Source: Ponticaulis sp. (GTDB lineage Bacteria; Pseudomonadota; Alphaproteobacteria; Caulobacterales; Hyphomonadaceae). From it: a stretch of DNA of 64,000 nucleotides. The notes beneath the pieces were generated by a model. The model did no database searches and had not been told where the DNA came from. It was given only the letters and a program-made list of their open reading frames with translations. The position numbers were made by a program, and so were the translations under genes. Positions 1 through 64,000 of this stretch are shown one piece after another (the first letter of the stretch is position 1; every line of letters begins with the position of its first letter). The stretch lies in assembly GCA_002692725.1 (NCBI GenBank), contig NZLU01000023.1:496001-560000 (forward strand), read 5' to 3'.

Positions 1-144
1 ACCCGCGTCACGCAAGGTTATTCGAACGGGCGTCAGATCTTTCGGGTTATGCTGGGGGAATGGCATTCTCGCAGTGATGCGCAACCAACGCTGAGGCTGA
101 TTAAATCCCGCGGGTTTGAAGGCTTCATCGCTGATATCGGTTAA
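1..144 (+). CDS. C-terminal end of a SPOR-like domain protein (partial)
   Basis: Frame 1 is open from the window edge to a TAA at 142-144 and gives 47 residues. The stretch FRVMLGEWHSRSDAQ followed by a short helix and GFEGFIADIG resembles the last strand-helix-strand of SPOR peptidoglycan-binding domains, which often read as RVxxGxFxxxxxA and end a protein. A strong bidirectional terminator follows. The family is inferred from a short tail only; the rest of the gene lies outside the window, so a lytic transglycosylase, amidase or division protein carrying SPOR are all possible. Confidence 0.5.
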   Translation, partial: TRVTQGYSNGRQIFRVMLGEWHSRSDAQPTLRLIKSRGFEGFIADIG

Positions 145-170
145 GTTCAGAGCGATCTGACAGAGGAACA

Positions 171-203
171 AAAAAAGGCCCGGGGATATCCCGGGCCTTT
201 TCG
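171..203. terminator. Bidirectional rho-independent terminator
   Basis: A GC-rich inverted repeat (GGCCCGGG, loop ATAT-rich, CCCGGGCC) at about 177-197 is flanked by an A run on the left and TTTTCGTTTT on the right. It can end the SPOR-like gene on the plus strand and the S9 peptidase on the minus strand. Confidence 0.85.
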
Positions 204-221
204 TTTTCAGTTTCTGATCGC

Positions 222-2252
222 TTACATGCCGCAAGTGGTGGTCAGGAAGCGTTCCATTTCCTTCAGAACCTTTTCCTTGTGTTCCGGCAGCCATTTGTTG
301 GACTGGTGCCCCATTTCCTTCAGCACGAAGTACTCGGTCCCAGGCTGGCGATCTTTAACGGCGTTGTAGAAGTCGCGGCTGTGGAACAACGGAACGCGGA
401 CGTCATAGTCACCATGATAGATCATGATCGGAATGTTGATCTTGTCGGTGTTCTGCAGCGGATCCATGCCTTTCACGGTGTTACCCTGATAAATGCGCTG
501 GATGCGGTTACTGCCCCAGTTATTGGCAATTTTCTGCAGGTTAGACACGCCTGCACCTGCGATCGCGCACTGGTAAGGGCTGTTTGGACGAACTGAAGCT
601 GCGAAGGCTGCGAATCCGCCGTAAGAATAGCCGTGAATAGCGATCTTATTGGCGTCGACATAACCCTGCTGGACAAGCCATGCAGCGCCATCGTCTTTGT
701 CGTCCTGCATTTTCTGACCCCACTCACCATCACCGGCGAGCCAGAGTTCACGACCCCAGCCGTCTGAGCCGCGGTATTGGGGTTGCAGAATGACATAGCC
801 GCGGCTGGCAAAATATTGCGTCCAACCTGAGCTGTCGAAGCCAGCAGAGTCGCGTGCCCATGGGCCACCATGTGGCAGGATGATTGCGCCCCGGGCTTTT
901 TCGCCTTCCTCATAACCCGCAGGCATTGTGAGGAGGCCCGGGATCTTCATTCCGTCACGGGCAGTGTAGTAGACCAGTTCGGTTTTGCCGAGTGCCTCTG
1001 TATCGATCCACGGACGTGACGAGCCGATCGCGACGACCTTCGTTTTGTCTTTCAGGATGAAGTAAGCTGGTGGCAGGTTAGACGCACTGACGGTGAACAG
1101 AATTTTGTTCCGGTCAGCTGTCCAGTCCTGCAAGTTGACGTGTTTGTCTGGATAGGCTGCTTCCAGACCTTTCTGGATCGAATCCATTTCAGGGTCGAGC
1201 CAGTATGTTTTCGACACCTCAGCCGCATAATTGAAGCCAAGCGGCGCACCGAAATCTTCTGCGCGCTGTGAGAAGATCATGCTGGTGATGTTGAAATCCG
1301 GATGCGCCAGAACAGGCTGGTCAGACCATTCATTGGACACAACATCGTAGGCGTAAACAGCAACCTTATCGGAGAATTTGTCCGTTGAGATGAAGTATTG
1401 ATTCGTGCCTTCGGCGCGGCCTTCAATATTCAGCGTGTAACGATCTTTGATCTCATAGGTCAGCGCTGGTTCTTCTGTGATCTCACCTTGTGTCGGATCA
1501 TAAAGTTTGTGGAACTGGCGCCATTCGCCGTCCACATAGTCCAGACGCAAACGCGCAACGATCGAACCGTCTTTGTTGCTGATCAGGAAAGATTCTTCAT
1601 CATCGCCTTTGACCAGAAACTCTTCGTCTCCGGTGCGCAGATTGTGCTTGTAGAAGCGAACACCTTCATTGGTGGTCTGACGCGAAATAATGATGTTCTC
1701 TGGGTCCAGAGGCAGTGAGCTCGCAATGGATGTTTCACCCACGAGTTCAAAGCAACGCTCCAGCATTTTGCTTGCGCCGATCTCAGCGCGGCCAGCCGGC
1801 ATTTCGTCAATCTTCTTCAGGTTCTCATTGCCCATATAGGCTCCCTGAAGATATTTTTTTGTGGATCCGGTGGTTTTACCTTCGCCGCAGCCCTGAAGTG
1901 CGCCGACATAAGGCTGAACGGTGAACCAAATTGATTTTTTCTGTTTCAGTGCCGTCGCGGCAAAAAATTTCGAACGTCCTGTCGACTTCGTCACGTAGTC
2001 AGGTGCCAGCAAACCGTCAGTATTCAGATCACCTGAAAGATCCCAGTAAGCTGCCGCTCTTTTTTCGCCGTCCGAGTCCGGCTCTGTAATCACAGCCACC
2101 ATCATGTCACCTTCGAGTGACATGGACGCTGAACTGATCAGTGGGAATTTCGAAAAGTCTTCCGCCTTCACTGGTTCAATTTGCGAATTGGCCATCGCCG
2201 ATCCGGTAAATATTGTTGCGAAAGCAGCGGCGATCGATACGCGCTTCATCAT
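222..2252 (-). CDS. Secreted S9 family (prolyl oligopeptidase-type) serine peptidase
   Basis: The 676-residue product is predicted to cleave peptides in the periplasm or outside the cell. It starts with a signal peptide (MMKRVSIAAAFATIFTGSAMA). A beta-propeller-like N-terminal half is followed by an alpha/beta hydrolase domain. Visible catalytic residues are Ser near 543 in GYSYGG, Asp near 617 in HGDYD and His near 649 in GHQS. The start at 2252 is preferred over an in-frame ATG 57 bases upstream because GGGAG lies 8 bases before it and the signal peptide begins here. It is divergent from the TonB-dependent receptor, suggesting joint use of peptides. Exact specificity (dipeptidyl or acylaminoacyl type) cannot be told. 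Confidence 0.92.
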   Translation of the reverse strand: MMKRVSIAAAFATIFTGSAMANSQIEPVKAEDFSKFPLISSASMSLEGDMMVAVITEPDSDGEKRAAAYWDLSGDLNTDGLLAPDYVTKSTGRSKFFAATALKQKKSIWFTVQPYVGALQGCGEGKTTGSTKKYLQGAYMGNENLKKIDEMPAGRAEIGASKMLERCFELVGETSIASSLPLDPENIIISRQTTNEGVRFYKHNLRTGDEEFLVKGDDEESFLISNKDGSIVARLRLDYVDGEWRQFHKLYDPTQGEITEEPALTYEIKDRYTLNIEGRAEGTNQYFISTDKFSDKVAVYAYDVVSNEWSDQPVLAHPDFNITSMIFSQRAEDFGAPLGFNYAAEVSKTYWLDPEMDSIQKGLEAAYPDKHVNLQDWTADRNKILFTVSASNLPPAYFILKDKTKVVAIGSSRPWIDTEALGKTELVYYTARDGMKIPGLLTMPAGYEEGEKARGAIILPHGGPWARDSAGFDSSGWTQYFASRGYVILQPQYRGSDGWGRELWLAGDGEWGQKMQDDKDDGAAWLVQQGYVDANKIAIHGYSYGGFAAFAASVRPNSPYQCAIAGAGVSNLQKIANNWGSNRIQRIYQGNTVKGMDPLQNTDKINIPIMIYHGDYDVRVPLFHSRDFYNAVKDRQPGTEYFVLKEMGHQSNKWLPEHKEKVLKEMERFLTTTCGM

Positions 2253-2548
2253 ATGTTGGTCTCCCGAGAAAGAATTCACCGTAACAGATGTGTCATTAAA
2301 CCTGCCCAAATCAAGTTATGACGGGCATGGACTAACTTGTCACGTCCAATTTACAGGCACGGGTATGCTACAAAGTGACGAAAAAGCCACACAAGTATCC
2401 TCACTGCACATTAAGCCTTACAAATCCGTCATATTTTCTTGCGTGGTGAAAATCGCCGTGCATTGTTTTGAATCAGCTCGGCATGTGCCGTGGCATAGTC
2501 GGAGACCTGTGATTTTTCAGGCCCGACAAATTGCAAGGGGCAGTTCAA

Positions 2549-5530
2549 ATGAAAACATCGACATTGCGTCGTTCAATTTACGGGAGCGTGGCGCTTAGCA
2601 CACTCATGCTCTCCGGCGTGGTTTACGCTCAGGAAAACCAGCCTGAAATAATTGAAGAGAATACGGGTGACGACGGCGAAGCGCGCCAGGAGCGCGTTGT
2701 TGTAACCGGTTCTCTGCTTGCGCGTGACGAATTCACTTCGTCTTCGCCGGTTCAGGTTATCACCGCGGAAGTTGCTACACTTGAAGGTCTGGTCGACGTT
2801 GCTGACCTGCTTCAAGGGTCTTCTCTTGCCGCTGGTTCTACTCAGCTGAACAACCAGGGCTTCCAGGGCTTCGTCACCAACGGTGGCGTCGGTACACAAA
2901 CGATTGACCTTCGTGGTTGCGGTGACACCCGTACGCTGGTTCTGATCGACGGTAAGCGTCCAGGTCCTTCTGGTACGCGCGGTGCGGTTTCTGCACTCGA
3001 CCTTAACGTCGTTCCTCAGTCTATCATTTCTCGTGTTGAGATCCTGAAAGACGGCGCGTCGACCATTTACGGTTCTGACGCTGTCTGTGGTGTTGTGAAC
3101 ATCATCACCCGTGATTCTGTTGACGATCTCGAGCTCAACCTCACTGGCAACCTGCCGGAAAATGACGGTGGCGCAAGCTTCCGTGCGTCGGCCGCCTGGG
3201 GTTTTGAGGTCGGCGACTGGGCTGACTTCACGCTCTCTGCTGAATACCGCATGTCACAAGAGCTTGATCGTGCAGACCGCGATTACCTTGCTTGTGGCGA
3301 AGACTATGTCACCGAGCCTCTGACCGGCAAGCGTGCTGACCGTCGTAACTATGGCGCGTATGGTAGCGGGCCTATGGATTGGTGTTCAAACCTTTACTTC
3401 AACACAGTTCTGCACCCATTCACAGGTGAGCGCTTCATTCAGGACCCGAACGGCGTGACTGTACCTGGCGGCTACGGCATTGTGTCTATCCCTGGATACC
3501 GTCCGCGGAACTCCACTTTCCGTGGCCCAGATGGCTTCCTTGGATATGACGACCAGCTGGACGCTGATTTCCTCGATAACTGGGACTACATCCCGGAAAA
3601 CGAGAACATCAACATCTTTGCTACGGCTGATATTGAGCTGGGCGGCGTGACCTGGGATTCTGAGATCCTGGCATCTCGTCGTACAACCGAATTCGAAGGC
3701 TGGCGTCAGTTCTTCCCATTCATTGGTTCTTCTGCGTTTGGCTACGGCTACATTCAGGACCCAACTTACGATAACTCTGTCGGCCTGCTGCAGCGTCCGG
3801 TTCTTGCATATCCGTCGAATGGTTTCACTGAAGTTGACTATTACAACGTCTCTTCTTCTCTCTCCGGCGGCTTCGGCAATTCCGGCTTCCTGTCTGACTG
3901 GACATGGAAACTCGACGGCACCTATTCGCGCGGAGAAGGTACCTATGGGAACAACCAGATCCTCGTTTCCCGCTCGGGCGACTGGAATCTTGACGGCGTT
4001 TCAGACTACACCGGTGACGGTGTCGCTGACACGCTGCCACCTCCGACAATCGACATGTTCGACCCAGCTGTTCTGAACGGCTCTCGTACGGCTGACCTCG
4101 TTGCGGCTGTTGGTGGCGACGAAGAAGGTACGACGGTTTATGAGCAAACGACCTTCACGGGTACGGTTGCAGGCGAAATCTTCGACCTTCCAGCCGGTGC
4201 TGTCGGTCTCGCACTTGGTGCCGAGTACCGTGAATTCAGCATTGACGACACGCCGGGTCCGTTGACTCAGTCTGGTGACGTTTGGGGGCGCTCTGTAGCG
4301 GGACCAACGCGTGGTACGAACTCTGTGTCTGAGTTCTTCGTTGAGACACGTGTTCCACTTCTCCGGGGTCAGTTCCTCGCTGAGGATGTTGAACTCGAAG
4401 CGTCCTGGCGGACATTCAGCTACGATATCGGTGGCGACGACTCCATCTATAAGGTCGGCCTGAACTGGCAGCTGAACCCAACTTTCCGGGTTCGTTCGTC
4501 TTACGGTACCTCTTACCGTGCACCTGCACTGTTCGAGCTCTTCCTCGAAGATCAGACGAGCTTCCTGGCGCAGGACCAGTTTGACCCTTGTATCGACTGG
4601 CAGAACAGCACAAACGCCAACATCCGTACCAACTGTGCGGCAGCTGGCATTCCTGGAAACTATATCGGCGCGTCGTCATCAGCGACTGTGATTTCTTCGG
4701 GTGGCGGTGAGCTGCTTGAATCAGAGTCTGGTGATACCTTCACTGCTGGTATCGTGTTCACGCCGACCTTCGCGCCTCTGAACATCGCGCTCGACTATTA
4801 TGAGATCGAGATCCAGGATCAGATCACGTCTCTGGGCGCTGGTCAGATCGTTGGCGGTTGTTATGCGCAACCGGTTTTCCCGAACGACTATTGTGATCTG
4901 TTCACGCGGGCCCCCGGCACCGACCCAACGGCTCCGTACAAGGTCGACAATATCATGGCGCCAACGCTTAACGTTGACAGTCAGCAACAGCGCGGTATCG
5001 ACCTCGAAGTCCGCTATGAGCAAGACTTCAACTTCGGTGTTCTGACGGCTGAAGCGTCTATCAACTGGTCGCTCGAGCGTTACATCGACGTGTTCGGTTC
5101 CAACTTCGTGGCTGGTGTCAGCGATAACGACTTCAACGGAACTGTTGGTTTCCCAAGCGTCGCTGGTGACCTCCTCGTTCAGCTGGATCGTGGTGACTGG
5201 ACCTATTCGTTCTTCTCTGACTTCATCGGTCGCCAGGACGATAACCGGTACTTCACTGATGACCTGAACTTCCCAGTTCAGTATGTCGGTGCGTTCCCGG
5301 ATCAGGTGAACTACAAAGCCTTCACAGAGGCACAATTTGTACACGGTGCGTCTGTTCGCTGGCAGGGTGACACATGGACCTTCGCTGGTGGTGTTCGTAA
5401 CCTCTTCGACGAGCACCCACCGGCAGTGTCACCAGGTGTTGTGACAGCTATCGGTAACACGGCGCTCAACGCCACAGGTTACCCGGTGCTGGGAAGAACT
5501 TTCTTCACCACGATTTCCAAAACCTTCTAA
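2549..5530 (+). CDS. TonB-dependent outer membrane receptor
   Basis: The 993-residue protein is an outer membrane active transporter powered by TonB-ExbBD. It has a signal peptide ending near residue 27 (GVVYAQ), a TonB-box-like segment RVVVTGS near 49-55, a plug domain (about 56-190, with TLVLIDGKRPGP and EILKDGASTIYGSDAV), then a long beta-barrel ending in the typical terminal aromatic strand TTISKTF. The ATG at 2549 is chosen over TTG at 2531 because AAGGGG sits 8 bases before it and the signal peptide begins there. Unusually, plug Cys124 and Cys180 replace residues that are Leu and Ala in many relatives, and three further cysteine pairs lie in the barrel. The substrate is unknown; the divergent S9 peptidase hints at peptides. 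A terminator follows. Confidence 0.95.
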   Translation: MKTSTLRRSIYGSVALSTLMLSGVVYAQENQPEIIEENTGDDGEARQERVVVTGSLLARDEFTSSSPVQVITAEVATLEGLVDVADLLQGSSLAAGSTQLNNQGFQGFVTNGGVGTQTIDLRGCGDTRTLVLIDGKRPGPSGTRGAVSALDLNVVPQSIISRVEILKDGASTIYGSDAVCGVVNIITRDSVDDLELNLTGNLPENDGGASFRASAAWGFEVGDWADFTLSAEYRMSQELDRADRDYLACGEDYVTEPLTGKRADRRNYGAYGSGPMDWCSNLYFNTVLHPFTGERFIQDPNGVTVPGGYGIVSIPGYRPRNSTFRGPDGFLGYDDQLDADFLDNWDYIPENENINIFATADIELGGVTWDSEILASRRTTEFEGWRQFFPFIGSSAFGYGYIQDPTYDNSVGLLQRPVLAYPSNGFTEVDYYNVSSSLSGGFGNSGFLSDWTWKLDGTYSRGEGTYGNNQILVSRSGDWNLDGVSDYTGDGVADTLPPPTIDMFDPAVLNGSRTADLVAAVGGDEEGTTVYEQTTFTGTVAGEIFDLPAGAVGLALGAEYREFSIDDTPGPLTQSGDVWGRSVAGPTRGTNSVSEFFVETRVPLLRGQFLAEDVELEASWRTFSYDIGGDDSIYKVGLNWQLNPTFRVRSSYGTSYRAPALFELFLEDQTSFLAQDQFDPCIDWQNSTNANIRTNCAAAGIPGNYIGASSSATVISSGGGELLESESGDTFTAGIVFTPTFAPLNIALDYYEIEIQDQITSLGAGQIVGGCYAQPVFPNDYCDLFTRAPGTDPTAPYKVDNIMAPTLNVDSQQQRGIDLEVRYEQDFNFGVLTAEASINWSLERYIDVFGSNFVAGVSDNDFNGTVGFPSVAGDLLVQLDRGDWTYSFFSDFIGRQDDNRYFTDDLNFPVQYVGAFPDQVNYKAFTEAQFVHGASVRWQGDTWTFAGGVRNLFDEHPPAVSPGVVTAIGNTALNATGYPVLGRTFFTTISKTF

Positions 5531-5552
5531 GGTTATCTGACCTCAGAACCGG

Positions 5553-5586
5553 AAAGGCCACGCCATGTGCGTGGCCTTTTCTTTTT
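5553..5586 (+). terminator. Rho-independent terminator of the TonB-dependent receptor gene
   Basis: AAGGCCACGC, a short CATGT loop and GCGTGGCCTT form a stem of about 10 base pairs followed by TTTTCTTTTT, 22 bases after the receptor stop codon. Confidence 0.88.
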
Positions 5587-5684
5587 GTCCAAGCCTCCCG
5601 CATTCCCGAATTTACTCGCATTACAGCCTTAATCATTGCTTTGATTGGAAATCCGCGCTCAACTCGCACAAGTGAGGGAGGACC

Positions 5685-6341
5685 ATGGCGACGACAGAGG
5701 AAGAGCTCAACGCCGCTCATTCAGCGCTGCGTAGCGAACCCGGGTTTCAGTTCGAACTGCCCGTTGAAGAGGTCGTTCGGCAACAGCAACAGACCGAAAA
5801 TGCAGAAGGATTTCTCTACGATGCCTTCAGGGTTCTCGGGGAATTTTTCGTCGCCATCGGACCGCTTTTGCAGTTCGCACTGATCATCGGTGTTGCCTTA
5901 CTGCTCGCCTATATTGCCTGGTCCATTTATAAAGGCATTCAGTCTCGTCAAACTCGTTTGCGTGATCGTGTGGCCAGCGACGCGGATGCAGATCTTCTGA
6001 AAACAGTGGATATGCGCCCGGATTCGCAAGCGGCGAAAAACCTGCTGACGGCTGCAGACGAACTCGCCGCCAAAGGACATTTTGCGCAAGCTTTGCGGGA
6101 ATTGTTGCATCATTCCATTCGTGAGCTTCAGTCACGTATTCGCCAGAAGATCGGCGTGTCCTTCACCGCGCGAGAGATTGGTCGTCTTGGGGATATGCCC
6201 GACGCCTCACGCACCGCCTTTAATGCGCTGATCCAGACAGTGGAAGTGAGTGCATTCGGTCTCGCCAATGTCTCTGAAAGCGACTATCTGGCTGCGCGCC
6301 GGAATTATGAGATCTTCGCGTTTGGCGAGCCGCAAACATGA
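5685..6341 (+). CDS. DUF4129-type membrane protein, first gene of the MoxR operon
   Basis: The 218-residue protein has one clear membrane segment at about 60-85 (LLQFALIIGVALLLAYIAW), followed by a cytoplasmic region with a helical domain (FAQALRELLHHSIRELQSR and an FTAREIGR motif) matching the DUF4129 C-terminal domain found in MoxR/DUF58 clusters. A GAGGGAGG site lies a few bases before the ATG. The stop overlaps the next start (ATGA at 6338-6341), indicating one transcript with the following five genes. Its molecular role is not established; an accessory membrane part of a MoxR-linked complex is an inference from position. Confidence 0.75.
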   Translation: MATTEEELNAAHSALRSEPGFQFELPVEEVVRQQQQTENAEGFLYDAFRVLGEFFVAIGPLLQFALIIGVALLLAYIAWSIYKGIQSRQTRLRDRVASDADADLLKTVDMRPDSQAAKNLLTAADELAAKGHFAQALRELLHHSIRELQSRIRQKIGVSFTAREIGRLGDMPDASRTAFNALIQTVEVSAFGLANVSESDYLAARRNYEIFAFGEPQT

Positions 6342-7561
6342 GTGAACGGACCGGCGCACCAGTGATCACGTTCCGGACGGCGCTGATTGCCGTTATAATC
6401 GGCGTGGTCAGCTTTTCCGCTCTGATTGTGTTATCCGCATTCGCCCCGGAATTGCGCGATAAGAATCAGGCCGGACTTCATGCCTATTCCAAGTCAGCTC
6501 TCGGCTATAATTTTGCTGTTCGCTTGCTTCAGGAAACTGGATATGAGGTCCAGATCAGCCGCGAAACCTGGCGCCTGGAGTATTCGGGACAGTCGGATTT
6601 GCTCATTCTGACGCCGGCCAATCGTTATGATGCAGACGAACTCGCCGAGGTGAATTTAGATCGTGCAGGCGATCCGACCCTGATCATTCTGCCCAAACGG
6701 TGGGGGCCCGCAGACGTTTTTAATCGCCGCTATTTTGGCCGGACCTCGATCATCTCTCCTGAAAGCGTAACGCGGCTTTTGGCTGATGCCTTTGAGGGAA
6801 TCACCGCGGTTCAGACCGACCCAGCCGATGAGATGCAGTTCAACGGGCGGGCGGTAGAAACTGTTTTCACCGAGAAAATGCAGCTCATCACGGGCGACAC
6901 GATTTCGCCGATCATCGCGAATGATGAAGGGGTATTGTTCGGACGTCTTGAAGAAACCGACGTTTATATTGTCAGCGATCCGGAGCTGTTCAACACACAT
7001 GGCCTGAACAAACCGCAGAATGCAGCGGTCATGCTCGATATCATGGAGACCCTGGCCGGAGATGGGTTTCGAATACCGGTGATTTTCGACACGACACTTC
7101 ATGGCTTTGAGCGGGATAAGAATCTACTCCGGCTCTTGTTCGAGCCGCCTGTGCTCGCTGCAACGCTGTTCGGAATCGCCACGGCGCTTTTATTGGGGTG
7201 GAGCGCCTTTTTGCGGTTTGGGCGGCCACGGGAGGCGCCAGCCGAAATCGCGACTGGGCGCCAGTCTCTGATTGAAAGCACAGCAGGTCTGTTCAAGCAG
7301 ACCGAACAGCAAGCTAGTCTGGCTGAAGATTATGATGGCCTCGCCACGCGACTGACCCTCAAATCATTAGGCTTTGCCGAGGATTTGCCGCCGGATCAGG
7401 CCGATCAAATATTGGCGCGACGCGCCGAAAAACGTAAGGAAGACAAACCCGATCTTCCGTCGCGGCCCGACCCGTCTCAGGTCTCGTCCGCGTATCAATT
7501 GCTGCACTTCGCGCAGACTTATCACACATGGAAAGAGGAATTGAGCGATGATCGCGAGTGA
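6338..7561 (+). CDS. DUF4350 domain-containing membrane protein
   Basis: This 407-residue protein has an N-terminal membrane helix (residues about 10-30), an extracytoplasmic DUF4350-like region with the start A..ARLLQ-type pattern ([15 protein letters not shown]) and [15 protein letters not shown], a second membrane helix at about 268-290 ([20 protein letters not shown]) and a cytoplasmic tail. Proteins of this family sit with MoxR ATPases and DUF58 proteins. It overlaps the preceding gene by 4 bases and the next by 14, so translation is likely coupled. No catalytic motif is visible and the function is unknown. Confidence 0.8.
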
Positions 7562-8507
7562 TATTCAGGCTCTCGGCGAGCGACTGAAGAACGAAATTGG
7601 CCGGGGTGTGATCGGCCAGCATTCTGCTGTGGATCTGATGTTGATCGCGCTTCTGTCAAAAGGCCATCTGCTTCTGGAAGGGCCTCCGGGCACAGCAAAA
7701 ACTTTTCTCGCGCGGTGCTTCGCCGCCAGTCTGGCGCTGGATTATGGGCGGATTCAGTTCACGCCAGACCTGATGCCGGGCGATGTGCTGGGCACGAACT
7801 TTTTCAACTTCCAGACCAGCCAGTTTTTCCTCACAAAAGGACCGATCTTCACGGAAATTCTGCTGGCCGATGAGATCAACCGCACGCCCCCGAAAACTCA
7901 GGCGGCGCTGCTTGAAGCCATGCAGGAACGGTGCGTCACGATCGATGGCGACACACATGCGTTGAGCGACAGCTTCATGGTGGTTGCCACGCAAAACCCG
8001 ATCGAGCAGCAGGGAACTTATCCCTTGCCTGAGGCGCAGCTTGATCGCTTCCTGTTCAAGCACATCATGTCTTATCCGGACGAAGCCGAGGAAATGCGCA
8101 TTGTTGAGGCGCATGCGACAGGCGTCGGCATGCCAAGCCTGAGTGATCTTGGCATCACCGCACAGATTACGCCTGAAGAGCTGGCCGAGGCGCGCGCCTT
8201 TGTTGCTTCCGTCACACTCAGCCGGGAAGTCATCGCCTATACGATCCAGCTTTGCCGGGCGACGCGTGACAAGCCCGCTCTGCTGGATGTTGGAGTCAGT
8301 CCGCGAGCGGCGGTCAATCTGGCCATTGCCGCGAGGTCGCGGGCCGCGTTGCAGGGGAGGGATTATGTGATCCCGGATGATGTGAAAGAGCTGGCCGCTC
8401 CGGCCATGTGTCACCGGGTCGTGCTGTCAGCCTCAGCGGAAATCGAGGGGCGGACACCGGCCAGCATCATCGCCGATATCGTCGCAGAGACCGAGGCGCC
8501 TCGCTGA
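7548..8507 (+). CDS. MoxR family AAA+ ATPase
   Basis: The 319-residue cytoplasmic ATPase has Walker A GPPGTAKT at about 41-48, Walker B as [20 protein letters not shown] with the family-typical INR, sensor-1 ATQNP, and a C-terminal lid with SPRAAVNL. MoxR proteins act as chaperone-like ATPases with a von Willebrand/DUF58 partner, here the next gene. A GAGGAA site inside the end of the DUF4350 gene precedes the ATG. The client protein is unknown; context points to envelope-related proteins. Confidence 0.93.
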
Positions 8508-8510
8508 TCC

Positions 8511-9818
8511 ATGCCGGTTATTCTGCCAACACGTAAAGCAATCATCCTGATGGGGCTGGGCATTCCCTTGTCGCTCATCATTGCCTGGTTAGTGCCGGGC
8601 ATATGGGTGTTCTGTTTTGCAGGCATCACCGCCATTCTTTTGCTTGTTGCTCTGGATGGACTGGCAGCACGTTCATCCCAGGCCTTTAAAATCGACCTGG
8701 ATGCGCCCCCGACATTTTTCGTCGGAAAGAATAACGCTCTGACCCTGCAGATCGGTGACGAAAGGCGAGATTATCTGCCCGAAACACACGTCCGGTTTGA
8801 ATTCAATGAGCCGGTGGAAGTTCTGCCCTCACAGAAACTTCCATCATCCGGAAGGCTTGAACTCGATCTGAACATGCTGCGCCGTGGTGAAGCCCGGCTC
8901 GAGGCACTTTGGCTGCGCTGGTCGGGGCCATTTGGATTTGCCGTGAAACAATTGCGGTTGCCCTCGGATATTACGCGTCCGATCAATCCGGACATTCGAA
9001 CCATCCGCGCCGATGCCATTCGCTTCATCACGCGCGAGGCTGATTTCGGCGTGAAATCCCAGCGCGATAAGGGCGATGGATCCGAGTTCGATGCCATGCG
9101 TGAATTCGTGCCGGGCATGGATCGTCGAAGCGTCGACTGGAAAGCCTCCGCCCGACACATGGAGCTGATGGCCAAGGAGTTTCGGACCGAGCGGAACCAC
9201 AACATCGTGCTCGCTTATGATACCGGGCGCCTGATGTGTGAGCGACTGGGCGGGCTGTCCCGGCTCGATCATGCCGTTCACGCTGGCATGCTGCTGGCAT
9301 ATGCGTCTTTGCGCGGCGGGGACAGGGTTGGCGTTTATGGCTTTGATACCCAGCCGCGTGTCATGACCGGGCTCGTGCGCGGCAATGCCGCCTTTGGGAA
9401 GTTGCAGTCGGAAATGGCGCGGCTCGACTATTCCTCACTCGATGCCAATTACACGCTTGGCCTCACGCGGCTCTCATCAGGCCTGAACCGGCGGTCTCTG
9501 ATTATCCTGTTCACCGATTTTCTGGACACAACACAGGCGGAACTGATGGTTGAGAATGCTGCACGCCTCTCCAAGCGCCATCTTGTCTTGTTTGCGGTCT
9601 TTCAGGATCATGATCTTGAGCGCGTCATGTCGCGGCGCCCGGACACACCGGAGGATGTGACGCGAGCGGTAATCGCTGACAATCTGCTACAGGAGCGGCG
9701 AACCGTGATGAAGCGCCTGAAACGGCTGGGCATTGATGTTCTTGAGGCGCCGGTGGAGAGTTTCTCCTCCGAGCTGCTGACCCGTTATCTGTCTATTCTC
9801 AGGCAGGAAAGGATCTGA
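8511..9818 (+). CDS. DUF58 domain-containing protein, MoxR partner
   Basis: The 435-residue protein has two adjacent hydrophobic helices at the N terminus (about 8-47), a beta-rich segment, and the DUF58 signature EFVPGMDRRSVDWKASAR near 195-215, followed by a von Willebrand A-like region with IILFTDFLDT. DUF58 proteins are partners of MoxR ATPases. It begins 3 bases after the moxR stop. The ATG has only a weak ribosome site, which fits translation coupled to moxR. Confidence 0.9.
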   Translation: MPVILPTRKAIILMGLGIPLSLIIAWLVPGIWVFCFAGITAILLLVALDGLAARSSQAFKIDLDAPPTFFVGKNNALTLQIGDERRDYLPETHVRFEFNEPVEVLPSQKLPSSGRLELDLNMLRRGEARLEALWLRWSGPFGFAVKQLRLPSDITRPINPDIRTIRADAIRFITREADFGVKSQRDKGDGSEFDAMREFVPGMDRRSVDWKASARHMELMAKEFRTERNHNIVLAYDTGRLMCERLGGLSRLDHAVHAGMLLAYASLRGGDRVGVYGFDTQPRVMTGLVRGNAAFGKLQSEMARLDYSSLDANYTLGLTRLSSGLNRRSLIILFTDFLDTTQAELMVENAARLSKRHLVLFAVFQDHDLERVMSRRPDTPEDVTRAVIADNLLQERRTVMKRLKRLGIDVLEAPVESFSSELLTRYLSILRQERI

Positions 9819-9821
9819 GCC

Positions 9822-10814
9822 ATGTCGGATGCTGACCTTAAGAGCTATCGTTTTCGGGCTGAACGAGAAGCCGACTGGCGGGCCTTTGAAACACTGCTCG
9901 ATCGTATTCAGAAGTCGGGCGTGAAGTCGCTTGGACGCGAAGACTTACTCGCTCTGCCGCAGCTTTATCGCTCCGCCGTCTCGTCCCTGTCGACAGCGCG
10001 TGCCGTGTCACTCGACCGAAACCTGATTACTTATCTCGAAACGCTGTGTACACGCGGATATCTGTTTATCTACGGGCCGCGGACCACGTTCTGGCGCAAG
10101 TTTTCCGAGTTCTTCAAACGCGACTGGCCGCTCGCCGTCTATGAGGTCGGCAAGGCGACGGCTTTTTCTGCCGCCATCATGTTCGGCTTTGCGCTGATCG
10201 TCTTCTTTCTGGTGATGGACGACCCTGAATGGTTCTATCCCTTCGCCGCTTTTCTGGATGTGCGCACGCCGGAAGCCTCTGCGGAGACGTTGCGCGCGAC
10301 CATCTACAATAGCGGGGAGGATGGCGCGGGGCTGAGTGTGTTCGCCTCCCAGCTCTTCACGCACAACACCATGGTCTCTCTGTTATGCTTTGCGCTGGGG
10401 TTTGCAATCGGTCTGCCGACTGCGCTTTTGCTCGCCTATAATGGATGCATTCTTGGCGCGTATATCGCGGTATTCTGGAGCAAGGGGTTGGGTTGGCAAT
10501 TCATTGGCTGGCTCAGTATTCACGGTGTGACCGAATTGTTTGCGATTGTACTGGCCGGGGCGGCGGGCTTTCTGATTGGCGGCACGCTCGCCTTTCCAGG
10601 CGATAAACGGCGGCTCGATGCCATGGCCGAGGCCGGTAAAAAGGCGGGTACAGTCGGCATGGGCATGATGATCATGCTGTTCATTGCCGCCATTCTGGAA
10701 GGTTTCGGGCGGCAGATGATCAATTCAGATACCACGCGCTATCTGATTGCAGGCAGCTCCCTTCTGGCCTGGGTAACCTATTTCTACATCTATCCGAGGC
10801 GTTTGAAGTCATGA
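9822..10814 (+). CDS. SpoIIM-like (stage II sporulation protein M family) membrane protein
   Basis: The 330-residue integral membrane protein has a soluble N-terminal region of about 110 residues and then several hydrophobic helices. The stretch LFTHNTMVSLLCFALGFAIG followed by LLAYNGCILGAY and a GxxELFAIVLAGAAGFLIGG-like region matches the SpoIIM/DUF95 family. The name is historical; no sporulation is implied. AGGAAAGGA precedes the ATG, and the stop overlaps the RDD gene start by 4 bases. In Gram-negative bacteria it often accompanies MoxR, DUF58 and RDD genes; its role there is unknown. Confidence 0.88.
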   Translation: MSDADLKSYRFRAEREADWRAFETLLDRIQKSGVKSLGREDLLALPQLYRSAVSSLSTARAVSLDRNLITYLETLCTRGYLFIYGPRTTFWRKFSEFFKRDWPLAVYEVGKATAFSAAIMFGFALIVFFLVMDDPEWFYPFAAFLDVRTPEASAETLRATIYNSGEDGAGLSVFASQLFTHNTMVSLLCFALGFAIGLPTALLLAYNGCILGAYIAVFWSKGLGWQFIGWLSIHGVTELFAIVLAGAAGFLIGGTLAFPGDKRRLDAMAEAGKKAGTVGMGMMIMLFIAAILEGFGRQMINSDTTRYLIAGSSLLAWVTYFYIYPRRLKS

Positions 10815-11758
10815 ACGCACCGGCCATGAGAGATGCCAAAAACGCGGCAAAGTCATCCTATGCGTCGAACGCACATGAACAGCGCATGTGGCGTGAAGTG
10901 ACGACGCCGGAAGGTGCGGTGATCCGCCTGCGCCTTGCGGACGCCAGCGAGCGGGCCGTCGCGCTATTGATCGATGCAGCGATCATGCTTGCGACGCTGA
11001 TTATCGGGTTCTTGCTGATTGTGTTTGGCCTTGCGCAGGGCACGGGCAGCGATTGGTATGTGGTGAGCACGATTGTGTTCACCTTCTTTTTCTTTCTCTT
11101 GCGAGGGTTCTATTTCACCATTTTCGAAATGGGCAGGCGTGCGGCCACACCGGGAAAACGGATCATGCGGTTGCGCGTCGTCGCTCGTGACGGGCGTCAG
11201 TTGACGGCCAATGCGATATTCGCGCGCAATGTGATGCGGGAACTCGAAGTATTTCTGCCGTTTTCCTATCTGTTTTTTGGCGGCCGTGATGAGCCGCTTT
11301 CGGCCCTGACTACTTTGGTGGTTCTGGTTTGGCTCGGTGTGTTTGTCTTCATGCCGATCTTCAATCGGGACAAGCTGCGCGCTGGCGACATCGTGGCGGG
11401 AACCTGGGTGATCCGAAATCCGAAGCTCGAATTGGCAAAGGATATCTCATCCAACGTGTCAGCACAGACCGCGACCGAGTTTCAATTCACGACCGCCCAG
11501 CTCACTGCCTATGGTGAGCATGAATTGCAGGTGCTGGAAGATGTGCTGCGTACGGCAACAGAGTCTGTCGAGGCAGCCGTGGCCGAGCGCATTCGCAATC
11601 GGATTGGTTGGGAAAAAGGGCCAGCCGAACAGGATCGGGAATTTCTCGACGCATTCTATAAAGCGCTGCGACAGACGCTCGAAACACGTATGCTGTTCGG
11701 ACAACGCAAGAAGGACAAGTTCGACGACGGCTCAAACACACCGCTGAGCGAAACCTGA
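10811..11758 (+). CDS. RDD family membrane protein
   Basis: The 315-residue protein carries the RDD signature: ASERAVALLIDAAIM near 38-52, a pair of hydrophobic helices, then RRAATPGKRIMRLRVV and FARNVMRELE. A membrane helix near 165-180 and a cytoplasmic C-terminal tail of about 120 residues follow. RDD proteins are small membrane proteins, some linked to ion transport; the role here is not known. The C-terminal tail is longer than the minimal domain. It is translationally coupled to the SpoIIM-like gene through ATGA and is the last of the six-gene MoxR cluster. Confidence 0.85.
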   Translation: MNAPAMRDAKNAAKSSYASNAHEQRMWREVTTPEGAVIRLRLADASERAVALLIDAAIMLATLIIGFLLIVFGLAQGTGSDWYVVSTIVFTFFFFLLRGFYFTIFEMGRRAATPGKRIMRLRVVARDGRQLTANAIFARNVMRELEVFLPFSYLFFGGRDEPLSALTTLVVLVWLGVFVFMPIFNRDKLRAGDIVAGTWVIRNPKLELAKDISSNVSAQTATEFQFTTAQLTAYGEHELQVLEDVLRTATESVEAAVAERIRNRIGWEKGPAEQDREFLDAFYKALRQTLETRMLFGQRKKDKFDDGSNTPLSET

Positions 11759-11766
11759 AACCGCCC

Positions 11767-12561
11767 ATGAAGATTATCGACGCGCCATCTCCCAATCAGA
11801 ATGACCGGAAGTTTCCACTCGATATGCTGGTTCTGCACTATACCGGCATGGAGGATGGCCCCTCAGCGCTGGCAAGGATGCGGGATGAAGCCGCAGAGGT
11901 CTCAGCGCATTACATGGTCGATGAATCCGGCGACGTCTATCAATTAGTACCAGACGAAAAGCGCGCCTGGCATGCCGGCAGGTCAAGCTGGCAGGGCGAT
12001 GAGGATCTCAATTCGCGATCTATTGGCATCGAGATCGTCAATGGCGGCCATAATGTGCCGCTGGCGGATGGCAGTTTGCCGCCATATTCGCTGGTGCAGA
12101 TCGATGCTGTGATTGAGCTCTCAAAGGCGATTATTAAACGCCATAACATTCCGCAGAGCCGGATTGTGGGGCATTCCGACATTGCGCCGTCCCGCAAGGA
12201 AGATCCCGGCGAGCACTTTCCCTGGGAGGCCTTTGCCTCTCGAGGTATCGGGCTTTGGCCGTCACAGCCGACGGCGGCCGAGATCCATGAATATGCGCAC
12301 AGCAATCCAGAACTGGTTTTGGATGCGGAAGGAGAAGCGGTAGCAGCGCTTCAGAGCAAGCTTCTGCAGATTGGTTATCCGGTGAATTCAGATGGCGCCT
12401 ACACACAGGAAACGGCAGACGTGGTGACGGCATTTCAGCGCCGATGGAACCAGGCTTTTGTCACAGGCGTGGCGGATCCGCTTACACAGATGCTCGTTGA
12501 GCGGGTGGCTGAACTGACCGCGGCCCATCCTGTGAGGGGAAAAGACGGGCCGCCAGTCTGA
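11767..12561 (+). CDS. N-acetylmuramoyl-L-alanine amidase, AmpD-like, with peptidoglycan-binding domain
   Basis: The 264-residue enzyme should cut the bond between N-acetyl(anhydro)muramic acid and L-Ala. The Amidase_2 domain spans about 15-155. Zinc-site residues are His in LHYTG and in the late GHSDIAPSRKEDPGEHFPW-type segment; WHAG and the IGIEIVNGG strand are also typical. A C-terminal PG_binding_1-like helical repeat (about 185-250, AVAALQSKLLQIGYPVNSDG) follows. No signal peptide is seen, which favours a cytosolic muropeptide-recycling role like AmpD. It starts 8 bases after the RDD gene and may be co-transcribed. An exported amidase seems less likely. Confidence 0.9.
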   Translation: MKIIDAPSPNQNDRKFPLDMLVLHYTGMEDGPSALARMRDEAAEVSAHYMVDESGDVYQLVPDEKRAWHAGRSSWQGDEDLNSRSIGIEIVNGGHNVPLADGSLPPYSLVQIDAVIELSKAIIKRHNIPQSRIVGHSDIAPSRKEDPGEHFPWEAFASRGIGLWPSQPTAAEIHEYAHSNPELVLDAEGEAVAALQSKLLQIGYPVNSDGAYTQETADVVTAFQRRWNQAFVTGVADPLTQMLVERVAELTAAHPVRGKDGPPV

Positions 12562-12570
12562 CGTCGGGAA

Positions 12571-13371
12571 TTAGTTCCCAGTGAAGTTGGGGCTACGCTT
12601 TTCGAGAAGCGCCGTGACACCTTCGATGTGGTCTTCAGTATGGTGCTGAAGCGCCTGCTGAGCCGCAGACATTTCCATAATGGTGGCGTAATCGGCGTTC
12701 TGCGCCTTGCGCAGCAGCATTTTTGCGGCACGAAGCGCCATTGGCGGCTGCGCTGCGACCTTCTCAGCAAGCTCCATGCTCGCATCCATCAAGCCTTCAG
12801 GTGTCGTCTTCTGCGAAGCCCAGCCCCATTCGATGGCGGTATCCGCATCATACATTGTGCCGGTGAAGATCATCTCAGAGGCGCGGGCGAGACCAACAAT
12901 GCGTGGCATGAGCCAGGAGCCGCCATCACCCGGAATGAGGTTGATACGGAGGAAAGACATACCAAAGCGGGCCTTATCCGAAATCAGGCGCATATCGGCC
13001 ATACACGCGACGTCGCACCCCAGACCAACGGCATGACCGTTAACCGCCGCGATAAGCGGCAGCTCGAAATTCCAGAGTGAATTGACGATTTTGTGGATGT
13101 TGGTGGTGTAGCCGGCTTTCACTTCAGCAGGGGTGCCGCCAAAAGCGCCGGTGCGGTCTTTCATGGCTTTAAGGTCGCCACCGGCAGAGAAAGCGCGGCC
13201 TGCGCCCGTGAGAATGCAGCAACGCAAATCTTTGTCGGCTGCAAGTTCTGCTGTGACCTCAGCAAAGGCATCGCCGTCACCTGCCTTACCCAGCGGGTTG
13301 AGCTGGTCCGGGCGGTTGATGGTCATGATGGCGATATTGCCGCGCTTTTCGACGGTAAGCAGATCCTGCAT
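12571..13371 (-). CDS. Crotonase superfamily (enoyl-CoA hydratase/isomerase-like) protein
   Basis: The 266-residue protein has the crotonase fold landmarks: AFSAGGDLKAM near 60-70 for CoA and oxyanion-hole binding, then NGHAVGLGCDVACMADMRL and a PGDGGSWLMPR loop. In rat enoyl-CoA hydratase the catalytic pair is Glu144 and Glu164. By alignment of these motifs the first position is Asp (GCDVA) and the second is Phe (FGMSF), so a normal hydratase mechanism is doubtful. An isomerase or other CoA-ester reaction is possible. GGGAG precedes the ATG by 6 bases. The convergent amidase ends 9 bases away. Confidence 0.88.
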   Translation of the reverse strand: MQDLLTVEKRGNIAIMTINRPDQLNPLGKAGDGDAFAEVTAELAADKDLRCCILTGAGRAFSAGGDLKAMKDRTGAFGGTPAEVKAGYTTNIHKIVNSLWNFELPLIAAVNGHAVGLGCDVACMADMRLISDKARFGMSFLRINLIPGDGGSWLMPRIVGLARASEMIFTGTMYDADTAIEWGWASQKTTPEGLMDASMELAEKVAAQPPMALRAAKMLLRKAQNADYATIMEMSAAQQALQHHTEDHIEGVTALLEKRSPNFTGN

Positions 13372-13465
13372 GCGATACTCCCGCTATATTCAAGTACAGA
13401 GGCGTTCTGCCTGACTGGCGGGAAATTGCAATATCACGCTTAATGAAAGATCGCGTTGGTCGTAA

Positions 13466-14020
13466 TCAGAGCTTCACCGATTTCTTCTTGTAGATGCCAG
13501 TGAACCAGGCCTTCCACTCTTCAGTTTCAGGATCATATTGTTCGAAATGTTGTGTGACCGTACCATCGTCATTTGGCGTCCACTCGCCCGTGAAAGGAAA
13601 GCTGGTCGCATTACCGGTATAAGTGATTGTGCCTTCGAGCTTCATTGAACCGCTCTCAGTCAGACCACCCGTATAGTCGATGATGGACCCGGCGCTGACC
13701 CAGACCTGACGCCATTCATCGGTCACAGGGTTGTAAAAATTCATGCTCTGACCCGTACCGCCTGCGGTATTGGTCCAGCTCTCTTTGATCAGGCAATCGC
13801 CTTCGACTTTCTGAATGACATTTTCACCCGCTGTTTGGCCGGTGACGGTTTCCACTTCCCAGGTGCCAAGCCAGAAATCGAACTGGTTGAACGCTTCTGA
13901 CTGGCATGGCGGTGGAGGCGAAGAGGGTGCGGGCGATTGTGCGTGGGCCGGTGCGATCACGAATTGACCTGCCATCATGAGACAGGCCGCTATGCCTGCA
14001 AAAGTTCTGTAAAGTGCCAT
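13466..14020 (-). CDS. Secreted DUF1579-like (beta-barrel, lipocalin-type) protein
   Basis: The 184-residue protein has a signal peptide (MALYRTFAGIAACLMMAGQ to APAHAQ) and then a domain starting FDFWLGTWEVET with regularly spaced strands (NFYNPVTDEWRQVWVS, DGTVTQHFE). The FDFWLGxW start is common to DUF1579-like, probably lipid- or small-ligand-binding barrels. The start at 14020 is chosen because GGAGCAGG lies just before it and the signal peptide begins there; a longer reading frame adds 71 residues without a signal. The domain is clearly homologous to the C-terminal part of the next gene upstream, making these tandem paralogues. Function unknown. Confidence 0.75.
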   Translation of the reverse strand: MALYRTFAGIAACLMMAGQFVIAPAHAQSPAPSSPPPPCQSEAFNQFDFWLGTWEVETVTGQTAGENVIQKVEGDCLIKESWTNTAGGTGQSMNFYNPVTDEWRQVWVSAGSIIDYTGGLTESGSMKLEGTITYTGNATSFPFTGEWTPNDDGTVTQHFEQYDPETEEWKAWFTGIYKKKSVKL

Positions 14021-14099
14021 AAGCCCTGCTCCTCGCCCGATGTGTCCGCTCTGCAAGCATGGACAATCTCGAACGAATTCTGAAATTAAAACTTGGCAA

Positions 14100-15659
14100 T
14101 CACGGCTCGCTCTCGACGTAATAAAGTCCGTCAGACCAGATTTGCCATTCCGTTTCTCCGGGAGGAATGATCTCGAATGTCTGACGCACGCTTCCATCTT
14201 CCTGTTGTCGCCAATCTGATTTGACGGGCACATCGACGTCTTCAGAGAAATATCTCAGAGTGCCTTCCATAGCCATATGACCTGGCTCTACGAGGTTTCC
14301 TGTCATCTCCATTTTGTCATAGGACGAGATCCAGTAATGTCTCCAGACTTTGTCGACCGGGTCATGGTAGTTCAGGCTGGTTCCGGCAGAGGCTTCTGAG
14401 ACGTTGGTTTCAATGACCGTGCAATTGTCCCGCCCTTTTCGGACTGAAACGTCGCCAAATTTTTCTTTGGTGTCGGGATCGGCAAAAATCCATTCCCCAA
14501 GCCAGAAGTCGAACTCGTCCGACTGTTCCGACGTGCAAAGGACCTGAGCTTCGGAAAGCTCTGCGCTTCGACTGATCCGACCGCAGTCCATATGCGCCCA
14601 TTCCTGAGGGCTCTCATAAATGAAGTCCCGAAGCGCCTGTAGCTGATCCCGGGCTGAAAGACACCAGTACTCCTCCGGCACTTCAGTGTCATAATTCGCC
14701 TTCATATACGCTTCCAGATGCGGTCGGAACATCGCTGCTTTCTGCACATCGTCTGAAAATTCGCTGAACAGCATGTAATGCGTGATGTAGTCGCGATTCC
14801 GATCGCGAAACTCATCGGAAAATTGAGCTAACATGCGATTGAACTGAGTTTCTGTGCGTTTCGTGAAACCGGAACCGAGCACACTGTCCTTACACTCTTG
14901 CCTGCTGAAGGCTTCTACCCATTGCGTCACGTATGGATCGTAGCGCTGCAATAGCGCCGCTGCGAACGCCGATTGAGCATCGTAGTCTTCCTCGGTTAAT
15001 TCGCTGTCATCTGGTGGCTGAACGAAATCGGCGCTTCTGAAGAAAGCGCTTTCCGGCTTTTCGATCAGACAGGCTTCTGGGATGTCATCTTCCAAAATTG
15101 TCGAGAAAAACCCGTTCTTCCATTCTGATTCGCGCCCAAAACCGCCATTATCGAACAGGGAATTGAAACGGACGGCCGTATAAAAATAGCGCGCCGTTAT
15201 CGGCGAAACGCCATCCTGCAGCATCACCTGAAGAAACGTGAGATCCGCTTCGCGTTTCTTACCGGGTTCGCCGATGGCGTAGAGCCAGTCGTGAATGATG
15301 GCTGCTTCCGCATAGTCCGCAAACGGGCTGAAGAAGAGCCGCGCAACCCAGGGCAAGGACGCGAAATCGGTTTTGTAACCTCGCGTGACGACCAGAAAAA
15401 GATTGAACTCATTGTCTCGGTTCGCATCGACAAAGTTGATCGGCTCCTGGACGACGGCCACGCGTCGCCCCTCTTTGTGGTAATTGTGAATGATCGCAAG
15501 GTTCGAAACACGCGAATTGCGACCCATCAGCGATGTCTGGTCGACGCGCCGAATATCTGCCGGAACAGTCAGTTCAACATAGAGGAGCGGGATCATGGCA
15601 AAGATCAAAATGAAGGCACCCAGTCCGATCCAGATCCATTTCCATCTGATTTGCAGCAT
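14100..15659 (-). CDS. DUF1353 protein fused to a DUF1579-like C-terminal domain
   Basis: The 519-residue protein has an N-terminal membrane helix (about 10-28). A DUF1353-like domain at about 85-160 shows TDFASLPWVARLFFSP and AAIIHDWLYAIGEP. A middle region of about 220 residues is acidic and unrecognised. The C-terminal domain (about 385-515, beginning FDFWLGEW) matches the neighbouring secreted protein through WRxxW, EGTxxY, DGxVxQxFE and EWxxW. DUF1353 is best known as a short stand-alone, often phage-encoded domain, so this three-part arrangement is unusual. The ATG at 15659 is preferred because a GTG 27 bases upstream lies inside the terminator stem of the gene before it. Function unknown. 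Confidence 0.7.
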   Translation of the reverse strand: MLQIRWKWIWIGLGAFILIFAMIPLLYVELTVPADIRRVDQTSLMGRNSRVSNLAIIHNYHKEGRRVAVVQEPINFVDANRDNEFNLFLVVTRGYKTDFASLPWVARLFFSPFADYAEAAIIHDWLYAIGEPGKKREADLTFLQVMLQDGVSPITARYFYTAVRFNSLFDNGGFGRESEWKNGFFSTILEDDIPEACLIEKPESAFFRSADFVQPPDDSELTEEDYDAQSAFAAALLQRYDPYVTQWVEAFSRQECKDSVLGSGFTKRTETQFNRMLAQFSDEFRDRNRDYITHYMLFSEFSDDVQKAAMFRPHLEAYMKANYDTEVPEEYWCLSARDQLQALRDFIYESPQEWAHMDCGRISRSAELSEAQVLCTSEQSDEFDFWLGEWIFADPDTKEKFGDVSVRKGRDNCTVIETNVSEASAGTSLNYHDPVDKVWRHYWISSYDKMEMTGNLVEPGHMAMEGTLRYFSEDVDVPVKSDWRQQEDGSVRQTFEIIPPGETEWQIWSDGLYYVESEP

Positions 15660-15681
15660 CTCGCGGCACCCTGAATACAAA

Positions 15682-15715
15682 AACACCCGCCGGAGAGTTT
15701 AATCCGGCGGGTGTT
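15682..15715 (-). terminator. Rho-independent terminator of the acyl-CoA dehydrogenase operon
   Basis: AACACCCGCCGGA and TCCGGCGGGTGTT form a perfect 13 base pair stem around an 8-base loop. Read on the minus strand it is followed by TTTTTG. It lies between the acyl-CoA dehydrogenase stop and the DUF1353 gene. Confidence 0.88.
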
Positions 15716-15739
15716 CAATTCAATCGTCTGTTTGGAGAG

Positions 15740-16900
15740 CTATTCAGCAGCTGCCAGAACGTCTGCGCTTTCAGCGAGATTCGTATATCGGCGCAGATGG
15801 TGATCAACATTGCCGAACTGGGAATCGATCAGCGTCATGCGCTTGAAATAATGGCCAAGACGCAGCTCGTCAGTCACGCCCATACCGCCATGAATCTGCG
15901 TGGCCGCCTGGCCGACAAAACGACCGGACTTGCCGATCTGAACTTTGGCAGCAGACGCAGCTTTCTTTCGTGTCACGTCGTCTTCGTCCAGACGCAAGGT
16001 GACCTGATACGTCATCGAGATCGATTGCTGGTGCTCGATGAACATGTCGACCATGCGGTGCTGAAGCACCTGGAAGGATGAGATCGGCACGTTGAACTGC
16101 TTACGGGCCTTGGCGTATTCGACAGTGTCCGCATTGGCGATTTCCATCGCGCCGCAGGCTTCAGCGCAGATCGCAGCGATCCCTTCATCGGTGACTTTCT
16201 CGATCAGCGGAAGGGCAGAGCCTTCTTCACCGATCATATTGTCGCCCGATACTTCGACGTTTTCGAAATAGACTTCAGATGCCCGGAAGCCATCCATGGT
16301 CGGGTAATCGCGCGTCGTAATGCCCTGGCTCGACTTGTCGACGATAAAGACAGAGATGCCATTCGTGTCGAACCGGTCGCCTGACGTACGCGCCGTGACG
16401 ATCAGATGGGTGGCCCATGGTGCACCATAGACGACGCATTTGTGGCCGTTCAGCACATAGGAGGAGCCATTGGCTTTTGCCGTCGTGCTGACATCGTTAA
16501 GATTGAAACGACTTGTCGGTTCGCCATAGGCAAAAGCAAAAATCTCTTCGCCGCCCATCAGGCTCGCCAGATGGTTTTCTTTCTGTGCAGCAGACCCGCC
16601 ATGCTTTAGAAACCCGCCGCCGAGCACGACAGAAGGCATGTAAGGCTCGATCACGAGGCCTTTGCCAAATTCTTCCATCACCACCATGGCGTCGACCGCA
16701 TTGCCGCCCAGGCCGCCATCTTCTTCTGAGAATGGCGCCATGAGCAGGCCGAGTTCGGCGAATTGTGCCCACATTTCAGGGCGCCAGCCGGACTCGCTGG
16801 TAATGACCTTATTGCGGGTCTCCCAGTCGTATTGATCTTTGATGAGGCGGGACAATGAGTCCCGGATCATGTTCTGTTCTTCGGTAAAGCTGAAATCCAA
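15740..16900 (-). CDS. Acyl-CoA dehydrogenase family protein (second subunit of a pair)
   Basis: This 386-residue flavoprotein should oxidise an acyl-CoA to the enoyl-CoA. It has the N-terminal helical domain (FTEEQNMIRDSLSRLI), a middle barrel, and C-terminal motifs RKQFNVPISSFQVLQHRMVDM and QIHGGMGVTDE. The C-terminal YEGTxxIQR-type segment, which carries the catalytic Glu in many family members, is replaced by a divergent stretch near SQFGNVDHH. The start codon is TTG, supported by GGGGGAG 7 bases upstream. It follows another acyl-CoA dehydrogenase by 52 bases on the same strand, as in heteromeric alpha2beta2 enzymes of sterol or side-chain breakdown. That assembly is an inference. Confidence 0.9.
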   Translation of the reverse strand: MDFSFTEEQNMIRDSLSRLIKDQYDWETRNKVITSESGWRPEMWAQFAELGLLMAPFSEEDGGLGGNAVDAMVVMEEFGKGLVIEPYMPSVVLGGGFLKHGGSAAQKENHLASLMGGEEIFAFAYGEPTSRFNLNDVSTTAKANGSSYVLNGHKCVVYGAPWATHLIVTARTSGDRFDTNGISVFIVDKSSQGITTRDYPTMDGFRASEVYFENVEVSGDNMIGEEGSALPLIEKVTDEGIAAICAEACGAMEIANADTVEYAKARKQFNVPISSFQVLQHRMVDMFIEHQQSISMTYQVTLRLDEDDVTRKKAASAAKVQIGKSGRFVGQAATQIHGGMGVTDELRLGHYFKRMTLIDSQFGNVDHHLRRYTNLAESADVLAAAE

Positions 16901-16952
16901 GTTGTTTCTCCCCCTACGGGTGTGTTCTTGAGGCGATTGTCAGGTCCGGGGC

Positions 16953-18143
16953 TTAAAGCCCCAGAACGGCTTTCGCGATGATGTTGCGCTGAATTTCGTT
17001 CGACCCGCCATAAATGGTGGTCTTACGCATGTTCAGATAATTCGGCATGGCCTGATGGGCGTATTCCGGACCGATCGGGAAGACATTGTCGCCATCGGTC
17101 GGGAAGCCGCGGAAGTAAGGCGCTGCGTAGTTTCCGACAGCCTCGAGCGTTAGCTCGGTCAGGCGTTGCTGAATCTCAGAGCCTTTAATCTTGAGCAGTG
17201 AGCTCTCAGGGCCCGGTCCCTTGCCTTTCTGCAGGCTGGCAATCGTGCGCAGCTCGCTGAATTCGAGGGCTGTGAGATCGATCTCAAGCTGAGAGACTTT
17301 TTCTGCGAAGTCCGGGTTCTCGATCAATGGCTTGCCATTGTCATATTCAAGCGCAGCGATTTCACGGACGCGTTCAATACCGCGTTTCGAGCGTGCGACA
17401 CCGGCAATGCCCGTGCGTTCGTGTGCAAGCAGGAATTTTGCGTAAGTCCAACCCTTGTTTTCTTCGCCGACCAGATTGTCGACCGGCACGCGAACGTCAG
17501 TCAGCCAGACTTCATTCACCTCATGGCCGCCATCTGTCATGATGATCGGGCGGACTTCCACGCCTGGCGTGTCCATCGGGATCAGGATAAAGGAAATGCC
17601 TTCCTGTTTTTTGACGTCCGGATTGGTCCTGCAGAGGAAGAAGCCCATATCCGCGAACTGGCCGAGCGTCGTCCAGGTTTTCTGGCCGTTGATCACCCAT
17701 TCGTCGCCATCGCGCACAGCGGTGGTCTTCAGACCGGCAAGGTCCGACCCGGCGCCTGGCTCAGAGAAACCCTGGCACCACCAGGTTGTCCCGTCGACAA
17801 TACCCGGCAGATATCTGTCTTTGTGCTCCTGAGACCCGAAAGTGTAGATCACCGGTCCAACCATCGACGTCGCGAATGGCAGTGGCATAATGGTGTCAGC
17901 GCGCGCATTTTCTTCAGACCAGATGTATTTCTGGGTCGGAGACCAGCCCGTGCCGCCATATTCTGTCGGCCATGATGGCACAGACCAGCCTTTTTTGGCG
18001 ATAATCTGGTGCCAGGCGAGAAACTGTTCTTTCGTCAGTTCTTCGCGGTTTTTACCGGCCACATCAGCCGGATAATTTTCCTCAATAAAGGTACGGATTT
18101 CCTGGCGGAACGCATTATCCTCTGGCGAAAATTCGAGGTTCAT
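16953..18143 (-). CDS. Acyl-CoA dehydrogenase family protein (first subunit of a pair)
   Basis: The 396-residue protein has landmarks of the family: WPTEYGGTGW, QGFSEPGAGSDLAGLKTTA for acyl-CoA/FAD binding, WVINGQKTWTT and a C-terminal IYGGSNEIQRNIIAK. The Glu of the usual YEG motif is Gly here, but LLAHERTGIAG carries a Glu where isovaleryl-CoA dehydrogenase-type enzymes place their base, so activity is plausible. GGGAGAAACAG precedes the ATG; the same leader pattern precedes the next gene. It opens a two-gene operon ended by the terminator at 15682-15715. The substrate cannot be told. Confidence 0.92.
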   Translation of the reverse strand: MNLEFSPEDNAFRQEIRTFIEENYPADVAGKNREELTKEQFLAWHQIIAKKGWSVPSWPTEYGGTGWSPTQKYIWSEENARADTIMPLPFATSMVGPVIYTFGSQEHKDRYLPGIVDGTTWWCQGFSEPGAGSDLAGLKTTAVRDGDEWVINGQKTWTTLGQFADMGFFLCRTNPDVKKQEGISFILIPMDTPGVEVRPIIMTDGGHEVNEVWLTDVRVPVDNLVGEENKGWTYAKFLLAHERTGIAGVARSKRGIERVREIAALEYDNGKPLIENPDFAEKVSQLEIDLTALEFSELRTIASLQKGKGPGPESSLLKIKGSEIQQRLTELTLEAVGNYAAPYFRGFPTDGDNVFPIGPEYAHQAMPNYLNMRKTTIYGGSNEIQRNIIAKAVLGL

Positions 18144-18266
18144 CTGTTTCTCCCGTGACGTCTCTGAGCGTCATAATATGCCGAACCAGCTGGCCTTCAA
18201 GTTGCCGCTAGGGAAGCGTCAACTACAGCCATGTGAGAGTGTCCTAGTCGCACGAGGAGGGCGTGT

Positions 18267-19253
18267 CTATGCTTCCTTTTGTCCGGGCGGATTTGCGATC
18301 GTGCAGGCCGCCTGAAGAATGGGAAGGGCAAGCAAACCGCCAACGCCTTCACCCAATTGCAACTGCAGGTCCAGAATGGGGTCGAGGTCCATACGCTCGA
18401 GGATCGCCTTATGGGCGGGACGATCTGTCTGTTGGCCGGCAATCACATGGTCAATGCCGCGCGGATCGATTGCGTGAACGACGCCAGCCGCAACGGCCGT
18501 CGCAAAGCCGTCCAGAATCACCGGTATGCCTTGATGACGTGCGGCAATGATGGCACCGACACAAGCAGCGAGTTCCCGTCCGCCGAGCCGTCTCAGGATA
18601 TCCAGAGGATTGCTCAAATGGCCGCGATGCAGTTCAACCGCACGATAAAGTACGCCAGCGCGGGCCAGATTGATTTCTTCTTTCACGCCATGACCTGCGC
18701 GAACCCAGTATTGAGCGTCGCCGCCATAAAGCGCACAGGCGACTGCCGCAGCGGCTGTACCGCCGCCCACACCTAGGACACCGAGCGCCAGACAATGCGG
18801 ATTGTCTGTTACGGCCTCCATGCCGAAAGCAATTGTGGAGGCACATTCCTGTTCGGTCATCGCCGGTTCTGACGAGATATCCTTGGTCGGCAGCTCAAGG
18901 GCCAGTTCGAAGACCCGGACAGTCGTGTTGGATTGTGCCGCCAGCCCGTTGGTTGCCATCCGACCTTCCTGCAGCGCTTTCACTCTGCGCTGGGTCGCAC
19001 CGTCTTGAGAAATGGAGACGCCATATTTGGCCAGACCGTGCGATCCGGCAAACAATGCGAGCGTGGAGGATTCAAGCTTAGGCTTCTCCTGACGCTGGCA
19101 CGCCGCCATCCATTCACCCAACCGTTCCAGACGCCCGAATTTGGACATGCGAACACTGCCATCGTCATTGTAGGCGCGTGGCAAGTTGATGGCGGGCTGA
19201 CTCCGGATCAGGTCCTGAACATCGTCCAATGGTGATGTGCTTTCGGTGGTCAT
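18267..19253 (-). CDS. cobT: Nicotinate-nucleotide--dimethylbenzimidazole phosphoribosyltransferase (CobT-like)
   Basis: The 328-residue protein should make alpha-ribazole phosphate from nicotinate mononucleotide and dimethylbenzimidazole for the lower loop of cobalamin. Seen motifs are FAGSHGLAKYGVS near 68-80 (family form usually DHGVAxEGVS), GVGGGTAAAAVACAL, LGGRELAACVGAI, PVILDGFAT and LGEGVGGLLALP near the C terminus, whose Glu corresponds to the catalytic base. Several motifs depart from the usual form, so it is a divergent member. No other cobalamin gene (cobS, cobU) is adjacent in this window. It is divergent from a DUF1289 gene. Confidence 0.85.
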   Translation of the reverse strand: MTTESTSPLDDVQDLIRSQPAINLPRAYNDDGSVRMSKFGRLERLGEWMAACQRQEKPKLESSTLALFAGSHGLAKYGVSISQDGATQRRVKALQEGRMATNGLAAQSNTTVRVFELALELPTKDISSEPAMTEQECASTIAFGMEAVTDNPHCLALGVLGVGGGTAAAAVACALYGGDAQYWVRAGHGVKEEINLARAGVLYRAVELHRGHLSNPLDILRRLGGRELAACVGAIIAARHQGIPVILDGFATAVAAGVVHAIDPRGIDHVIAGQQTDRPAHKAILERMDLDPILDLQLQLGEGVGGLLALPILQAACTIANPPGQKEA

Positions 19254-19422
19254 CTGATCGTTCCGGTTCGAACCCGTGTCTTAACGTTTGATATCTGTTC
19301 CCAGCCCGTCTTCACAATCCGAACCTTGGCTTCAGGGAGCGATTAGTCTGATAGTGTGACAATCGGATAACGGTTGCCTGTCAGGCTTGCGTCAGTGTCA
19401 GTCTGTCATCCATACTTGCGGT

Positions 19423-19620
19423 ATGACTGTCAACGCTATCAAAACACCGTGTATCAAGGTTTGTGTGGTCGATGGCCAGACGGGCTGGTGCCTCGGCTGT
19501 GGCCGCGCACTCCGGGAGATTGCTGAATGGACGAAATATACCGATCAGCAACGATCTGACCTTATAAAGGAAAGTGAATCACGTCTGAAAGAGCTTTCAG
19601 ACATGGGAAAACTCGGCTGA
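19423..19620 (+). CDS. DUF1289 (Fe-S-type cysteine motif) small protein
   Basis: This 65-residue protein shows the DUF1289 pattern TPCIKVCVVDGQTGWCLGC, four cysteines spaced CxxxC and CxxC, then RALREIAEWTKYTDQQRSDLI. The cysteines probably bind metal. The ATG at 19423 is chosen because homologues start close to the first Cys; an upstream in-frame TTG would add 12 residues. No clear ribosome site is seen. It lies 16 bases before a retropepsin-like gene, probably in one transcript. Confidence 0.85.
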   Translation: MTVNAIKTPCIKVCVVDGQTGWCLGCGRALREIAEWTKYTDQQRSDLIKESESRLKELSDMGKLG

Positions 19621-19636
19621 TGTTGGAGAACCGGTC

Positions 19637-20155
19637 ATGATGAAAGTTCTCATTCCTGTGTTTCTCGTTGGATGCGCCAGCGTGGCCGTTGCTTTGCACG
19701 CATCGGACACGTGGTTCGAAGAGGACGCCGGTGCTGAAGCTGCGGAATCCAGATTATCACCCGGATTTCGACCTGAAGCCCCAGGCCCGAGAGCAGTCAG
19801 CCTGAAAATGGAAGATGACGGGCATTTTTGGGCCGATACGCTGATTGAAGGCGCTCGTGTCAGAATGATGGTCGACACCGGTTCAACCACAATTGCCCTG
19901 ACCACACGTGATGCCGAACGCATCGGCTATGACCCCGGTGATCTGGCTTATGACGTTGAGGTCCGGACAGCGGGCGGCATAATTTACGCGGCACCACTCC
20001 TGCTCAAACAGGTCCGGCTGGGCGGCATCACAGTGAAGGATGTCCGAGCGCTGGTTTTGCAGGACTCCCTCGAATATTCCCTCCTCGGGCAGAGCTTCAT
20101 CAATGAGCTTTCGAGTCATGAGACGCGCAAGACAACCATGATCATGCGCCAATAG
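19637..20155 (+). CDS. Retropepsin-like aspartic protease (TIGR02281 clan AA type)
   Basis: The 172-residue protein has an N-terminal hydrophobic segment (about 3-20) that should anchor or export it, and a single aspartic protease domain of about 115 residues. The active-site motif is VDTGSTTIALT near 79-89, after DGHFWADTLIEGARVRMM. A second glycine-rich strand reads LLGQSFINEL near 152-161. Such single-domain proteases act as dimers. GGAGA lies 7 bases before the ATG. The natural substrate is unknown. Confidence 0.88.
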   Translation: MMKVLIPVFLVGCASVAVALHASDTWFEEDAGAEAAESRLSPGFRPEAPGPRAVSLKMEDDGHFWADTLIEGARVRMMVDTGSTTIALTTRDAERIGYDPGDLAYDVEVRTAGGIIYAAPLLLKQVRLGGITVKDVRALVLQDSLEYSLLGQSFINELSSHETRKTTMIMRQ

Positions 20156-20160
20156 GCGGG

Positions 20161-20985
20161 TCAGAAGCCGAAAGTCAGACGCAGCATATTCAGCGAGATC
20201 AGCAGCATCGCAATGCCGAATGTGCGCTTGAGCGTTGTCGCTTTCAGGCGGTGCGCCAACAACGCGCCGAGCGGCGCCAGGCTCGTAGTCATGACCGCGA
20301 TGATCAGAATGGCCGGCAGATTGAGATACCCCAGAGAGTAAGGGGGAAGGTCGGAGACATTCCAGCCCGTAATCATAAAACCGATAGCCGCCGGAAAGCC
20401 GATTGCTGCTCCAAAGCTGGCTGCAGTGCCGACAGCGCGATGCACAGACTGGCCACACAATGTCATCAGCAGCACGCCAAAGGTTCCGCCACCAATCCCC
20501 ATCACGCCTGATAACGCGCCCAATCCTGTACCAATCCCGGCGCGCGGCAGGCCAGATGGCATTGTCTCTCGAAGTGTCCAGTCGGGGCTGCCGAGGATGA
20601 ATTGCCAGGAAATCAGAAACAAGACGCCGGCAAAAACGCCACGCATGGCGTCGCGAGGCAAAGCGCCTGCGATGAACGCGCCACTGATCGCCCCGAGTAT
20701 GATCCAGGGTATCCAGGCCCTTGCAATGTCGAGATCGACTGCGCCGCGTTTGTGGTGCGACATGGCAGATCGGATCGACGTGACAACGATCGTCGCGAGT
20801 GAGCAGCCAACAGCCGCGTGCATGGAAACCGCTTCATAGCCAAGTTGTGTGAATGTGAAGGCGAGGGTGGGAACAATAACCACACCGCCGCCAATGCCGA
20901 ACAGTCCAGCCGTGACGCCGGCCGCGGCGCCTGCTGCCAGGAGCGCGAAGATGAGCGGAAGACTATCCTGGAGAGTCTCAGGCAT
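20161..20985 (-). CDS. TauE/SafE family sulfite/anion exporter-type permease
   Basis: This 274-residue integral membrane protein has about eight hydrophobic helices and the family's repeated glycine-rich motif: AGLFGIGGGVVIVP near the N terminus and GVMGIGGGTFGVLLM in the second half. Family members move sulfite, sulfonates or other small organic anions. The ATG at 20985 is chosen because the first helix follows directly; longer frames give a hydrophilic, unlikely extension. Its start overlaps the end of dusA by 8 bases, so translation is likely coupled. The substrate is not evident. Confidence 0.88.
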   Translation of the reverse strand: MPETLQDSLPLIFALLAAGAAAGVTAGLFGIGGGVVIVPTLAFTFTQLGYEAVSMHAAVGCSLATIVVTSIRSAMSHHKRGAVDLDIARAWIPWIILGAISGAFIAGALPRDAMRGVFAGVLFLISWQFILGSPDWTLRETMPSGLPRAGIGTGLGALSGVMGIGGGTFGVLLMTLCGQSVHRAVGTAASFGAAIGFPAAIGFMITGWNVSDLPPYSLGYLNLPAILIIAVMTTSLAPLGALLAHRLKATTLKRTFGIAMLLISLNMLRLTFGF

Positions 20986-21973
20986 GGAGCGATACGTCTT
21001 TGGCGACAAAGGCCAGGGCGTCGTCAAAGACCTGTATATCAGCTCCAGCACGCGGGGCGTTTTCCGACAAATGCCGCCTCCACAGTCTTGCACCAGGCTG
21101 ACCATTAAATGCACCCAGCAAATGCCGCGTCATGGCGTGCAACGGCGTTCCAGACTGGAGTTGATCGGCCAGATAGGCTCGATAGGCGAGGAGTGCGCTC
21201 GTCATTGAATCGTGGCGATCCGGTGTGCCGAACAGAACTGAGTCAACAGTCAGAAGAATGGCCGGATCCTGATACGCCGCCCGACCGAGCATAACGCCAT
21301 CAAGCCCGTCCAGATGCGCAAGACAGTCAGACAGCTTTGAAAGGCCGCCGTTCAGAACAATGGTGAGGCCCGGAAAATCAGACTTCAACTGGTGCACCAA
21401 AGGATAATCCAATGGCGGTATATCTCTGTTTTCTTTAGGAGAAAGTCCTTTGAGCCAGGCCTTGCGTGCATGAACTTCAAACACCGTACAGGGCGAGTTC
21501 TGACTGACGGTCGTGACGAACTCATAGAGCCGTTCACGAGGTTCATCCTCATCGACACCAATGCGATGCTTTACCGTAACGGGAATAGTGACGGCGTCAC
21601 TCATGGCAGACAGGCAGTCGGCCACCCGTTCGGGTTCGCGCATCAGACAAGCACCAAATGCACCAGACTGGACCCGGTCTGACGGACACCCGCAATTGAG
21701 ATTGACCTCGTCATAGCCCCAGTCTTCAGCGATTTGAGCGGCATGACTGAGTTTGTCGGGTTCATTTCCGCCAAGCTGAAGCGCGACCGGATGTTCATGG
21801 GCGCCAAAGCCAATCAACCGCTCGCGATCCCCATGGATGACCGCATCCGCTGTAACCATTTCGGTATAGAGCAGCGCGCAGGCGGAAAGCTCCCGGTGGA
21901 AAGACCGGCAATGTCGGTCTGTCCAGTCCATCATAGGCGCGACGGAAAATCGATGGGAAGATCGCTGGGTCAT
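20978..21973 (-). CDS. dusA: tRNA-dihydrouridine(20/20a) synthase DusA
   Basis: The 331-residue flavoenzyme reduces uridine to dihydrouridine in the tRNA D-loop. The TIM barrel begins FSVAPMMDWTDRHCRSFHR. The catalytic Cys lies in NLNCGCPSDRV near 100. The DusA-specific segment VHARKAWLKGLSPKENR near 175-191 separates it from DusB and DusC. The gene precedes and overlaps the TauE/SafE permease. It is divergent from the PiT-like transporter across a 255-base gap with a 12-C run. Confidence 0.95.
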   Translation of the reverse strand: MTQRSSHRFSVAPMMDWTDRHCRSFHRELSACALLYTEMVTADAVIHGDRERLIGFGAHEHPVALQLGGNEPDKLSHAAQIAEDWGYDEVNLNCGCPSDRVQSGAFGACLMREPERVADCLSAMSDAVTIPVTVKHRIGVDEDEPRERLYEFVTTVSQNSPCTVFEVHARKAWLKGLSPKENRDIPPLDYPLVHQLKSDFPGLTIVLNGGLSKLSDCLAHLDGLDGVMLGRAAYQDPAILLTVDSVLFGTPDRHDSMTSALLAYRAYLADQLQSGTPLHAMTRHLLGAFNGQPGARLWRRHLSENAPRAGADIQVFDDALAFVAKDVSLHA

Positions 21974-22052
21974 ATCTGGCTCGGTTGGAAGGGAGTGCTA
22001 TCTATCAAACGCGTCAGATATGCAAGTTCAGCCGACGGAATGAAAAAACTGT

Positions 22053-22064
22053 CCCCCCCCCCCC
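22053..22064. repeat. Homopolymer tract of 12 C
   Basis: Twelve consecutive C residues lie between dusA (start 21973, minus) and the PiT-like gene (start 22229, plus). Long mononucleotide runs change length by slippage and are also prone to sequencing error. It is outside any recognised coding region. Confidence 0.9.
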
Positions 22065-22228
22065 TTGGCTGGTCTCCCATTGGCAAACATGTCACACGCA
22101 CGGTACGGAAATCACGCGCCTGAGACTTTCGGCATTTTTTGGCACATCAAACCCTGGTTTGTATCAAAAGTGTCATAGTGTTCGGATAGCCATCGGGAAC
22201 GAGTTTGGGAAACCCAAGGGTGTGAAGT

Positions 22229-23599
22229 ATGTCGATTGCCGGGATTGAAATCTTCGCGCTGGTTGGATTTCTGTTTGCCGCCTATGCGGTTGTTGGAAAT
22301 GATGCGCTTCAGACGCTCGGTACCTTCATCAATTCAAACAAGCGACTTCATTGGACGATATTGTTCGGGTTTGCGGCGAGCATTCTGGTTCTGACCTTTG
22401 TCTATGGCTGGATCATCAATGGCGGCGACCCGTCATATGGCCGCCTTTCAAATGAGTCGAAATACCCGCCCATAACGGTTCAGTGGTATCACTGTTTGCC
22501 ACCGCTCGTCCTGTTGATCATCACGCGTGTGGGTATACCGGTTTCGACATCTTTCATGGTGCTGACGATTTTCGCCTCGATTGGCGGTCTTGGCTCCATG
22601 ATCGAGAAATCCCTCTTTGGCTACGGTCTGGCTTTCCTGACAGGCGGTGTGGTTTATCTGATCGTCAGTCGGACACTTGAAAAATGGTTTGAAGACCATC
22701 CGATCGACGCCGTTATTCCATACGGGATTATCGCGGCGGTCGGCGCGGCGTTCTTTATGTCGCAACTCTATGTGTTCGGGACGATTGACACGCTTGAAAC
22801 GGCGCTGACTGGCGTTGGCCTGTCGGTGTTGGCCGAACTGGTGGCAATTGCATTCTGCTTTGGCCATTCGCGGTCAATGTATTGGGTTGTCGTTCAATGG
22901 GTCACAACGGGTTATCTCTGGGCAGTCTGGCTCATTCAGGATTTCGCCAATATTTTCGTCTTCCTGCCGCGTGAACTGACCGCCATCCAAGGCTTTGGCG
23001 CAATGATCGCGATCATGATTCTGCTGGGCTTCACCTTCGCCAATCAGGGTGGGCCAGTTCAGAAAATTCTCAAGACCAAGTCAAACGTCACAGACATCCG
23101 GTCGGCGACGATTATTGACTTCCTCTACGCCACGCTCTTGTTCTTCTTCAAAGAGCTGAATGATCTGCCGATGAGTACGACCTGGGTGTTCCTCGGTCTG
23201 ATCGCGGGGCGTGAATATGCGTTCGCGCTGAGCCATAAGGTTCTGACCGTGGCCTCAGCCATTTTCGATACGTTCAGCGATTTGGCCAAAGCCTTTATCG
23301 GCCTGGTTATCTCGATCGATCTTGCGGTCGGTCTGCCTATGCTGGGCAGTCTGGTGGATCCAAGCCAGCCCTTCATCAATCCGCTGACGAATGATCTGTT
23401 CTTATGGTTCGTGATCATCGCCAATCTGATGCTGGCTGTGACGTTCTACTTCCTGGTTCGGAAAGACAAGCCTGCTGCGGCGGTCTTCATCGCGGTGATG
23501 GGCGTTGGCGCAGCTGTCTTCTTCATGTCGGTCGACAAGCTCGAGGAATCGTCAGCCTCGTCGAGTGCATCAGTCGAACAGACAATCAGCACGTCCTGA
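22229..23599 (+). CDS. PiT family-like inorganic phosphate transporter
   Basis: The 456-residue integral membrane protein has about 10-12 hydrophobic helices. Two repeats characteristic of PiT carriers can be seen: VVGNDALQTLGTF near 20-32 together with GIPVSTSFMVLT near 107-118, and LNDLPMSTTWVFLGLIAGRE in the second half. PiT proteins carry phosphate, often as a metal-phosphate, with protons or sodium. The motifs differ from the GANDxANxxGT form, so it is a divergent member and another ion cannot be excluded. AAGGG precedes the ATG. It converges on a MarR gene. Confidence 0.82.
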   Translation: MSIAGIEIFALVGFLFAAYAVVGNDALQTLGTFINSNKRLHWTILFGFAASILVLTFVYGWIINGGDPSYGRLSNESKYPPITVQWYHCLPPLVLLIITRVGIPVSTSFMVLTIFASIGGLGSMIEKSLFGYGLAFLTGGVVYLIVSRTLEKWFEDHPIDAVIPYGIIAAVGAAFFMSQLYVFGTIDTLETALTGVGLSVLAELVAIAFCFGHSRSMYWVVVQWVTTGYLWAVWLIQDFANIFVFLPRELTAIQGFGAMIAIMILLGFTFANQGGPVQKILKTKSNVTDIRSATIIDFLYATLLFFFKELNDLPMSTTWVFLGLIAGREYAFALSHKVLTVASAIFDTFSDLAKAFIGLVISIDLAVGLPMLGSLVDPSQPFINPLTNDLFLWFVIIANLMLAVTFYFLVRKDKPAAAVFIAVMGVGAAVFFMSVDKLEESSASSSASVEQTISTS

Positions 23600-23624
23600 G
23601 AATTTTCATCAGACTTGTTGGACG

Positions 23625-24071
23625 TCAGGCCATTGCGGCGTGGCGCAGCTTGGCCATGAAACGATATCCGTCACGGACCTCGTCCACGCCCAGCTTGTCT
23701 TCGAGACCGTCCTGAACGCCTTGCCAGATTGGATAGGCCGCTTTGAGACGCGCTTCACCTTCAGATGTCAGGCGATGCACGATAGCGCGACCCGTCGACT
23801 TGGTATCGCGTTCGATCAGCCCATCTTCTATCAATGGTCTCAGATTGCGGGACAGGGTGGATTTCTCAATACAGAGCGTTTGGCCTAACTCAGATATAGA
23901 GCCGAACTGCCGGGACCCGATCGCGACAAGCAATGTAAATTGTGTGCCGGTCAGCCCAACTTGTTTCATTTGTTGGTCGAACAGACGAGCAACCGTCCGG
24001 GCGGTCATCAGCGTTCTGACGCCGGCGCACCGGCTGCCTATCGCTTTCAGATCTTCTAGAGTTATTGACAT
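23625..24071 (-). CDS. MarR family transcriptional regulator
   Basis: The 148-residue protein has the MarR winged helix: LTGTQFTLLVAIG, then a recognition helix region SISELGQTLCIEKSTLSRNLRPL, then the wing LIERDTKSTGRAIVHRLTSEGE. It should bind DNA as a dimer and respond to a small ligand. No strong ribosome site precedes the ATG. The upstream region (24072-24177) lies between it and rnpB. The target genes are not evident; the PiT-like gene is convergent. Confidence 0.9.
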   Translation of the reverse strand: MSITLEDLKAIGSRCAGVRTLMTARTVARLFDQQMKQVGLTGTQFTLLVAIGSRQFGSISELGQTLCIEKSTLSRNLRPLIEDGLIERDTKSTGRAIVHRLTSEGEARLKAAYPIWQGVQDGLEDKLGVDEVRDGYRFMAKLRHAAMA

Positions 24072-24177
24072 AGCAGTATTGTAGGTACGACTTGCGCTGA
24101 AACAAGTGAGTAATTGCTGACCTCTCTCACAATCCAGTGAGTAGAATATCTTGTTTTTTTAAGGTATCACCGGCGCG

Positions 24178-24561
<384 letters not shown>

Positions 24562-24563
<2 letters not shown>

Positions 24564-24602
24564 CCATTTTTGCCCATTTATTTGCTTTGGGCAGATTTGG
24601 GC
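24562..24602. promoter_or_regulatory. Four MraZ-type boxes at the rnpB 3' end
   Basis: CCCA occurs at 24563 and 24573 (TGGGA and TGGGC on the minus strand) and TGGG at 24588 and 24598 (TGGGC twice on the plus strand). Each pair has the 10-base spacing of known MraZ operators (TGGGN repeated with 5-base spacers). The pairs face each other. They lie about 380 bases before mraZ and touch helix P1 of rnpB. Confidence 0.5.
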
Positions 24603-24745
24603 CGGGTGCGAGCTTTTGTGGCTTTTTCTGTCTCCTTCGTGCGTATCCGGGCAGATCTCAATGAAATTTTTACTCTCTGCCTACATTTTTCTTTAACCAT
24701 CTGGGGAAAAAGACAGTCGTCCCTGAAGATTCACTATATCTTGTG

Positions 24746-24760
24746 TGGGTTAGGGTGGGC
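24746..24760 (+). promoter_or_regulatory. Pair of MraZ-type boxes in mid leader
   Basis: TGGGT at 24746 and TGGGC at 24756 are spaced exactly 10 bases apart on the plus strand, matching the MraZ box repeat. They lie about 65 bases upstream of the TATAAT hexamer. Confidence 0.45.
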
Positions 24761-24801
24761 GGACATCATATACTGATGTCGCAGTGAAAACGGGCTTTTC
24801 C

Positions 24802-24828
24802 TCAGATGTAATCTGATCCCGTTATAAT
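24802..24828 (+). promoter_or_regulatory. Candidate mraZ promoter with an operator-like palindrome
   Basis: TATAAT at 24823-24828 is a perfect minus-10 hexamer. Just before it TCAGAT-GTA-ATCTGA (24802-24816) is a perfect inverted repeat where RNA polymerase would contact the spacer. No good minus-35 is visible, so an activator may be needed or the element may be fortuitous. Confidence 0.45.
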
Positions 24829-24889
24829 CCTATATTGTTCGTGTTTTGTTTGCTGGCGGTATGCGCCTGAGCTGTGAATGGGGGCGTAA

Positions 24890-24944
24890 TCCCATTGTTG
24901 CCCAATTCTGCCCATGTTATCCCAATCTTCATAGAGATTTCCCA
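24890..24944 (-). promoter_or_regulatory. Array of five MraZ boxes before mraZ
   Basis: CCCA occurs at 24891, 24901, 24911, 24921 and 24941, so on the minus strand TGGGA, TGGGC, TGGGC, TGGGA and TGGGA lie in one exact 10-base register with a single box missing at 24931. MraZ is known to bind TGGGN repeats spaced by 5 bases and to repress its own operon. The array ends about 30 bases before the mraZ start. Confidence 0.85.
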
Positions 24945-24974
24945 GAATGGGTTGGTGTTTGCTGTGGGCTGGAA

Positions 24975-25454
24975 ATGTTTCTGTCTACCTTTGAAGGGAG
25001 TATTGATGCGCGCGGACGGGTTCTCGTCCCGTCGAGCTTCCGTGCACTCCTGGGAGGCGCTCAGAAATTCTTCCTCTATCCGGACTCCTCAGGTGCTGGC
25101 TGCCTTGAGGGCGGAGGGCAGGAGTTGATGGATAAGCATGTCACCCTGTTCAACAATCTGCCGCCAAACTCCAAAGACCGTGTCGCCTTTGTGAATGCGA
25201 TTTTCTCCAAGACCAGTGAAATCACGATGGATCAGGCCGGGCGCGCCGTAATTCCGCCCATGCTGCTGACCCAGGCCGGTATCGAAAAAGACCTTCTGTT
25301 CGTCGGCGCGATGGATCGCTTTCAGATCTGGAACCCCGAACGCTATGCGAATTTCGACGCCGATCACAGCGAGCACGCCATCAACAATCAGGATGCGCTG
25401 ATCCAGCCATACTATGAAGCGCGTGACGGCAAGACATGGGGAGGCAATTCATGA
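24975..25454 (+). CDS. mraZ: Transcriptional regulator MraZ
   Basis: The 159-residue AbrB-fold DNA-binding protein forms rings and represses the division and cell wall operon in other bacteria. It has two SpoVT/AbrB-like repeats: FLSTFEGSIDARGRVLVPSSFR at the N terminus (only the first part counts as the motif DxxGRVxxPxxFR) and SEITMDQAGRAVIPPML near 90-106. The ATG at 24975 fits the conserved family start; longer frames would run through the MraZ box array. The ribosome site is weak. The stop overlaps rsmH by 4 bases. Its own putative operator lies just upstream. Confidence 0.95.
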   Translation: MFLSTFEGSIDARGRVLVPSSFRALLGGAQKFFLYPDSSGAGCLEGGGQELMDKHVTLFNNLPPNSKDRVAFVNAIFSKTSEITMDQAGRAVIPPMLLTQAGIEKDLLFVGAMDRFQIWNPERYANFDADHSEHAINNQDALIQPYYEARDGKTWGGNS

Positions 25455-26437
25455 GCCATATCCCTGTCATGCTGGATCATGTGGTCGAACACCTCGCGCC
25501 GTCTGAGGGCAATGTGCTGCTGGATGGCACCTTTGGTGGCGGCGGATACACGCGTCGCCTGCTGGCCGAGGCGAATTGCCGGGTGCTTGGTGTTGATCGC
25601 GATCCTGACGCCCTGAAGCGCGCTGATGACATCGTCGCCAGTTACGGCGATCGTTTCACCCTGCTGCCAGGATGCTTTGGCGATCTGGACAGACTCGCGC
25701 TAGGCGTGTCCGAAACAAAGCTAGATGGTGTGGTGCTCGACCTGGGTGTCTCTTCTTTTCAGCTCGATCAGGCCGATCGGGGATTTTCCTTCATGCGTGA
25801 CGGCCCGCTGGATATGCGGATGAGCCGAACGGGTCCCAACGCGGCTGATATTGTGAACTCAGCGGATGAGCGCGATCTTGCCGATATCATTTTTCAGCTC
25901 GGCGAAGAACGGGAGTCACGACGGATTGCCCGCAGCCTTGTTCAGGCACGAAAAGCCACGCCATTTGAGACCACGCTTCAGCTTGCCGATGCCGTAGAGA
26001 ACGCAGTCGGTGGCCGTCGCGGCAAGAAAACACACCCGGCGACCAAGACGTTCCAGGCGCTGCGCATGTTCGTGAACGACGAATTGGGCGAGCTTGCGCG
26101 CGGTCTTTGTGCGGCAGAGCGCGCGTTGAAAGCGAGTGGACGTCTCGTCATCGTGACCTTCCATTCGCTTGAAGACCGCATGGTGAAAACCTTCTTTGCG
26201 GATCGCTCGGGCAAAACTGAAGGGGGATCTCGGTTTATGCCGCAAGTCGAGCAGACCGGCCCTGCGCCCAGTTTCGAAACGCTGCGGCGTGTTACTGCGC
26301 CCGACACTGCAGAAATTGCGACGAATGTTCGCGCCCGTTCTTCTCGCCTGCGCTCCGGAATCCGGACAGACAGCCCGGCCTGGGACGTTGAAATCGAACT
26401 TCCGGTCAATCTGCCGGACCTGACGGAGTTTGCCTGA
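25451..26437 (+). CDS. rsmH: 16S rRNA m4C1402 methyltransferase RsmH (MraW)
   Basis: The 328-residue S-adenosylmethionine-dependent enzyme methylates N4 of C1402 in 16S rRNA. It shows HIPVMLDHVVEHL at the start, LLDGTFGGGGYTRRLL as the SAM-binding motif, VVLDLGVSSFQLDQADRGFS and RLVIVTFHSLEDRMVK. GGGGAGG precedes the ATG, and the start overlaps the mraZ stop as ATGA. The stop overlaps the ftsL start by one base. Length matches the family. Confidence 0.96.
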   Translation: MSHIPVMLDHVVEHLAPSEGNVLLDGTFGGGGYTRRLLAEANCRVLGVDRDPDALKRADDIVASYGDRFTLLPGCFGDLDRLALGVSETKLDGVVLDLGVSSFQLDQADRGFSFMRDGPLDMRMSRTGPNAADIVNSADERDLADIIFQLGEERESRRIARSLVQARKATPFETTLQLADAVENAVGGRRGKKTHPATKTFQALRMFVNDELGELARGLCAAERALKASGRLVIVTFHSLEDRMVKTFFADRSGKTEGGSRFMPQVEQTGPAPSFETLRRVTAPDTAEIATNVRARSSRLRSGIRTDSPAWDVEIELPVNLPDLTEFA

Positions 26438-26745
26438 TGAATAAATACATTATGCTTCTGGGTATCGTCATTGCTGGATTTCTCGCTGTCGGGATGTTTC
26501 AGGCCAAGTCAGGTGCTGGCGACAGCCGTCATCGCATTGAGAGACTGGAATCAGAAATTGCGGATATCCGCTCTGATATCGATCGCCTGGAAAAGCAGTA
26601 TGAATCGCTGACCAGCCCGGCGCGCATTGCTGACCTCGCTTCAGAGCATCTCGATATGCATCCGGCCCGTTCCAGCCAGATGATTTCGCTCGAAGGCGCT
26701 GACGCCTATTTCGGAAGTCTGAAGTCGCGAGAGGAAGCGGAATAA
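26437..26745 (+). CDS. ftsL: Cell division protein FtsL
   Basis: The 102-residue bitopic membrane protein has a short cytoplasmic start, one membrane helix at about 4-22 (YIMLLGIVIAGFLAVGM) and a periplasmic coiled coil (RIERLESEIADIRSDIDRLE). Size, topology and place between rsmH and ftsI identify FtsL, which with FtsB and FtsQ links the divisome to septal synthesis. FtsL sequences are poorly conserved, so the call rests mainly on position. Start and stop overlap the neighbours by single bases (TGATG, AATG type). Confidence 0.85.
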   Translation: MNKYIMLLGIVIAGFLAVGMFQAKSGAGDSRHRIERLESEIADIRSDIDRLEKQYESLTSPARIADLASEHLDMHPARSSQMISLEGADAYFGSLKSREEAE

Positions 26746-28406
26746 TGTCCAGCATTCTCGAAAGCGAAAATGCGTCTCCTTTCCGGGCCCGGTTTGTTGC
26801 TGGCGCATTGTGCCTGGCCTTTGGGGCAGTAGGCATTCAGGGCGGCGTTGTCGCGCTGACCGGCGATGGCGCGGATGGCCGGTTTGCAAAGCGTGCCAAT
26901 CGAGAAGCGCCGCAGCTCAAACGTGCTGATGTGCTCGACCGAAATGGTGAGCGCCTGGCTACCTCAATTTCGGTCTATTCGCTTTATGCCGATCCGACCG
27001 CGATCTGGGATGCGTCCGAAGTCGCCGGTGAACTGGTCTCTGTGTTTCCTGAGCTGGATTTTGATACGCTTTACAGGCGTCTGTCTGATCTCGACCGGCA
27101 ATTTGTCTGGGTGAAGCGAAGCCTCACGGCAGAAGAACGCACAACTGTGTTCAATCTCGGTCTTGAAGGTCTCGGTTTCCGGGAAGAATCCCGCCGCTAT
27201 TACCCGAAAGGCAGTCTCGCGTCGCATGTGCTCGGCTTCACTGATGTCGATGGCAATGGCCTGTCCGGGCTCGAATACACACTGGAAGACCGGCTCAGCA
27301 CCAGCATGGAGCCGGTGCAGCTGACTATTGATGCCGGCGTGCAATACAGCCTCGAAGCAGAGCTTAATTCGGCGGCCGTGAAAACAGGCGCTAAGGGCGG
27401 CGCCGGGGTTGTGATGGATGCGCGGTCGGGAGAGGTGCTCGGCATGGCGTCTTGGCCGGCATTTGATCCGAACCGACCTCAGGATTCGACGTCAGAGGCG
27501 CGGTTTGATCGCGCGACGGGCGGCGTCTACGAGCTTGGTTCCGTCTTCAAGCCGCTGACCGTGTCTGCCGCCATTGATTTTGGTGAGCTGACGCTACGGG
27601 AAAATTTTGATGTGCGTCGTCCAATCCAGATCGGGCGGTTCACCATTCATGACGATCACCCGCTGCCGAATGGTAGCCGGGCAACGCCGACCAATATTGT
27701 TGCGCACTCATCAAACATTGGCACGGTGCAGATTGGTCTACGTGTTGGCGCCGAGCGTCAGCAGCGCTTTCTCGACAATCTTGGACTGCTTGAGGCGTCG
27801 CCTGTTGAGGTGGCAGGCAGTGCGGATCCGCTCCTGCCGGATCAATGGTCGGACCTGACGACTGCGACCGTGAGCTTCGGGCATGGCCTGGCGGTGTCTC
27901 CGATCGCCTTCGCGTCGGCGTTTTCGGTTTTCGCGAATGGCGGCGACTATATTCCGCCGACAATTCTGAAGGAACAGGATCCGCTTGCCGAGCCGCGTGT
28001 GCCTGAGCGTGTGATGTCCTCGCCGACCGCGCAGGTGGTGGTTGAGATGCTGCGTGTTGCCGTGACCGAAGGCACAGGTAAGAGCGCAGATGTTCCGGGC
28101 TATCGTGTCGCGGGCAAAACCGGCACCGCGGAAAAGCCCGGTCCTGACGGGTATGATGCCGACCGAAATATGACCAGCTTTTCCGCTGTCTTCCCTGCGG
28201 ATGACCCGAAATACGCCATATTGATTGTCCTCGATGAACCGACCGATGAAAACGGACGCGCGGTAAGCGCAGCCTTTTCTGCTGCACCTGCAGTGGGTCG
28301 TGTGATTGAGCGGATCGCGCCCATTCTGGATGTGATGCCGTATTTCGAGGATCTGAAGCCAATCCGGACAAATGTTCGCTCGGTTTCGGACAGGAGGTCA
28401 TTGTGA
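26745..28406 (+). CDS. ftsI: Septal peptidoglycan transpeptidase FtsI (PBP3, class B)
   Basis: The 553-residue penicillin-binding protein crosslinks septal peptidoglycan. One membrane helix near 17-38 anchors it; a dimerisation domain follows (about 60-190, ADVLDRNGERLA), then the transpeptidase domain with active Ser in SVFK at 266-269, SSN at about 322-324 and KTGTAEK near 447. It overlaps murE by 4 bases (GTGA). It partners with FtsW, encoded downstream in the same cluster. Confidence 0.96.
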   Translation: MSSILESENASPFRARFVAGALCLAFGAVGIQGGVVALTGDGADGRFAKRANREAPQLKRADVLDRNGERLATSISVYSLYADPTAIWDASEVAGELVSVFPELDFDTLYRRLSDLDRQFVWVKRSLTAEERTTVFNLGLEGLGFREESRRYYPKGSLASHVLGFTDVDGNGLSGLEYTLEDRLSTSMEPVQLTIDAGVQYSLEAELNSAAVKTGAKGGAGVVMDARSGEVLGMASWPAFDPNRPQDSTSEARFDRATGGVYELGSVFKPLTVSAAIDFGELTLRENFDVRRPIQIGRFTIHDDHPLPNGSRATPTNIVAHSSNIGTVQIGLRVGAERQQRFLDNLGLLEASPVEVAGSADPLLPDQWSDLTTATVSFGHGLAVSPIAFASAFSVFANGGDYIPPTILKEQDPLAEPRVPERVMSSPTAQVVVEMLRVAVTEGTGKSADVPGYRVAGKTGTAEKPGPDGYDADRNMTSFSAVFPADDPKYAILIVLDEPTDENGRAVSAAFSAAPAVGRVIERIAPILDVMPYFEDLKPIRTNVRSVSDRRSL

Positions 28407-29836
28407 AATTAGGGGATCTGTTCGAGGGGCAGAATGTCTCCGCAGATGTGGAGATAACGGGGATGACGGCCGATTCACGCGCCGTAGAGCCGGGATTTCT
28501 GTTTGCGGCACTCAAAGGGGTGGCGGCGGATGGCCGGACCTTCATCCCACAAGCGATTGAGAAAGGCGCTGTCGCCATTCTGGCAGACGGGCCTGTCGCG
28601 GACGTCACAGTGCCAGTGATCGAGGCCGAAGAGCCGCGCGGCGCACTGGCCATGGCCTCTGCCCGCTTCTATAGCGGCCAACCGGGCAATATTGTGGGCG
28701 TCACCGGAACGAACGGCAAAAGCTCGACGGTCGATTTTCTGCGTCAGATCTGGGCCGATATGGGTCTTGAAGCCGCAAGCCTTGGCACGCTGGGCCTTGT
28801 CGGGCCGCAGGGGAGTGTTGATCTTGGTCACACAACGCCGGACCCAGTCGCCATCCACCGAAATCTCGATTCGATTGCACAGGGCGGGGTGACTCATCTC
28901 GGTATGGAAGCCTCATCTCACGGCATCGTTCAGCGCCGTATGGATGGTGTGAATTTTGCGGCGGTCGCCTTCACAAACCTGACCCAGGATCATCTCGACT
29001 ATCACGCGGACTTTGATGAATACCGCGCTGCAAAGCTTGAGCTTTTTACCAGATTGGCAAAGCCTGGCGCAATTGCCGTCGTGAACGCCGACAGTCCCGA
29101 AACTCCAGTCTTTGAAGGCGCGGCCCGCGATGCGGGGTTAAAGCTTCTGTCGGTCGGCTGGCGCGGCGTTGATCTCAAAATCCGCGAGCTTAGTCCCCGC
29201 GCCACCGGTCAGATGCTCGACGTCATCTATCAGGACGCGGCCCACGAAATTGCCCTCCCTCTGATTGGCGAGTTTCAGGCCCTGAATGCCCTCACGGCAG
29301 CGGGCATTGCCATTGGCCTGGGTGCTGACGCTGAAAGCGTCTTCCGGGCCATAGAAAAGCTCGTCACCGTGAAAGGCCGGCTGGAACTTGTCGGCGAGAA
29401 AGCTGGCGGCGGAACGGTCTTTGTCGACTACGCCCATACACCTGACGGGCTTGATGTGCTTCTTCGCGCTGCGCGTCCGCACACGGCTGGCAAGCTGATC
29501 GTCATTTTCGGGTGCGGCGGTGATCGTGACCCATACAAACGTCCGATGATGGGCAAGATCGCAGCCCAAGTCGCCGATGAGGTCATCGTGACAGACGATA
29601 ATCCACGCTCTGAAGACCCCGCAGACATTCGTGCAGCCATTCTTGAGGCCTGTCCCGATGCGTCGGAAATCGGCGACCGCGCCGAGGCGATCCGGGAAGG
29701 CGTTTCAAGACTGTCAGCTGGCGACACGCTGCTGATAGCTGGCAAGGGCCATGAAACCGGCCAGATCATTGCTGGCATCACGCATCCATTCTCCGATCAG
29801 GAAACAGCCAGCAAATATCTGGAGGGCACAGTATGA
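28403..29836 (+). CDS. murE: UDP-MurNAc-L-Ala-D-Glu--meso-diaminopimelate ligase MurE
   Basis: The 477-residue cytosolic ligase adds the third stem residue to the peptidoglycan precursor. It has the ATP-binding motif GVTGTNGKSST near 97-107, THLGMEASSHG, YAHTPDGL and DDNPRSEDP near 394-402; the DNPR form marks specificity for meso-diaminopimelate rather than lysine. The start codon is GTG, supported by AGGAGGT 4-5 bases upstream, inside the end of ftsI. The stop overlaps murF by 4 bases. Confidence 0.96.
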   Translation: MKLGDLFEGQNVSADVEITGMTADSRAVEPGFLFAALKGVAADGRTFIPQAIEKGAVAILADGPVADVTVPVIEAEEPRGALAMASARFYSGQPGNIVGVTGTNGKSSTVDFLRQIWADMGLEAASLGTLGLVGPQGSVDLGHTTPDPVAIHRNLDSIAQGGVTHLGMEASSHGIVQRRMDGVNFAAVAFTNLTQDHLDYHADFDEYRAAKLELFTRLAKPGAIAVVNADSPETPVFEGAARDAGLKLLSVGWRGVDLKIRELSPRATGQMLDVIYQDAAHEIALPLIGEFQALNALTAAGIAIGLGADAESVFRAIEKLVTVKGRLELVGEKAGGGTVFVDYAHTPDGLDVLLRAARPHTAGKLIVIFGCGGDRDPYKRPMMGKIAAQVADEVIVTDDNPRSEDPADIRAAILEACPDASEIGDRAEAIREGVSRLSAGDTLLIAGKGHETGQIIAGITHPFSDQETASKYLEGTV

Positions 29837-31245
29837 CCCAACCGCTTTGGACCTCTGAGGAAGCTGCATCCGCAACGGGTGGTCGGGCCGAAGGGCGCTG
29901 GCAGGTCAATGGCATTTCGATCGATACCCGGTCATTGCAAAAAGGTGATCTGTTTGTTGCGCTGAAAGATGTGCGCGATGGCCATGACTTCGTGCCGCAG
30001 GCTTATGAAGCCGGGGCAGGGGCCTGTCTTGTCTCTCGACCTATTAATGATGTTCCGGCGCTAGAAGTCCAGGATACGCTGATCGCGCTGGAGCAGTTGG
30101 GGTCGGCCTCGCGTCACCGGTCGAATGCTTTTTGCTGTGCCATCACCGGATCGGTCGGAAAAACCAGCGTGAAGGAAATGCTGGCGCAGATTTTCCGCGC
30201 TGCGGGCCCCGCACACTGGAACGTCAAATCCTTCAACAATCATTGGGGTGTGCCGCTGACGCTGGCGCGCATGCCACGCGACACCAAACGCGCGGTGTTT
30301 GAGATCGGGATGAATTCACCCGGTGAGATTTACCCAAGATCGCTCATGGTAAAACCGCATGCTGCGCTGATCACCAAGATCGCGGCGGCCCATCTCGAAG
30401 GCATGGGGACGGAAGAGGCGGTTGCCCGTGAAAAGTCCGCTATCTTTGCAGGCCTCGAGCCAAATGGCTTTGTCATTCTACCCGGCAAGGATAAATTCTT
30501 CGATTTTTTGCGCGATGTGGCGCTTGATTACTGCCCGGGCGGTCGTGTTCTCACTTTTGGCGGCGAGCACGATGACGCTTTCAGCGTCGGGTCTTCAAGC
30601 GATGGCGTTTCGACGATTTTCACCCTTCGGATTGGCGACGAGACCGTTGATGTGAGCGTGAATGCCACCGGCGAGCATTGGGGCGATAACATCGCAGCCG
30701 CGCTCTTGATGGCAAAGGCTTCGGATATTCCTGTTCAGGACGCGGCGAGGGCGCTGAATGGCTATGCACCGCCTGATGGACGCGGCAATGCCGAATGGCT
30801 TGACCTTGATTGCGGTGGTCGGGCGCTGATGGTGGATGATGCCTATAATGCAAACCCCGAAAGCATGCGGGCGGCGCTGGCGGGCTTCGCGCTTCGCCCC
30901 GCAGAGCGGAAGATCATTGCCCTTGGTGAAATGAAAGAGCTGGGCCCTGATGCTGATGCGCTTCATGCATCGCTGGCAGAGCCGGTTCTGGCCTGTTCAC
31001 CCGCCTGGGTCATGCTGGTGGGCAAGGGAATGAAGCCACTCGTCGATGCGCTCCAACCTCACACGAATGTATTGTGGGAGGCCGAAGGAAATCCGCTTCA
31101 GATAAAAGTTAATAACTTATTAATTTCTGGGGATGCGCTCTTGATCAAAGGGTCGAATGCATCCGGTATGCACGCACTGGCTGATGCGCTCCGGAAGATG
31201 AGCGCTGATCGGTCACTTGCCAGAAACGGCAAAGAGGGCGGCTGA
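29833..31245 (+). CDS. murF: UDP-MurNAc-tripeptide--D-Ala-D-Ala ligase MurF
   Basis: The 470-residue cytosolic ligase adds D-Ala-D-Ala to complete the UDP-MurNAc-pentapeptide. Seen are [17 protein letters not shown] near the N terminus, the ATP-binding loop [16 protein letters not shown] near 98-113, NSPGEI, and the C-terminal domain motif [17 protein letters not shown]. It is coupled to murE by ATGA and to mraY by a one-base TGATG overlap. Confidence 0.95.
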
Positions 31246-32399
31246 TGTTATATCAATTATTATCAATATTTTCAGAGCAGTATAGCTGGCTCAATGTTCT
31301 GAACTATACGACTTTCCGGACGGGACTGGCGTTCGCGACGGCCTTTATTCTGTGCCTGATTATCGGCGCGCCAATGATTAAGTGGCTGCGGCGGCGTCAG
31401 AAAAAAGGACAGCCCATTCGCGAAGATGGTCCTGAAAGCCATTTGCTGACCAAAGTCGGCACGCCCACCATGGGCGGCTTCCTCATTCTGCTTGGAATCG
31501 CCGTTGGGACTTTGCTCTGGGCCGACCTCACCAATGAATATATCTGGATCGTGCTGTTTGTGACGATCGGCTACGGCCTGATCGGTTTTCTGGACGACTT
31601 CACCAAAGTAACCAAGGGCCATGCGGGTGGCTTGTCGGGCAAATCGCGACTGCTGGCTGAGTTTGTAATCGCTGCCGTGGCCGTGGTTTGGGTCGCGCGC
31701 TATGCGCCGATTGCGGCTGAACAATCTGCTTTGCTGCGTGAAGCTGAAAATCTGCTGCCGGTTCTGATCCCGGACAATTTTGAAACCTCTCTGACGGTCC
31801 CGTTCTTCAAGGATGTGCTGATCAATCTGACCATTTACGGCTTTGCGATTTTTGGATCCTTCGTCGTGGTTGGTGCGGCCAATTCCGTGAATCTGACCGA
31901 CGGCCTCGATGGTCTCGCCATTGTGCCTGTGATGATTGCCGGCGCCACCTTCGCGCTAATCGCCTATATTTGCGGAACCCCGCGCTATGCCGATTACCTC
32001 TATCTGATCAACACGCCGGGTACATCAGAACTCACCGTTCTGTTCGGCTCCTTGTTCGGGGCTGGGCTCGGTTTCCTCTGGTACAACGCCCCACCTGCGA
32101 AGGTCTTTATGGGCGATACCGGGTCACTTGCACTGGGCGGCATGATTGGTACGGTGGCGATCTGCACCAAGCATGAAATCGTACTCGCCATTGTCGGCGG
32201 CATCTTTGTGATGGAAGCGCTCTCTGTCTTCGTACAGGTGGGCAGCTATAAGCTGACCGGCAAGCGCGTCTTCAAGATGGCGCCTATTCACCACCATTTT
32301 GAAAAAGCCGGTTGGGCCGAATCGACAGTTGTCATCCGTTTCTGGATCATCGCTGTGGTGCTCGCGCTGATCGGTCTTGCAACCCTGAAGCTGAGGTAG
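31245..32399 (+). CDS. mraY: Phospho-MurNAc-pentapeptide transferase MraY
   Basis: The 384-residue integral membrane enzyme transfers phospho-MurNAc-pentapeptide to undecaprenyl phosphate, giving lipid I. It has about ten membrane helices. Conserved parts are GTPTMGG near 72-78, FLDDFTKV with the aspartate pair, [10 protein letters not shown] near 216-225 and [13 protein letters not shown] near 346-358. The family's usual length is 320-380, so it is normal. The run of AT-rich codons at the very start is unlike the following sequence. Confidence 0.96.
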
Positions 32400-32408
32400 A
32401 CCGGAGCC

Positions 32409-33833
32409 GTGATTCCTGTTCGTGAATTTGCCGGGCAATATGTTGCCGTGTTCGGACTGGGCCGTACTGGCCTGGCGACCGTGCGCGCGCTGCAGGCTGG
32501 CGGCGCGAAGGTTCACGCATGGGATGACAATGAAGCCGCACGCCAGCGCGCCACTGAACAGGGCTTTGATCTTGTCGACATCAATAAGCGCGATTGGCAG
32601 CAATATTCGGCGCTGATCCTTTCGCCGGGTATTCCCTTCCGCTATCCGGAGCCACACCGTGTGGTGAAGCTCGCCCGCATGGTCGGCGTCGAGATCATTG
32701 GCGACATGGAATTGTTTGCCCGTGCGGTGAATGCGCTGCCAGAGCATGCCCGTCCCAAGATTGTGGGCGTGACCGGCACCAATGGGAAATCGACCACCAC
32801 ATCTCTGATCGGGCATATTCTGCGCAAGGCCGGGAAAGACGCCCGTGTGGGCGGCAATATCGGTGTGGGCGTTCTGGATATGGCGCCTTTGCATGCCAGC
32901 GCGATTTATGTGCTGGAGCTGTCATCCTATCAGCTCGATCTGATCGAAAGCCTGAAATGTGACGTTTCCGTACTTCTGAACATCACGCCAGACCATCTTG
33001 AGCGCCATGGCGGTATGCAGGGATATGTCGAGGCGAAGTCCCGGATTTTCGATAATCAAACGGACAGCGACGTCGCGATTATCGGTATGGACACCATGCC
33101 CACCCAGATCATGCTCGCGCGCATGGCTGCTAAAAAGCGTCAGCTCTGTGTAGGTGTCTCGTCCGAATATGCGCTTGGTCGCGGTATCAGCGTCGTTGAA
33201 GGGGTTCTCTTCGACAGTCAGAATGGCCGTGCCACAGAAGTCGGTGATTTGTCGGAAATCAAAACACTGCCAGGCCAGCACAATTATCAGAATGCCGCCG
33301 CGGCTTATGCCGCGTGTCGGGCGCTGGGTGTAGATGCCACGGTGATCATGGACGCCATGGCGAGCTTTCCAGGGCTGGCCCACCGACAGGAAGTCGTCGG
33401 CAAAGTTGGTAAGGTCAATTTCGTCAACGATTCAAAGGCGACAAACGGACAGGCCGCCGTGCAGGCGCTACGCAGCTATCCACGCGTCTTCTGGATCGGT
33501 GGCGGTGTTCCGAAATCTGAAGGTCTCGCCGATGTGCGCCCATATTTCGGACATATCGAAAAAGCCTATCTCATCGGAGAAGCGCAAGCTCAGTTCTCGC
33601 GCGAGCTGGGCGACGCTGTGCCTCACTTGAAGTGCGGAACTCTTCGCCGTGCGGTGGCCGAGGCCTTGCAGGATGCCCGCGATTGCGATGATGAAGACCC
33701 GATTGTGCTTCTCTCGCCCGCGTGTGCCAGCTTTGACCAGTTCAAAGACTTTGAAGACCGTGGCGATGCCTTCAAGCATCTTGTCTCAGGCCTGATGAGC
33801 GAAAGTGAAAAACTGCAGGCGACGATTTCATGA
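32409..33833 (+). CDS. murD: UDP-MurNAc-L-alanine--D-glutamate ligase MurD
   Basis: The 474-residue cytosolic ligase adds D-Glu to UDP-MurNAc-L-Ala. It has an N-terminal Rossmann segment (VAVFGLGRTGLATVRAL), the ATP-binding loop GVTGTNGKSTTTSLIG near 119-134, LELSSYQLD, and a C-terminal domain with NDSKATNGQAA. The start is GTG at 32409, 9 bases after mraY, preceded by CCGGAG. The stop overlaps ftsW by 4 bases. Confidence 0.95.
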   Translation: MIPVREFAGQYVAVFGLGRTGLATVRALQAGGAKVHAWDDNEAARQRATEQGFDLVDINKRDWQQYSALILSPGIPFRYPEPHRVVKLARMVGVEIIGDMELFARAVNALPEHARPKIVGVTGTNGKSTTTSLIGHILRKAGKDARVGGNIGVGVLDMAPLHASAIYVLELSSYQLDLIESLKCDVSVLLNITPDHLERHGGMQGYVEAKSRIFDNQTDSDVAIIGMDTMPTQIMLARMAAKKRQLCVGVSSEYALGRGISVVEGVLFDSQNGRATEVGDLSEIKTLPGQHNYQNAAAAYAACRALGVDATVIMDAMASFPGLAHRQEVVGKVGKVNFVNDSKATNGQAAVQALRSYPRVFWIGGGVPKSEGLADVRPYFGHIEKAYLIGEAQAQFSRELGDAVPHLKCGTLRRAVAEALQDARDCDDEDPIVLLSPACASFDQFKDFEDRGDAFKHLVSGLMSESEKLQATIS

Positions 33834-34957
33834 CCACGCTGGCCCGTTCGGATAAATCCTGGTTTGCCGAATGGTGGCGGACCGTGGATCATGGGATCAT
33901 CACCGGCGTAATGGTGCTGTTGGCGGCTGGAATGTTGCTTGCCATGGCAGCGGGACCGACTGCAGCTGACCGGATTGGTATATCAAACCCGTTTCACTTT
34001 GTCTTTCGCCATGCCTTTTTCGTAATGGCAGGCATTGCCGTGTTTCTCAGCGTTTCGACCCTGTCTGAAGCCTGGACGCGTCGACTGGCCTTGTTGATTT
34101 TTATCGTGTCGTTTCTGCTGCTCGCCGCTATTCCAGTGATCGGGACACAGATTAAAGGCAGTCAACGCTGGATTCATATAGCCGGAGCCTCTTTGCAGCC
34201 ATCCGAGCTCGTGAAGCCTGCGCTGATTGTGGTCGCGGGCTGGTTTCTGGCGCAACGCAATCAGGTGAAAGGCGTGCCCTGGGCCATTATTGCCTTTGCC
34301 CTGTTCGCCCCAACGATCGGCCTGTTGTTACTGCAACCCGATGTCGGCCAGACGGTCTTGCTGACGGCGACCTTCCTTGTCGCATTTTTCGTGTCTGGAA
34401 TGCCGCTCATCTGGGCATCTTTCTTTCTTGTCGGTGGGCTCGCGGCGGCGGCTCTCATGTTCTTTCAGTTCGAGCATGTGCGTTATCGGATCATGACCTA
34501 TCTCGATCCGTCCCAGGCCTCCTACCAGCTGCAGCAGGCGCATGACGCTATTTCTCGCGGCGGTCTTCTTGGCGTGGGTCCGGGCGAGGGGCGGGTCAAA
34601 TATTACCTGCCCGACGTGCACACGGATTTCATCTATTCCGTGGCCGGAGAAGAGTTTGGATTTCTGGCTTGTCTTGGCCTTCTGATCATTTTTCTCGTCA
34701 TCGCGCTGCGCGGCATGTTTGCGGCTGCTCGACGGGCTGATCCATTTGTCCGGGCAGCGGGCACGGCGCTCTTTTTCATGTTTGGCGCGCAGGCCATGAT
34801 CAATATCGGTGTGAATGTCGGTCTGCTGCCAACAAAGGGCATGACCCTGCCTCTGATCAGCTATGGTGGGTCCTCCATGATCGGAACCGCGCTGACCTTG
34901 GGCTTTGGCCTCGCCTTGACCCGAAAACGGGCGGAATTTCGTCTCGGAATCAGGTAA
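33830..34957 (+). CDS. ftsW: Septal peptidoglycan glycosyltransferase FtsW
   Basis: The 375-residue SEDS-family membrane protein polymerises lipid II with FtsI at the septum. About ten membrane helices are present. Family motifs include KGSQRWIHIAGASLQPSE with the following L-V-K-P helix, GLLGVGPGEGRVKYYLPDVH-type loop (the essential Asp lies in LPDVHTDFI), and GLLPTKGMTLPLISYGGSS. It overlaps murD by ATGA and precedes murG by 30 bases. Confidence 0.95.
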   Translation: MTTLARSDKSWFAEWWRTVDHGIITGVMVLLAAGMLLAMAAGPTAADRIGISNPFHFVFRHAFFVMAGIAVFLSVSTLSEAWTRRLALLIFIVSFLLLAAIPVIGTQIKGSQRWIHIAGASLQPSELVKPALIVVAGWFLAQRNQVKGVPWAIIAFALFAPTIGLLLLQPDVGQTVLLTATFLVAFFVSGMPLIWASFFLVGGLAAAALMFFQFEHVRYRIMTYLDPSQASYQLQQAHDAISRGGLLGVGPGEGRVKYYLPDVHTDFIYSVAGEEFGFLACLGLLIIFLVIALRGMFAAARRADPFVRAAGTALFFMFGAQAMINIGVNVGLLPTKGMTLPLISYGGSSMIGTALTLGFGLALTRKRAEFRLGIR

Positions 34958-34987
34958 ACATCACTCGGGCAATCTCGAGGGACTTTC

Positions 34988-36079
34988 ATGACCGCATCAA
35001 AACTCGTCGTTATCGGAGCTGGCGGAACCGGCGGCCACATGTTCCCGGCTTCAGCCTTTGCCGCGGAAATGAAGTCGCGTGGCTGGCGTGTTGGCCTGAT
35101 GACGGACGATCGCGGACGGCGCTACACAGATGGCTTCCCGGCCGACTGGATCGTCAATGTCAAAGCAGCGACCTTCGCCTCCAAGCGACCGGACAAATTG
35201 CTGACCTCTGGCCTGAAAATTTACAGCGGGATCGGCGAAGCCAAAAAGAAACTGAAAGCCGAAGGCGCTGACCTTGTGGCGGGGTTTGGCGGTTATCCGG
35301 CCTTTCCGGCCCTGATGGCGGCCTCTCAGCTCAAAACGCCAATCATTATCCACGAGCAGAATGCGGTGCTGGGCCGGGTGAACCGGTTTTTTGCAAAAAA
35401 GGCCGAGATTGTCGCCTGCGGATTTGAACGCCTCGATCGACTTCCCGCTGGCGCGCATATGAAAGTGGTCGGCAATCCTGTCCGAAAGCCAATTCTCGAT
35501 ATTCGCGACGCGCCATATCCGGCCACAGGCGCGGACGATCGGCTCCAGCTCCTCATTACGGGGGGAAGTCAGGGCGCGCGGCTGTTTGGCGAGGTTTTGC
35601 CGCCCGCGATATGCGCACTGCCTGACACGCTGCGGAGCCGGTTGAGAGTTGTCCAGCAGGTCCGCGAAGAACAGTTGGACGAGGTTACAGCGCTCTATCA
35701 GGACGCAGGCATTGAGTGCGAGCTCGCGCCATTCTTCTCGAATATGCCGGAACTTCTGGCTGGGTCTCATTTGGTGATTTGCCGGTCCGGTGCCTCGAGC
35801 GTGACCGAGCTTGCCGTCGTTGGACGTCCCGCCATTCTCATCCCGCTGGCCATTGCCATGGACGACCACCAGACCGGGAATGCAGAGACACTGGCTGCTG
35901 CGGGTGCGGCCGATGTGGTGAGCGAGGCGCAGCTTTCTGTTGAGGCGGTGACCAATATTTTGGCCAACAGGCTGTCAGACAGTGAAGGGCTCAAAGCCCG
36001 CGCCGAAGCGGCCAAATCGGTTGGGATGTATTCTGCATCCAGCGATCTGGCCGATTTGGCGGAAGGTCTGGAGCTTTAA
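34988..36079 (+). CDS. murG: UDP-GlcNAc:lipid I GlcNAc transferase MurG
   Basis: The 363-residue peripheral membrane glycosyltransferase converts lipid I to lipid II. It has the glycine-rich start VIGAGGTGGHMFPA near 8-21, GFGGYPAFPALMAA, EQNAVLGRVNR, the second-domain loop ITGGSQGARLFGE, and RSGASSVTELAVVG with the UDP-GlcNAc-binding Glu. CGAGGGAC precedes the ATG. It is the last gene of the uninterrupted plus-strand dcw run; its stop overlaps the convergent cytochrome gene by 4 bases. Confidence 0.95.
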   Translation: MTASKLVVIGAGGTGGHMFPASAFAAEMKSRGWRVGLMTDDRGRRYTDGFPADWIVNVKAATFASKRPDKLLTSGLKIYSGIGEAKKKLKAEGADLVAGFGGYPAFPALMAASQLKTPIIIHEQNAVLGRVNRFFAKKAEIVACGFERLDRLPAGAHMKVVGNPVRKPILDIRDAPYPATGADDRLQLLITGGSQGARLFGEVLPPAICALPDTLRSRLRVVQQVREEQLDEVTALYQDAGIECELAPFFSNMPELLAGSHLVICRSGASSVTELAVVGRPAILIPLAIAMDDHQTGNAETLAAAGAADVVSEAQLSVEAVTNILANRLSDSEGLKARAEAAKSVGMYSASSDLADLAEGLEL

Positions 36080-36708
36080 TCCGCCTTTGGCCCACTCGCT
36101 GCGCGGAAGGCTTGCAGCATTTGTAGCGCTTGTTGCTGATCCGCAGGCAGTTCAACGGCTTCGCACCGCGGATCGGTATTCTGAATGGCCTTCAGCATAG
36201 CGGGCGTCAGCGGCAAGGGGTCACATCCATGGGTCTGTTCGCAGATCAGATCCCATTGCGGCTCAGCCTTGGCGTGGCATTCCAGGCAATTACCGCCAAA
36301 CTGATTTACGACTTCATCGCTCCCGCGCACACGGATGGTTGCGCCTGATGCGGCGACGTCGAGTTCAAAAAACTCCCAATCATTCGTGAGCGGATTATAG
36401 CCCGCTTCGCGTTTCACCATGGCTTCAGTTGGTACAAGTTGAATGATCGTGCCTGCAGGGTAGGTCCCACCCGTCTCGGAGTTTGCCACCTCAAGTGTGG
36501 CATCCACATCTCCGAGCAGATTGTCGACGTAAAAGCCCCTCACAGCATGCATGTCTCTGATGCAGGCAAAGTCTGATTCCGCAGGAACAAAATCACTCGT
36601 CGCCACCGCATCCGTCTCTTGTGCGGTCATGGTCATACCTGCGCTGACGGCAAGAATGACAGACACGGTGACAAGACCAGCCAAAGCCGCTTTGTGAATC
36701 TGACGCAT
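36076..36708 (-). CDS. Secreted cytochrome P460-like monoheme protein
   Basis: The 210-residue protein has a signal peptide (MRQIHKAALAGLVTVSVILAVSAG-type, about 1-30) and one heme c site, NCLECHAKAEPQWD near 140-153, in a region resembling cytochrome P460 (GTIIQLVPTEAMVKREAG and NDWEFFELDV before the heme). Two more Cys residues (ICEQ, HGCD) follow the heme motif. P460-type proteins bind a modified heme and act on hydroxylamine or NO, but the crosslinking residue cannot be judged here. The ATG at 36708 has GAGGAAA upstream. It sits in a minus-strand block within the dcw cluster. Confidence 0.65.
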   Translation of the reverse strand: MRQIHKAALAGLVTVSVILAVSAGMTMTAQETDAVATSDFVPAESDFACIRDMHAVRGFYVDNLLGDVDATLEVANSETGGTYPAGTIIQLVPTEAMVKREAGYNPLTNDWEFFELDVAASGATIRVRGSDEVVNQFGGNCLECHAKAEPQWDLICEQTHGCDPLPLTPAMLKAIQNTDPRCEAVELPADQQQALQMLQAFRAASGPKAD

Positions 36709-36782
36709 GCGTATTTCCTCCCCGAAAACAACCCACTTAGCCATTTCCCTATAGGCTGTAAACGTAGCTCCCGGGCATGTGA

Positions 36783-37292
36783 TCAGTAAACGCTTTCGCC
36801 ATCCAGTCGGAAAGTGGCAAAGGGGGTGGAGCGAGAGAAGATTAAGGTCTGCGGCGTAGCGCCCAGCCGTATATTCACGATATTCACCTGATCTGGATGT
36901 ACGTCCATGAGTGGGCTTGCGCGCAAGACATACAGACTAGTTTCAGGCAGTGGGTTTGCGGTCTGATAGATCCAGACATAGCCATCATCGATTTCGCCAC
37001 CGACCAGCTCCAGATCGACCGGTTTGCCATTTTCGCGCAAGGAAAACCGCTCTTCGACATAGGCCCCGAACAAGGCTTGCGCTTCCTCATCGTCATAGAT
37101 GGAAAGATTGCGATCATAGAGCGCCTGAACCACATCTTCGGAATCGATCATGCGATACCGGTGCACGATTTCGACCTGACCCGTATTTGCGTTCAGGCTG
37201 ATATCGATCTCCGCTTCCTTGCGAGGATGCGCGTGCGCCGGATTGGCGCTCGCCAGCAGCAGGGTGAAGAGGATCAGGACGAAATGTTTCAT
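36783..37292 (-). CDS. Secreted DUF6702-like protein
   Basis: The 169-residue protein has a signal peptide ending at PAHA near residue 22, followed directly by HPRKEAEIDISLN. The pattern of a His-initiated mature protein, a beta strand with VEIVHRYRMIDSED, and a final ANIRLG-like strand matches DUF6702, a family of exported proteins that often sits beside M1-type metallopeptidase genes, as here. Function unknown. It lies 71 bases downstream of the M1 peptidase on the same strand and is probably co-transcribed. Confidence 0.65.
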   Translation of the reverse strand: MKHFVLILFTLLLASANPAHAHPRKEAEIDISLNANTGQVEIVHRYRMIDSEDVVQALYDRNLSIYDDEEAQALFGAYVEERFSLRENGKPVDLELVGGEIDDGYVWIYQTANPLPETSLYVLRASPLMDVHPDQVNIVNIRLGATPQTLIFSRSTPFATFRLDGESVY

Positions 37293-37363
37293 GGCTCTCA
37301 AAGAACTACGCCTTCTCCCATGAAAGGAGAAGGCGTGATGTCAGTTTCAGGCTGGTCGGAGGC

Positions 37364-39871
37364 TTAGTCTGTAGCGCCCTCAAGCTCTGCCGGAGGGAGT
37401 GCGTCTTCGTCTTCGCCCTCAGTCTCCTCGCCTTCCTCTTCTTCAGGTGTCAATTCGGTCGTGATATCGTGCATGATATCGCGTCGCTTGAAGCTGAAGC
37501 TTGGGCTGGATTTGTAGGCTTCGATTCGGGACGGCAGGATTTTGCGCGGGAAGGCATTGTTATTGATGTCAGCATCCGCGGTTTCCCACTCAGGGTCGAG
37601 CGTCACCTGCGTGAGTTCCTTCTCCTTGTCATAAACGAGTAGCTTCCGGACATTATGCGGATTGCGGCGCCAGATTTCAGCCGGGATATACACCCGCTCA
37701 TACGTGCCATCAGCGAATTCGAGTCCGAGAATGATCGGCATCACCAGGCCACCAATGTTTGAGAATTCGAGAACATAGTAATTCTTGTCTTCCTCAACGG
37801 CGCGCAGGAAGGTTTCGCGTTCCCAGTCTTCCAGCCCATCAAGCCAGGATTGGTATTCGTTCCGCTCCTTGTTCGTAACGGTGTAGATGTCGTTCTCGTC
37901 GTAAAAGTCTTTTACGTCCGGGAACCGGTCCACCCATGGCACAATGCCTTCTTCTTCATTGAGGCGCGTGCCGACACGTTGCGGCTTGTCAGCATCTTCC
38001 TGACGACGGCGAGCGAAATCAATGTCCGGATCTTTCGTATCGATACGTAGCTTGTAGACGGTGTCGATCGAGATATCGACATGATCAGTGGTGTAGAACC
38101 AGCCACGCCAAAACCAGTCGAGATCCACACCGGAGGCTTCTTCCATGGTGCGGAAAAAGTCCGACGGGGTTGGACGTTTGAACTTCCAGCGTTGCGAATA
38201 CTCGCGGAATGCAAAATCAAAGAGTTCACGACCAAGAATCGTATCGCGAAGCAGATGCAGCGCCGCCGAAGGCTTGCCATAGGAGTTCGATCCGAGGTTC
38301 GGGATCGAATCCGACTGAGTCATGATCGGAACCTGATTTTGTGACGTCATATAGGGAATGAGATCGCGCGGCAGCGAGCGGTTCCAATGGATGTCTGGAT
38401 CCCATTCATAACCGGCAAGGCTGTCCAGGAAGGAATTCAGGCCTTCATCCATCCAGGTCCATTGGCGCTCGTCCGAATTTACAACCATCGGAAAATAGAT
38501 GTGGCCGATCTCGTGGATGACCACACCAATCAGGAATTCTTTCTCCGAAAACGTCCAGGTGCGCGTGCCATCATCCTGCAGTTCCGTGCGTGGCCCGTTA
38601 AAGGTGATCATCGGATATTCCATGCCACCAACCGGGCCGTTTACGGATTGGGCGACCGGATAGGGATAATCAAACGCGAAACGGTTATAGACATCCATGG
38701 TGTGGATCACGGAGGCCGTGGAATAAAGCTCCCACAGTTCGCCGCCTTCCTTCGGGAAGAAAGACATGGCCATAACGGTCTCATGTTCGGCGCCTGGCTG
38801 TTCGAACCCTTGTGCATCCCATGCGAATTTGCGCGACGAGGCCCACGCAAAATCCCGGACATTCTTGGCTTTGAATTTCCAGGTTTTGGTGCCGGTCGGG
38901 TCCCCGCTCTCGGCAGCGAGCGCCTCTTCCGGCGTAACGATATACATCGGACGCTCAGCGGTCTCAGCCTCTTTCAGGCGCTGACGCTGAGTGGCGGTCA
39001 GAACCTGATTTGGGTTTTGAAGCACCCCGGTTGACGACACGATATGGTCGTTCGGGACAGTGATATTCACTTCATAATCGCCGAATTCGAGCGCGAATTC
39101 ACCACGGCCCAGGAATTCCTTATTGTGCCAGCCTTCATAGTCTGAATACACGGCCATGCGCGGGAACCATTGCGCAATCAGGAAGATGTCGTTTCCGCCT
39201 TCGCGCTCGTCATCGGGGAAGTGCTCATAGCCAGAACGACCCGACACGGCATCATCTTCATTTATATTGTACGCAAAATCGATCTTGAACGTCGTTGAGC
39301 TGTCTGGCTTCAACGGTGTCGGCAGGTCAATCCGCATATTGGTGCCGACAATCGTGAAGTTCAGCGGATTGTTTCGTCCGTCCGTGACAGATCTGATTTC
39401 ATAGCCAAGGGGGCGGTCGGCGAGGGCCTGCTGGCGGCGAAGTTCGCCAAGGCTGAGGCGTGTCGGGGTGTCGAGACCACCGGCTGAGACGGCTGGTCCG
39501 CGTCGACCGGCGCCACCAAAATCCTGCGCCATTTCGCTCATGGAATCGGTGCGGAAAATATTCTGGTCGAGCTGAACCCAGAGATAACGCAGCGAGTCCG
39601 GTGAGTTGTTCGAATAGGTGATGGTTTCTGTTGCCGTGATGCGGCGGTTTTCTTCGTCGAGCGTCGCGTCGATGACATAGTCAGCTTCCTGCTGCCAGTA
39701 TTCATGGCCAGGTGCACCGGAGGCGGTTCGATAGGTGTTCGGAGTTGGAAGAACTTCATCGAGCTGGCGGAACTTGTCCTCGAAATTACCTTTGGTTTGC
39801 TGGATGCCCTGAGCGTGCGCTCCACCAATCACAATAAGAGATGCGATCATCGCACCAGACAATTTCCACAT
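37364..39871 (-). CDS. Secreted M1 family metallopeptidase
   Basis: The 835-residue protein has a signal peptide (MWKLSGAMIASLIVIGGAHA). After a beta-rich N-terminal domain comes the gluzincin active site: HEIGH near 452-456 and the third zinc ligand Glu in WMDEGLNSF near 475, the HExxH-x18-E spacing of family M1. A later segment, DLDWFWRGWFYTTDHVDIS, is also typical. The last 30 residues are very acidic (TPEEEEGEETEGEDED). It is an exported aminopeptidase-like enzyme, in line with the two secreted S9 peptidases in the window. It opens a three-gene minus-strand block between murG and murC. Confidence 0.92.
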   Translation of the reverse strand: MWKLSGAMIASLIVIGGAHAQGIQQTKGNFEDKFRQLDEVLPTPNTYRTASGAPGHEYWQQEADYVIDATLDEENRRITATETITYSNNSPDSLRYLWVQLDQNIFRTDSMSEMAQDFGGAGRRGPAVSAGGLDTPTRLSLGELRRQQALADRPLGYEIRSVTDGRNNPLNFTIVGTNMRIDLPTPLKPDSSTTFKIDFAYNINEDDAVSGRSGYEHFPDDEREGGNDIFLIAQWFPRMAVYSDYEGWHNKEFLGRGEFALEFGDYEVNITVPNDHIVSSTGVLQNPNQVLTATQRQRLKEAETAERPMYIVTPEEALAAESGDPTGTKTWKFKAKNVRDFAWASSRKFAWDAQGFEQPGAEHETVMAMSFFPKEGGELWELYSTASVIHTMDVYNRFAFDYPYPVAQSVNGPVGGMEYPMITFNGPRTELQDDGTRTWTFSEKEFLIGVVIHEIGHIYFPMVVNSDERQWTWMDEGLNSFLDSLAGYEWDPDIHWNRSLPRDLIPYMTSQNQVPIMTQSDSIPNLGSNSYGKPSAALHLLRDTILGRELFDFAFREYSQRWKFKRPTPSDFFRTMEEASGVDLDWFWRGWFYTTDHVDISIDTVYKLRIDTKDPDIDFARRRQEDADKPQRVGTRLNEEEGIVPWVDRFPDVKDFYDENDIYTVTNKERNEYQSWLDGLEDWERETFLRAVEEDKNYYVLEFSNIGGLVMPIILGLEFADGTYERVYIPAEIWRRNPHNVRKLLVYDKEKELTQVTLDPEWETADADINNNAFPRKILPSRIEAYKSSPSFSFKRRDIMHDITTELTPEEEEGEETEGEDEDALPPAELEGATD

Positions 39872-40205
39872 GGTTCTTCCTTTGATCAGCCCAATTCGCG
39901 AACGGCGTGCCCCAATACAAGCCAGACAAGGGTCTGTTCATGCCATGACGACCGCAAACATCAATATCGGCTGCGATGAGTTCGTCATTTTCAGTGTTAA
40001 ATTTTTGTCATGTGCACGGTTGCGAACAGAATGCCGGGAGCGTGTCCAATTATTGAGTGATGTCATGCAGAATTTTCGGGAGCGGCGGATTGCCGCCAAA
40101 GCGTCTGTGTTCTGACAGATTTGAAAGAGAAGCTTTCCGAAAGGGGGCGCACTGGTCTAACAAGGTGTCTCTTTGATCTGACCGTCCTTCTGTTGCGGAA
40201 TTCAT
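39872..40205. other. Intergenic region between M1 peptidase and murC (334 bases)
   Basis: No credible gene is seen. It must hold divergent promoters for the M1 peptidase block (minus) and murC (plus). Small inverted repeats such as GGCGGATTGCCGCC near 40083-40097 are present, but no clear minus-10/minus-35 pair or operator stands out. Confidence 0.6.
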
Positions 40206-41609
40206 ATGCGTAGTCCTTCCCCCTTTGATCTTGGCCCCGTTCATTTTGTCGGTATTGGCGGCATTGGCATGTCCGGCATCGCCGAAGTGATGCTGAACCT
40301 TGGATACTCCGTTCAGGGGTCGGACATTCGCTCCAATGCCAATGTCGAGCGGCTTCAGGGCCTGGGCGCATTGGTTCATATTGGCCATAAGGCCGAAAAT
40401 GTACGCGGGGCCGGGGCGGTCGTGATCTCCACCGCCATTAAGGGCGGCAACCCGGAAGTCGACACCGCACGCGCCATGGGCATACCCGTCGTGCGCCGCG
40501 CCGATATGCTGGCCGAGCTGATCCGCCTCAAATGGACCGTCGCGATCGCGGGAACCCATGGCAAGACGACCACAACGTCTATGATCGCAGCTCTGCTGGA
40601 TGGCGCAGATATTGACCCGACAGTGATCAATGGCGGAGTCATCAATGCGTATGGCTCCAATGCCAAGCTCGGCGCGGGCGACTGGATGGTCGTTGAGGCC
40701 GATGAAAGCGACGGCACCTTCACCAAGCTTCGATCCACCATTGCCATCGTCACAAATATCGATCCCGAGCATATGGATCATTATGGCGATATGGAAAAAC
40801 TTCGTGCTGCGTTCGACACCTTTGTCGAGAACATTCCGTTTTATGGGTTCGCTGTGCTGTGTACCGACCATCCCGAAGTGATGTCGCTGGCCGCGCGTGT
40901 CTCTGACCGCCGCCGGATCACTTATGGCTTCAACCCGCAGGCTGATATTCGCGCATTGAATCTGCGGACTGACGCTGATGGCGTGCATTTTGACCTCGCC
41001 ATCCGGTCTCGGATTGGTAATGCCCACACGATTTCCGACATGCTGCTCCCCATGGCTGGGCGGCACAATGTGCTCAATGCGCTCGCCGCCATTGCCGTGG
41101 CGCTCGAGCTTGGGGCAGAAGCCGATGGTATCCGCGACTCGCTCTCACGCTTCGGTGGGGTAAAACGCCGTTTCACCAATGTTGGCGAGTGGAATGGCGT
41201 GAAGATCATCGATGATTACGGCCATCATCCGGTAGAAATCGAAGCCGTGCTGAAGGCTGCACGCGATATGCAGGGCGATAAGCGTGTTATCGCCGTCGCT
41301 CAGCCCCATAGATACTCGCGACTCAAAACGCATTTCGAAGAGTTCAGTACCTGTTTCAATGAGGCGGATGCGGTCCTGCTCACGCCAGTCTATCCGGCCG
41401 GTGAAAGCCCGATTGAAGGGTATGATCATCAGACGCTCGCTAAAAGTCTGATGGTTCATGGCCATCGTCAGGCCACAGCGCTGGACGACATTGATGACCT
41501 GCCAGCCGCGCTGAGAAACATGGTCGAACCCGGTGATATGATTGTCTGTCTCGGGGCAGGCGATATCACGGCAATTGCGGGGCAGTTGGCCGGGAAGTTG
41601 GGGAATTAG
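40206..41609 (+). CDS. murC: UDP-N-acetylmuramate--L-alanine ligase MurC
   Basis: The 467-residue cytosolic ligase adds the first stem residue, L-Ala, to UDP-MurNAc. It has the start [16 protein letters not shown], the ATP-binding loop [16 protein letters not shown] near 118-133, [21 protein letters not shown], and C-terminal [12 protein letters not shown]. Its own promoter region is needed because minus-strand genes separate it from murG. It converges with the TIR gene (4-base overlap of stops). Confidence 0.95.
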
Positions 41610-42973
41610 TGGGAGTATCGGAAGCGCCAGGCTTCCTTCCCAGTCTTAACAACTATGTGCTGATTTTCTGCAAAGCTGACTTCGAATTCGTCGAAATAGG
41701 ACGCATCTTTGGTCAATGAAACCGTTGCCACTTCTTTACCGTTTCCTGTTGTAAATAGCTTCAAATGCGCTTCGTATCGTGAATCTCCGGTGATTGGGTC
41801 GTCGGGGAGGGTCTCTACAAGAATAATCGCGAGAATGCGATCTCCGGGACTTAATGCACCCGCTTTGATCATTTGATGTGGGTCGAATTTGTGTTCGTAA
41901 GTGATCTCAGTTGAATCTGTACCTAAAAATGCAATGCAACTCGTATCATTGAAATTTCCATCGCCAACACACAGAAGTCCGCCTATTTCAAGCCGCTTGA
42001 ACACCGGAAACGTATTATTGTTGACATTACAGCTGAGCGGAATTTCTTTGATTTTTCCGTACTTTCGACGCTTTGGTTTGAAAAAGGTTTCCCCAAAATA
42101 GTCAAAAACCGCGAGACCTTTTCCGACGTCATTTGCGTTCGGGTTGAAGGACTGTTTCTGGAAGGAAACATAGATTCGGGATTTGCTTGGAGAAACCAGA
42201 GCGAAATGGCACCAGCCGAGCTCATTCAGACCGACAATGACCCCAATTTCATTCCTGCGTCGGTCAAAGATTGGGGTATCTTTCCCGAAATCGGGAAAGC
42301 CAATCCGCTTGATTGTGTAATCTGCGGGCGATGGATTAATTATGTAATCCGCGCCCGATGACTTACCATTGAATCCGAAATCGTTTTCGATGCATTCGTT
42401 TTCCAGCAGCCCTGTCCAGAGCTCGTCAGGTGTTCCTGAAGCCACGAATTCGAGCCCTAACTCTCCATTCTTGCGTATGGAGATGTTTTCTTTTGAGGAA
42501 GGTGGCTGTGGTTTGGTTGGAGAAATCGCCAACCCCTTCAGCATGCGTTCCACATCCGAGTGAAAGTCCGGGTCGCGGCGGATGTGCACGACGTTATGCT
42601 TCATCAGATCGCGAATGTCCTCGGGCAGGTCTTCAGGAGCAGGCATGGTCGCGCCGCCAACAAGCACCGGGATCACGTCAATAGACGACGCCTCAAGCGC
42701 CATCATCAGCTCACGGCGAGACCAGTCCCACGCATTCGTCGCGGCTTTTTGCTGACACGTTTCCAGCCATTTCGGGCCGATCAGCAAAAGAAAATAATCG
42801 CTCTGTGCGATGCGCTCAGCAATGACGGGCTCGAAATTCTCGCCGGGCCGGACGCTATAAACATCCTTGAAGACATGTTCTGCACCAAACTGGCCGATCA
42901 GTTTGTCATAGATCCGGCCGGCGATATCAGGCACATCTTCACGTCGATAGCTGATGAAGAACGTCTTCGGCAT
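41606..42973 (-). CDS. TIR-domain protein with an unrecognised C-terminal region
   Basis: The 455-residue protein starts with a TIR domain (about 4-150): [50 protein letters not shown] and [14 protein letters not shown]. Glu88 in RREL aligns with the catalytic Glu of TIR NAD hydrolases such as SARM1 (DWVHKEI). A Pro/Ser linker (about 150-162) leads to about 290 beta-rich residues I cannot place. The ATG at 42973 has GAGGGGG before it. The TIR-coding part is GC-rich like the host, while the C-terminal part is near 40% GC by hand count. It stands alone between murC and murB. An NAD-depleting immune effector is a hypothesis; a signalling scaffold is the alternative. Confidence 0.82.
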
Positions 42974-43075
42974 AAAAAGCCCCCTCACTTGCTGTGCCCT
43001 ATATTTTCTATCGGTATGTGAGATGGGGTTGAATTGGAATTGCCCAGACGAACAAATATTGGCTAAAGCAGGACC

Positions 43076-44017
43076 ATGAACTTCAAAGCCGACCAATTCA
43101 CCGTTCGTGGCAAGCTCATCGAGAACGCGCCGCTGGCTCCTTACACCTGGTTTCGCGTCGGCGGTCCGGCAGATGTGCTCTTTCTTCCTGACGATGAAGA
43201 CGATTTGTCGTCTTTTCTGAGTGGCTTACCTGCTGACATTCCTGTGACAGTTCTGGGTGTCGGGTCGAACGTTATCGTTCGCGATGGCGGCATTGAAGGC
43301 GTGGTGGTGCGCCTGATGGGCAAGTATTGGGGGGCGATTGAGCAAACCGATCCGCTGAACTTGTTTGCCCGCTCAGGCGCGCTTGATCTGTCGGTTGCGA
43401 AATACGCCGCCAGGGTCGGCGTGTCTGGGTTTGGCTTTCTGTCCGGCATCCCAGGTTCACTTGGCGGGGCGACGCGCACGAATGCAGGCTGTTATGGCCG
43501 CGAGCTGAAAGACATTCTGGTTTCGATTGAAGCCATTGATCGCGCTGGCGAAAAAATCGTCTATTCCGGCCCATTGGCTGAGACGAAGGACAACCCGGTT
43601 GAGCTCTCCTATCGCCATTCTGATCTGCCCGCCGATGTAATTGTGACAGGGCTTCATCTGCAGGGCACAGGCGTTGGTGAGCCTGACGATCTTGTGGCTG
43701 AAATCGAAGCCCATCAGGCGCGTCGGGCCGAGACCCAGCCGATCAAGGACAAGACGTCGGGTTCGACCTTCGCAAACCCGGACCCGCCGGGCACGCCAGA
43801 CCAGCGCTCCTCCTGGAAACTGATCGATGCAGCGGGCTGCCGTGGGCTACGCGTTGGCGGCGCACAGGTCAGCGAAAAGCACTGTAATTTCTTAATCAAT
43901 ACAGGCGATGCTCGCGCCAGTGATCTCGAAGCGCTGGGTGAACTTGTCCGCGCGCGGGTTCTGGAAACAAGCGGTGTCGATCTGCGCTGGGAAGTAAGGC
44001 GGATTGGCCGACTCTAA
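43076..44017 (+). CDS. murB: UDP-N-acetylenolpyruvoylglucosamine reductase MurB
   Basis: The 313-residue flavoenzyme reduces UDP-GlcNAc-enolpyruvate to UDP-MurNAc. It has [15 protein letters not shown] near 24-38, the FAD-binding [32 protein letters not shown] near 126-143, SGSTFANP with the proton-donating Ser, and the C-terminal WEVRRIG Glu. It is type I-like in lacking long insertions. It starts 102 bases from the divergent TIR gene, so it must have its own promoter there. Confidence 0.95.
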
Positions 44018-44164
44018 CGGGTAGTGCTCAACGGCTGTTCTTCGCTTATCGCTCAGGCCGTTTGCGCCCGACCTTTGGTCGTGTGGGGCACCACACAAGC
44101 AACTGCGCAGGCGCAAGCCGACCGAGCCTTGGCGAGGAACAAGGCTGAGCAAAAAGGGATGAAC

Positions 44165-44965
44165 ATGAGCTATACCTCTCCCACTATCGAATTCTCTCTC
44201 GATGTCCTGAATGGCGCAGAGTTTGATCTCACCTCGCGCGCCTATGGCAAGGGCGAGACTGAACGCTGTGTCGAGACGCCCTGGGCGGCACAGACCTTCG
44301 CCAAAGTGAACCGTGTTCTGGATATTGGCCTTGCCATGTCCCACCCGGATTATCTGGGCCTGATGATTGGCTTTCTCGATAAGGGCGGCAAGATTGAAGG
44401 CGCGGACATCATCAAGCCAGAGCGGGTGAAAACGCGCTATCCGGAAGCCTGGCGCGACCAGATTCTCGACATTCCGGTGCATATCGGTGACGTCCGGAAA
44501 ATGGATTTCTCATCTGATCCGTTCGACGCCATTATGTGCATTTCAACCCTCGAACATATTGGTTTTGATGCGCCTTCAGACCGAACTGATACCGCCTTTG
44601 ACCGGCCAACAGAGCTGGCGGATTTGCCGGAGCGTTCACCCAATGCGGATCGGGATGCACTGGCTGCCTTCCGCAAGGCGCTGAAGCCGGGTGGTCTTTT
44701 GTGCCTCACCGTGCCAGCAGGCGAGGGCGCGACACGAAAAATTCAGGATTCGACAGGCCGCTGGGCAGCCTATCTCGAATACGGGCCTGCCGACTGGAAT
44801 GCGCTCACCTCTCTTCCCGGGTTTGACGTCGTCACACAAGTTGGCGCGGCAGAAATGGACGACGGCTGGCGTGCCTGCGAACCGTTTGAGAAGGTCTATT
44901 CAGCCTCAGTCGGTGAAGATGGCTTCCCGCGCGGCTGCATTATGAGCGTGCTCAGAGCAGTCTAA
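44165..44965 (+). CDS. Class I SAM-dependent methyltransferase-like protein
   Basis: The 266-residue protein has a Rossmann methyltransferase pattern: RVLDIGLAMSHPDYL as a degenerate motif I, IHIGDVRKMDF-like acidic loop, FDAIMCISTLEHIGFD as motif IV, and LKPGGLLCLTVPAGEG. The SAM loop lacks the usual GxGxG, so activity is uncertain. The start at 44165 has AAAGGG a few bases upstream; a longer frame from GTG at 44024 would add 47 residues of unlikely sequence. It follows murB at 147 bases, where ddl often lies in other dcw clusters. The substrate is unknown. Confidence 0.72.
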   Translation: MSYTSPTIEFSLDVLNGAEFDLTSRAYGKGETERCVETPWAAQTFAKVNRVLDIGLAMSHPDYLGLMIGFLDKGGKIEGADIIKPERVKTRYPEAWRDQILDIPVHIGDVRKMDFSSDPFDAIMCISTLEHIGFDAPSDRTDTAFDRPTELADLPERSPNADRDALAAFRKALKPGGLLCLTVPAGEGATRKIQDSTGRWAAYLEYGPADWNALTSLPGFDVVTQVGAAEMDDGWRACEPFEKVYSASVGEDGFPRGCIMSVLRAV

Positions 44966-45657
44966 AAGACGAGCTTACCCTCGCTCACAATCTGAACTTC
45001 GCGCACAATCAGAGGATTGCCGCGCGTCAGATCGAGAAAGCGTCTCTCGTCTTGTTCTAAGCTCTGATAGGCGGGTGACTGAAAGGCCTGCTGAAGTCCC
45101 TGATAGGTATCCCACCAGGACTCGGCGACCCCATCGCACCACGGCGTATGGCGCATCGACCGAAGGCGCGGCGTGTTCTGAACAAGGGCGCGCAGATGAG
45201 GCAAATTACAGAGAAGCTTGCCATGGGCTTCGCGCCAGTAATGGGCAAAGCTTTCGCGGGTTACGCCGGGCTGACGCCAGACCGGTGTCATGGATTTCAC
45301 CGTTTCTGCGCTGCCGCCTGGACGGGTTGGCATGGTTCCCATGCGGGCGAGCGGATCGACAATCAGAGGTGACCGGCGCGATGTATCGACAAAGTTCTCT
45401 TCATCGGCCAGCATCTCCTGAAAGGCTTCTGACCGCGCAGCCAACCCCATAGCGTGCTCATTCTCGAAGATCGCACACGAAACGCCGTCCCAGTCTGTTT
45501 GTCCGCGTTGATATTCTGGGCGGACCAGATTGAATTGCAGGCTGCGCAGCCCCGGTAATTCGGCTGTTATCGCTGCGTGGGTTTCAAGCCAATATCGGCA
45601 GAACTGGTAGAATGAGGTGCCGGACCGGCGTTTTACAAATACTATGGTTTTGATCAT
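44962..45657 (-). CDS. EthD-like duplicated domain protein
   Basis: The 231-residue protein has two related alpha/beta halves. The first reads MIKTIVFVKRRSGTSFYQFCRYWLETHA, the second MTPVWRQPGVTRESFAHYWREAHG. The pattern K(R)..G.....F..YW...HA is the EthD dimeric ferredoxin-like signature, so this is a fused tandem of the fold. EthD proteins are small accessory proteins or decarboxylase-like enzymes. No catalytic call can be made. The ATG at 45657 fits the beginning of the first beta strand. Its end overlaps the methyltransferase stop by 4 bases (convergent). Confidence 0.7.
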   Translation of the reverse strand: MIKTIVFVKRRSGTSFYQFCRYWLETHAAITAELPGLRSLQFNLVRPEYQRGQTDWDGVSCAIFENEHAMGLAARSEAFQEMLADEENFVDTSRRSPLIVDPLARMGTMPTRPGGSAETVKSMTPVWRQPGVTRESFAHYWREAHGKLLCNLPHLRALVQNTPRLRSMRHTPWCDGVAESWWDTYQGLQQAFQSPAYQSLEQDERRFLDLTRGNPLIVREVQIVSEGKLVF

Positions 45658-45767
45658 ATGCGACTGTTTTCCCGACTGCCCCCGGTTTGCTGTAAAATAC
45701 GACTTCACCTTGCACAAGGATGCCGTATGCTCATGGTCTGTCGAGTTTGCCAACCGGGTTCCGTCTC

Positions 45768-46619
45768 ATGCGTAATTGTCTGAAATTCTTGCTCTGCTGT
45801 TTCCTGATTCTGGCGGGAATTGGCGCGCAGGCAGAGATGGAATTCGACGAGCCTGACCGGATGACGGACGCGCTGGTTGAGAAATGTCTCGAACAGCCCG
45901 GTGTCGACTTCATCGAGAACACGGATGTCATTTGCTATAACGCCGCGATCTTTCCAGAGCAGTTTCTGAAGCTCAACACGCTAGCCGATGCAAGCCGTAT
46001 TATCATTACCAGCCCTGGCGGCAATGTCGCAACAGCGCGTGGCATGAGCACCATTCTCGACAATCGTGGTGAGCCTGCAGTGATTGCCGGCCCCTGTATG
46101 TCGGCTTGTGCCATGGTGATCCTGCCGGGCCTTGATCAGGTCCATATCCATCATACGGCTCACATCGCGGTGCATGGCATTACAATGATCCCGTTCGGCC
46201 GTTGGTGGGGATGGTTGAAGGATGATGCAGAACCCTCACGCTTCAACACGATGACGGCGCAGCTCGGCTATGATCTCAAGTTTGCCATGCATTCGTCAGG
46301 AACCTCTCATATGCGAGATCATCTGAACGGACAGGGCGTGGATGTCGCCTATATTCAGGACATCTCAGATCGTATGGAAGCGGATGCCCGTGCCTTTTCA
46401 GGCTGCCGTGTCGATGTGAAGGATTACTGGGGCATTGTGACGGCCGAAGACATTCGCAAATCGCTGGGCGATCACGTGACACGGATGGAAGCCTTCGTGC
46501 AGAATTGGTCGGACCCCGCAAATGCCGAATACCGATCTTGGGGGAAGTCGATTTCTGACCTCACCTACATCATGCAGAATGTCTGGCGAGAAGAAGGATG
46601 TTCACGCGTCAGTGAGTGA
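45768..46619 (+). CDS. Secreted ClpP/crotonase-fold protein (COG3904-like)
   Basis: The 283-residue protein has a signal peptide (MRNCLKFLLCCFLILAGIGAQA). The core shows RIIITSPGGNVATARGMS, then GPCMSACAMVILPG, with the candidate nucleophile Ser between two Cys residues, and a His-rich strand HIHHTAHIAVHGI where ClpP-like proteases place their catalytic His. This SPGG plus CxSxC form is that of exported ClpP-like proteins of the COG3904 type. Proteolytic activity is not proven for the group. Its end overlaps the convergent phosphatase gene by 18 bases. Confidence 0.75.
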   Translation: MRNCLKFLLCCFLILAGIGAQAEMEFDEPDRMTDALVEKCLEQPGVDFIENTDVICYNAAIFPEQFLKLNTLADASRIIITSPGGNVATARGMSTILDNRGEPAVIAGPCMSACAMVILPGLDQVHIHHTAHIAVHGITMIPFGRWWGWLKDDAEPSRFNTMTAQLGYDLKFAMHSSGTSHMRDHLNGQGVDVAYIQDISDRMEADARAFSGCRVDVKDYWGIVTAEDIRKSLGDHVTRMEAFVQNWSDPANAEYRSWGKSISDLTYIMQNVWREEGCSRVSE

Positions 46620-47120
46620 GCGCGGTGTGAAAAACTCGGCCAGTTTAAAATTGTAGGCGTTGAACGGGTCGTTTTCCTTGGCCTCGAAAACGGCCATGGC
46701 AGCGGTCGGAAATTTCACACGAAGCTGGCTGGCGGCCATGGAGTTGGAATATCCACCGTATTCCGTAAGCTGCATGGCGAGTTCGTGAATGCCTGGATTG
46801 TGGCCAATGACCACGAGGCAGTTTGTATCTGGCAGAGCCTCGATCAGACCAGAAATTTCCTCAGGATCCGCAAGATAAAGGCGCTCGGAGAAGGTCACCG
46901 GGGCTTCAGGAAAGCTCTTCTGAAATTCAGCGACGGTCTCACGGGTCCGGCGTGCTGTCGAAACCAGGATCTGGGTCGGCCTGACATTCATGGCCTTCAA
47001 CTGGAAGCTTACGGTCTGAGCATCTTCATGCCCGCGATCAGTTAACCTGCGCGTTTCATCAGAACCCGTTTCGCTATAGGGCTCGGTTTTGGCATGTCTG
47101 AAGAGGATCAGCTGTCGCAT
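46602..47120 (-). CDS. SixA-like histidine phosphatase
   Basis: The 172-residue protein belongs to the histidine phosphatase branch of SixA, which removes phosphate from phosphohistidine of phosphorelay proteins. It has the RHG-type start LILFRHAKTEP, LTDRGHEDAQ, STARRTRETV and VVIGHNPGIHELAMQL with the second catalytic His. The specific target is unknown. There is no clear ribosome site before the ATG. Confidence 0.88.
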   Translation of the reverse strand: MRQLILFRHAKTEPYSETGSDETRRLTDRGHEDAQTVSFQLKAMNVRPTQILVSTARRTRETVAEFQKSFPEAPVTFSERLYLADPEEISGLIEALPDTNCLVVIGHNPGIHELAMQLTEYGGYSNSMAASQLRVKFPTAAMAVFEAKENDPFNAYNFKLAEFFTPRSLTDA

Positions 47121-47285
47121 CTAGCGTTTTTTTACCCTTCATGTCCGGCTTTGGGAACTGTTTTTCCAGCATTCAGTTCGAGTCAGAGCATGATGGCGTT
47201 TCCGCTTCCGTTGAACAATCGCTCAGCAGGGAAGACCAGAAATGCGTATTTGCATACCTGGTCATTGTATCCATGTTATTTCGTT

Positions 47286-49241
47286 TCAATTCCAGGGTGA
47301 CTGGCAGCCATACAGAAAGCGCTGCATCACCATCAGCATTTCCGCACGCTGATCTTCATTGCGAACGGAATGCCCGGCACCTTCGAGTTCATGATACATG
47401 GAGGGGACCCCATATTCCTGCAGCAATCTGAAGGTTTCGCGCGACTGATTGACGTGCACAATGTCGTCTGCATCCCCATGGATCAGTAGAATGTTTGCCT
47501 TAATATTGCTGACATATGCGCGGGGAGAAATTGCGCGTACGGCCTCTGGGGCGGTCTCCGGGTTTCCAATTCTCTTGACCCAGACGTCTCGTGCCACGCG
47601 ATCTGCATCGTCGTCTCCACTGAACTGATCGATGAATTCGGCCAGGTCGCTGACACCATTAATGCTGATGACACAGGTATATTTGTCTGGCGTCAGTGCG
47701 GCTCCCGCCATTGCTGCATACCCGCCATAGGACGCGCCGACAATCAGACGGGCGGAGTCCGGATTGATCAGGCCCTCTGCTTCCAGTGCCGCAACGCCAT
47801 CATCAATATCGGTTTGCATGGCGCGGCCCCATTCACCGAAGCCGGCTTCTTCAAAGCCGCGTCCTAATTCGCCGCTTCCCCGGAACTGGGGCTGAAAGAC
47901 ATTATAGCCAAGATAGGCGAGATACTGAGCCATGCCGTCAAAATCGGCATGATCCCGGGCGACCGGTCCACCATGCGGATGCACTATCAATGGCGCATCC
48001 GGCCCGATACGACCTTCGATATAATACCCGAACAAAGGCAATCCATCCTGTGCCGTGTAATCAACGCGCTGTATGGGAAACACGTGCTCTTTCTTCAAAT
48101 CCGGACGTAAATTGATGACGTGCCGGGCTTTGAGTGTATCAACGTCGAAATGGAATAATGAGCCAGGGCGCGTCGGGCTTGAGACATAGAGCAGCCATTT
48201 GCGTCCATCCACGCTGGTTTCCAGTATGCTCCAATTGTCTTCGGGTTTGAACGCACCGTCGAGCATCCGACCGACCTCACCGAATTCCTCACTAATCCAT
48301 TCTTTTTCGAGTTGATCCTCGAACCAGCCGACATAGAGCAGATCATCTGAATAGGTCTCTCGACGAAGCGTGACGATATCGTGCCCTTCCTTCTGGAAGA
48401 TCTGCTCAATGTATTTGTCATTCAGGAAATCATAGAGATAAAGCGCCGACGTTTCCGCGTCGTCAGGACGGTGCACCACCAGCATCTTCTGATCATTTGA
48501 CAGATTACTTGCCGGCATAAAATCGTTCTCCAGGGGATCAAAGATTCTCTGGAGTTTCCAACGGCCATTTTCATCCCTGTAATAGACGCGCTGGACGTTT
48601 TCGCGTTTGCCTTCGTCAAACCGCAGAAACGGACGAAAATCATCGTCGAATTCCCAGTATTGAGTTTTCTTGCTACCCTTGTCGGCGACAAACTGCTCAC
48701 CCGTTTCGATATTGGCAATGATGAGGTCTTTTCCGCGCGAGCGTTCAACAACCATAGCGATTTCATTGGTGTCCCGAGACGCCCCAACAATGCGTGGAAC
48801 GGTCACATCATCGCGAATGTCGACCTTGGATGTTGAATATACCAGCTGCTCAGCCCCGGTCTTGGCATTGATGGCATAAATCACTGCCTGGGCAGAGGAA
48901 TCACGCGCCCTGTTTCTGAGGTCGTATTGAATACCTTCGGCCAGGATCAGATCATCGAATCCCCAGGTCACTGAAAAATACAGACGATAGGAGGGAGCGT
49001 GAACAAGCAGATCGCCGTCACCTGTCGTTGATTTTATGGTGATTTCGTCCCAGTTATCCGTGCCAGTAAATGTGTGTTCGGCGACGCGCTTCAGAAGTGC
49101 TATCTTCATGCCGTCAGGAGACATGGAATAGTCATCGATGTCATGCGGCCCGACATAGGCGAGCGGATATTCAGCCCGCGCCGCCAGACCAGTGAAACCA
49201 ACAATCAAAATAAGTGTGAAAACGCGCACGATTTGACGCAT
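47286..49241 (-). CDS. Secreted S9 family serine peptidase (second copy)
   Basis: The 651-residue protein has a signal peptide (MRQIVRVFTLILIVGFTGLAARA), a beta-propeller-type N-terminal region and an alpha/beta hydrolase domain. Visible catalytic residues are Ser near 504 in GASYGG, Asp near 592 in HGDADDIV and His near 624 in GAGHS. It shares the architecture of the S9 peptidase at the start of the window but is clearly different in sequence, so it is not a recent duplicate. It lies downstream of no partner receptor here. Confidence 0.92.
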   Translation of the reverse strand: MRQIVRVFTLILIVGFTGLAARAEYPLAYVGPHDIDDYSMSPDGMKIALLKRVAEHTFTGTDNWDEITIKSTTGDGDLLVHAPSYRLYFSVTWGFDDLILAEGIQYDLRNRARDSSAQAVIYAINAKTGAEQLVYSTSKVDIRDDVTVPRIVGASRDTNEIAMVVERSRGKDLIIANIETGEQFVADKGSKKTQYWEFDDDFRPFLRFDEGKRENVQRVYYRDENGRWKLQRIFDPLENDFMPASNLSNDQKMLVVHRPDDAETSALYLYDFLNDKYIEQIFQKEGHDIVTLRRETYSDDLLYVGWFEDQLEKEWISEEFGEVGRMLDGAFKPEDNWSILETSVDGRKWLLYVSSPTRPGSLFHFDVDTLKARHVINLRPDLKKEHVFPIQRVDYTAQDGLPLFGYYIEGRIGPDAPLIVHPHGGPVARDHADFDGMAQYLAYLGYNVFQPQFRGSGELGRGFEEAGFGEWGRAMQTDIDDGVAALEAEGLINPDSARLIVGASYGGYAAMAGAALTPDKYTCVISINGVSDLAEFIDQFSGDDDADRVARDVWVKRIGNPETAPEAVRAISPRAYVSNIKANILLIHGDADDIVHVNQSRETFRLLQEYGVPSMYHELEGAGHSVRNEDQRAEMLMVMQRFLYGCQSPWN

Positions 49242-49341
49242 GCTTGAAGCTCCCCGAACTGACTTTCAGGGAGCGTAACGGCGCTGATGAGGTTTTCAAG
49301 TCAGTCTTTGACAATCACGAGTTGATTGCGCCCGGCAGGTG

Positions 49342-49785
49342 TCAGGCCTTGGCGTTGACTGCGATGCCTGATGCGCGGGTTTTTCCGCCGGTTTGTCCGT
49401 TTGAGCCGTAAGCCTGTGGACCGCGTGTTTCCTGTGAGACTTCACGCGCAATGGATTCGACCAGACCTTCCGTCACGCTCCGCATGGCGGTCAGGGCTTT
49501 GTTATGCTCGGCCAGAACTTCCTGGAACCGACGCACGGTTTCAAACAGGCTCTTGCGAAGGTTTGCATCACTCTTGACCAACTCATCCGGCTGGCGTGCG
49601 AGATTGGTCATCTCCAGACGATAAGTATGCGCCAGACGTTCCTTTTCGTCCCAGTCCTGGGAGGACGCATCGAGCTGACGCGCCTTCAGCGCGGCGGTCT
49701 CGTCTGACATCAGCGTGGTCAGGCGCTTGGTGAGGGAGATCAGCTGATCGAGGCGATCATCCATATCATGAGCGGCAATGGTCAT
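49342..49785 (-). CDS. flbY: Flagellar protein FlbY (FlgN-like)
   Basis: The 147-residue, mainly helical protein fits FlbY of Caulobacter, a FlgN-type export chaperone-like component. The region LDQLISLTKRLTTLMSDETAALKARQ at the N terminus is the FlgN-like helix (here quoted in part only) followed by a long helical segment and a Gly-rich tail. The call depends on order: flgI-flgJ-flbY on one strand next to divergent fliX is the Caulobacter arrangement. It starts 21 bases downstream of the flgJ gene. Confidence 0.78.
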   Translation of the reverse strand: MTIAAHDMDDRLDQLISLTKRLTTLMSDETAALKARQLDASSQDWDEKERLAHTYRLEMTNLARQPDELVKSDANLRKSLFETVRRFQEVLAEHNKALTAMRSVTEGLVESIAREVSQETRGPQAYGSNGQTGGKTRASGIAVNAKA

Positions 49786-49806
49786 GTGTGAGGTCCTTTT
49801 CGGTGT

Positions 49807-50109
49807 CTATTCTAACCCCTGCATGCGCAGAATTTCGGTGTAGACCTGATCGGCAAGCCCGATCCCGCCCTGTTTCGACATTTCTTTCGCATACTCATCC
49901 ACCAACATCGGGCGGAACGCCCGTTCTGCTGAGCCACCACCTGCAATTCCGTCTGTGTCGAGCGATTCAAACAGGGGGGCGAGCATCTGAGTGAGGAACA
50001 TAGCCTCAAATTCTTCGGCGACCTTGCGGGCCGCTTCCTTGTCTTTCACGCCGGCAACAGAGGGCAGGGCGGATTGCGAGCTGGCCGCGAGCGCATCGAG
50101 TTCATTCAT
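49807..50109 (-). CDS. flgJ: Rod-binding protein FlgJ, short form
   Basis: The 100-residue protein carries only the rod-binding domain of FlgJ: KVAEEFEAMFLTQMLAPLFESL and a YAKEMSKQGGIGLADQVY-like segment. The C-terminal muramidase domain found in enteric FlgJ is missing, as usual in alphaproteobacteria, so another enzyme must open the peptidoglycan for the rod. It begins 2 bases after flgI. Confidence 0.88.
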   Translation of the reverse strand: MNELDALAASSQSALPSVAGVKDKEAARKVAEEFEAMFLTQMLAPLFESLDTDGIAGGGSAERAFRPMLVDEYAKEMSKQGGIGLADQVYTEILRMQGLE

Positions 50110-50111
50110 GA

Positions 50112-51224
50112 TCAGAGCACCTCAATCTCGGCCTGCAGGGCGCCGGCAACTTTCAGCGCCTGAAGAATGGAGATCATGTCGCGCGGCGTGACGCCGAGCG
50201 CGTTCAGACCATCAACCAGTTCGCGAAGCGGCACACCACCATCCAGCATGGCAAGGCCGGTTCCGTCTTCGAGCACTTCGACGCCCGATTGCGGGACAAC
50301 AACCGTTTCGCCTTCAGAGAAGGGGGCTGGCTGGCTGACACCAGGCTGTTCGGAAATCTGAATTGTGAGATTGCCCTGTGCGATGGCAACCGTTGAGACG
50401 CGGACATTTTCGCCCATGACTATCACGCCGGAGCCTTCATCGATGACGATTTTCGCCGGCTGATCCGGTTCAACCACCAGGCCTTCAATTTCGGCCAGAA
50501 GCGAGGTCATGTCATAATTTGGCGGGCAGGCGAGGCGAATGGTGCCTGGGTCCAGAACGACCGCAAGGTCGACCCCCATATAGGCATTAATCGTATAAGC
50601 GAGGCGCTCTGCTGTTGTGAAATCAGGGTTTCGGAGCGCGAGACGCAGCACGCGTTGTTCAGACAGGTTGAAGCCGATTTCCCGCTCAATCAAAGCGCCA
50701 TTGGAAATCCGCGCGGTGGTCGGAACGTTCCGAATGACGGATGTGCCGCTATCACCGCTCGCGGCGAACCCTCCTGCAGTCACTGGTCCCTGACCGACGG
50801 CATAAACCTGACCGTCGGCGCCTATGAGTGGTGTGACCAGCAAGGTTCCGCCCTGTAGTGATTTCGCATCACCAAGGCTTTGAACATTGACATCAATCCG
50901 AGAGCCGTTGGTTGCAAATGGGGGCAAATATGCTGTCACGGTCACCGCAGCGACGTTCTTGGTGTTGAGGTTCTGGTCGCGTGTGTTCACGCCCAGGCGC
51001 TCCAGCATGGATTCAAGACTTTGCTTGGTGAACGGCGAGTTCCGCAAGGAATCGCCTGTACCATTCAGGCCCACCACAAGCCCGTAACCGATGAGCTGGT
51101 TTTCCCGAACGCCCTCAATATCGACAATATCTTTCAAACGTGAGGCCGCGTCCGCAGCAGGCAGAAAAGATGCCGTCATTGCGATGCAAAGAGCAGAAGC
51201 AGAGGCTTTCAAAAGCTTGGTCAT
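50112..51224 (-). CDS. flgI: Flagellar P-ring protein FlgI
   Basis: The 370-residue periplasmic protein forms the P ring around the rod. A signal peptide (MTKLLKASASALCIAMTASF to ADA) precedes SRLKDIVDIEGVRENQLIGYGLVVGLN, the family start (only its first part is quoted as a motif: RLKDIVDIEGVRENQL). GTGDSLRNSPFTKQSLESML and MLDGGVPLRELVDGLNALGV follow. Length is normal. It is first in flgI-flgJ-flbY and divergent from fliX. Confidence 0.95.
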   Translation of the reverse strand: MTKLLKASASALCIAMTASFLPAADAASRLKDIVDIEGVRENQLIGYGLVVGLNGTGDSLRNSPFTKQSLESMLERLGVNTRDQNLNTKNVAAVTVTAYLPPFATNGSRIDVNVQSLGDAKSLQGGTLLVTPLIGADGQVYAVGQGPVTAGGFAASGDSGTSVIRNVPTTARISNGALIEREIGFNLSEQRVLRLALRNPDFTTAERLAYTINAYMGVDLAVVLDPGTIRLACPPNYDMTSLLAEIEGLVVEPDQPAKIVIDEGSGVIVMGENVRVSTVAIAQGNLTIQISEQPGVSQPAPFSEGETVVVPQSGVEVLEDGTGLAMLDGGVPLRELVDGLNALGVTPRDMISILQALKVAGALQAEIEVL

Positions 51225-51279
51225 GGTAACTCGTCAGACAAATCTGTTTAGAAATTACATGGCCAGAACCAAGAAACGG

Positions 51280-51294
51280 TTAACGTCTCTTTCA
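51280..51294 (+). promoter_or_regulatory. Candidate CtrA site between flgI and fliX
   Basis: TTAA at 51280, seven bases, then TTCA at 51291 approximates the CtrA consensus TTAA-N7-TTAA, with one mismatch. A second half-site TTAACG starts at 51319. In Caulobacter this class of flagellar promoter is CtrA-controlled; here it is an inference. Confidence 0.35.
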
Positions 51295-51359
51295 CCACGC
51301 ATACACCATAATGTTTCCTTAACGCTGAAGTCTGGCAGTGCCTGTATGGAGTTCCGGGA

Positions 51360-51788
51360 ATGCGTATTGATAAGTCCCGATCCAGTTCGAATGTGTCGTC
51401 GTCTCGCAAGACCAGTCCGTCTGGTGATCGGGGCGCATTCACGTCTGCAATGAGCGGATCCGATGCGCCATCAGCCGCCCGATCAACATCCTCCACGGTC
51501 GGCGTTTCTTCGGTCGCTGCGATTATGGTGCTGCAGGGCGCGGAAGACCCGCTGGAAAAGCGCCGTCGTTCTGAACGCCGCGGGCGTCAAATGCTGGAAG
51601 CGCTGGATGCGCTGAAACTTGATGTCCTCAGCGAACGCAATCCTGAAGCTGCTTTAAAGCGTCTCGCTCAGGCAATGGAGAGCGAACGAGACCAAACCGA
51701 TGATCCGGAGCTCGAATCGGTGATCGATCAGATCGAACTTCGCGTTGCTGTTGAATTAGCGAAGTATAAATCGTCACACCGCCGATAA
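51360..51788 (+). CDS. fliX: Flagellar assembly regulator FliX
   Basis: The 142-residue protein matches FliX: a basic, Ser-rich N-terminal segment, then EDPLEKRRRSERRGRQMLEALDALKLD and an acidic helical end. In Caulobacter FliX connects basal body assembly to the FlbD/sigma-54 regulator so that late flagellar genes are expressed. The position divergent from flgI is as in Caulobacter. It is followed by dksA 102 bases downstream, with its own promoter. Confidence 0.9.
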   Translation: MRIDKSRSSSNVSSSRKTSPSGDRGAFTSAMSGSDAPSAARSTSSTVGVSSVAAIMVLQGAEDPLEKRRRSERRGRQMLEALDALKLDVLSERNPEAALKRLAQAMESERDQTDDPELESVIDQIELRVAVELAKYKSSHRR

Positions 51789-51828
51789 AATCGCTGAAAT
51801 TGTGGAATTTTTCTACTGAAATCCTTCA

Positions 51829-51857
51829 TTGAAGAGTCAGGTTAAACTCTATATACA
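51829..51857 (+). promoter_or_regulatory. Sigma-70-type promoter of dksA
   Basis: TTGAAG (51829-51834), a 17-base spacer and TATACA (51852-51857) form a good housekeeping promoter. The predicted start near 51864 leaves a leader of about 27 bases before the GTG start. Confidence 0.55.
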
Positions 51858-51890
51858 GCCAGCCATCAAACAGCCGAGTCGGAGTCTGGT

Positions 51891-52307
51891 GTGAGTACGA
51901 CTGATCTGGAAGGCTATAAGCCGAGCCCTGACGAAGAGTTCATGAACGATCGTCAGATTGCCTATTTTAGAAAGAAACTGCAGGACTGGAAGCAGGAGAT
52001 TATTGATGGGTCAAAAACGACCATCGGTAACCTTCAGGAGGACAGCGATACGCTGGCCGACATCGTCGACCGGGCCTCAGCCGAAAGTGATAAAGCGCTG
52101 GAATTACGGACACGCGACCGTCAGCGTAAACTGATTTCGAAAATCGATGCCGCGATACGGCGCCTTGACGAAGGCACGTATGGCTATTGCGAAATGACCG
52201 GTGATCCGATTTCTCTTGGCCGACTTGAGGCCCGTCCGACAGCAACCCTGTCGCTCGAAGCGCAGGAAGCCCATGAGCGCAATGAAAAGACCGTCCGCGA
52301 CGATTAG
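51891..52307 (+). CDS. dksA: RNA polymerase-binding factor DksA (alphaproteobacterial form)
   Basis: The 138-residue protein binds the RNA polymerase secondary channel and with ppGpp controls transcription. It has MNDRQIAYFRKKLQDWK, the coiled coil with DxxD tip region (SDTLADIVDRASAE), and the C-terminal zinc-finger region TYGYCEMTGDPISLGRLEARP. Only one of the four zinc-finger Cys residues remains (YCEM); the second is replaced by Gly/Thr and the later pair is absent, as in many alphaproteobacterial DksA proteins. The start is GTG with GGAG 6-8 bases upstream. A terminator follows. Confidence 0.92.
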   Translation: MSTTDLEGYKPSPDEEFMNDRQIAYFRKKLQDWKQEIIDGSKTTIGNLQEDSDTLADIVDRASAESDKALELRTRDRQRKLISKIDAAIRRLDEGTYGYCEMTGDPISLGRLEARPTATLSLEAQEAHERNEKTVRDD

Positions 52308-52336
52308 TTTCGCACGATCGATTAAGCTTAAGAAAG

Positions 52337-52369
52337 CCCGTCTCCCTGAGGCGGGTTTTTTATTTTTTG
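52337..52369 (+). terminator. Rho-independent terminator of dksA
   Basis: CCCGTCT, loop CCCTG and AGGCGGG form a 7 base pair stem followed by TTTTTTATTTTTT, 30 bases after the dksA stop. Confidence 0.88.
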
Positions 52370-52608
52370 GGCGTGTAACGATTGATGCTCCATACACTCC
52401 ATGCGAAGAGTAAAGCCCAGAAAACGAAGTTCGCGATAAGCGCCCAGCCCATTCCTGTGCTTGAATGAAGCGCTCGAAGCAAAGGCAGCAAGAAAGTCCG
52501 TCGACTGCCATCTCCGTCCAAGTCTGCATTCAGGATCTTATAGCAAGCAAGGCTGCCCAACGATGTGCAGAGCAGCGCCATGCAGGTAATGCGAAAAACC
52601 CTCGTCAT
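52360..52608 (-). CDS. Small two-helix membrane protein, hypothetical
   Basis: The 82-residue reading frame has two hydrophobic segments (FRITCMALLCTSLGSLACY and GWALIANFVFWALLFAWSVW) and ends in the T run of the dksA terminator. There is no clear ribosome site before the ATG at 52608; a longer frame would start at 52716. The hydrophobic pattern supports a real membrane protein, but I do not recognise it. A perfect 15-base palindrome (52650-52664) lies about 40 bases upstream of the start. Confidence 0.42.
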   Translation of the reverse strand: MTRVFRITCMALLCTSLGSLACYKILNADLDGDGSRRTFLLPLLRALHSSTGMGWALIANFVFWALLFAWSVWSINRYTPKK

Positions 52609-52649
52609 GCTGATTGCATAACGTTGTAGGATTGGGATGCACAGAAAAG

Positions 52650-52664
52650 TTTGTGTGACACAAA
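52650..52664. promoter_or_regulatory. Perfect 15-base palindrome, candidate operator
   Basis: TTTGTGT-G-ACACAAA is a perfect 7-1-7 inverted repeat about 40 bases before the small membrane protein gene. Its TGTGN-type arms resemble regulator binding sites, but no partner regulator can be named. Confidence 0.4.
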
Positions 52665-52939
52665 TCTTAATGGAACAGCGGCGGCCCTCATGGAGCCGCC
52701 GCTTTATAACACCCAACGCTCGGCGTTGCCCGCCAGCGAGACCAGTTCTAGTCCAGATAAGAAAACGTAGAGTTACTAAGACCTTGTCAGGTTATTACTG
52801 AAGCGAAAAACTTCTTATTGTTTGCGTTAATTATAGTAATGATGGTTATCAATTTGTTTTAATTTAAGTATAGATGGGAAATGCTTGCCGATAAGGCATT
52901 TTCTGCCGGGTCAGAATAGCCCGGGATTGCCGCAGGCAC

Positions 52940-52972
52940 AAAAATGGCCCGCGACAGGGTAAATCGCGGGCC
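52940..52972 (-). terminator. Rho-independent terminator of the flgFGAH operon
   Basis: GGCCCGCGA (52946-52954) and TCGCGGGCC (52964-52972) form a 9 base pair stem. Read on the minus strand it is followed by ATTTTTG, 30-60 bases after the flgH stop. Confidence 0.85.
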
Positions 52973-53004
52973 GGTAAATGCTTAAATTGCAATCAGTCTG
53001 AAGT

Positions 53005-53748
53005 TCAGAATGGCAAAATCTTGTTAGCAACACGCTGACCGTAACGTGGGCGCTGAATCGTAGAGATATCGCCGCGTCCGCCATAGGAAATCCGGGCTTC
53101 AGCCATCTGCGTGTGCTGAATAGTGTTGCCGGCAGAAATGTCTTCCGGACGGATGATGCCAGAGACGACCAGTTCCCGAACTTCGGCGTTCACTTTGACT
53201 TCCTGGCGTCCGGCAATCACGAAATTCCCGTTGGGCAGAACATCTGTTATGACGGCGGCCACCTCAAGCTGGATGGTTTCCGTCCGGTTGACGGATCCGA
53301 CGCCCTGCGAGGTTGAAGACGATGACGTGCCGATACCGGTGCCAAGCGAGTCTGCCCCGGGCAGGGCGCGTTCAATCGGAGCTTCTAGTCCGAACAGGCC
53401 GGTGATTTCGGCATCCTGCGCGCCGGTTCGGCTCGTCGACGTCGTGTTGCTGAGCGTTGCCGTGTCGGCAATATCAATGTCGACCGTCAGAATATCGCCA
53501 ACCATGCTGGCACGCTGATCCTTGAAGAAGCTTCGCGCACCCACACGCCACAGCGAATTCGCAGCCTGCGGCTCAGAATAGGTTTTCGGCACCGGAGCTG
53601 TCGGCGGAATGGCGCCGATAATCGTGTCCGGATTGCTGATCGGCGTCAGTTGAGGCTCTTCCACAAGCGAGCCTACCGTCGAGCACGCGCCCAGGCCGGT
53701 TACGGCCAGCAGAAGAAGGGCTGATGACGTCAGTGAATTGCGGGTCAT
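53005..53748 (-). CDS. flgH: Flagellar L-ring lipoprotein FlgH
   Basis: The 247-residue outer membrane lipoprotein forms the L ring. It has a lipoprotein signal with lipobox LGAC at about 19-22, NSLWRVGARSFFKDQRASMVGD, a Ser/Thr-rich stretch typical of the family, and SGIIRPEDISAGNTIQ and ARISYGGRGD near the C terminus. It begins 4 bases after flgA and ends the operon. Confidence 0.95.
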   Translation of the reverse strand: MTRNSLTSSALLLLAVTGLGACSTVGSLVEEPQLTPISNPDTIIGAIPPTAPVPKTYSEPQAANSLWRVGARSFFKDQRASMVGDILTVDIDIADTATLSNTTSTSRTGAQDAEITGLFGLEAPIERALPGADSLGTGIGTSSSSTSQGVGSVNRTETIQLEVAAVITDVLPNGNFVIAGRQEVKVNAEVRELVVSGIIRPEDISAGNTIQHTQMAEARISYGGRGDISTIQRPRYGQRVANKILPF

Positions 53749-53752
53749 TGAG

Positions 53753-54508
53753 TTAGCCTTCCTGGCTCAGATAGGGAGTGTTGATACGGGCTTCGCCTGG
53801 CGCCCAGGCAATTGCGTCCATGGACCGGTTGGACTGAAGGTTTTGCAATCTTACCGTTTCGCCTTTTGCGGCATTGTTGAGTGCCTTGGCGTTGACGACA
53901 AGCTTGATCGGTCCACGCTCATAGATGAGCTGAACCAGATCGCCTTTCTTAAGAATTGAAAGCGGCTGAATATCGCGGAGTGACAGCGGCTCACCCGCAC
54001 GGATCGTGCGGCGTGCCTCGGTATCGGCGAGAACGCTGGCCGACCGGATCAGGCCCTGAATACGGCGGCCGTCTTCCATGGGTTCATAGGTGATCATGTC
54101 AGAGGTAATTTCATCACCGCGGCGGACATCTGTGACGAGGACGGGCACTTCGCCTTCGCGTGCGACATGTCGTGGTGGCACTTTTTGTTGTGGTGCCGGT
54201 GGAGTCGTTGATGTCGGCACGGCGCTGGCAGATTTGGTTACCCAGATCATCTGGCCGTCTGGCAGATCGATTGGGAAGCCAGCGGCTGCCGCCTGAGCTT
54301 CGATAAATTCAGATGACAATGGCATGCGTTGGCCGGGCAGGGGCGCGGCAGCGATCTGACGCGAGGCGGCCGAGCCGGAAACCGGCGCGACATCACCTAG
54401 CAACACCCATTGACCTGCGACAGCAATATCTGCGTTGACGGGCATGGAGGGACCAAAAATGCTGGCCAGTGTCAGGGCCAGAAAGCGGTGAGAACGACGC
54501 TTTTTCAT
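53753..54508 (-). CDS. flgA: Flagellar P-ring assembly chaperone FlgA
   Basis: The 251-residue periplasmic protein helps assemble FlgI. A signal peptide (MKKRRSHRFLALTLASIFG to NA) is followed by a variable domain and then the SAF/ChapFlgA domain: VLVTDVRRGDEITSDMITYE and RRTIRAGEPLSLRDIQP, and the final VVNAKALNNAAKGETVRLQN. It lies between flgG (21 bases) and flgH (4 bases). Confidence 0.9.
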   Translation of the reverse strand: MKKRRSHRFLALTLASIFGPSMPVNADIAVAGQWVLLGDVAPVSGSAASRQIAAAPLPGQRMPLSSEFIEAQAAAAGFPIDLPDGQMIWVTKSASAVPTSTTPPAPQQKVPPRHVAREGEVPVLVTDVRRGDEITSDMITYEPMEDGRRIQGLIRSASVLADTEARRTIRAGEPLSLRDIQPLSILKKGDLVQLIYERGPIKLVVNAKALNNAAKGETVRLQNLQSNRSMDAIAWAPGEARINTPYLSQEG

Positions 54509-54529
54509 GGTCTTACTCCTTCAGGCGGC

Positions 54530-55315
54530 CTATCGGAGCTGGCTGGATACGCCCAGCATCTCGTCTGAGGTCGTGATGACTTTGGAATTCATTTCATATG
54601 CGCGCTGCGCGAGGATCAGAGAGCTGATCTCGTTCACGGCATTGACGTTGGAGTTCTCGAGAAAACCCTGCAGCACGGTGCCGAAGCCGAGTGCGCCCGG
54701 TGTGCCCAGATTGGCCGGACCGGATGACGGCGTTTCGAGGAAGAGATTGTCGCCAATGGCATCGAGGCCGGGCGGGTTGATGAACCGCGCCAGATCGACC
54801 TGGCCTAATTCCTGGTATTCGACTTCGCCAGCGATGCGCGCCTGCACCATGCCAACCGCACTGATGGTCACGTCCACGGCTTCTTCCGGAATGGCAATGC
54901 CGGGAGACACCACATATCCGTCTTCCGTGACGATCTGACCTTCCGGACTGACCGAGAAATTACCGGCGCGGGTGTAGGCTTCGGTGCCGTCCGGGTTCTG
55001 GATCACAAAATAACCGTCGCCCTGCAGCGCCAGATCAAATTTGTTACCCGTCTGAAGCACATTGCCTTGCTCGGTGATGCGGTAAACAGAACCTGCCTTC
55101 ACACCGGTACCGACCTGCACTCCCGTTGGAACAATTGTTCCGCCGTCAGAGGAGGTCGTCCCCATGCGCTCGACATTCATATAAAGGAGGTCCTGGAATT
55201 CAGCGCGCTGGCGCTTGAACCCGGTCGTGTTCATGTTCGCAATGTTGTTTGAGATGACCTCAACATTCAACTGTTGGGCCTGCATGCCAGTTGCAGCCGT
55301 GTATAGGGAACGCAT
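54530..55315 (-). CDS. flgG: Flagellar distal rod protein FlgG
   Basis: The 261-residue rod protein begins MRSLYTAATGMQAQQLNVEV and continues with the ISNNIANMNTTGFKRQR motif, both typical of the rod/hook family. LQGDGYFVIQNPDGTEAYTRAG and the C-terminal helix NVNAVNEISSLILAQRAYEMNSK-type (motif RAYEMNSKV) follow. Length is as usual. It is 20 bases downstream of flgF. Confidence 0.95.
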   Translation of the reverse strand: MRSLYTAATGMQAQQLNVEVISNNIANMNTTGFKRQRAEFQDLLYMNVERMGTTSSDGGTIVPTGVQVGTGVKAGSVYRITEQGNVLQTGNKFDLALQGDGYFVIQNPDGTEAYTRAGNFSVSPEGQIVTEDGYVVSPGIAIPEEAVDVTISAVGMVQARIAGEVEYQELGQVDLARFINPPGLDAIGDNLFLETPSSGPANLGTPGALGFGTVLQGFLENSNVNAVNEISSLILAQRAYEMNSKVITTSDEMLGVSSQLR

Positions 55316-55335
55316 GAACCACTCACCTTAAAAAT

Positions 55336-56076
55336 TTACGCCTGGGTTGACCCCAGTTTGCTGATCGCTGTTTTGCGAAGCTCATCTGCGTCTTTTACGA
55401 GGCGGCTTGCTGATGTGTAGGCCCGGGAAATTTCGATCATCCGGGTGATTTCCGAAATGGCGTTGACGTTGGATTGCTCCACAACACCCTGCTGCAATTT
55501 TGGCAGCTCGGCGGCTTCTGGCTCTTGTCCTGCTGGGGACCAGAGATTGCCACCCGACTTTTCTAACGCATCTGGCGTTTCAAACTGGTAAATACCAAGG
55601 CGTCCAATCTCAACATTTCCCTGTCGGATCATGCCGGTTTCGCTCACGGTTGGTGGTCCGCCTTCCGGATCGAACACCATTTCATTGCCGCCTTCATCCA
55701 GCACCATGGCGCCTTCGTGCGTCACAAGTCGGCTGAGTTCATCCAGCGCGAATTGTCCGTCACGGGTATAATAGGTTTCCTCGCCCACCCGCACGGAGAA
55801 GAATGCATTGGCTTCGGCGAGGCCGAAATCAAGCGGGCCACCGGTCTGACGCAATGTGCCGGCCGTCATATCCCGATGCATGCGTTCGACTTGAGTGAAG
55901 CGGATATCTTCTGGAGTATCATTGGCTTCGGATGGTCGCTGGATCACCAGATCATTCAGAGCGACTTCAGCTTTGAAAGCGGCGGTATTCATATTGGCAA
56001 GATTGTTCGCCACCAGATCCATCCGGCGGCGCAGCATTTCCTGCGAATTGAGTCCAACGAGAAGTGCGTTGTCCAT
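55336..56076 (-). CDS. flgF: Flagellar proximal rod protein FlgF
   Basis: The 246-residue rod protein starts MDNALLVGLNSQEMLRRRMD, followed by LVANNLANMNTAAFKAE. The centre has FFSVRVGEETYYTRDGQF and the C terminus SNVNAISEITRMIEISRAY. The ATG at 56076 gives the conserved family start; a longer frame adds 26 unlikely residues. It is the first gene of flgF-flgG-flgA-flgH and is divergent from fliL, as in Caulobacter. Confidence 0.93.
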   Translation of the reverse strand: MDNALLVGLNSQEMLRRRMDLVANNLANMNTAAFKAEVALNDLVIQRPSEANDTPEDIRFTQVERMHRDMTAGTLRQTGGPLDFGLAEANAFFSVRVGEETYYTRDGQFALDELSRLVTHEGAMVLDEGGNEMVFDPEGGPPTVSETGMIRQGNVEIGRLGIYQFETPDALEKSGGNLWSPAGQEPEAAELPKLQQGVVEQSNVNAISEITRMIEISRAYTSASRLVKDADELRKTAISKLGSTQA

Positions 56077-56254
56077 GAATAGCCCAAACCATCGTATTTT
56101 ACACTCCGAGTTCTGGGGGCTGAGGGTTAATTCTTTCCTGCATTTTGGTGACATTTGAAACTTAATGAAATTGATCGGCAGAAACTGCCCATCTCCACGC
56201 TTCCTTAACCAAGCGCGGTCATTTTTGCCGGGTCAAAACTGCAGGATACGGTAC
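56077..56254. promoter_or_regulatory. Divergent flgF/fliL promoter region
   Basis: This 178-base interval must drive both flagellar operons. TTAA half-sites occur at 56127, 56162 and 56205 (TTAACC), the core of CtrA boxes, but no full TTAA-N7-TTAA is seen. No convincing sigma-54 GG-N10-GC element was found on either strand. Confidence 0.4.
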
Positions 56255-56956
56255 ATGTCAGAAGAAACAGAGACCGAAATTGACGAGACCTCCGCTGAAG
56301 ATGGAGCGGATGAGGCTATGGCGCCCGCCAAAAAGAAAATGGCAGGTAAAACGTTGGTTTTATTTGTTATTTTGCCCGCGCTTCTTGTGCTGGTGGGCGG
56401 CGGTGTCGGCGTGATGATGCTTCTTGGGGGCGGCGATTCCGACGGCACCAAGGTCGCTTCTCTGGAAGATGATGCGCATGGCGAAGACGATGGCCATGGT
56501 GAAAAAGACGACGATCATGGAAAAAAAGATGATGGTCATGGCAAAAAAGATGACAGCCACGGCACGGCTGATGATGGCCATGGCGGTAGTGTGAAATCGT
56601 CGTCTGAACTGGAAGACAATGGTGCCGTCATTCAGATTGGCGCGCCGGGCGATCCAAGTTTTTACACCATGCCGAAAATTCTGGTCACTGTAAGCTCCGG
56701 TGGTGGACGACGCTCTCAGCTCTTGCTCAAACTGACCCTCGAAGCCAGTGATCCAAGCGTTTTCGACAAGCTGGATTCCTTGCTGCCGCGCATTACGGAT
56801 CAGTTCCAGATGTTTCTGCGTGAAATGCGGATTGATGATCTGAGTGGATCGGCTGGTGACTATCGCATCCGCCGGGAGCTTTTGCGTCGAGTCAATATGA
56901 GTCTGACACCAGATGCGATCGACGCCGTACTGATTGAAGAATTTATCGTCCAATAG
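56255..56956 (+). CDS. fliL: Flagellar basal body-associated protein FliL with His/Asp-rich linker
   Basis: The 233-residue inner membrane protein surrounds the stator and supports motility. After an acidic cytoplasmic part, one membrane helix lies at about 32-56 (TLVLFVILPALLVLVGGGVG). Residues about 70-115 contain six near-repeats of DD-x-HG-(K/E) (DDGHGEK, DDDHGKK, DDGHGKK). The FliL domain follows (FYTMPKILVTVSSGG to IDAVLIEEFIVQ). The linker could bind metal ions; this is inferred from composition. AGGA lies 8 bases before the ATG at 56255. fliM follows after 8 bases. Confidence 0.92.
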   Translation: MSEETETEIDETSAEDGADEAMAPAKKKMAGKTLVLFVILPALLVLVGGGVGVMMLLGGGDSDGTKVASLEDDAHGEDDGHGEKDDDHGKKDDGHGKKDDSHGTADDGHGGSVKSSSELEDNGAVIQIGAPGDPSFYTMPKILVTVSSGGGRRSQLLLKLTLEASDPSVFDKLDSLLPRITDQFQMFLREMRIDDLSGSAGDYRIRRELLRRVNMSLTPDAIDAVLIEEFIVQ

Positions 56957-56964
56957 AGTCTGAA

Positions 56965-58143
56965 ATGTCTGACGAAAAGACTGATGAGGAATTAGCCGCT
57001 GAATGGGCTGCCGAGCTTGAGGCAGACGACGCCGCGAATGGCGACGATGGCGGTATGGGAGACGACTTTGCCGCCGAGTGGGAAGCCTCACTCGCGAACG
57101 AGGAAGAAGAAAGCAAATCGAACCTCGCCAGCGTGGTTATGGGGTCGGGAACGACCACAGAGCGTATTCTCAACCAGGATGAAATCGACAGTCTTCTTGG
57201 TTTCTCACTCGATGACGAAGAAGCCGATGACAATTCCGGTATCCGGGCCATCATCAACTCGGCCATGGTCTCCTATGAGCGGCTTCCAATGCTGGAGGTC
57301 GTTTTCGACCGTCTGGTCCGGCTGCTCACCACGTCTCTGCGGAACTTCACGTCGGACAACGTTGAGGTCTCGCTCGATGCGATCACCTCCATCCGGTTCG
57401 GCGATTATCTGAATTCCATTCCGCTCCCCGCAATTCTGTCGGTGTTTCGCGCCAAGCAGCTCGATAATTACGGCCTGCTCACGGTCGACTCCAATCTCAT
57501 ATACTCCATCGTGGACGTTTTGCTCGGCGGTCGTCGGGGCACAGTCGCGATGCGGATTGAAGGACGCCCATATACGACGATTGAGCGCTCGCTTGTCACG
57601 CGTCTGGTCGAAGTCATTCTGCAGGACGCCAAACAGGCGTTTGCACCTCTGACCGAGGTCGATTTCGAGCTCGACCGGATTGAGACCAACCCACGCTTTG
57701 CCGCCATTGCGCGACCTGCCAACGCAGCCATTCTCGTTAAGCTCCGGATCGACATGGAAGATCGCGGCGGACGGGCAGAATTGCTTTTGCCTTATGCAAC
57801 GCTCGAGCCCATCCGGAAAATGCTGCTCCAGAACTTCATGGGCGAGAAGTTCGGTCGAGACAATATCTGGGAAGGTCACCTTGCCAGCGAGCTTTGGGCC
57901 GCAAAACTCGAATTACAGACAGTCATCGATGAGATGGAATTGCCGCTTGGCCAGCTTCTCAATCTGAAAGAGGGCGACACGTTGTTTCTGAATGCGTCTG
58001 CAGAATCGCAGGTCGAGCTGAAATGCGGCGACATTCGTCTGACAAAGGGCCGGGTTGGCCGCATGGGCAATAAGGTCGCCGTCAGAATTGAAAACCCAAT
58101 TTCTGACCGTGCTCGCAAGGAAATCCTTGGAGACCAGAAATGA
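56965..58143 (+). CDS. fliM: Flagellar switch protein FliM
   Basis: The 392-residue C-ring protein receives CheY-P and controls rotation. The CheY-binding motif LNQDEIDSLLGF is at 69-80 rather than at the extreme N terminus. The preceding acidic extension has two related segments, ELAAEWAAELEADD and DFAAEWEASLANEE. The CheC-like middle domain (SYERLPMLEVVFDRLVRLLT) and the C-terminal FliN-like domain (LGQLLNLKEGDTLFLN) follow. The stop overlaps the next gene by 4 bases. Confidence 0.94.
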   Translation: MSDEKTDEELAAEWAAELEADDAANGDDGGMGDDFAAEWEASLANEEEESKSNLASVVMGSGTTTERILNQDEIDSLLGFSLDDEEADDNSGIRAIINSAMVSYERLPMLEVVFDRLVRLLTTSLRNFTSDNVEVSLDAITSIRFGDYLNSIPLPAILSVFRAKQLDNYGLLTVDSNLIYSIVDVLLGGRRGTVAMRIEGRPYTTIERSLVTRLVEVILQDAKQAFAPLTEVDFELDRIETNPRFAAIARPANAAILVKLRIDMEDRGGRAELLLPYATLEPIRKMLLQNFMGEKFGRDNIWEGHLASELWAAKLELQTVIDEMELPLGQLLNLKEGDTLFLNASAESQVELKCGDIRLTKGRVGRMGNKVAVRIENPISDRARKEILGDQK

Positions 58144-58424
58144 GTGATTACGGCCTCATGGTAGAAATCGGTCTCGCCCTGCTTCTGGTCCTGGCAATTG
58201 TGTATTGCTGGCGGCTGGATCAGCGCCTGAACAGCTTACGCAAGGGCAATGATGGTATGATTGAAGCCGCGCGTGAGCTGGCTGAAACCATTGCTCAGGC
58301 CGAAGCCGCTGTTCAGGGACTGCGTCAGACAGCAGCCGAAACCGGCAGGGAATTGCAGTCCAAGATTGATGAAGCCCGATCCATTTCCAACAGTCTGCCC
58401 CGCGGCGGACGGCGAGGTTACTGA
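58140..58424 (+). CDS. DUF6468 small membrane protein of the fliL operon
   Basis: The 94-residue protein has a single membrane helix at about 5-24 (LMVEIGLALLLVLAIVYCWR) followed by a cytoplasmic coiled-coil-like region (GNDGMIEAARELAETIAQAEAAV). Proteins of this form lie directly after fliM in Caulobacter-type flagellar operons. No function is established. It overlaps fliM by ATGA and the next gene starts 2 bases on. Confidence 0.75.
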   Translation: MSDYGLMVEIGLALLLVLAIVYCWRLDQRLNSLRKGNDGMIEAARELAETIAQAEAAVQGLRQTAAETGRELQSKIDEARSISNSLPRGGRRGY

Positions 58425-58426
58425 TA

Positions 58427-59113
58427 ATGTCGAGTGCGCGTGTTCGTCTTCTCCCTGTCATTGGCGTTGTTGCTTTCGGTGTGTTCGCGGTGAAAGCGGT
58501 CTCGATTGCTGAAGCCGCTGGCGAGCGGGCGGCTCAATCTAAAACATATGCCGAAGAAGAGGCTGCGGAGGCTGAAACCGTTCCAGAAACGGTCTCTGTC
58601 GAAGAGGAGCAATCAGCAGGCGGCGAGGAGACGTGTCCGGCACCCGATCTGATCGCGGAGCAGGCTGGGTTGTCTCAGTATGAAATTCAGGTGCTGCGGT
58701 CTTTGTCTGATCGCCGCGAAGTTCTCGATGCCCGTGAGGCGTCGCTCGATACGCGCGAGATGACCATTTCAGCTGCCGAGAATCGTCTGACAGACCAGAT
58801 ACAGGAGCTGGAACGGCTCGAAACAAGTATTCAGGGGCTTCTTGGCGATCTGGACGAGCAGAATGAAGAGCAGCTGGCCTCTCTCGTGAAGCTGTATGAA
58901 AGCATGAAGCCGAAGGATGGCGCGCGTATTTTCAACACGCTCGACAATGAGCTCATGCTGGAAATCGCCGATCGCATGAAACCTGCCAACATGGCGGCCA
59001 TTCTGTCGGAAATGGAAATTGATCGCGCCCGGACGCTGACCATGCTGATGGCGCAAAAGACCGAACCGCCGCAGACGATTGCAGAACTGGAGGCGCGAAC
59101 GAATGAACCGTAA
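58427..59113 (+). CDS. MotE-like flagellar protein (MgtE intracellular N domain type)
   Basis: The 228-residue protein has an N-terminal hydrophobic segment (about 8-28) and an acidic region. A coiled coil follows (REVLDAREASLDTREMTISA), then the helical domain VKLYESMKPKDGARIFNTLD with MKPANMAAILSEMEIDRA, which is the MgtE-N/FliG-like repeat seen in MotE. MotE of rhizobia is a periplasmic chaperone for MotC. Whether this protein acts on a motor or export component is an inference. It overlaps the TPR gene by 11 bases. Confidence 0.78.
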   Translation: MSSARVRLLPVIGVVAFGVFAVKAVSIAEAAGERAAQSKTYAEEEAAEAETVPETVSVEEEQSAGGEETCPAPDLIAEQAGLSQYEIQVLRSLSDRREVLDAREASLDTREMTISAAENRLTDQIQELERLETSIQGLLGDLDEQNEEQLASLVKLYESMKPKDGARIFNTLDNELMLEIADRMKPANMAAILSEMEIDRARTLTMLMAQKTEPPQTIAELEARTNEP

Positions 59114-62100
59114 CCGGTTCTTCTCCTCGGCTGCTGGTCTGACCATTATAAGCCTGACAACGCTCGCCAGCGCACCTTCTGCCTGGGCGCAGAATCGACA
59201 ATTGTCGATCGAAGCGAGTGAACAGGATGGCTATGCGCGCATTTTGATGAGCTGGGCGGATGGCAGTGAAAATGGCCCGTCGCTGACGGCCGATATGACC
59301 GGTCCTGTGCTCATTTTACGCTTTGATGAGCCGGTTGCGCTCGATCTCGACAAGCTCAAAGACGATTTGCCAAGTCAGATCGCGATTGCCCGTCAGAGCG
59401 ATGATGGTCGAGAAGTCCGTATCGCATTGGCGCGGGAGTACAAAGCACACGTCTCGAACTCCTGGGATCTGACGGCGATTGATCTGGTCTCAGAAGATCG
59501 GGATACAGATCCGCCTGATATTGTTTCTCCCGTGGTGGCCCGGAAAGCGGCAGAGGCGCAGGCGGCTGCCGAAGCTGCCGAAGCCGCGCGTCTTGCCAAT
59601 TTGCCGCCGCCCTTGGCGCTTACGATTCAGGGCTCGCAGAACGATGCCTATTCGACACTCGCCTTTTACTGGCCAGAGAACGTCGGCTTCGAAACAAGCA
59701 CGACTGATGAAGGCTTCAGGATTGAGTTTGACAGACGTGGCATCACCGATCTCACGCGCACAAAAATCGATCCGCCGCGCGGCCTTCGCGGAATTGACGG
59801 TGAAAACACCGACGAGACTTTCGTCGTTGATCTTGATCTGAGCGACGGGCACTGGGCCAATGCAATTGCGGTCGACAATTCGGTTCTGGTGCGAATTCGC
59901 GAAGGCGAGGCGCCGGACGACCTTCCCGAGGAAGACGCGGCAATCCCAGAGGCGCTACAGGCGCTGGCTGAAACCCTTGGGCCAGCCGAGCCTGAGGGCG
60001 TTGAACCACCGAGTCGGAAACCGCCCCTCGAAACGCTGGCCTCCTATCAGGCCGAAAATCCGTCCCCGGAGCCCGACATCGATACGCAGGCTGACGCTGC
60101 GATTGAGGCCGTAACAGAACCGCCTCCGTCAGTTCGGTTCGTTGAAGAGCCAGAAGCGCTTCCCCCCATCACGGAAGCTCGCATCTGGTCAGAAGCATTG
60201 CCACGCTCTGGTACTGTACCGGTTGCCGTAACGCCTGGTGGGCGCGGCATTGGTCTGGAGTTGAAGTTTGCGTCGGATATTCCCGGCGTGGTGTTTCGCC
60301 GGAACAATGCTGTCTGGATGGCTTTTCCGGCAAATGGCAGTTTCGATCTCAGCGGACTCGAGCAATCAACAGGCGTTCGGATTGATCAGGTCCGTTCAGA
60401 TACGGGCATGGCGCTGAGGGTTTTTCTGCCTACAGATTTGCTGCTTCAGATTGAGTCTGATGGGCGCAATTGGCGTTTAGAGGCGGGCAATGAAGGAGAG
60501 CTGGCTGACCATCAGGTCAAGCTCAAACGTATTGCGAGCAATGGCGGGTCGGGCATTGAGGCCATTGTGCGGGAAGCAGGCACAGTATTCAGCCTGACTG
60601 ATCCCGAAATCGGGGACGAACTGATTTTTGTCTCGGCTGCCGATCCTTCAACGACGCTTGCGCAGAGCCTTTCTTTCATCGACGCCGAACTGCCCGTGAC
60701 GTCACACGGGCTCGTTGTTATTCCAAAAGCCGATGATGTGAACGTTGTTCAGCGCGGCGACAATATTCGGATCAGCCGGGATTCGGGTCTCGCTCTGTCG
60801 AGCTGGGGCGTTGATAGTGCGCTTGCCGGGCAGGGAGGCATTTCTCCTGGCTTCCTCGACTTTGCGAGCTGGCGACTTGGAAGCGAAAGAGATTTCTGGC
60901 GCAATCAGACACGCCTCGCCGCCGCGGCGGCCCGCGCGGACCCGGAAACCTGGGAAGGCCAGGACGCGCTGATGAATCTCGCCAAATTCTATCTGGCCTG
61001 GGAATATGCAGCAGAAGCCTATGGGCCCTTGAATATCGCTCAATCTGCCGACCCGTTACTTGAGCAGGACGCGCAATGGCGAACGCTTCGAGGCGCCGCA
61101 GACATCATGATGGGTCGCTATGAAGACGCGATCAAAACGCTGGAGCATGGCAATGTTCGCGGTGACCCGGCTGCAGCCTCCTGGCTGGGCCTGGCCTATG
61201 CGGAGATTGGCGATTGGCGGAAATCCCGCGAAGCCTTCATTCTGGCTGAACCCTTGATTAATGCTCATTCGCCGGAATGGGCAGCGCGTTTCCATGCGGC
61301 AGCATCACGGGCGATGATCCGCATGGGCGATGGCGGCAATGCTGAAGCCCATGCGCTCGCAGCCGCGCGGGGTGAGGACGAGAAAGCCGCAGGACATGCC
61401 AGTCTCACACTGGGCGAGATGGCAGTCGCGACCAATCGCTTTGATGATGCTCGCGCGATCTATCAGCGCCTTATGGGGCATTCAGATCCTAATGTTCGCG
61501 TTCGCGCGCAATTGGAGGCCATCAAGCTTGCCGTCGATGAAGGTAAAATCTCTCATCTCGATGCGAGCGACCAGCTCGACATGCTTCGTTTCCGCTGGCG
61601 TGGTGATCAGCTTGAGCTCGAAATCGTCGCCGAACTAGCCGATTCCTATTTCGAACTCGGGCGGTTCCGGGAGGCCCTGACCCTGGCGAAAAACTTCGCC
61701 GAACAATTCCCCAACCTTCCAGGTGCGCGAGACTTGCGCATCAAGCTTGCTGAGCAGTTTGAGAGCCTCTTCCTGGAAGGCAAGGCAGACTCGCTCGATC
61801 CGATCTCCGCGCTGGCCCTGTTTTATGAATTTCGCGAGCTTACGCCGATCGGCCCGGACGGCGATCGCATGATCCGCATGCTGTCAAATCGCCTTGTCGC
61901 GTTTGATCTTCTGGATCCGGCGACTGAGCTGTTGTCCCACCAGGTCGAAAACCGAAACCTCATCGGTCAAAGCCGTGCGCAGATCGCCTCTGACCTGGCT
62001 GCGATTTACCTTATGGATCGCCGCCCGGAAAAAGCACTGCAGTCTCTCAATGCGACCCGTATTGCGGGCCTTAGTGATGAGCTGCGAATAGAGCGCCGTC

Positions 62101-62549
62101 TTCTGGAGGCTGCCGCCCATATGGAACTCGGCCGCTATGGCCATGCAATTGAACTTCTGGAAACGCTCGAAAATCAGCGTGGTCGTGATCTTCTGGCCGA
62201 AGTTCACTGGCGTGCCCGGACCTGGGGCGCAGCAGGTCGTGCACTCCAGCGAACACTCCCGCCGCCGGGGCAGCGACTGACAGGTGCTCAATTGCAAACG
62301 GCGGTTCGCGCAGCCGTTGCCTATCGCCTTGATGGTGATCTGGAAGGTCTATCCAATCTGCGGTCTGCCTATCTGGACTCGGTCAGAGGGACGGAGGAAG
62401 ACAGCACGTTTGATCTTCTGACGAGCACAAATGACGTGTCGACAGCCCGTCTGACAGACACCATCCGCCGTATGGCCGACACCACGACGGCCAATGCTTT
62501 CCTGACAAATCTGAAACAGCGTTTCAGCCGTGCAGGTGGTGCGCCTTAA
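59103..62549 (+). CDS. Large secreted TPR protein at the end of the fliL operon
   Basis: The 1148-residue protein has a signal peptide (MNRNRFFSSAAGLTIISLTT to SAWAQ). The first 600 residues are beta-rich and include Pro/Glu-rich linkers (ETLASYQAENPSPEPDI). The last 500 are alpha-helical repeats of TPR type (AASWLGLAYAEIGDWRKSRE, LADSYFELGRFREALTLA). It is presumably periplasmic. The ATG at 59103 has GGAGG 9 bases upstream, inside the end of the MotE-like gene. Similar long TPR genes end this operon in Caulobacter relatives. Its role is unknown; a scaffold for motor or stator parts is a guess. Confidence 0.75.
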   Translation: MNRNRFFSSAAGLTIISLTTLASAPSAWAQNRQLSIEASEQDGYARILMSWADGSENGPSLTADMTGPVLILRFDEPVALDLDKLKDDLPSQIAIARQSDDGREVRIALAREYKAHVSNSWDLTAIDLVSEDRDTDPPDIVSPVVARKAAEAQAAAEAAEAARLANLPPPLALTIQGSQNDAYSTLAFYWPENVGFETSTTDEGFRIEFDRRGITDLTRTKIDPPRGLRGIDGENTDETFVVDLDLSDGHWANAIAVDNSVLVRIREGEAPDDLPEEDAAIPEALQALAETLGPAEPEGVEPPSRKPPLETLASYQAENPSPEPDIDTQADAAIEAVTEPPPSVRFVEEPEALPPITEARIWSEALPRSGTVPVAVTPGGRGIGLELKFASDIPGVVFRRNNAVWMAFPANGSFDLSGLEQSTGVRIDQVRSDTGMALRVFLPTDLLLQIESDGRNWRLEAGNEGELADHQVKLKRIASNGGSGIEAIVREAGTVFSLTDPEIGDELIFVSAADPSTTLAQSLSFIDAELPVTSHGLVVIPKADDVNVVQRGDNIRISRDSGLALSSWGVDSALAGQGGISPGFLDFASWRLGSERDFWRNQTRLAAAAARADPETWEGQDALMNLAKFYLAWEYAAEAYGPLNIAQSADPLLEQDAQWRTLRGAADIMMGRYEDAIKTLEHGNVRGDPAAASWLGLAYAEIGDWRKSREAFILAEPLINAHSPEWAARFHAAASRAMIRMGDGGNAEAHALAAARGEDEKAAGHASLTLGEMAVATNRFDDARAIYQRLMGHSDPNVRVRAQLEAIKLAVDEGKISHLDASDQLDMLRFRWRGDQLELEIVAELADSYFELGRFREALTLAKNFAEQFPNLPGARDLRIKLAEQFESLFLEGKADSLDPISALALFYEFRELTPIGPDGDRMIRMLSNRLVAFDLLDPATELLSHQVENRNLIGQSRAQIASDLAAIYLMDRRPEKALQSLNATRIAGLSDELRIERRLLEAAAHMELGRYGHAIELLETLENQRGRDLLAEVHWRARTWGAAGRALQRTLPPPGQRLTGAQLQTAVRAAVAYRLDGDLEGLSNLRSAYLDSVRGTEEDSTFDLLTSTNDVSTARLTDTIRRMADTTTANAFLTNLKQRFSRAGGAP

Positions 62550-62619
62550 GTTTGTCATTTCCACGTGTGTCTGATTATGGTCTCTGACGCACAAACAGGC
62601 GCAAAAAAGGTATGGCAAT

Positions 62620-63915
62620 ATGGTGGGGCGACTGAATTGGGCTGGCGTTACGGCTCTGATAACAGGCACGAGCCTTGTTTCAGCATGTGTGACCCTGCCG
62701 CGCGAAGAGGGGCCTCCTCCGGCACCTGATTATGCCAATGTCGCAGGCTTTGTCTCCGATATCCGGATCGTTGGCTTTGACACCAGCTCAACGCTCATCA
62801 CCGAACAGAGCATCCGTCAGATCTTGTCCGCCAGTGACGGGTCGCTGGATTTTCTCGCCCTATCAGGCGGTGGTGCCGGGGGCTCGTTTGGGGCGGGCGT
62901 TCTGACGGGAATGACGAGAGAAGGACACAGGCCAAGGTTTGAAGTGGTCACAGGTGTCAGCACTGGTGCGCTGATCGCGCCCTTCGCCTATCTGGGGCCC
63001 GACTGGGATGATGAGTTGAGAGAGGCTTTTGTCGGCGAGTCAGCAGAAAATATCCTGCAAAACCGCGGAGCAGGCGTGTTCTATTCCTCCAGCTTCTTCA
63101 AAGGCGGTCCTCTGGATGCGCTCGTCGATGCCTATGTAACCGATGAACTGATCGCCGCGGTGGCCGAAGAGGCCGAAACCGGACGAATTTTGATGGTGGC
63201 GACAACCAATCTCGATCGGCAGCTGACCACCTATTGGGATATGGGACGGATCGCCAAACAAAAGAGCCCGGCGGCACGCGAGCTCTTCCGCGATGTGCTT
63301 GTTGCGTCAGCCAGCGTTCCGGGTGTGTTTCCGCCCGTCATGATGGATGTCGAGGCGGATGGCCAGCTCTATCAGGAAATGCATGTCGATGGCGGTGCTT
63401 CAGTACCATTCTTCATCGGGCCGGAATGGCTGACCCTTCAAACGGAAAGCCTGTCCGACTTTAAAGGGGCTAATCTCTATGTGCTGGTGAACGGACAATT
63501 GCAGGCACCTGTCAGCTCGACCCCGGTGAATACCATCCAGATCGTCTCCAAGTCTTTTGACACTATGATGATGTTCGGCGCCCGAACGGCTTTACGCGAA
63601 TATGCCGTGCTTTCAGATACGCATGACATGAATTTCAAGGTGGCTTATATCCCGCCGGATCTGGCGTTTGCCGGCTCGCTCAATTTCAAGACAGATGAGC
63701 GGTCCCGTCTTTACGAGTATGCACAGACCTGCGCGCGCCGCGATCTTATCTGGTTCCGCAAAGACGAACTGACAGAGGCGCTTCAGAACACGAATGTTCT
63801 GACTGAGGATCTCAAAGAAGGCTTTGGGATTCCGAAATACTGCCCGACCCAGATCGAGGAATCTCTGCAGGAGCGCGAGCGAGAACGCATGATGGACGCT
63901 GCAGGCCAGCCATAA
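62620..63915 (+). CDS. Patatin-like phospholipase lipoprotein
   Basis: The 431-residue protein has a lipoprotein-type signal with lipobox VSAC at about 20-23, so it is probably membrane-anchored. The patatin domain shows the glycine-rich oxyanion loop SGGGAGGSFGAGVL near 81-94, the nucleophile elbow GVSTG near 109-113 and the DGGA motif with the catalytic Asp near 258. These form a Ser-Asp dyad acting on lipid esters. A helical tail rich in Arg/Glu ends the protein. It is transcribed 70 bases after the TPR gene and ends at a terminator. Confidence 0.9.
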   Translation: MVGRLNWAGVTALITGTSLVSACVTLPREEGPPPAPDYANVAGFVSDIRIVGFDTSSTLITEQSIRQILSASDGSLDFLALSGGGAGGSFGAGVLTGMTREGHRPRFEVVTGVSTGALIAPFAYLGPDWDDELREAFVGESAENILQNRGAGVFYSSSFFKGGPLDALVDAYVTDELIAAVAEEAETGRILMVATTNLDRQLTTYWDMGRIAKQKSPAARELFRDVLVASASVPGVFPPVMMDVEADGQLYQEMHVDGGASVPFFIGPEWLTLQTESLSDFKGANLYVLVNGQLQAPVSSTPVNTIQIVSKSFDTMMMFGARTALREYAVLSDTHDMNFKVAYIPPDLAFAGSLNFKTDERSRLYEYAQTCARRDLIWFRKDELTEALQNTNVLTEDLKEGFGIPKYCPTQIEESLQERERERMMDAAGQP

Positions 63916-63945
63916 AAAAGCCCGCTGAATGGCGGGCTTTCTTTT
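63916..63945. terminator. Bidirectional rho-independent terminator
   Basis: AAGCCCGC and GCGGGCTT form an 8 base pair stem around TGAATG, with an A run on the left and TTTCTTTT on the right. It can end the patatin gene and the converging minus-strand gene. Confidence 0.88.
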
Positions 63946-63964
63946 GTGTGGTGCAATTTGGCCG

Positions 63965-64000
63965 TCAGAGCGTTTCGAGCATTTGTGCGACGAGCGGGTG
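63965..64000 (-). CDS. C-terminal tail of a minus-strand gene (partial)
   Basis: On the minus strand a frame is open from the window edge to a TGA at 63965-63967, ending HPLVAQMLETL. It converges on the shared terminator, the expected position for a gene end. Only 11 residues are visible and the family cannot be named. Confidence 0.35.
   Translation of the reverse strand, partial: HPLVAQMLETL

Follow-up and report, generated by a model that had tools for sequence, protein, structure and literature searches.

MraZ is among the most conserved bacterial regulators, and its operator in Escherichia coli is reportedly the subject of Eraso et al. 2014. According to the accessible text of two papers, MraZ of other bacteria forms octameric rings and represses its own operon (PMC7761207, PMC8475190). 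In the E. coli operator of the same texts, TGGG-type direct repeats recur every 10 bp upstream of mraZ, and E. coli MraZ represses its own operon (PMC8475190, PMC7761207). For Burkholderia cenocepacia, one array is described at the dcw promoter, downstream of the -10 element and over the start site; its four 7-nt repeats are separated by 3-nt spacers, which gives a period of 10 bp (PMC7761207). The Mollicutes operator, (AAAGTGKN3)3 (Fisunov et al. 2016, via PMC5282649), likewise has direct repeats every 10 bp; an MraZ octamer binds them, and the cluster is repressed. The accessible text gives one operator only, and for M. genitalium it says that the motif occurs nowhere but in the mraZ promoter region (PMC8475190).

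Herein, a window of 64,000 nucleotides from Ponticaulis sp. (contig NZLU01000023.1) was analyzed, and the features of its mraZ locus are collected in Table 1. The order on one strand is rnpB, mraZ, mraW and the remaining dcw cluster. A four-box proximal array and three distal box pairs, d1, d2 and d3, all sit between rnpB and mraZ. A divergent MarR-family regulator gene on the minus strand (23628-24071) is located directly upstream of rnpB. The ATG start of mraZ was inferred from the relatives. The mraZ product is similar to the solved MraZ 1n0e (E 4e-15, sequence comparison), the solved entries 9qlr, 9sx6 and 9qlg were matched by sequence alone, and both D-x-x-G-R segments are present (DARGRVLVP and DQAGRAVIP). 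By the Pfam and solved-structure matches, a cognate MraZ with both DNA-binding repeats is encoded beside the boxes.

Table 1 Features of the rnpB-mraZ region (positions of the window).
Feature	Position	Strand	Detail
rnpB, RNase P RNA class A	24178-24563	+	RF00010, 324 bits, match 24180-24565
rnpB helix P1	5' strand 24178-24189; 3' strand 24552-24563		GGCCATCTGATC (3' strand)
Distal box pair d1	24563-24576	-	TGGGCAAAAATGGG on the minus strand
Distal box pair d2	24588-24601	+	TGGGCAGATTTGGG
Distal box pair d3	24746-24759	+	TGGGTTAGGGTGGG
GTTC-N7-GTTT direct repeat, between d3 and the array	24837-24851	+	GTTC-N7-GTTC in relatives
Proximal four-box MraZ array	24891-24924	-	CCCATTGTTGCCCAATTCTGCCCATGTTATCCCA; period 10 bp
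Putative mraZ core promoter	24895-24923	+	TTGTTG (24895-24900), 17 bp, TATCCC (24918-24923)
mraZ, transcriptional regulator of the dcw cluster	24975-25454	+	Pfam MraZ, 7e-18

The proximal array (CCCA at 24891, 24901, 24911 and 24921) and d1, d2 and d3 are all made up of a TGGG core that is repeated directly every 10 bp. In this the locus is like the E. coli operator, upstream of mraZ, and like the operators of B. cenocepacia, also with four repeats, and of Mollicutes. Repression of its own operon by MraZ would be a further likeness in kind to E. coli. Unlike in E. coli, the boxes are on the minus strand within the -35 to -10 region, whereas the B. cenocepacia array follows the -10 element. The locus also differs in that further conserved pairs are found as far as about 350 bp upstream: the accessible texts describe none for E. 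coli, report no distal boxes for B. cenocepacia (PMC7761207), and give the Mollicutes a single operator.

The putative core promoter has a TG extension of the -10 element at 24915-24916 and is interleaved with the array. A simple sigma-70 consensus scan gave no promoter match at mraZ. A comparative pattern, TTG-N20-TAT with a TG extension, recurs across the order. In the order, 104 of 130 genomes have a TG-N-TAY -10 element that overlaps a CCC box, and most of those 104 also have a TTG -35 element 17 bp earlier with CCCA boxes between. The overlap of array and promoter is thus found across the order, so that MraZ on the array would cover the region from -35 to -10. The mraZ leader (24941-24968) also contains single boxes, CCCA at 24941 and TGGG at 24948 and 24965. 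Most relatives keep them, but their spacing is other than 10 bp.

The sequence-only reading had proposed three distal MraZ-type pairs, and all of them (24563/24573, 24588/24598 and 24746/24756) were confirmed, each with exact 10-bp spacing. The first is CCCA on the plus strand, which is TGGG on the minus strand, and the other two are TGGG on the plus strand. The pairs d1 and d2 are therefore in opposite orientation and face each other, as had been proposed. The frequency of TGGG-N6-TGGG pairs was then counted over both strands of the 3.89-Mb genome. There are 76, about 1 per 51 kb, and the reversed control pattern occurs 72 times, so the TGGG pair is at background genome-wide. Six of the 76 fall inside 24563-24924 (362 bp), three being the distal pairs and three coming from the four-box array. 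Among the genomic pairs listed, a run of at least three boxes occurs only in the mraZ array. The 308-bp distal stretch has 3 pairs against 0.023 expected, and none of 20,000 dinucleotide shuffles reached 3. In the distal stretches of seven genomes there are 16 pairs against 0.19 expected, with a maximum of 3 in 2,000 shuffled sets; a slightly wider distal region gives 18 pairs. Three pairs in about 300 bp are very unlikely to have arisen by chance, and the locus does not share the pair frequency of random intergenic DNA.

The distal pairs share the motif of the promoter operator, as auxiliary operators would. TGGGCA-N4-TGGG is common to d1, d2 and two of the three proximal pairs, and the d2 site of relative L032, TGGGCAGAATTGGG, is letter-identical to one proximal pair of the window. 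When spacers were scored with a weight matrix from the proximal arrays of the genus, those of d1 and d2 outscored 70 of 70 background genome pairs. The d3 spacer ranked 49 of 70 and is unlike the other boxes of the window genome. The box number is four in the proximal array, two in each of d1, d2 and d3, and three in the L031 counterpart of d2; the distal pairs of the window thus fall short of the three or four repeats of MraZ operators. Similarly, the proximal array is located at the promoter, and the distal pairs are 155-338 bp upstream (centre to centre). As candidates for a wider MraZ regulon, two array-like genomic pairs (L010, L170) were checked and set aside, both lying inside coding sequence.

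Conservation was compared between the window and six relatives, L031-L036 (Ponticaulis or Hyphomonadaceae records). The rnpB-mraZ synteny is retained in all six relatives. The d2 pair is retained in 7/7 genomes and d3 in 5/7, having been lost in L031 and L032, and d1 is present in 2/7, the window and its nearest relative L031. The eight box columns of d2 do not vary at all, whereas each of the 22 other columns examined there (spacer and flanks) does; at d3, the eight box columns are likewise invariant, and most of the remaining columns vary. A protein site made of direct repeats would be expected to give this column pattern. Over the distal region of the seven genomes, two TGGG on the same strand are spaced by 10 bp 18 times, and any other spacing from 4 to 39 occurs at most once each. 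L034-L036 carry an extra minus-strand pair at -339. The proximal array is complete in the window and L031-L033 and has one substituted box in L034-L036. The identification of MraZ-type boxes is thereby upheld, with pairs beyond chance and with d2 and d3 conserved across the genus.

Six genomes have d2 and the array 289, 289, 288, 288, 288 and 288 bp apart. The seventh, L031, has a distal three-box array (-410, -400, -390) in 10-bp register with the window box at -390. Between the more distant genomes, the interval sequences share only about 58-68% identity, and the stretch of 50-55 bp from the array to the start codon differs in length among genomes. Within the genus, the helical phase of d2 and d3 relative to the array is nearly constant. 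A single helical phase across lineages was considered and rejected, as the distances of 98, 135, 138, 146, 156 and 320 bp share none when judged by eye.

Similarly, 19 of the 22 genomes examined in the sister genus (g5; L063, L075-L097) have a distal CCCA pair, always exactly 98 bp ahead of the array, and the ungapped identity of this interval is about 55%. Some of these genomes also have a three-box plus-strand array near -382 to -394. Eleven genomes outside the two genera (in g4, g8, f2, f3 and f4) have a distal pair, and the genome-wide pair rate predicts fewer than one. In genus g3, the proximal array stands without any distal pair in 26 genomes, and the same holds for most members of families f2-f5. 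MraZ control can thus do without the distal sites. A further 20 genomes of the class usually have the proximal array and occasionally a distal pair.

Interval lengths are thus fixed in both genera despite sequence divergence, and other conserved elements also lie inside the intervals. The first proximal MraZ box follows the GTTC-N7-GTT(C/T) repeat at a distance of 54 bp in 6/7 genomes (all except L032). The copy at 24837-24851 has the layout of LexA (SOS) boxes of Alphaproteobacteria. A GTTC spacing of 11 bp is also the commonest one upstream of mraZ in families f2 (15), f4 (13) and f5 (11), and an SOS input to the dcw cluster is possible. The element at 24693-24707, TTAACCATCTGGGGA, is conserved as TTAACCAT in 5/7 genomes and as TTAA...TGGGGA in all, and it resembles a CtrA half-site. 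ATAT-rich elements flank d3 on both sides (24720-24785) and are kept even in L031 and L032, which have no d3. About 30 bp before the array, TGTGGAT, which is like a DnaA-box core, is conserved in L063, L075-L097 and L042-L044. Because the intervals hold GTTC repeats, TTAACCAT and TGTGGAT, a number of interlocking sites may account for the fixed length, which leaves looping as the likeliest, not the sole, reading of the fixed intervals. The sequence-only reading had suggested looping to the proximal array; spacing that is conserved where sequence is not fits this suggestion, without proving it.

Our preferred explanation, which we hold to be somewhat better than an even bet, is that d2 and d3, probably together with d1, serve as auxiliary MraZ operators that work with the promoter array, probably in a looped repression complex. 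In this mechanism, MraZ would fill the four-box array built into the core promoter, and RNA polymerase would be blocked. The same ring-shaped oligomer, or a second one, would also hold the distal pairs, whose centres are about 155 and 313 bp upstream of the centre of the array. The region would be folded into a loop, and autorepression would be stronger. The arrangement suggests that MraZ grips its control region at several fixed points, not the promoter alone. We consider binding of MraZ to the distal pairs quite likely, and the holding of distal pairs and array in one looped complex a claim with slightly under even chances. A more elaborate form, with rings at d1-d2 and d3 bridged to the array so that one loop closes the dcw promoter and sets a boundary at the rnpB 3' end against read-through, is improbable; it would turn MraZ from a simple promoter blocker into a looping, architectural repressor.

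The distal pairs might instead bind MraZ and act alone, as a sink for MraZ or as a roadblock to read-through from the strong rnpB gene into the dcw cluster, with no loop. The position of the pairs is favorable to this: rnpB is directly upstream in the same direction, no intrinsic terminator was found after it on the plus strand by a simple scan, and d1 and d2 are immediately behind its 3' end. However, independently acting sites need not have the fixed spacing to the array that is found. The roadblock is further at odds with the sister genus, where the distal pair exists with no rnpB within 1.5 kb upstream in six genomes scanned, and with most f2 and f4 genomes, which have rnpB directly upstream and no distal pair. 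We regard action of the pairs on their own as unlikely, and a roadblock effect on rnpB read-through as possible but unsupported.

The distribution in the sister genus also bears on rnpB itself. The sequence-only reading had the first two pairs touching helix P1 and had raised a tie between MraZ and the transcription of RNase P RNA. The contact proved minimal: only the first C of d1 is shared, being the last P1 base (24563). The proposed tie is not supported, as this one-base overlap is present in 2/7 species, the region upstream of rnpB, which must hold its promoter, is without any box pair, and the sister genus keeps a distal pair without rnpB upstream. From these data rnpB is unlikely to be an MraZ target. 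A general link between MraZ boxes and rnpB was also rejected, since a TGGG pair behind the rnpB 3' end occurs in 2 of 200 genomes of the order, both of this genus. A plasmid search gave rnpB-like matches only.

Folding of the rnpB trailer was considered as another origin of the boxes. If the TGGG/CCCA runs behind rnpB were arms of an RNA hairpin, a terminator or processing element, they would not be protein sites. Hairpins with boxes as arms do fold in L033 (z -3.8), where sequence other than CCCA boxes forms the opposite arm, in the window (z -2.3) and in L034 (z -2.2), with a weak case in L036 (z -1.35). But no hairpin excess was found in L031 (z 0.03) or L032 (z 1.1), both of which still have d2, so on these scores a stable trailer hairpin is not common to all relatives. 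No U-run follows the hairpins, and the exact 10-bp spacing, the identity to the array, d3 and the pair of the sister genus would be left unexplained. We find this origin quite improbable, and a trailer hairpin and protein sites may exist together.

Alternatively, a different TGGG-binding protein with the same motif as MraZ could have its sites at the distal pairs. A shared motif does not by itself identify the binding protein, and the d3 spacer of the window differs from the spacers of the MraZ array. Such a protein is nevertheless hard to reconcile with TGGG pairs that are at background genome-wide and with the coding location of the two array-like pairs checked. The 10-bp period is moreover exact as in the MraZ array and occurs next to mraZ itself, and we give this second protein little credence. 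Chance is serious for d1 alone, which is found in 2/7 genomes and is not conserved beyond the closest relative, but it is very improbable for the set, given the shuffle and genome rates for three pairs in about 300 bp and the conservation of d2 and d3.

The proposed auxiliary MraZ operators have a parallel in other repressors. In the lac, gal, ara and lambda cI systems, looped oligomeric repressors use secondary operators at a fixed distance from the promoter operator. The likeness lies in the second, here putative, operators at fixed distance. Unlike those operators, which are palindromes, the targets of MraZ rings are direct repeats. Our literature search found no report of MraZ looping. To our knowledge, the reason for MraZ rings of 8 or 12 members at operators of three or four boxes is unsettled. 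The conserved distal pairs at fixed distance from the array offer a natural case in which spare ring subunits could bridge two operators. If this is true, looping would be part of how these bacteria control their division and cell-wall cluster.
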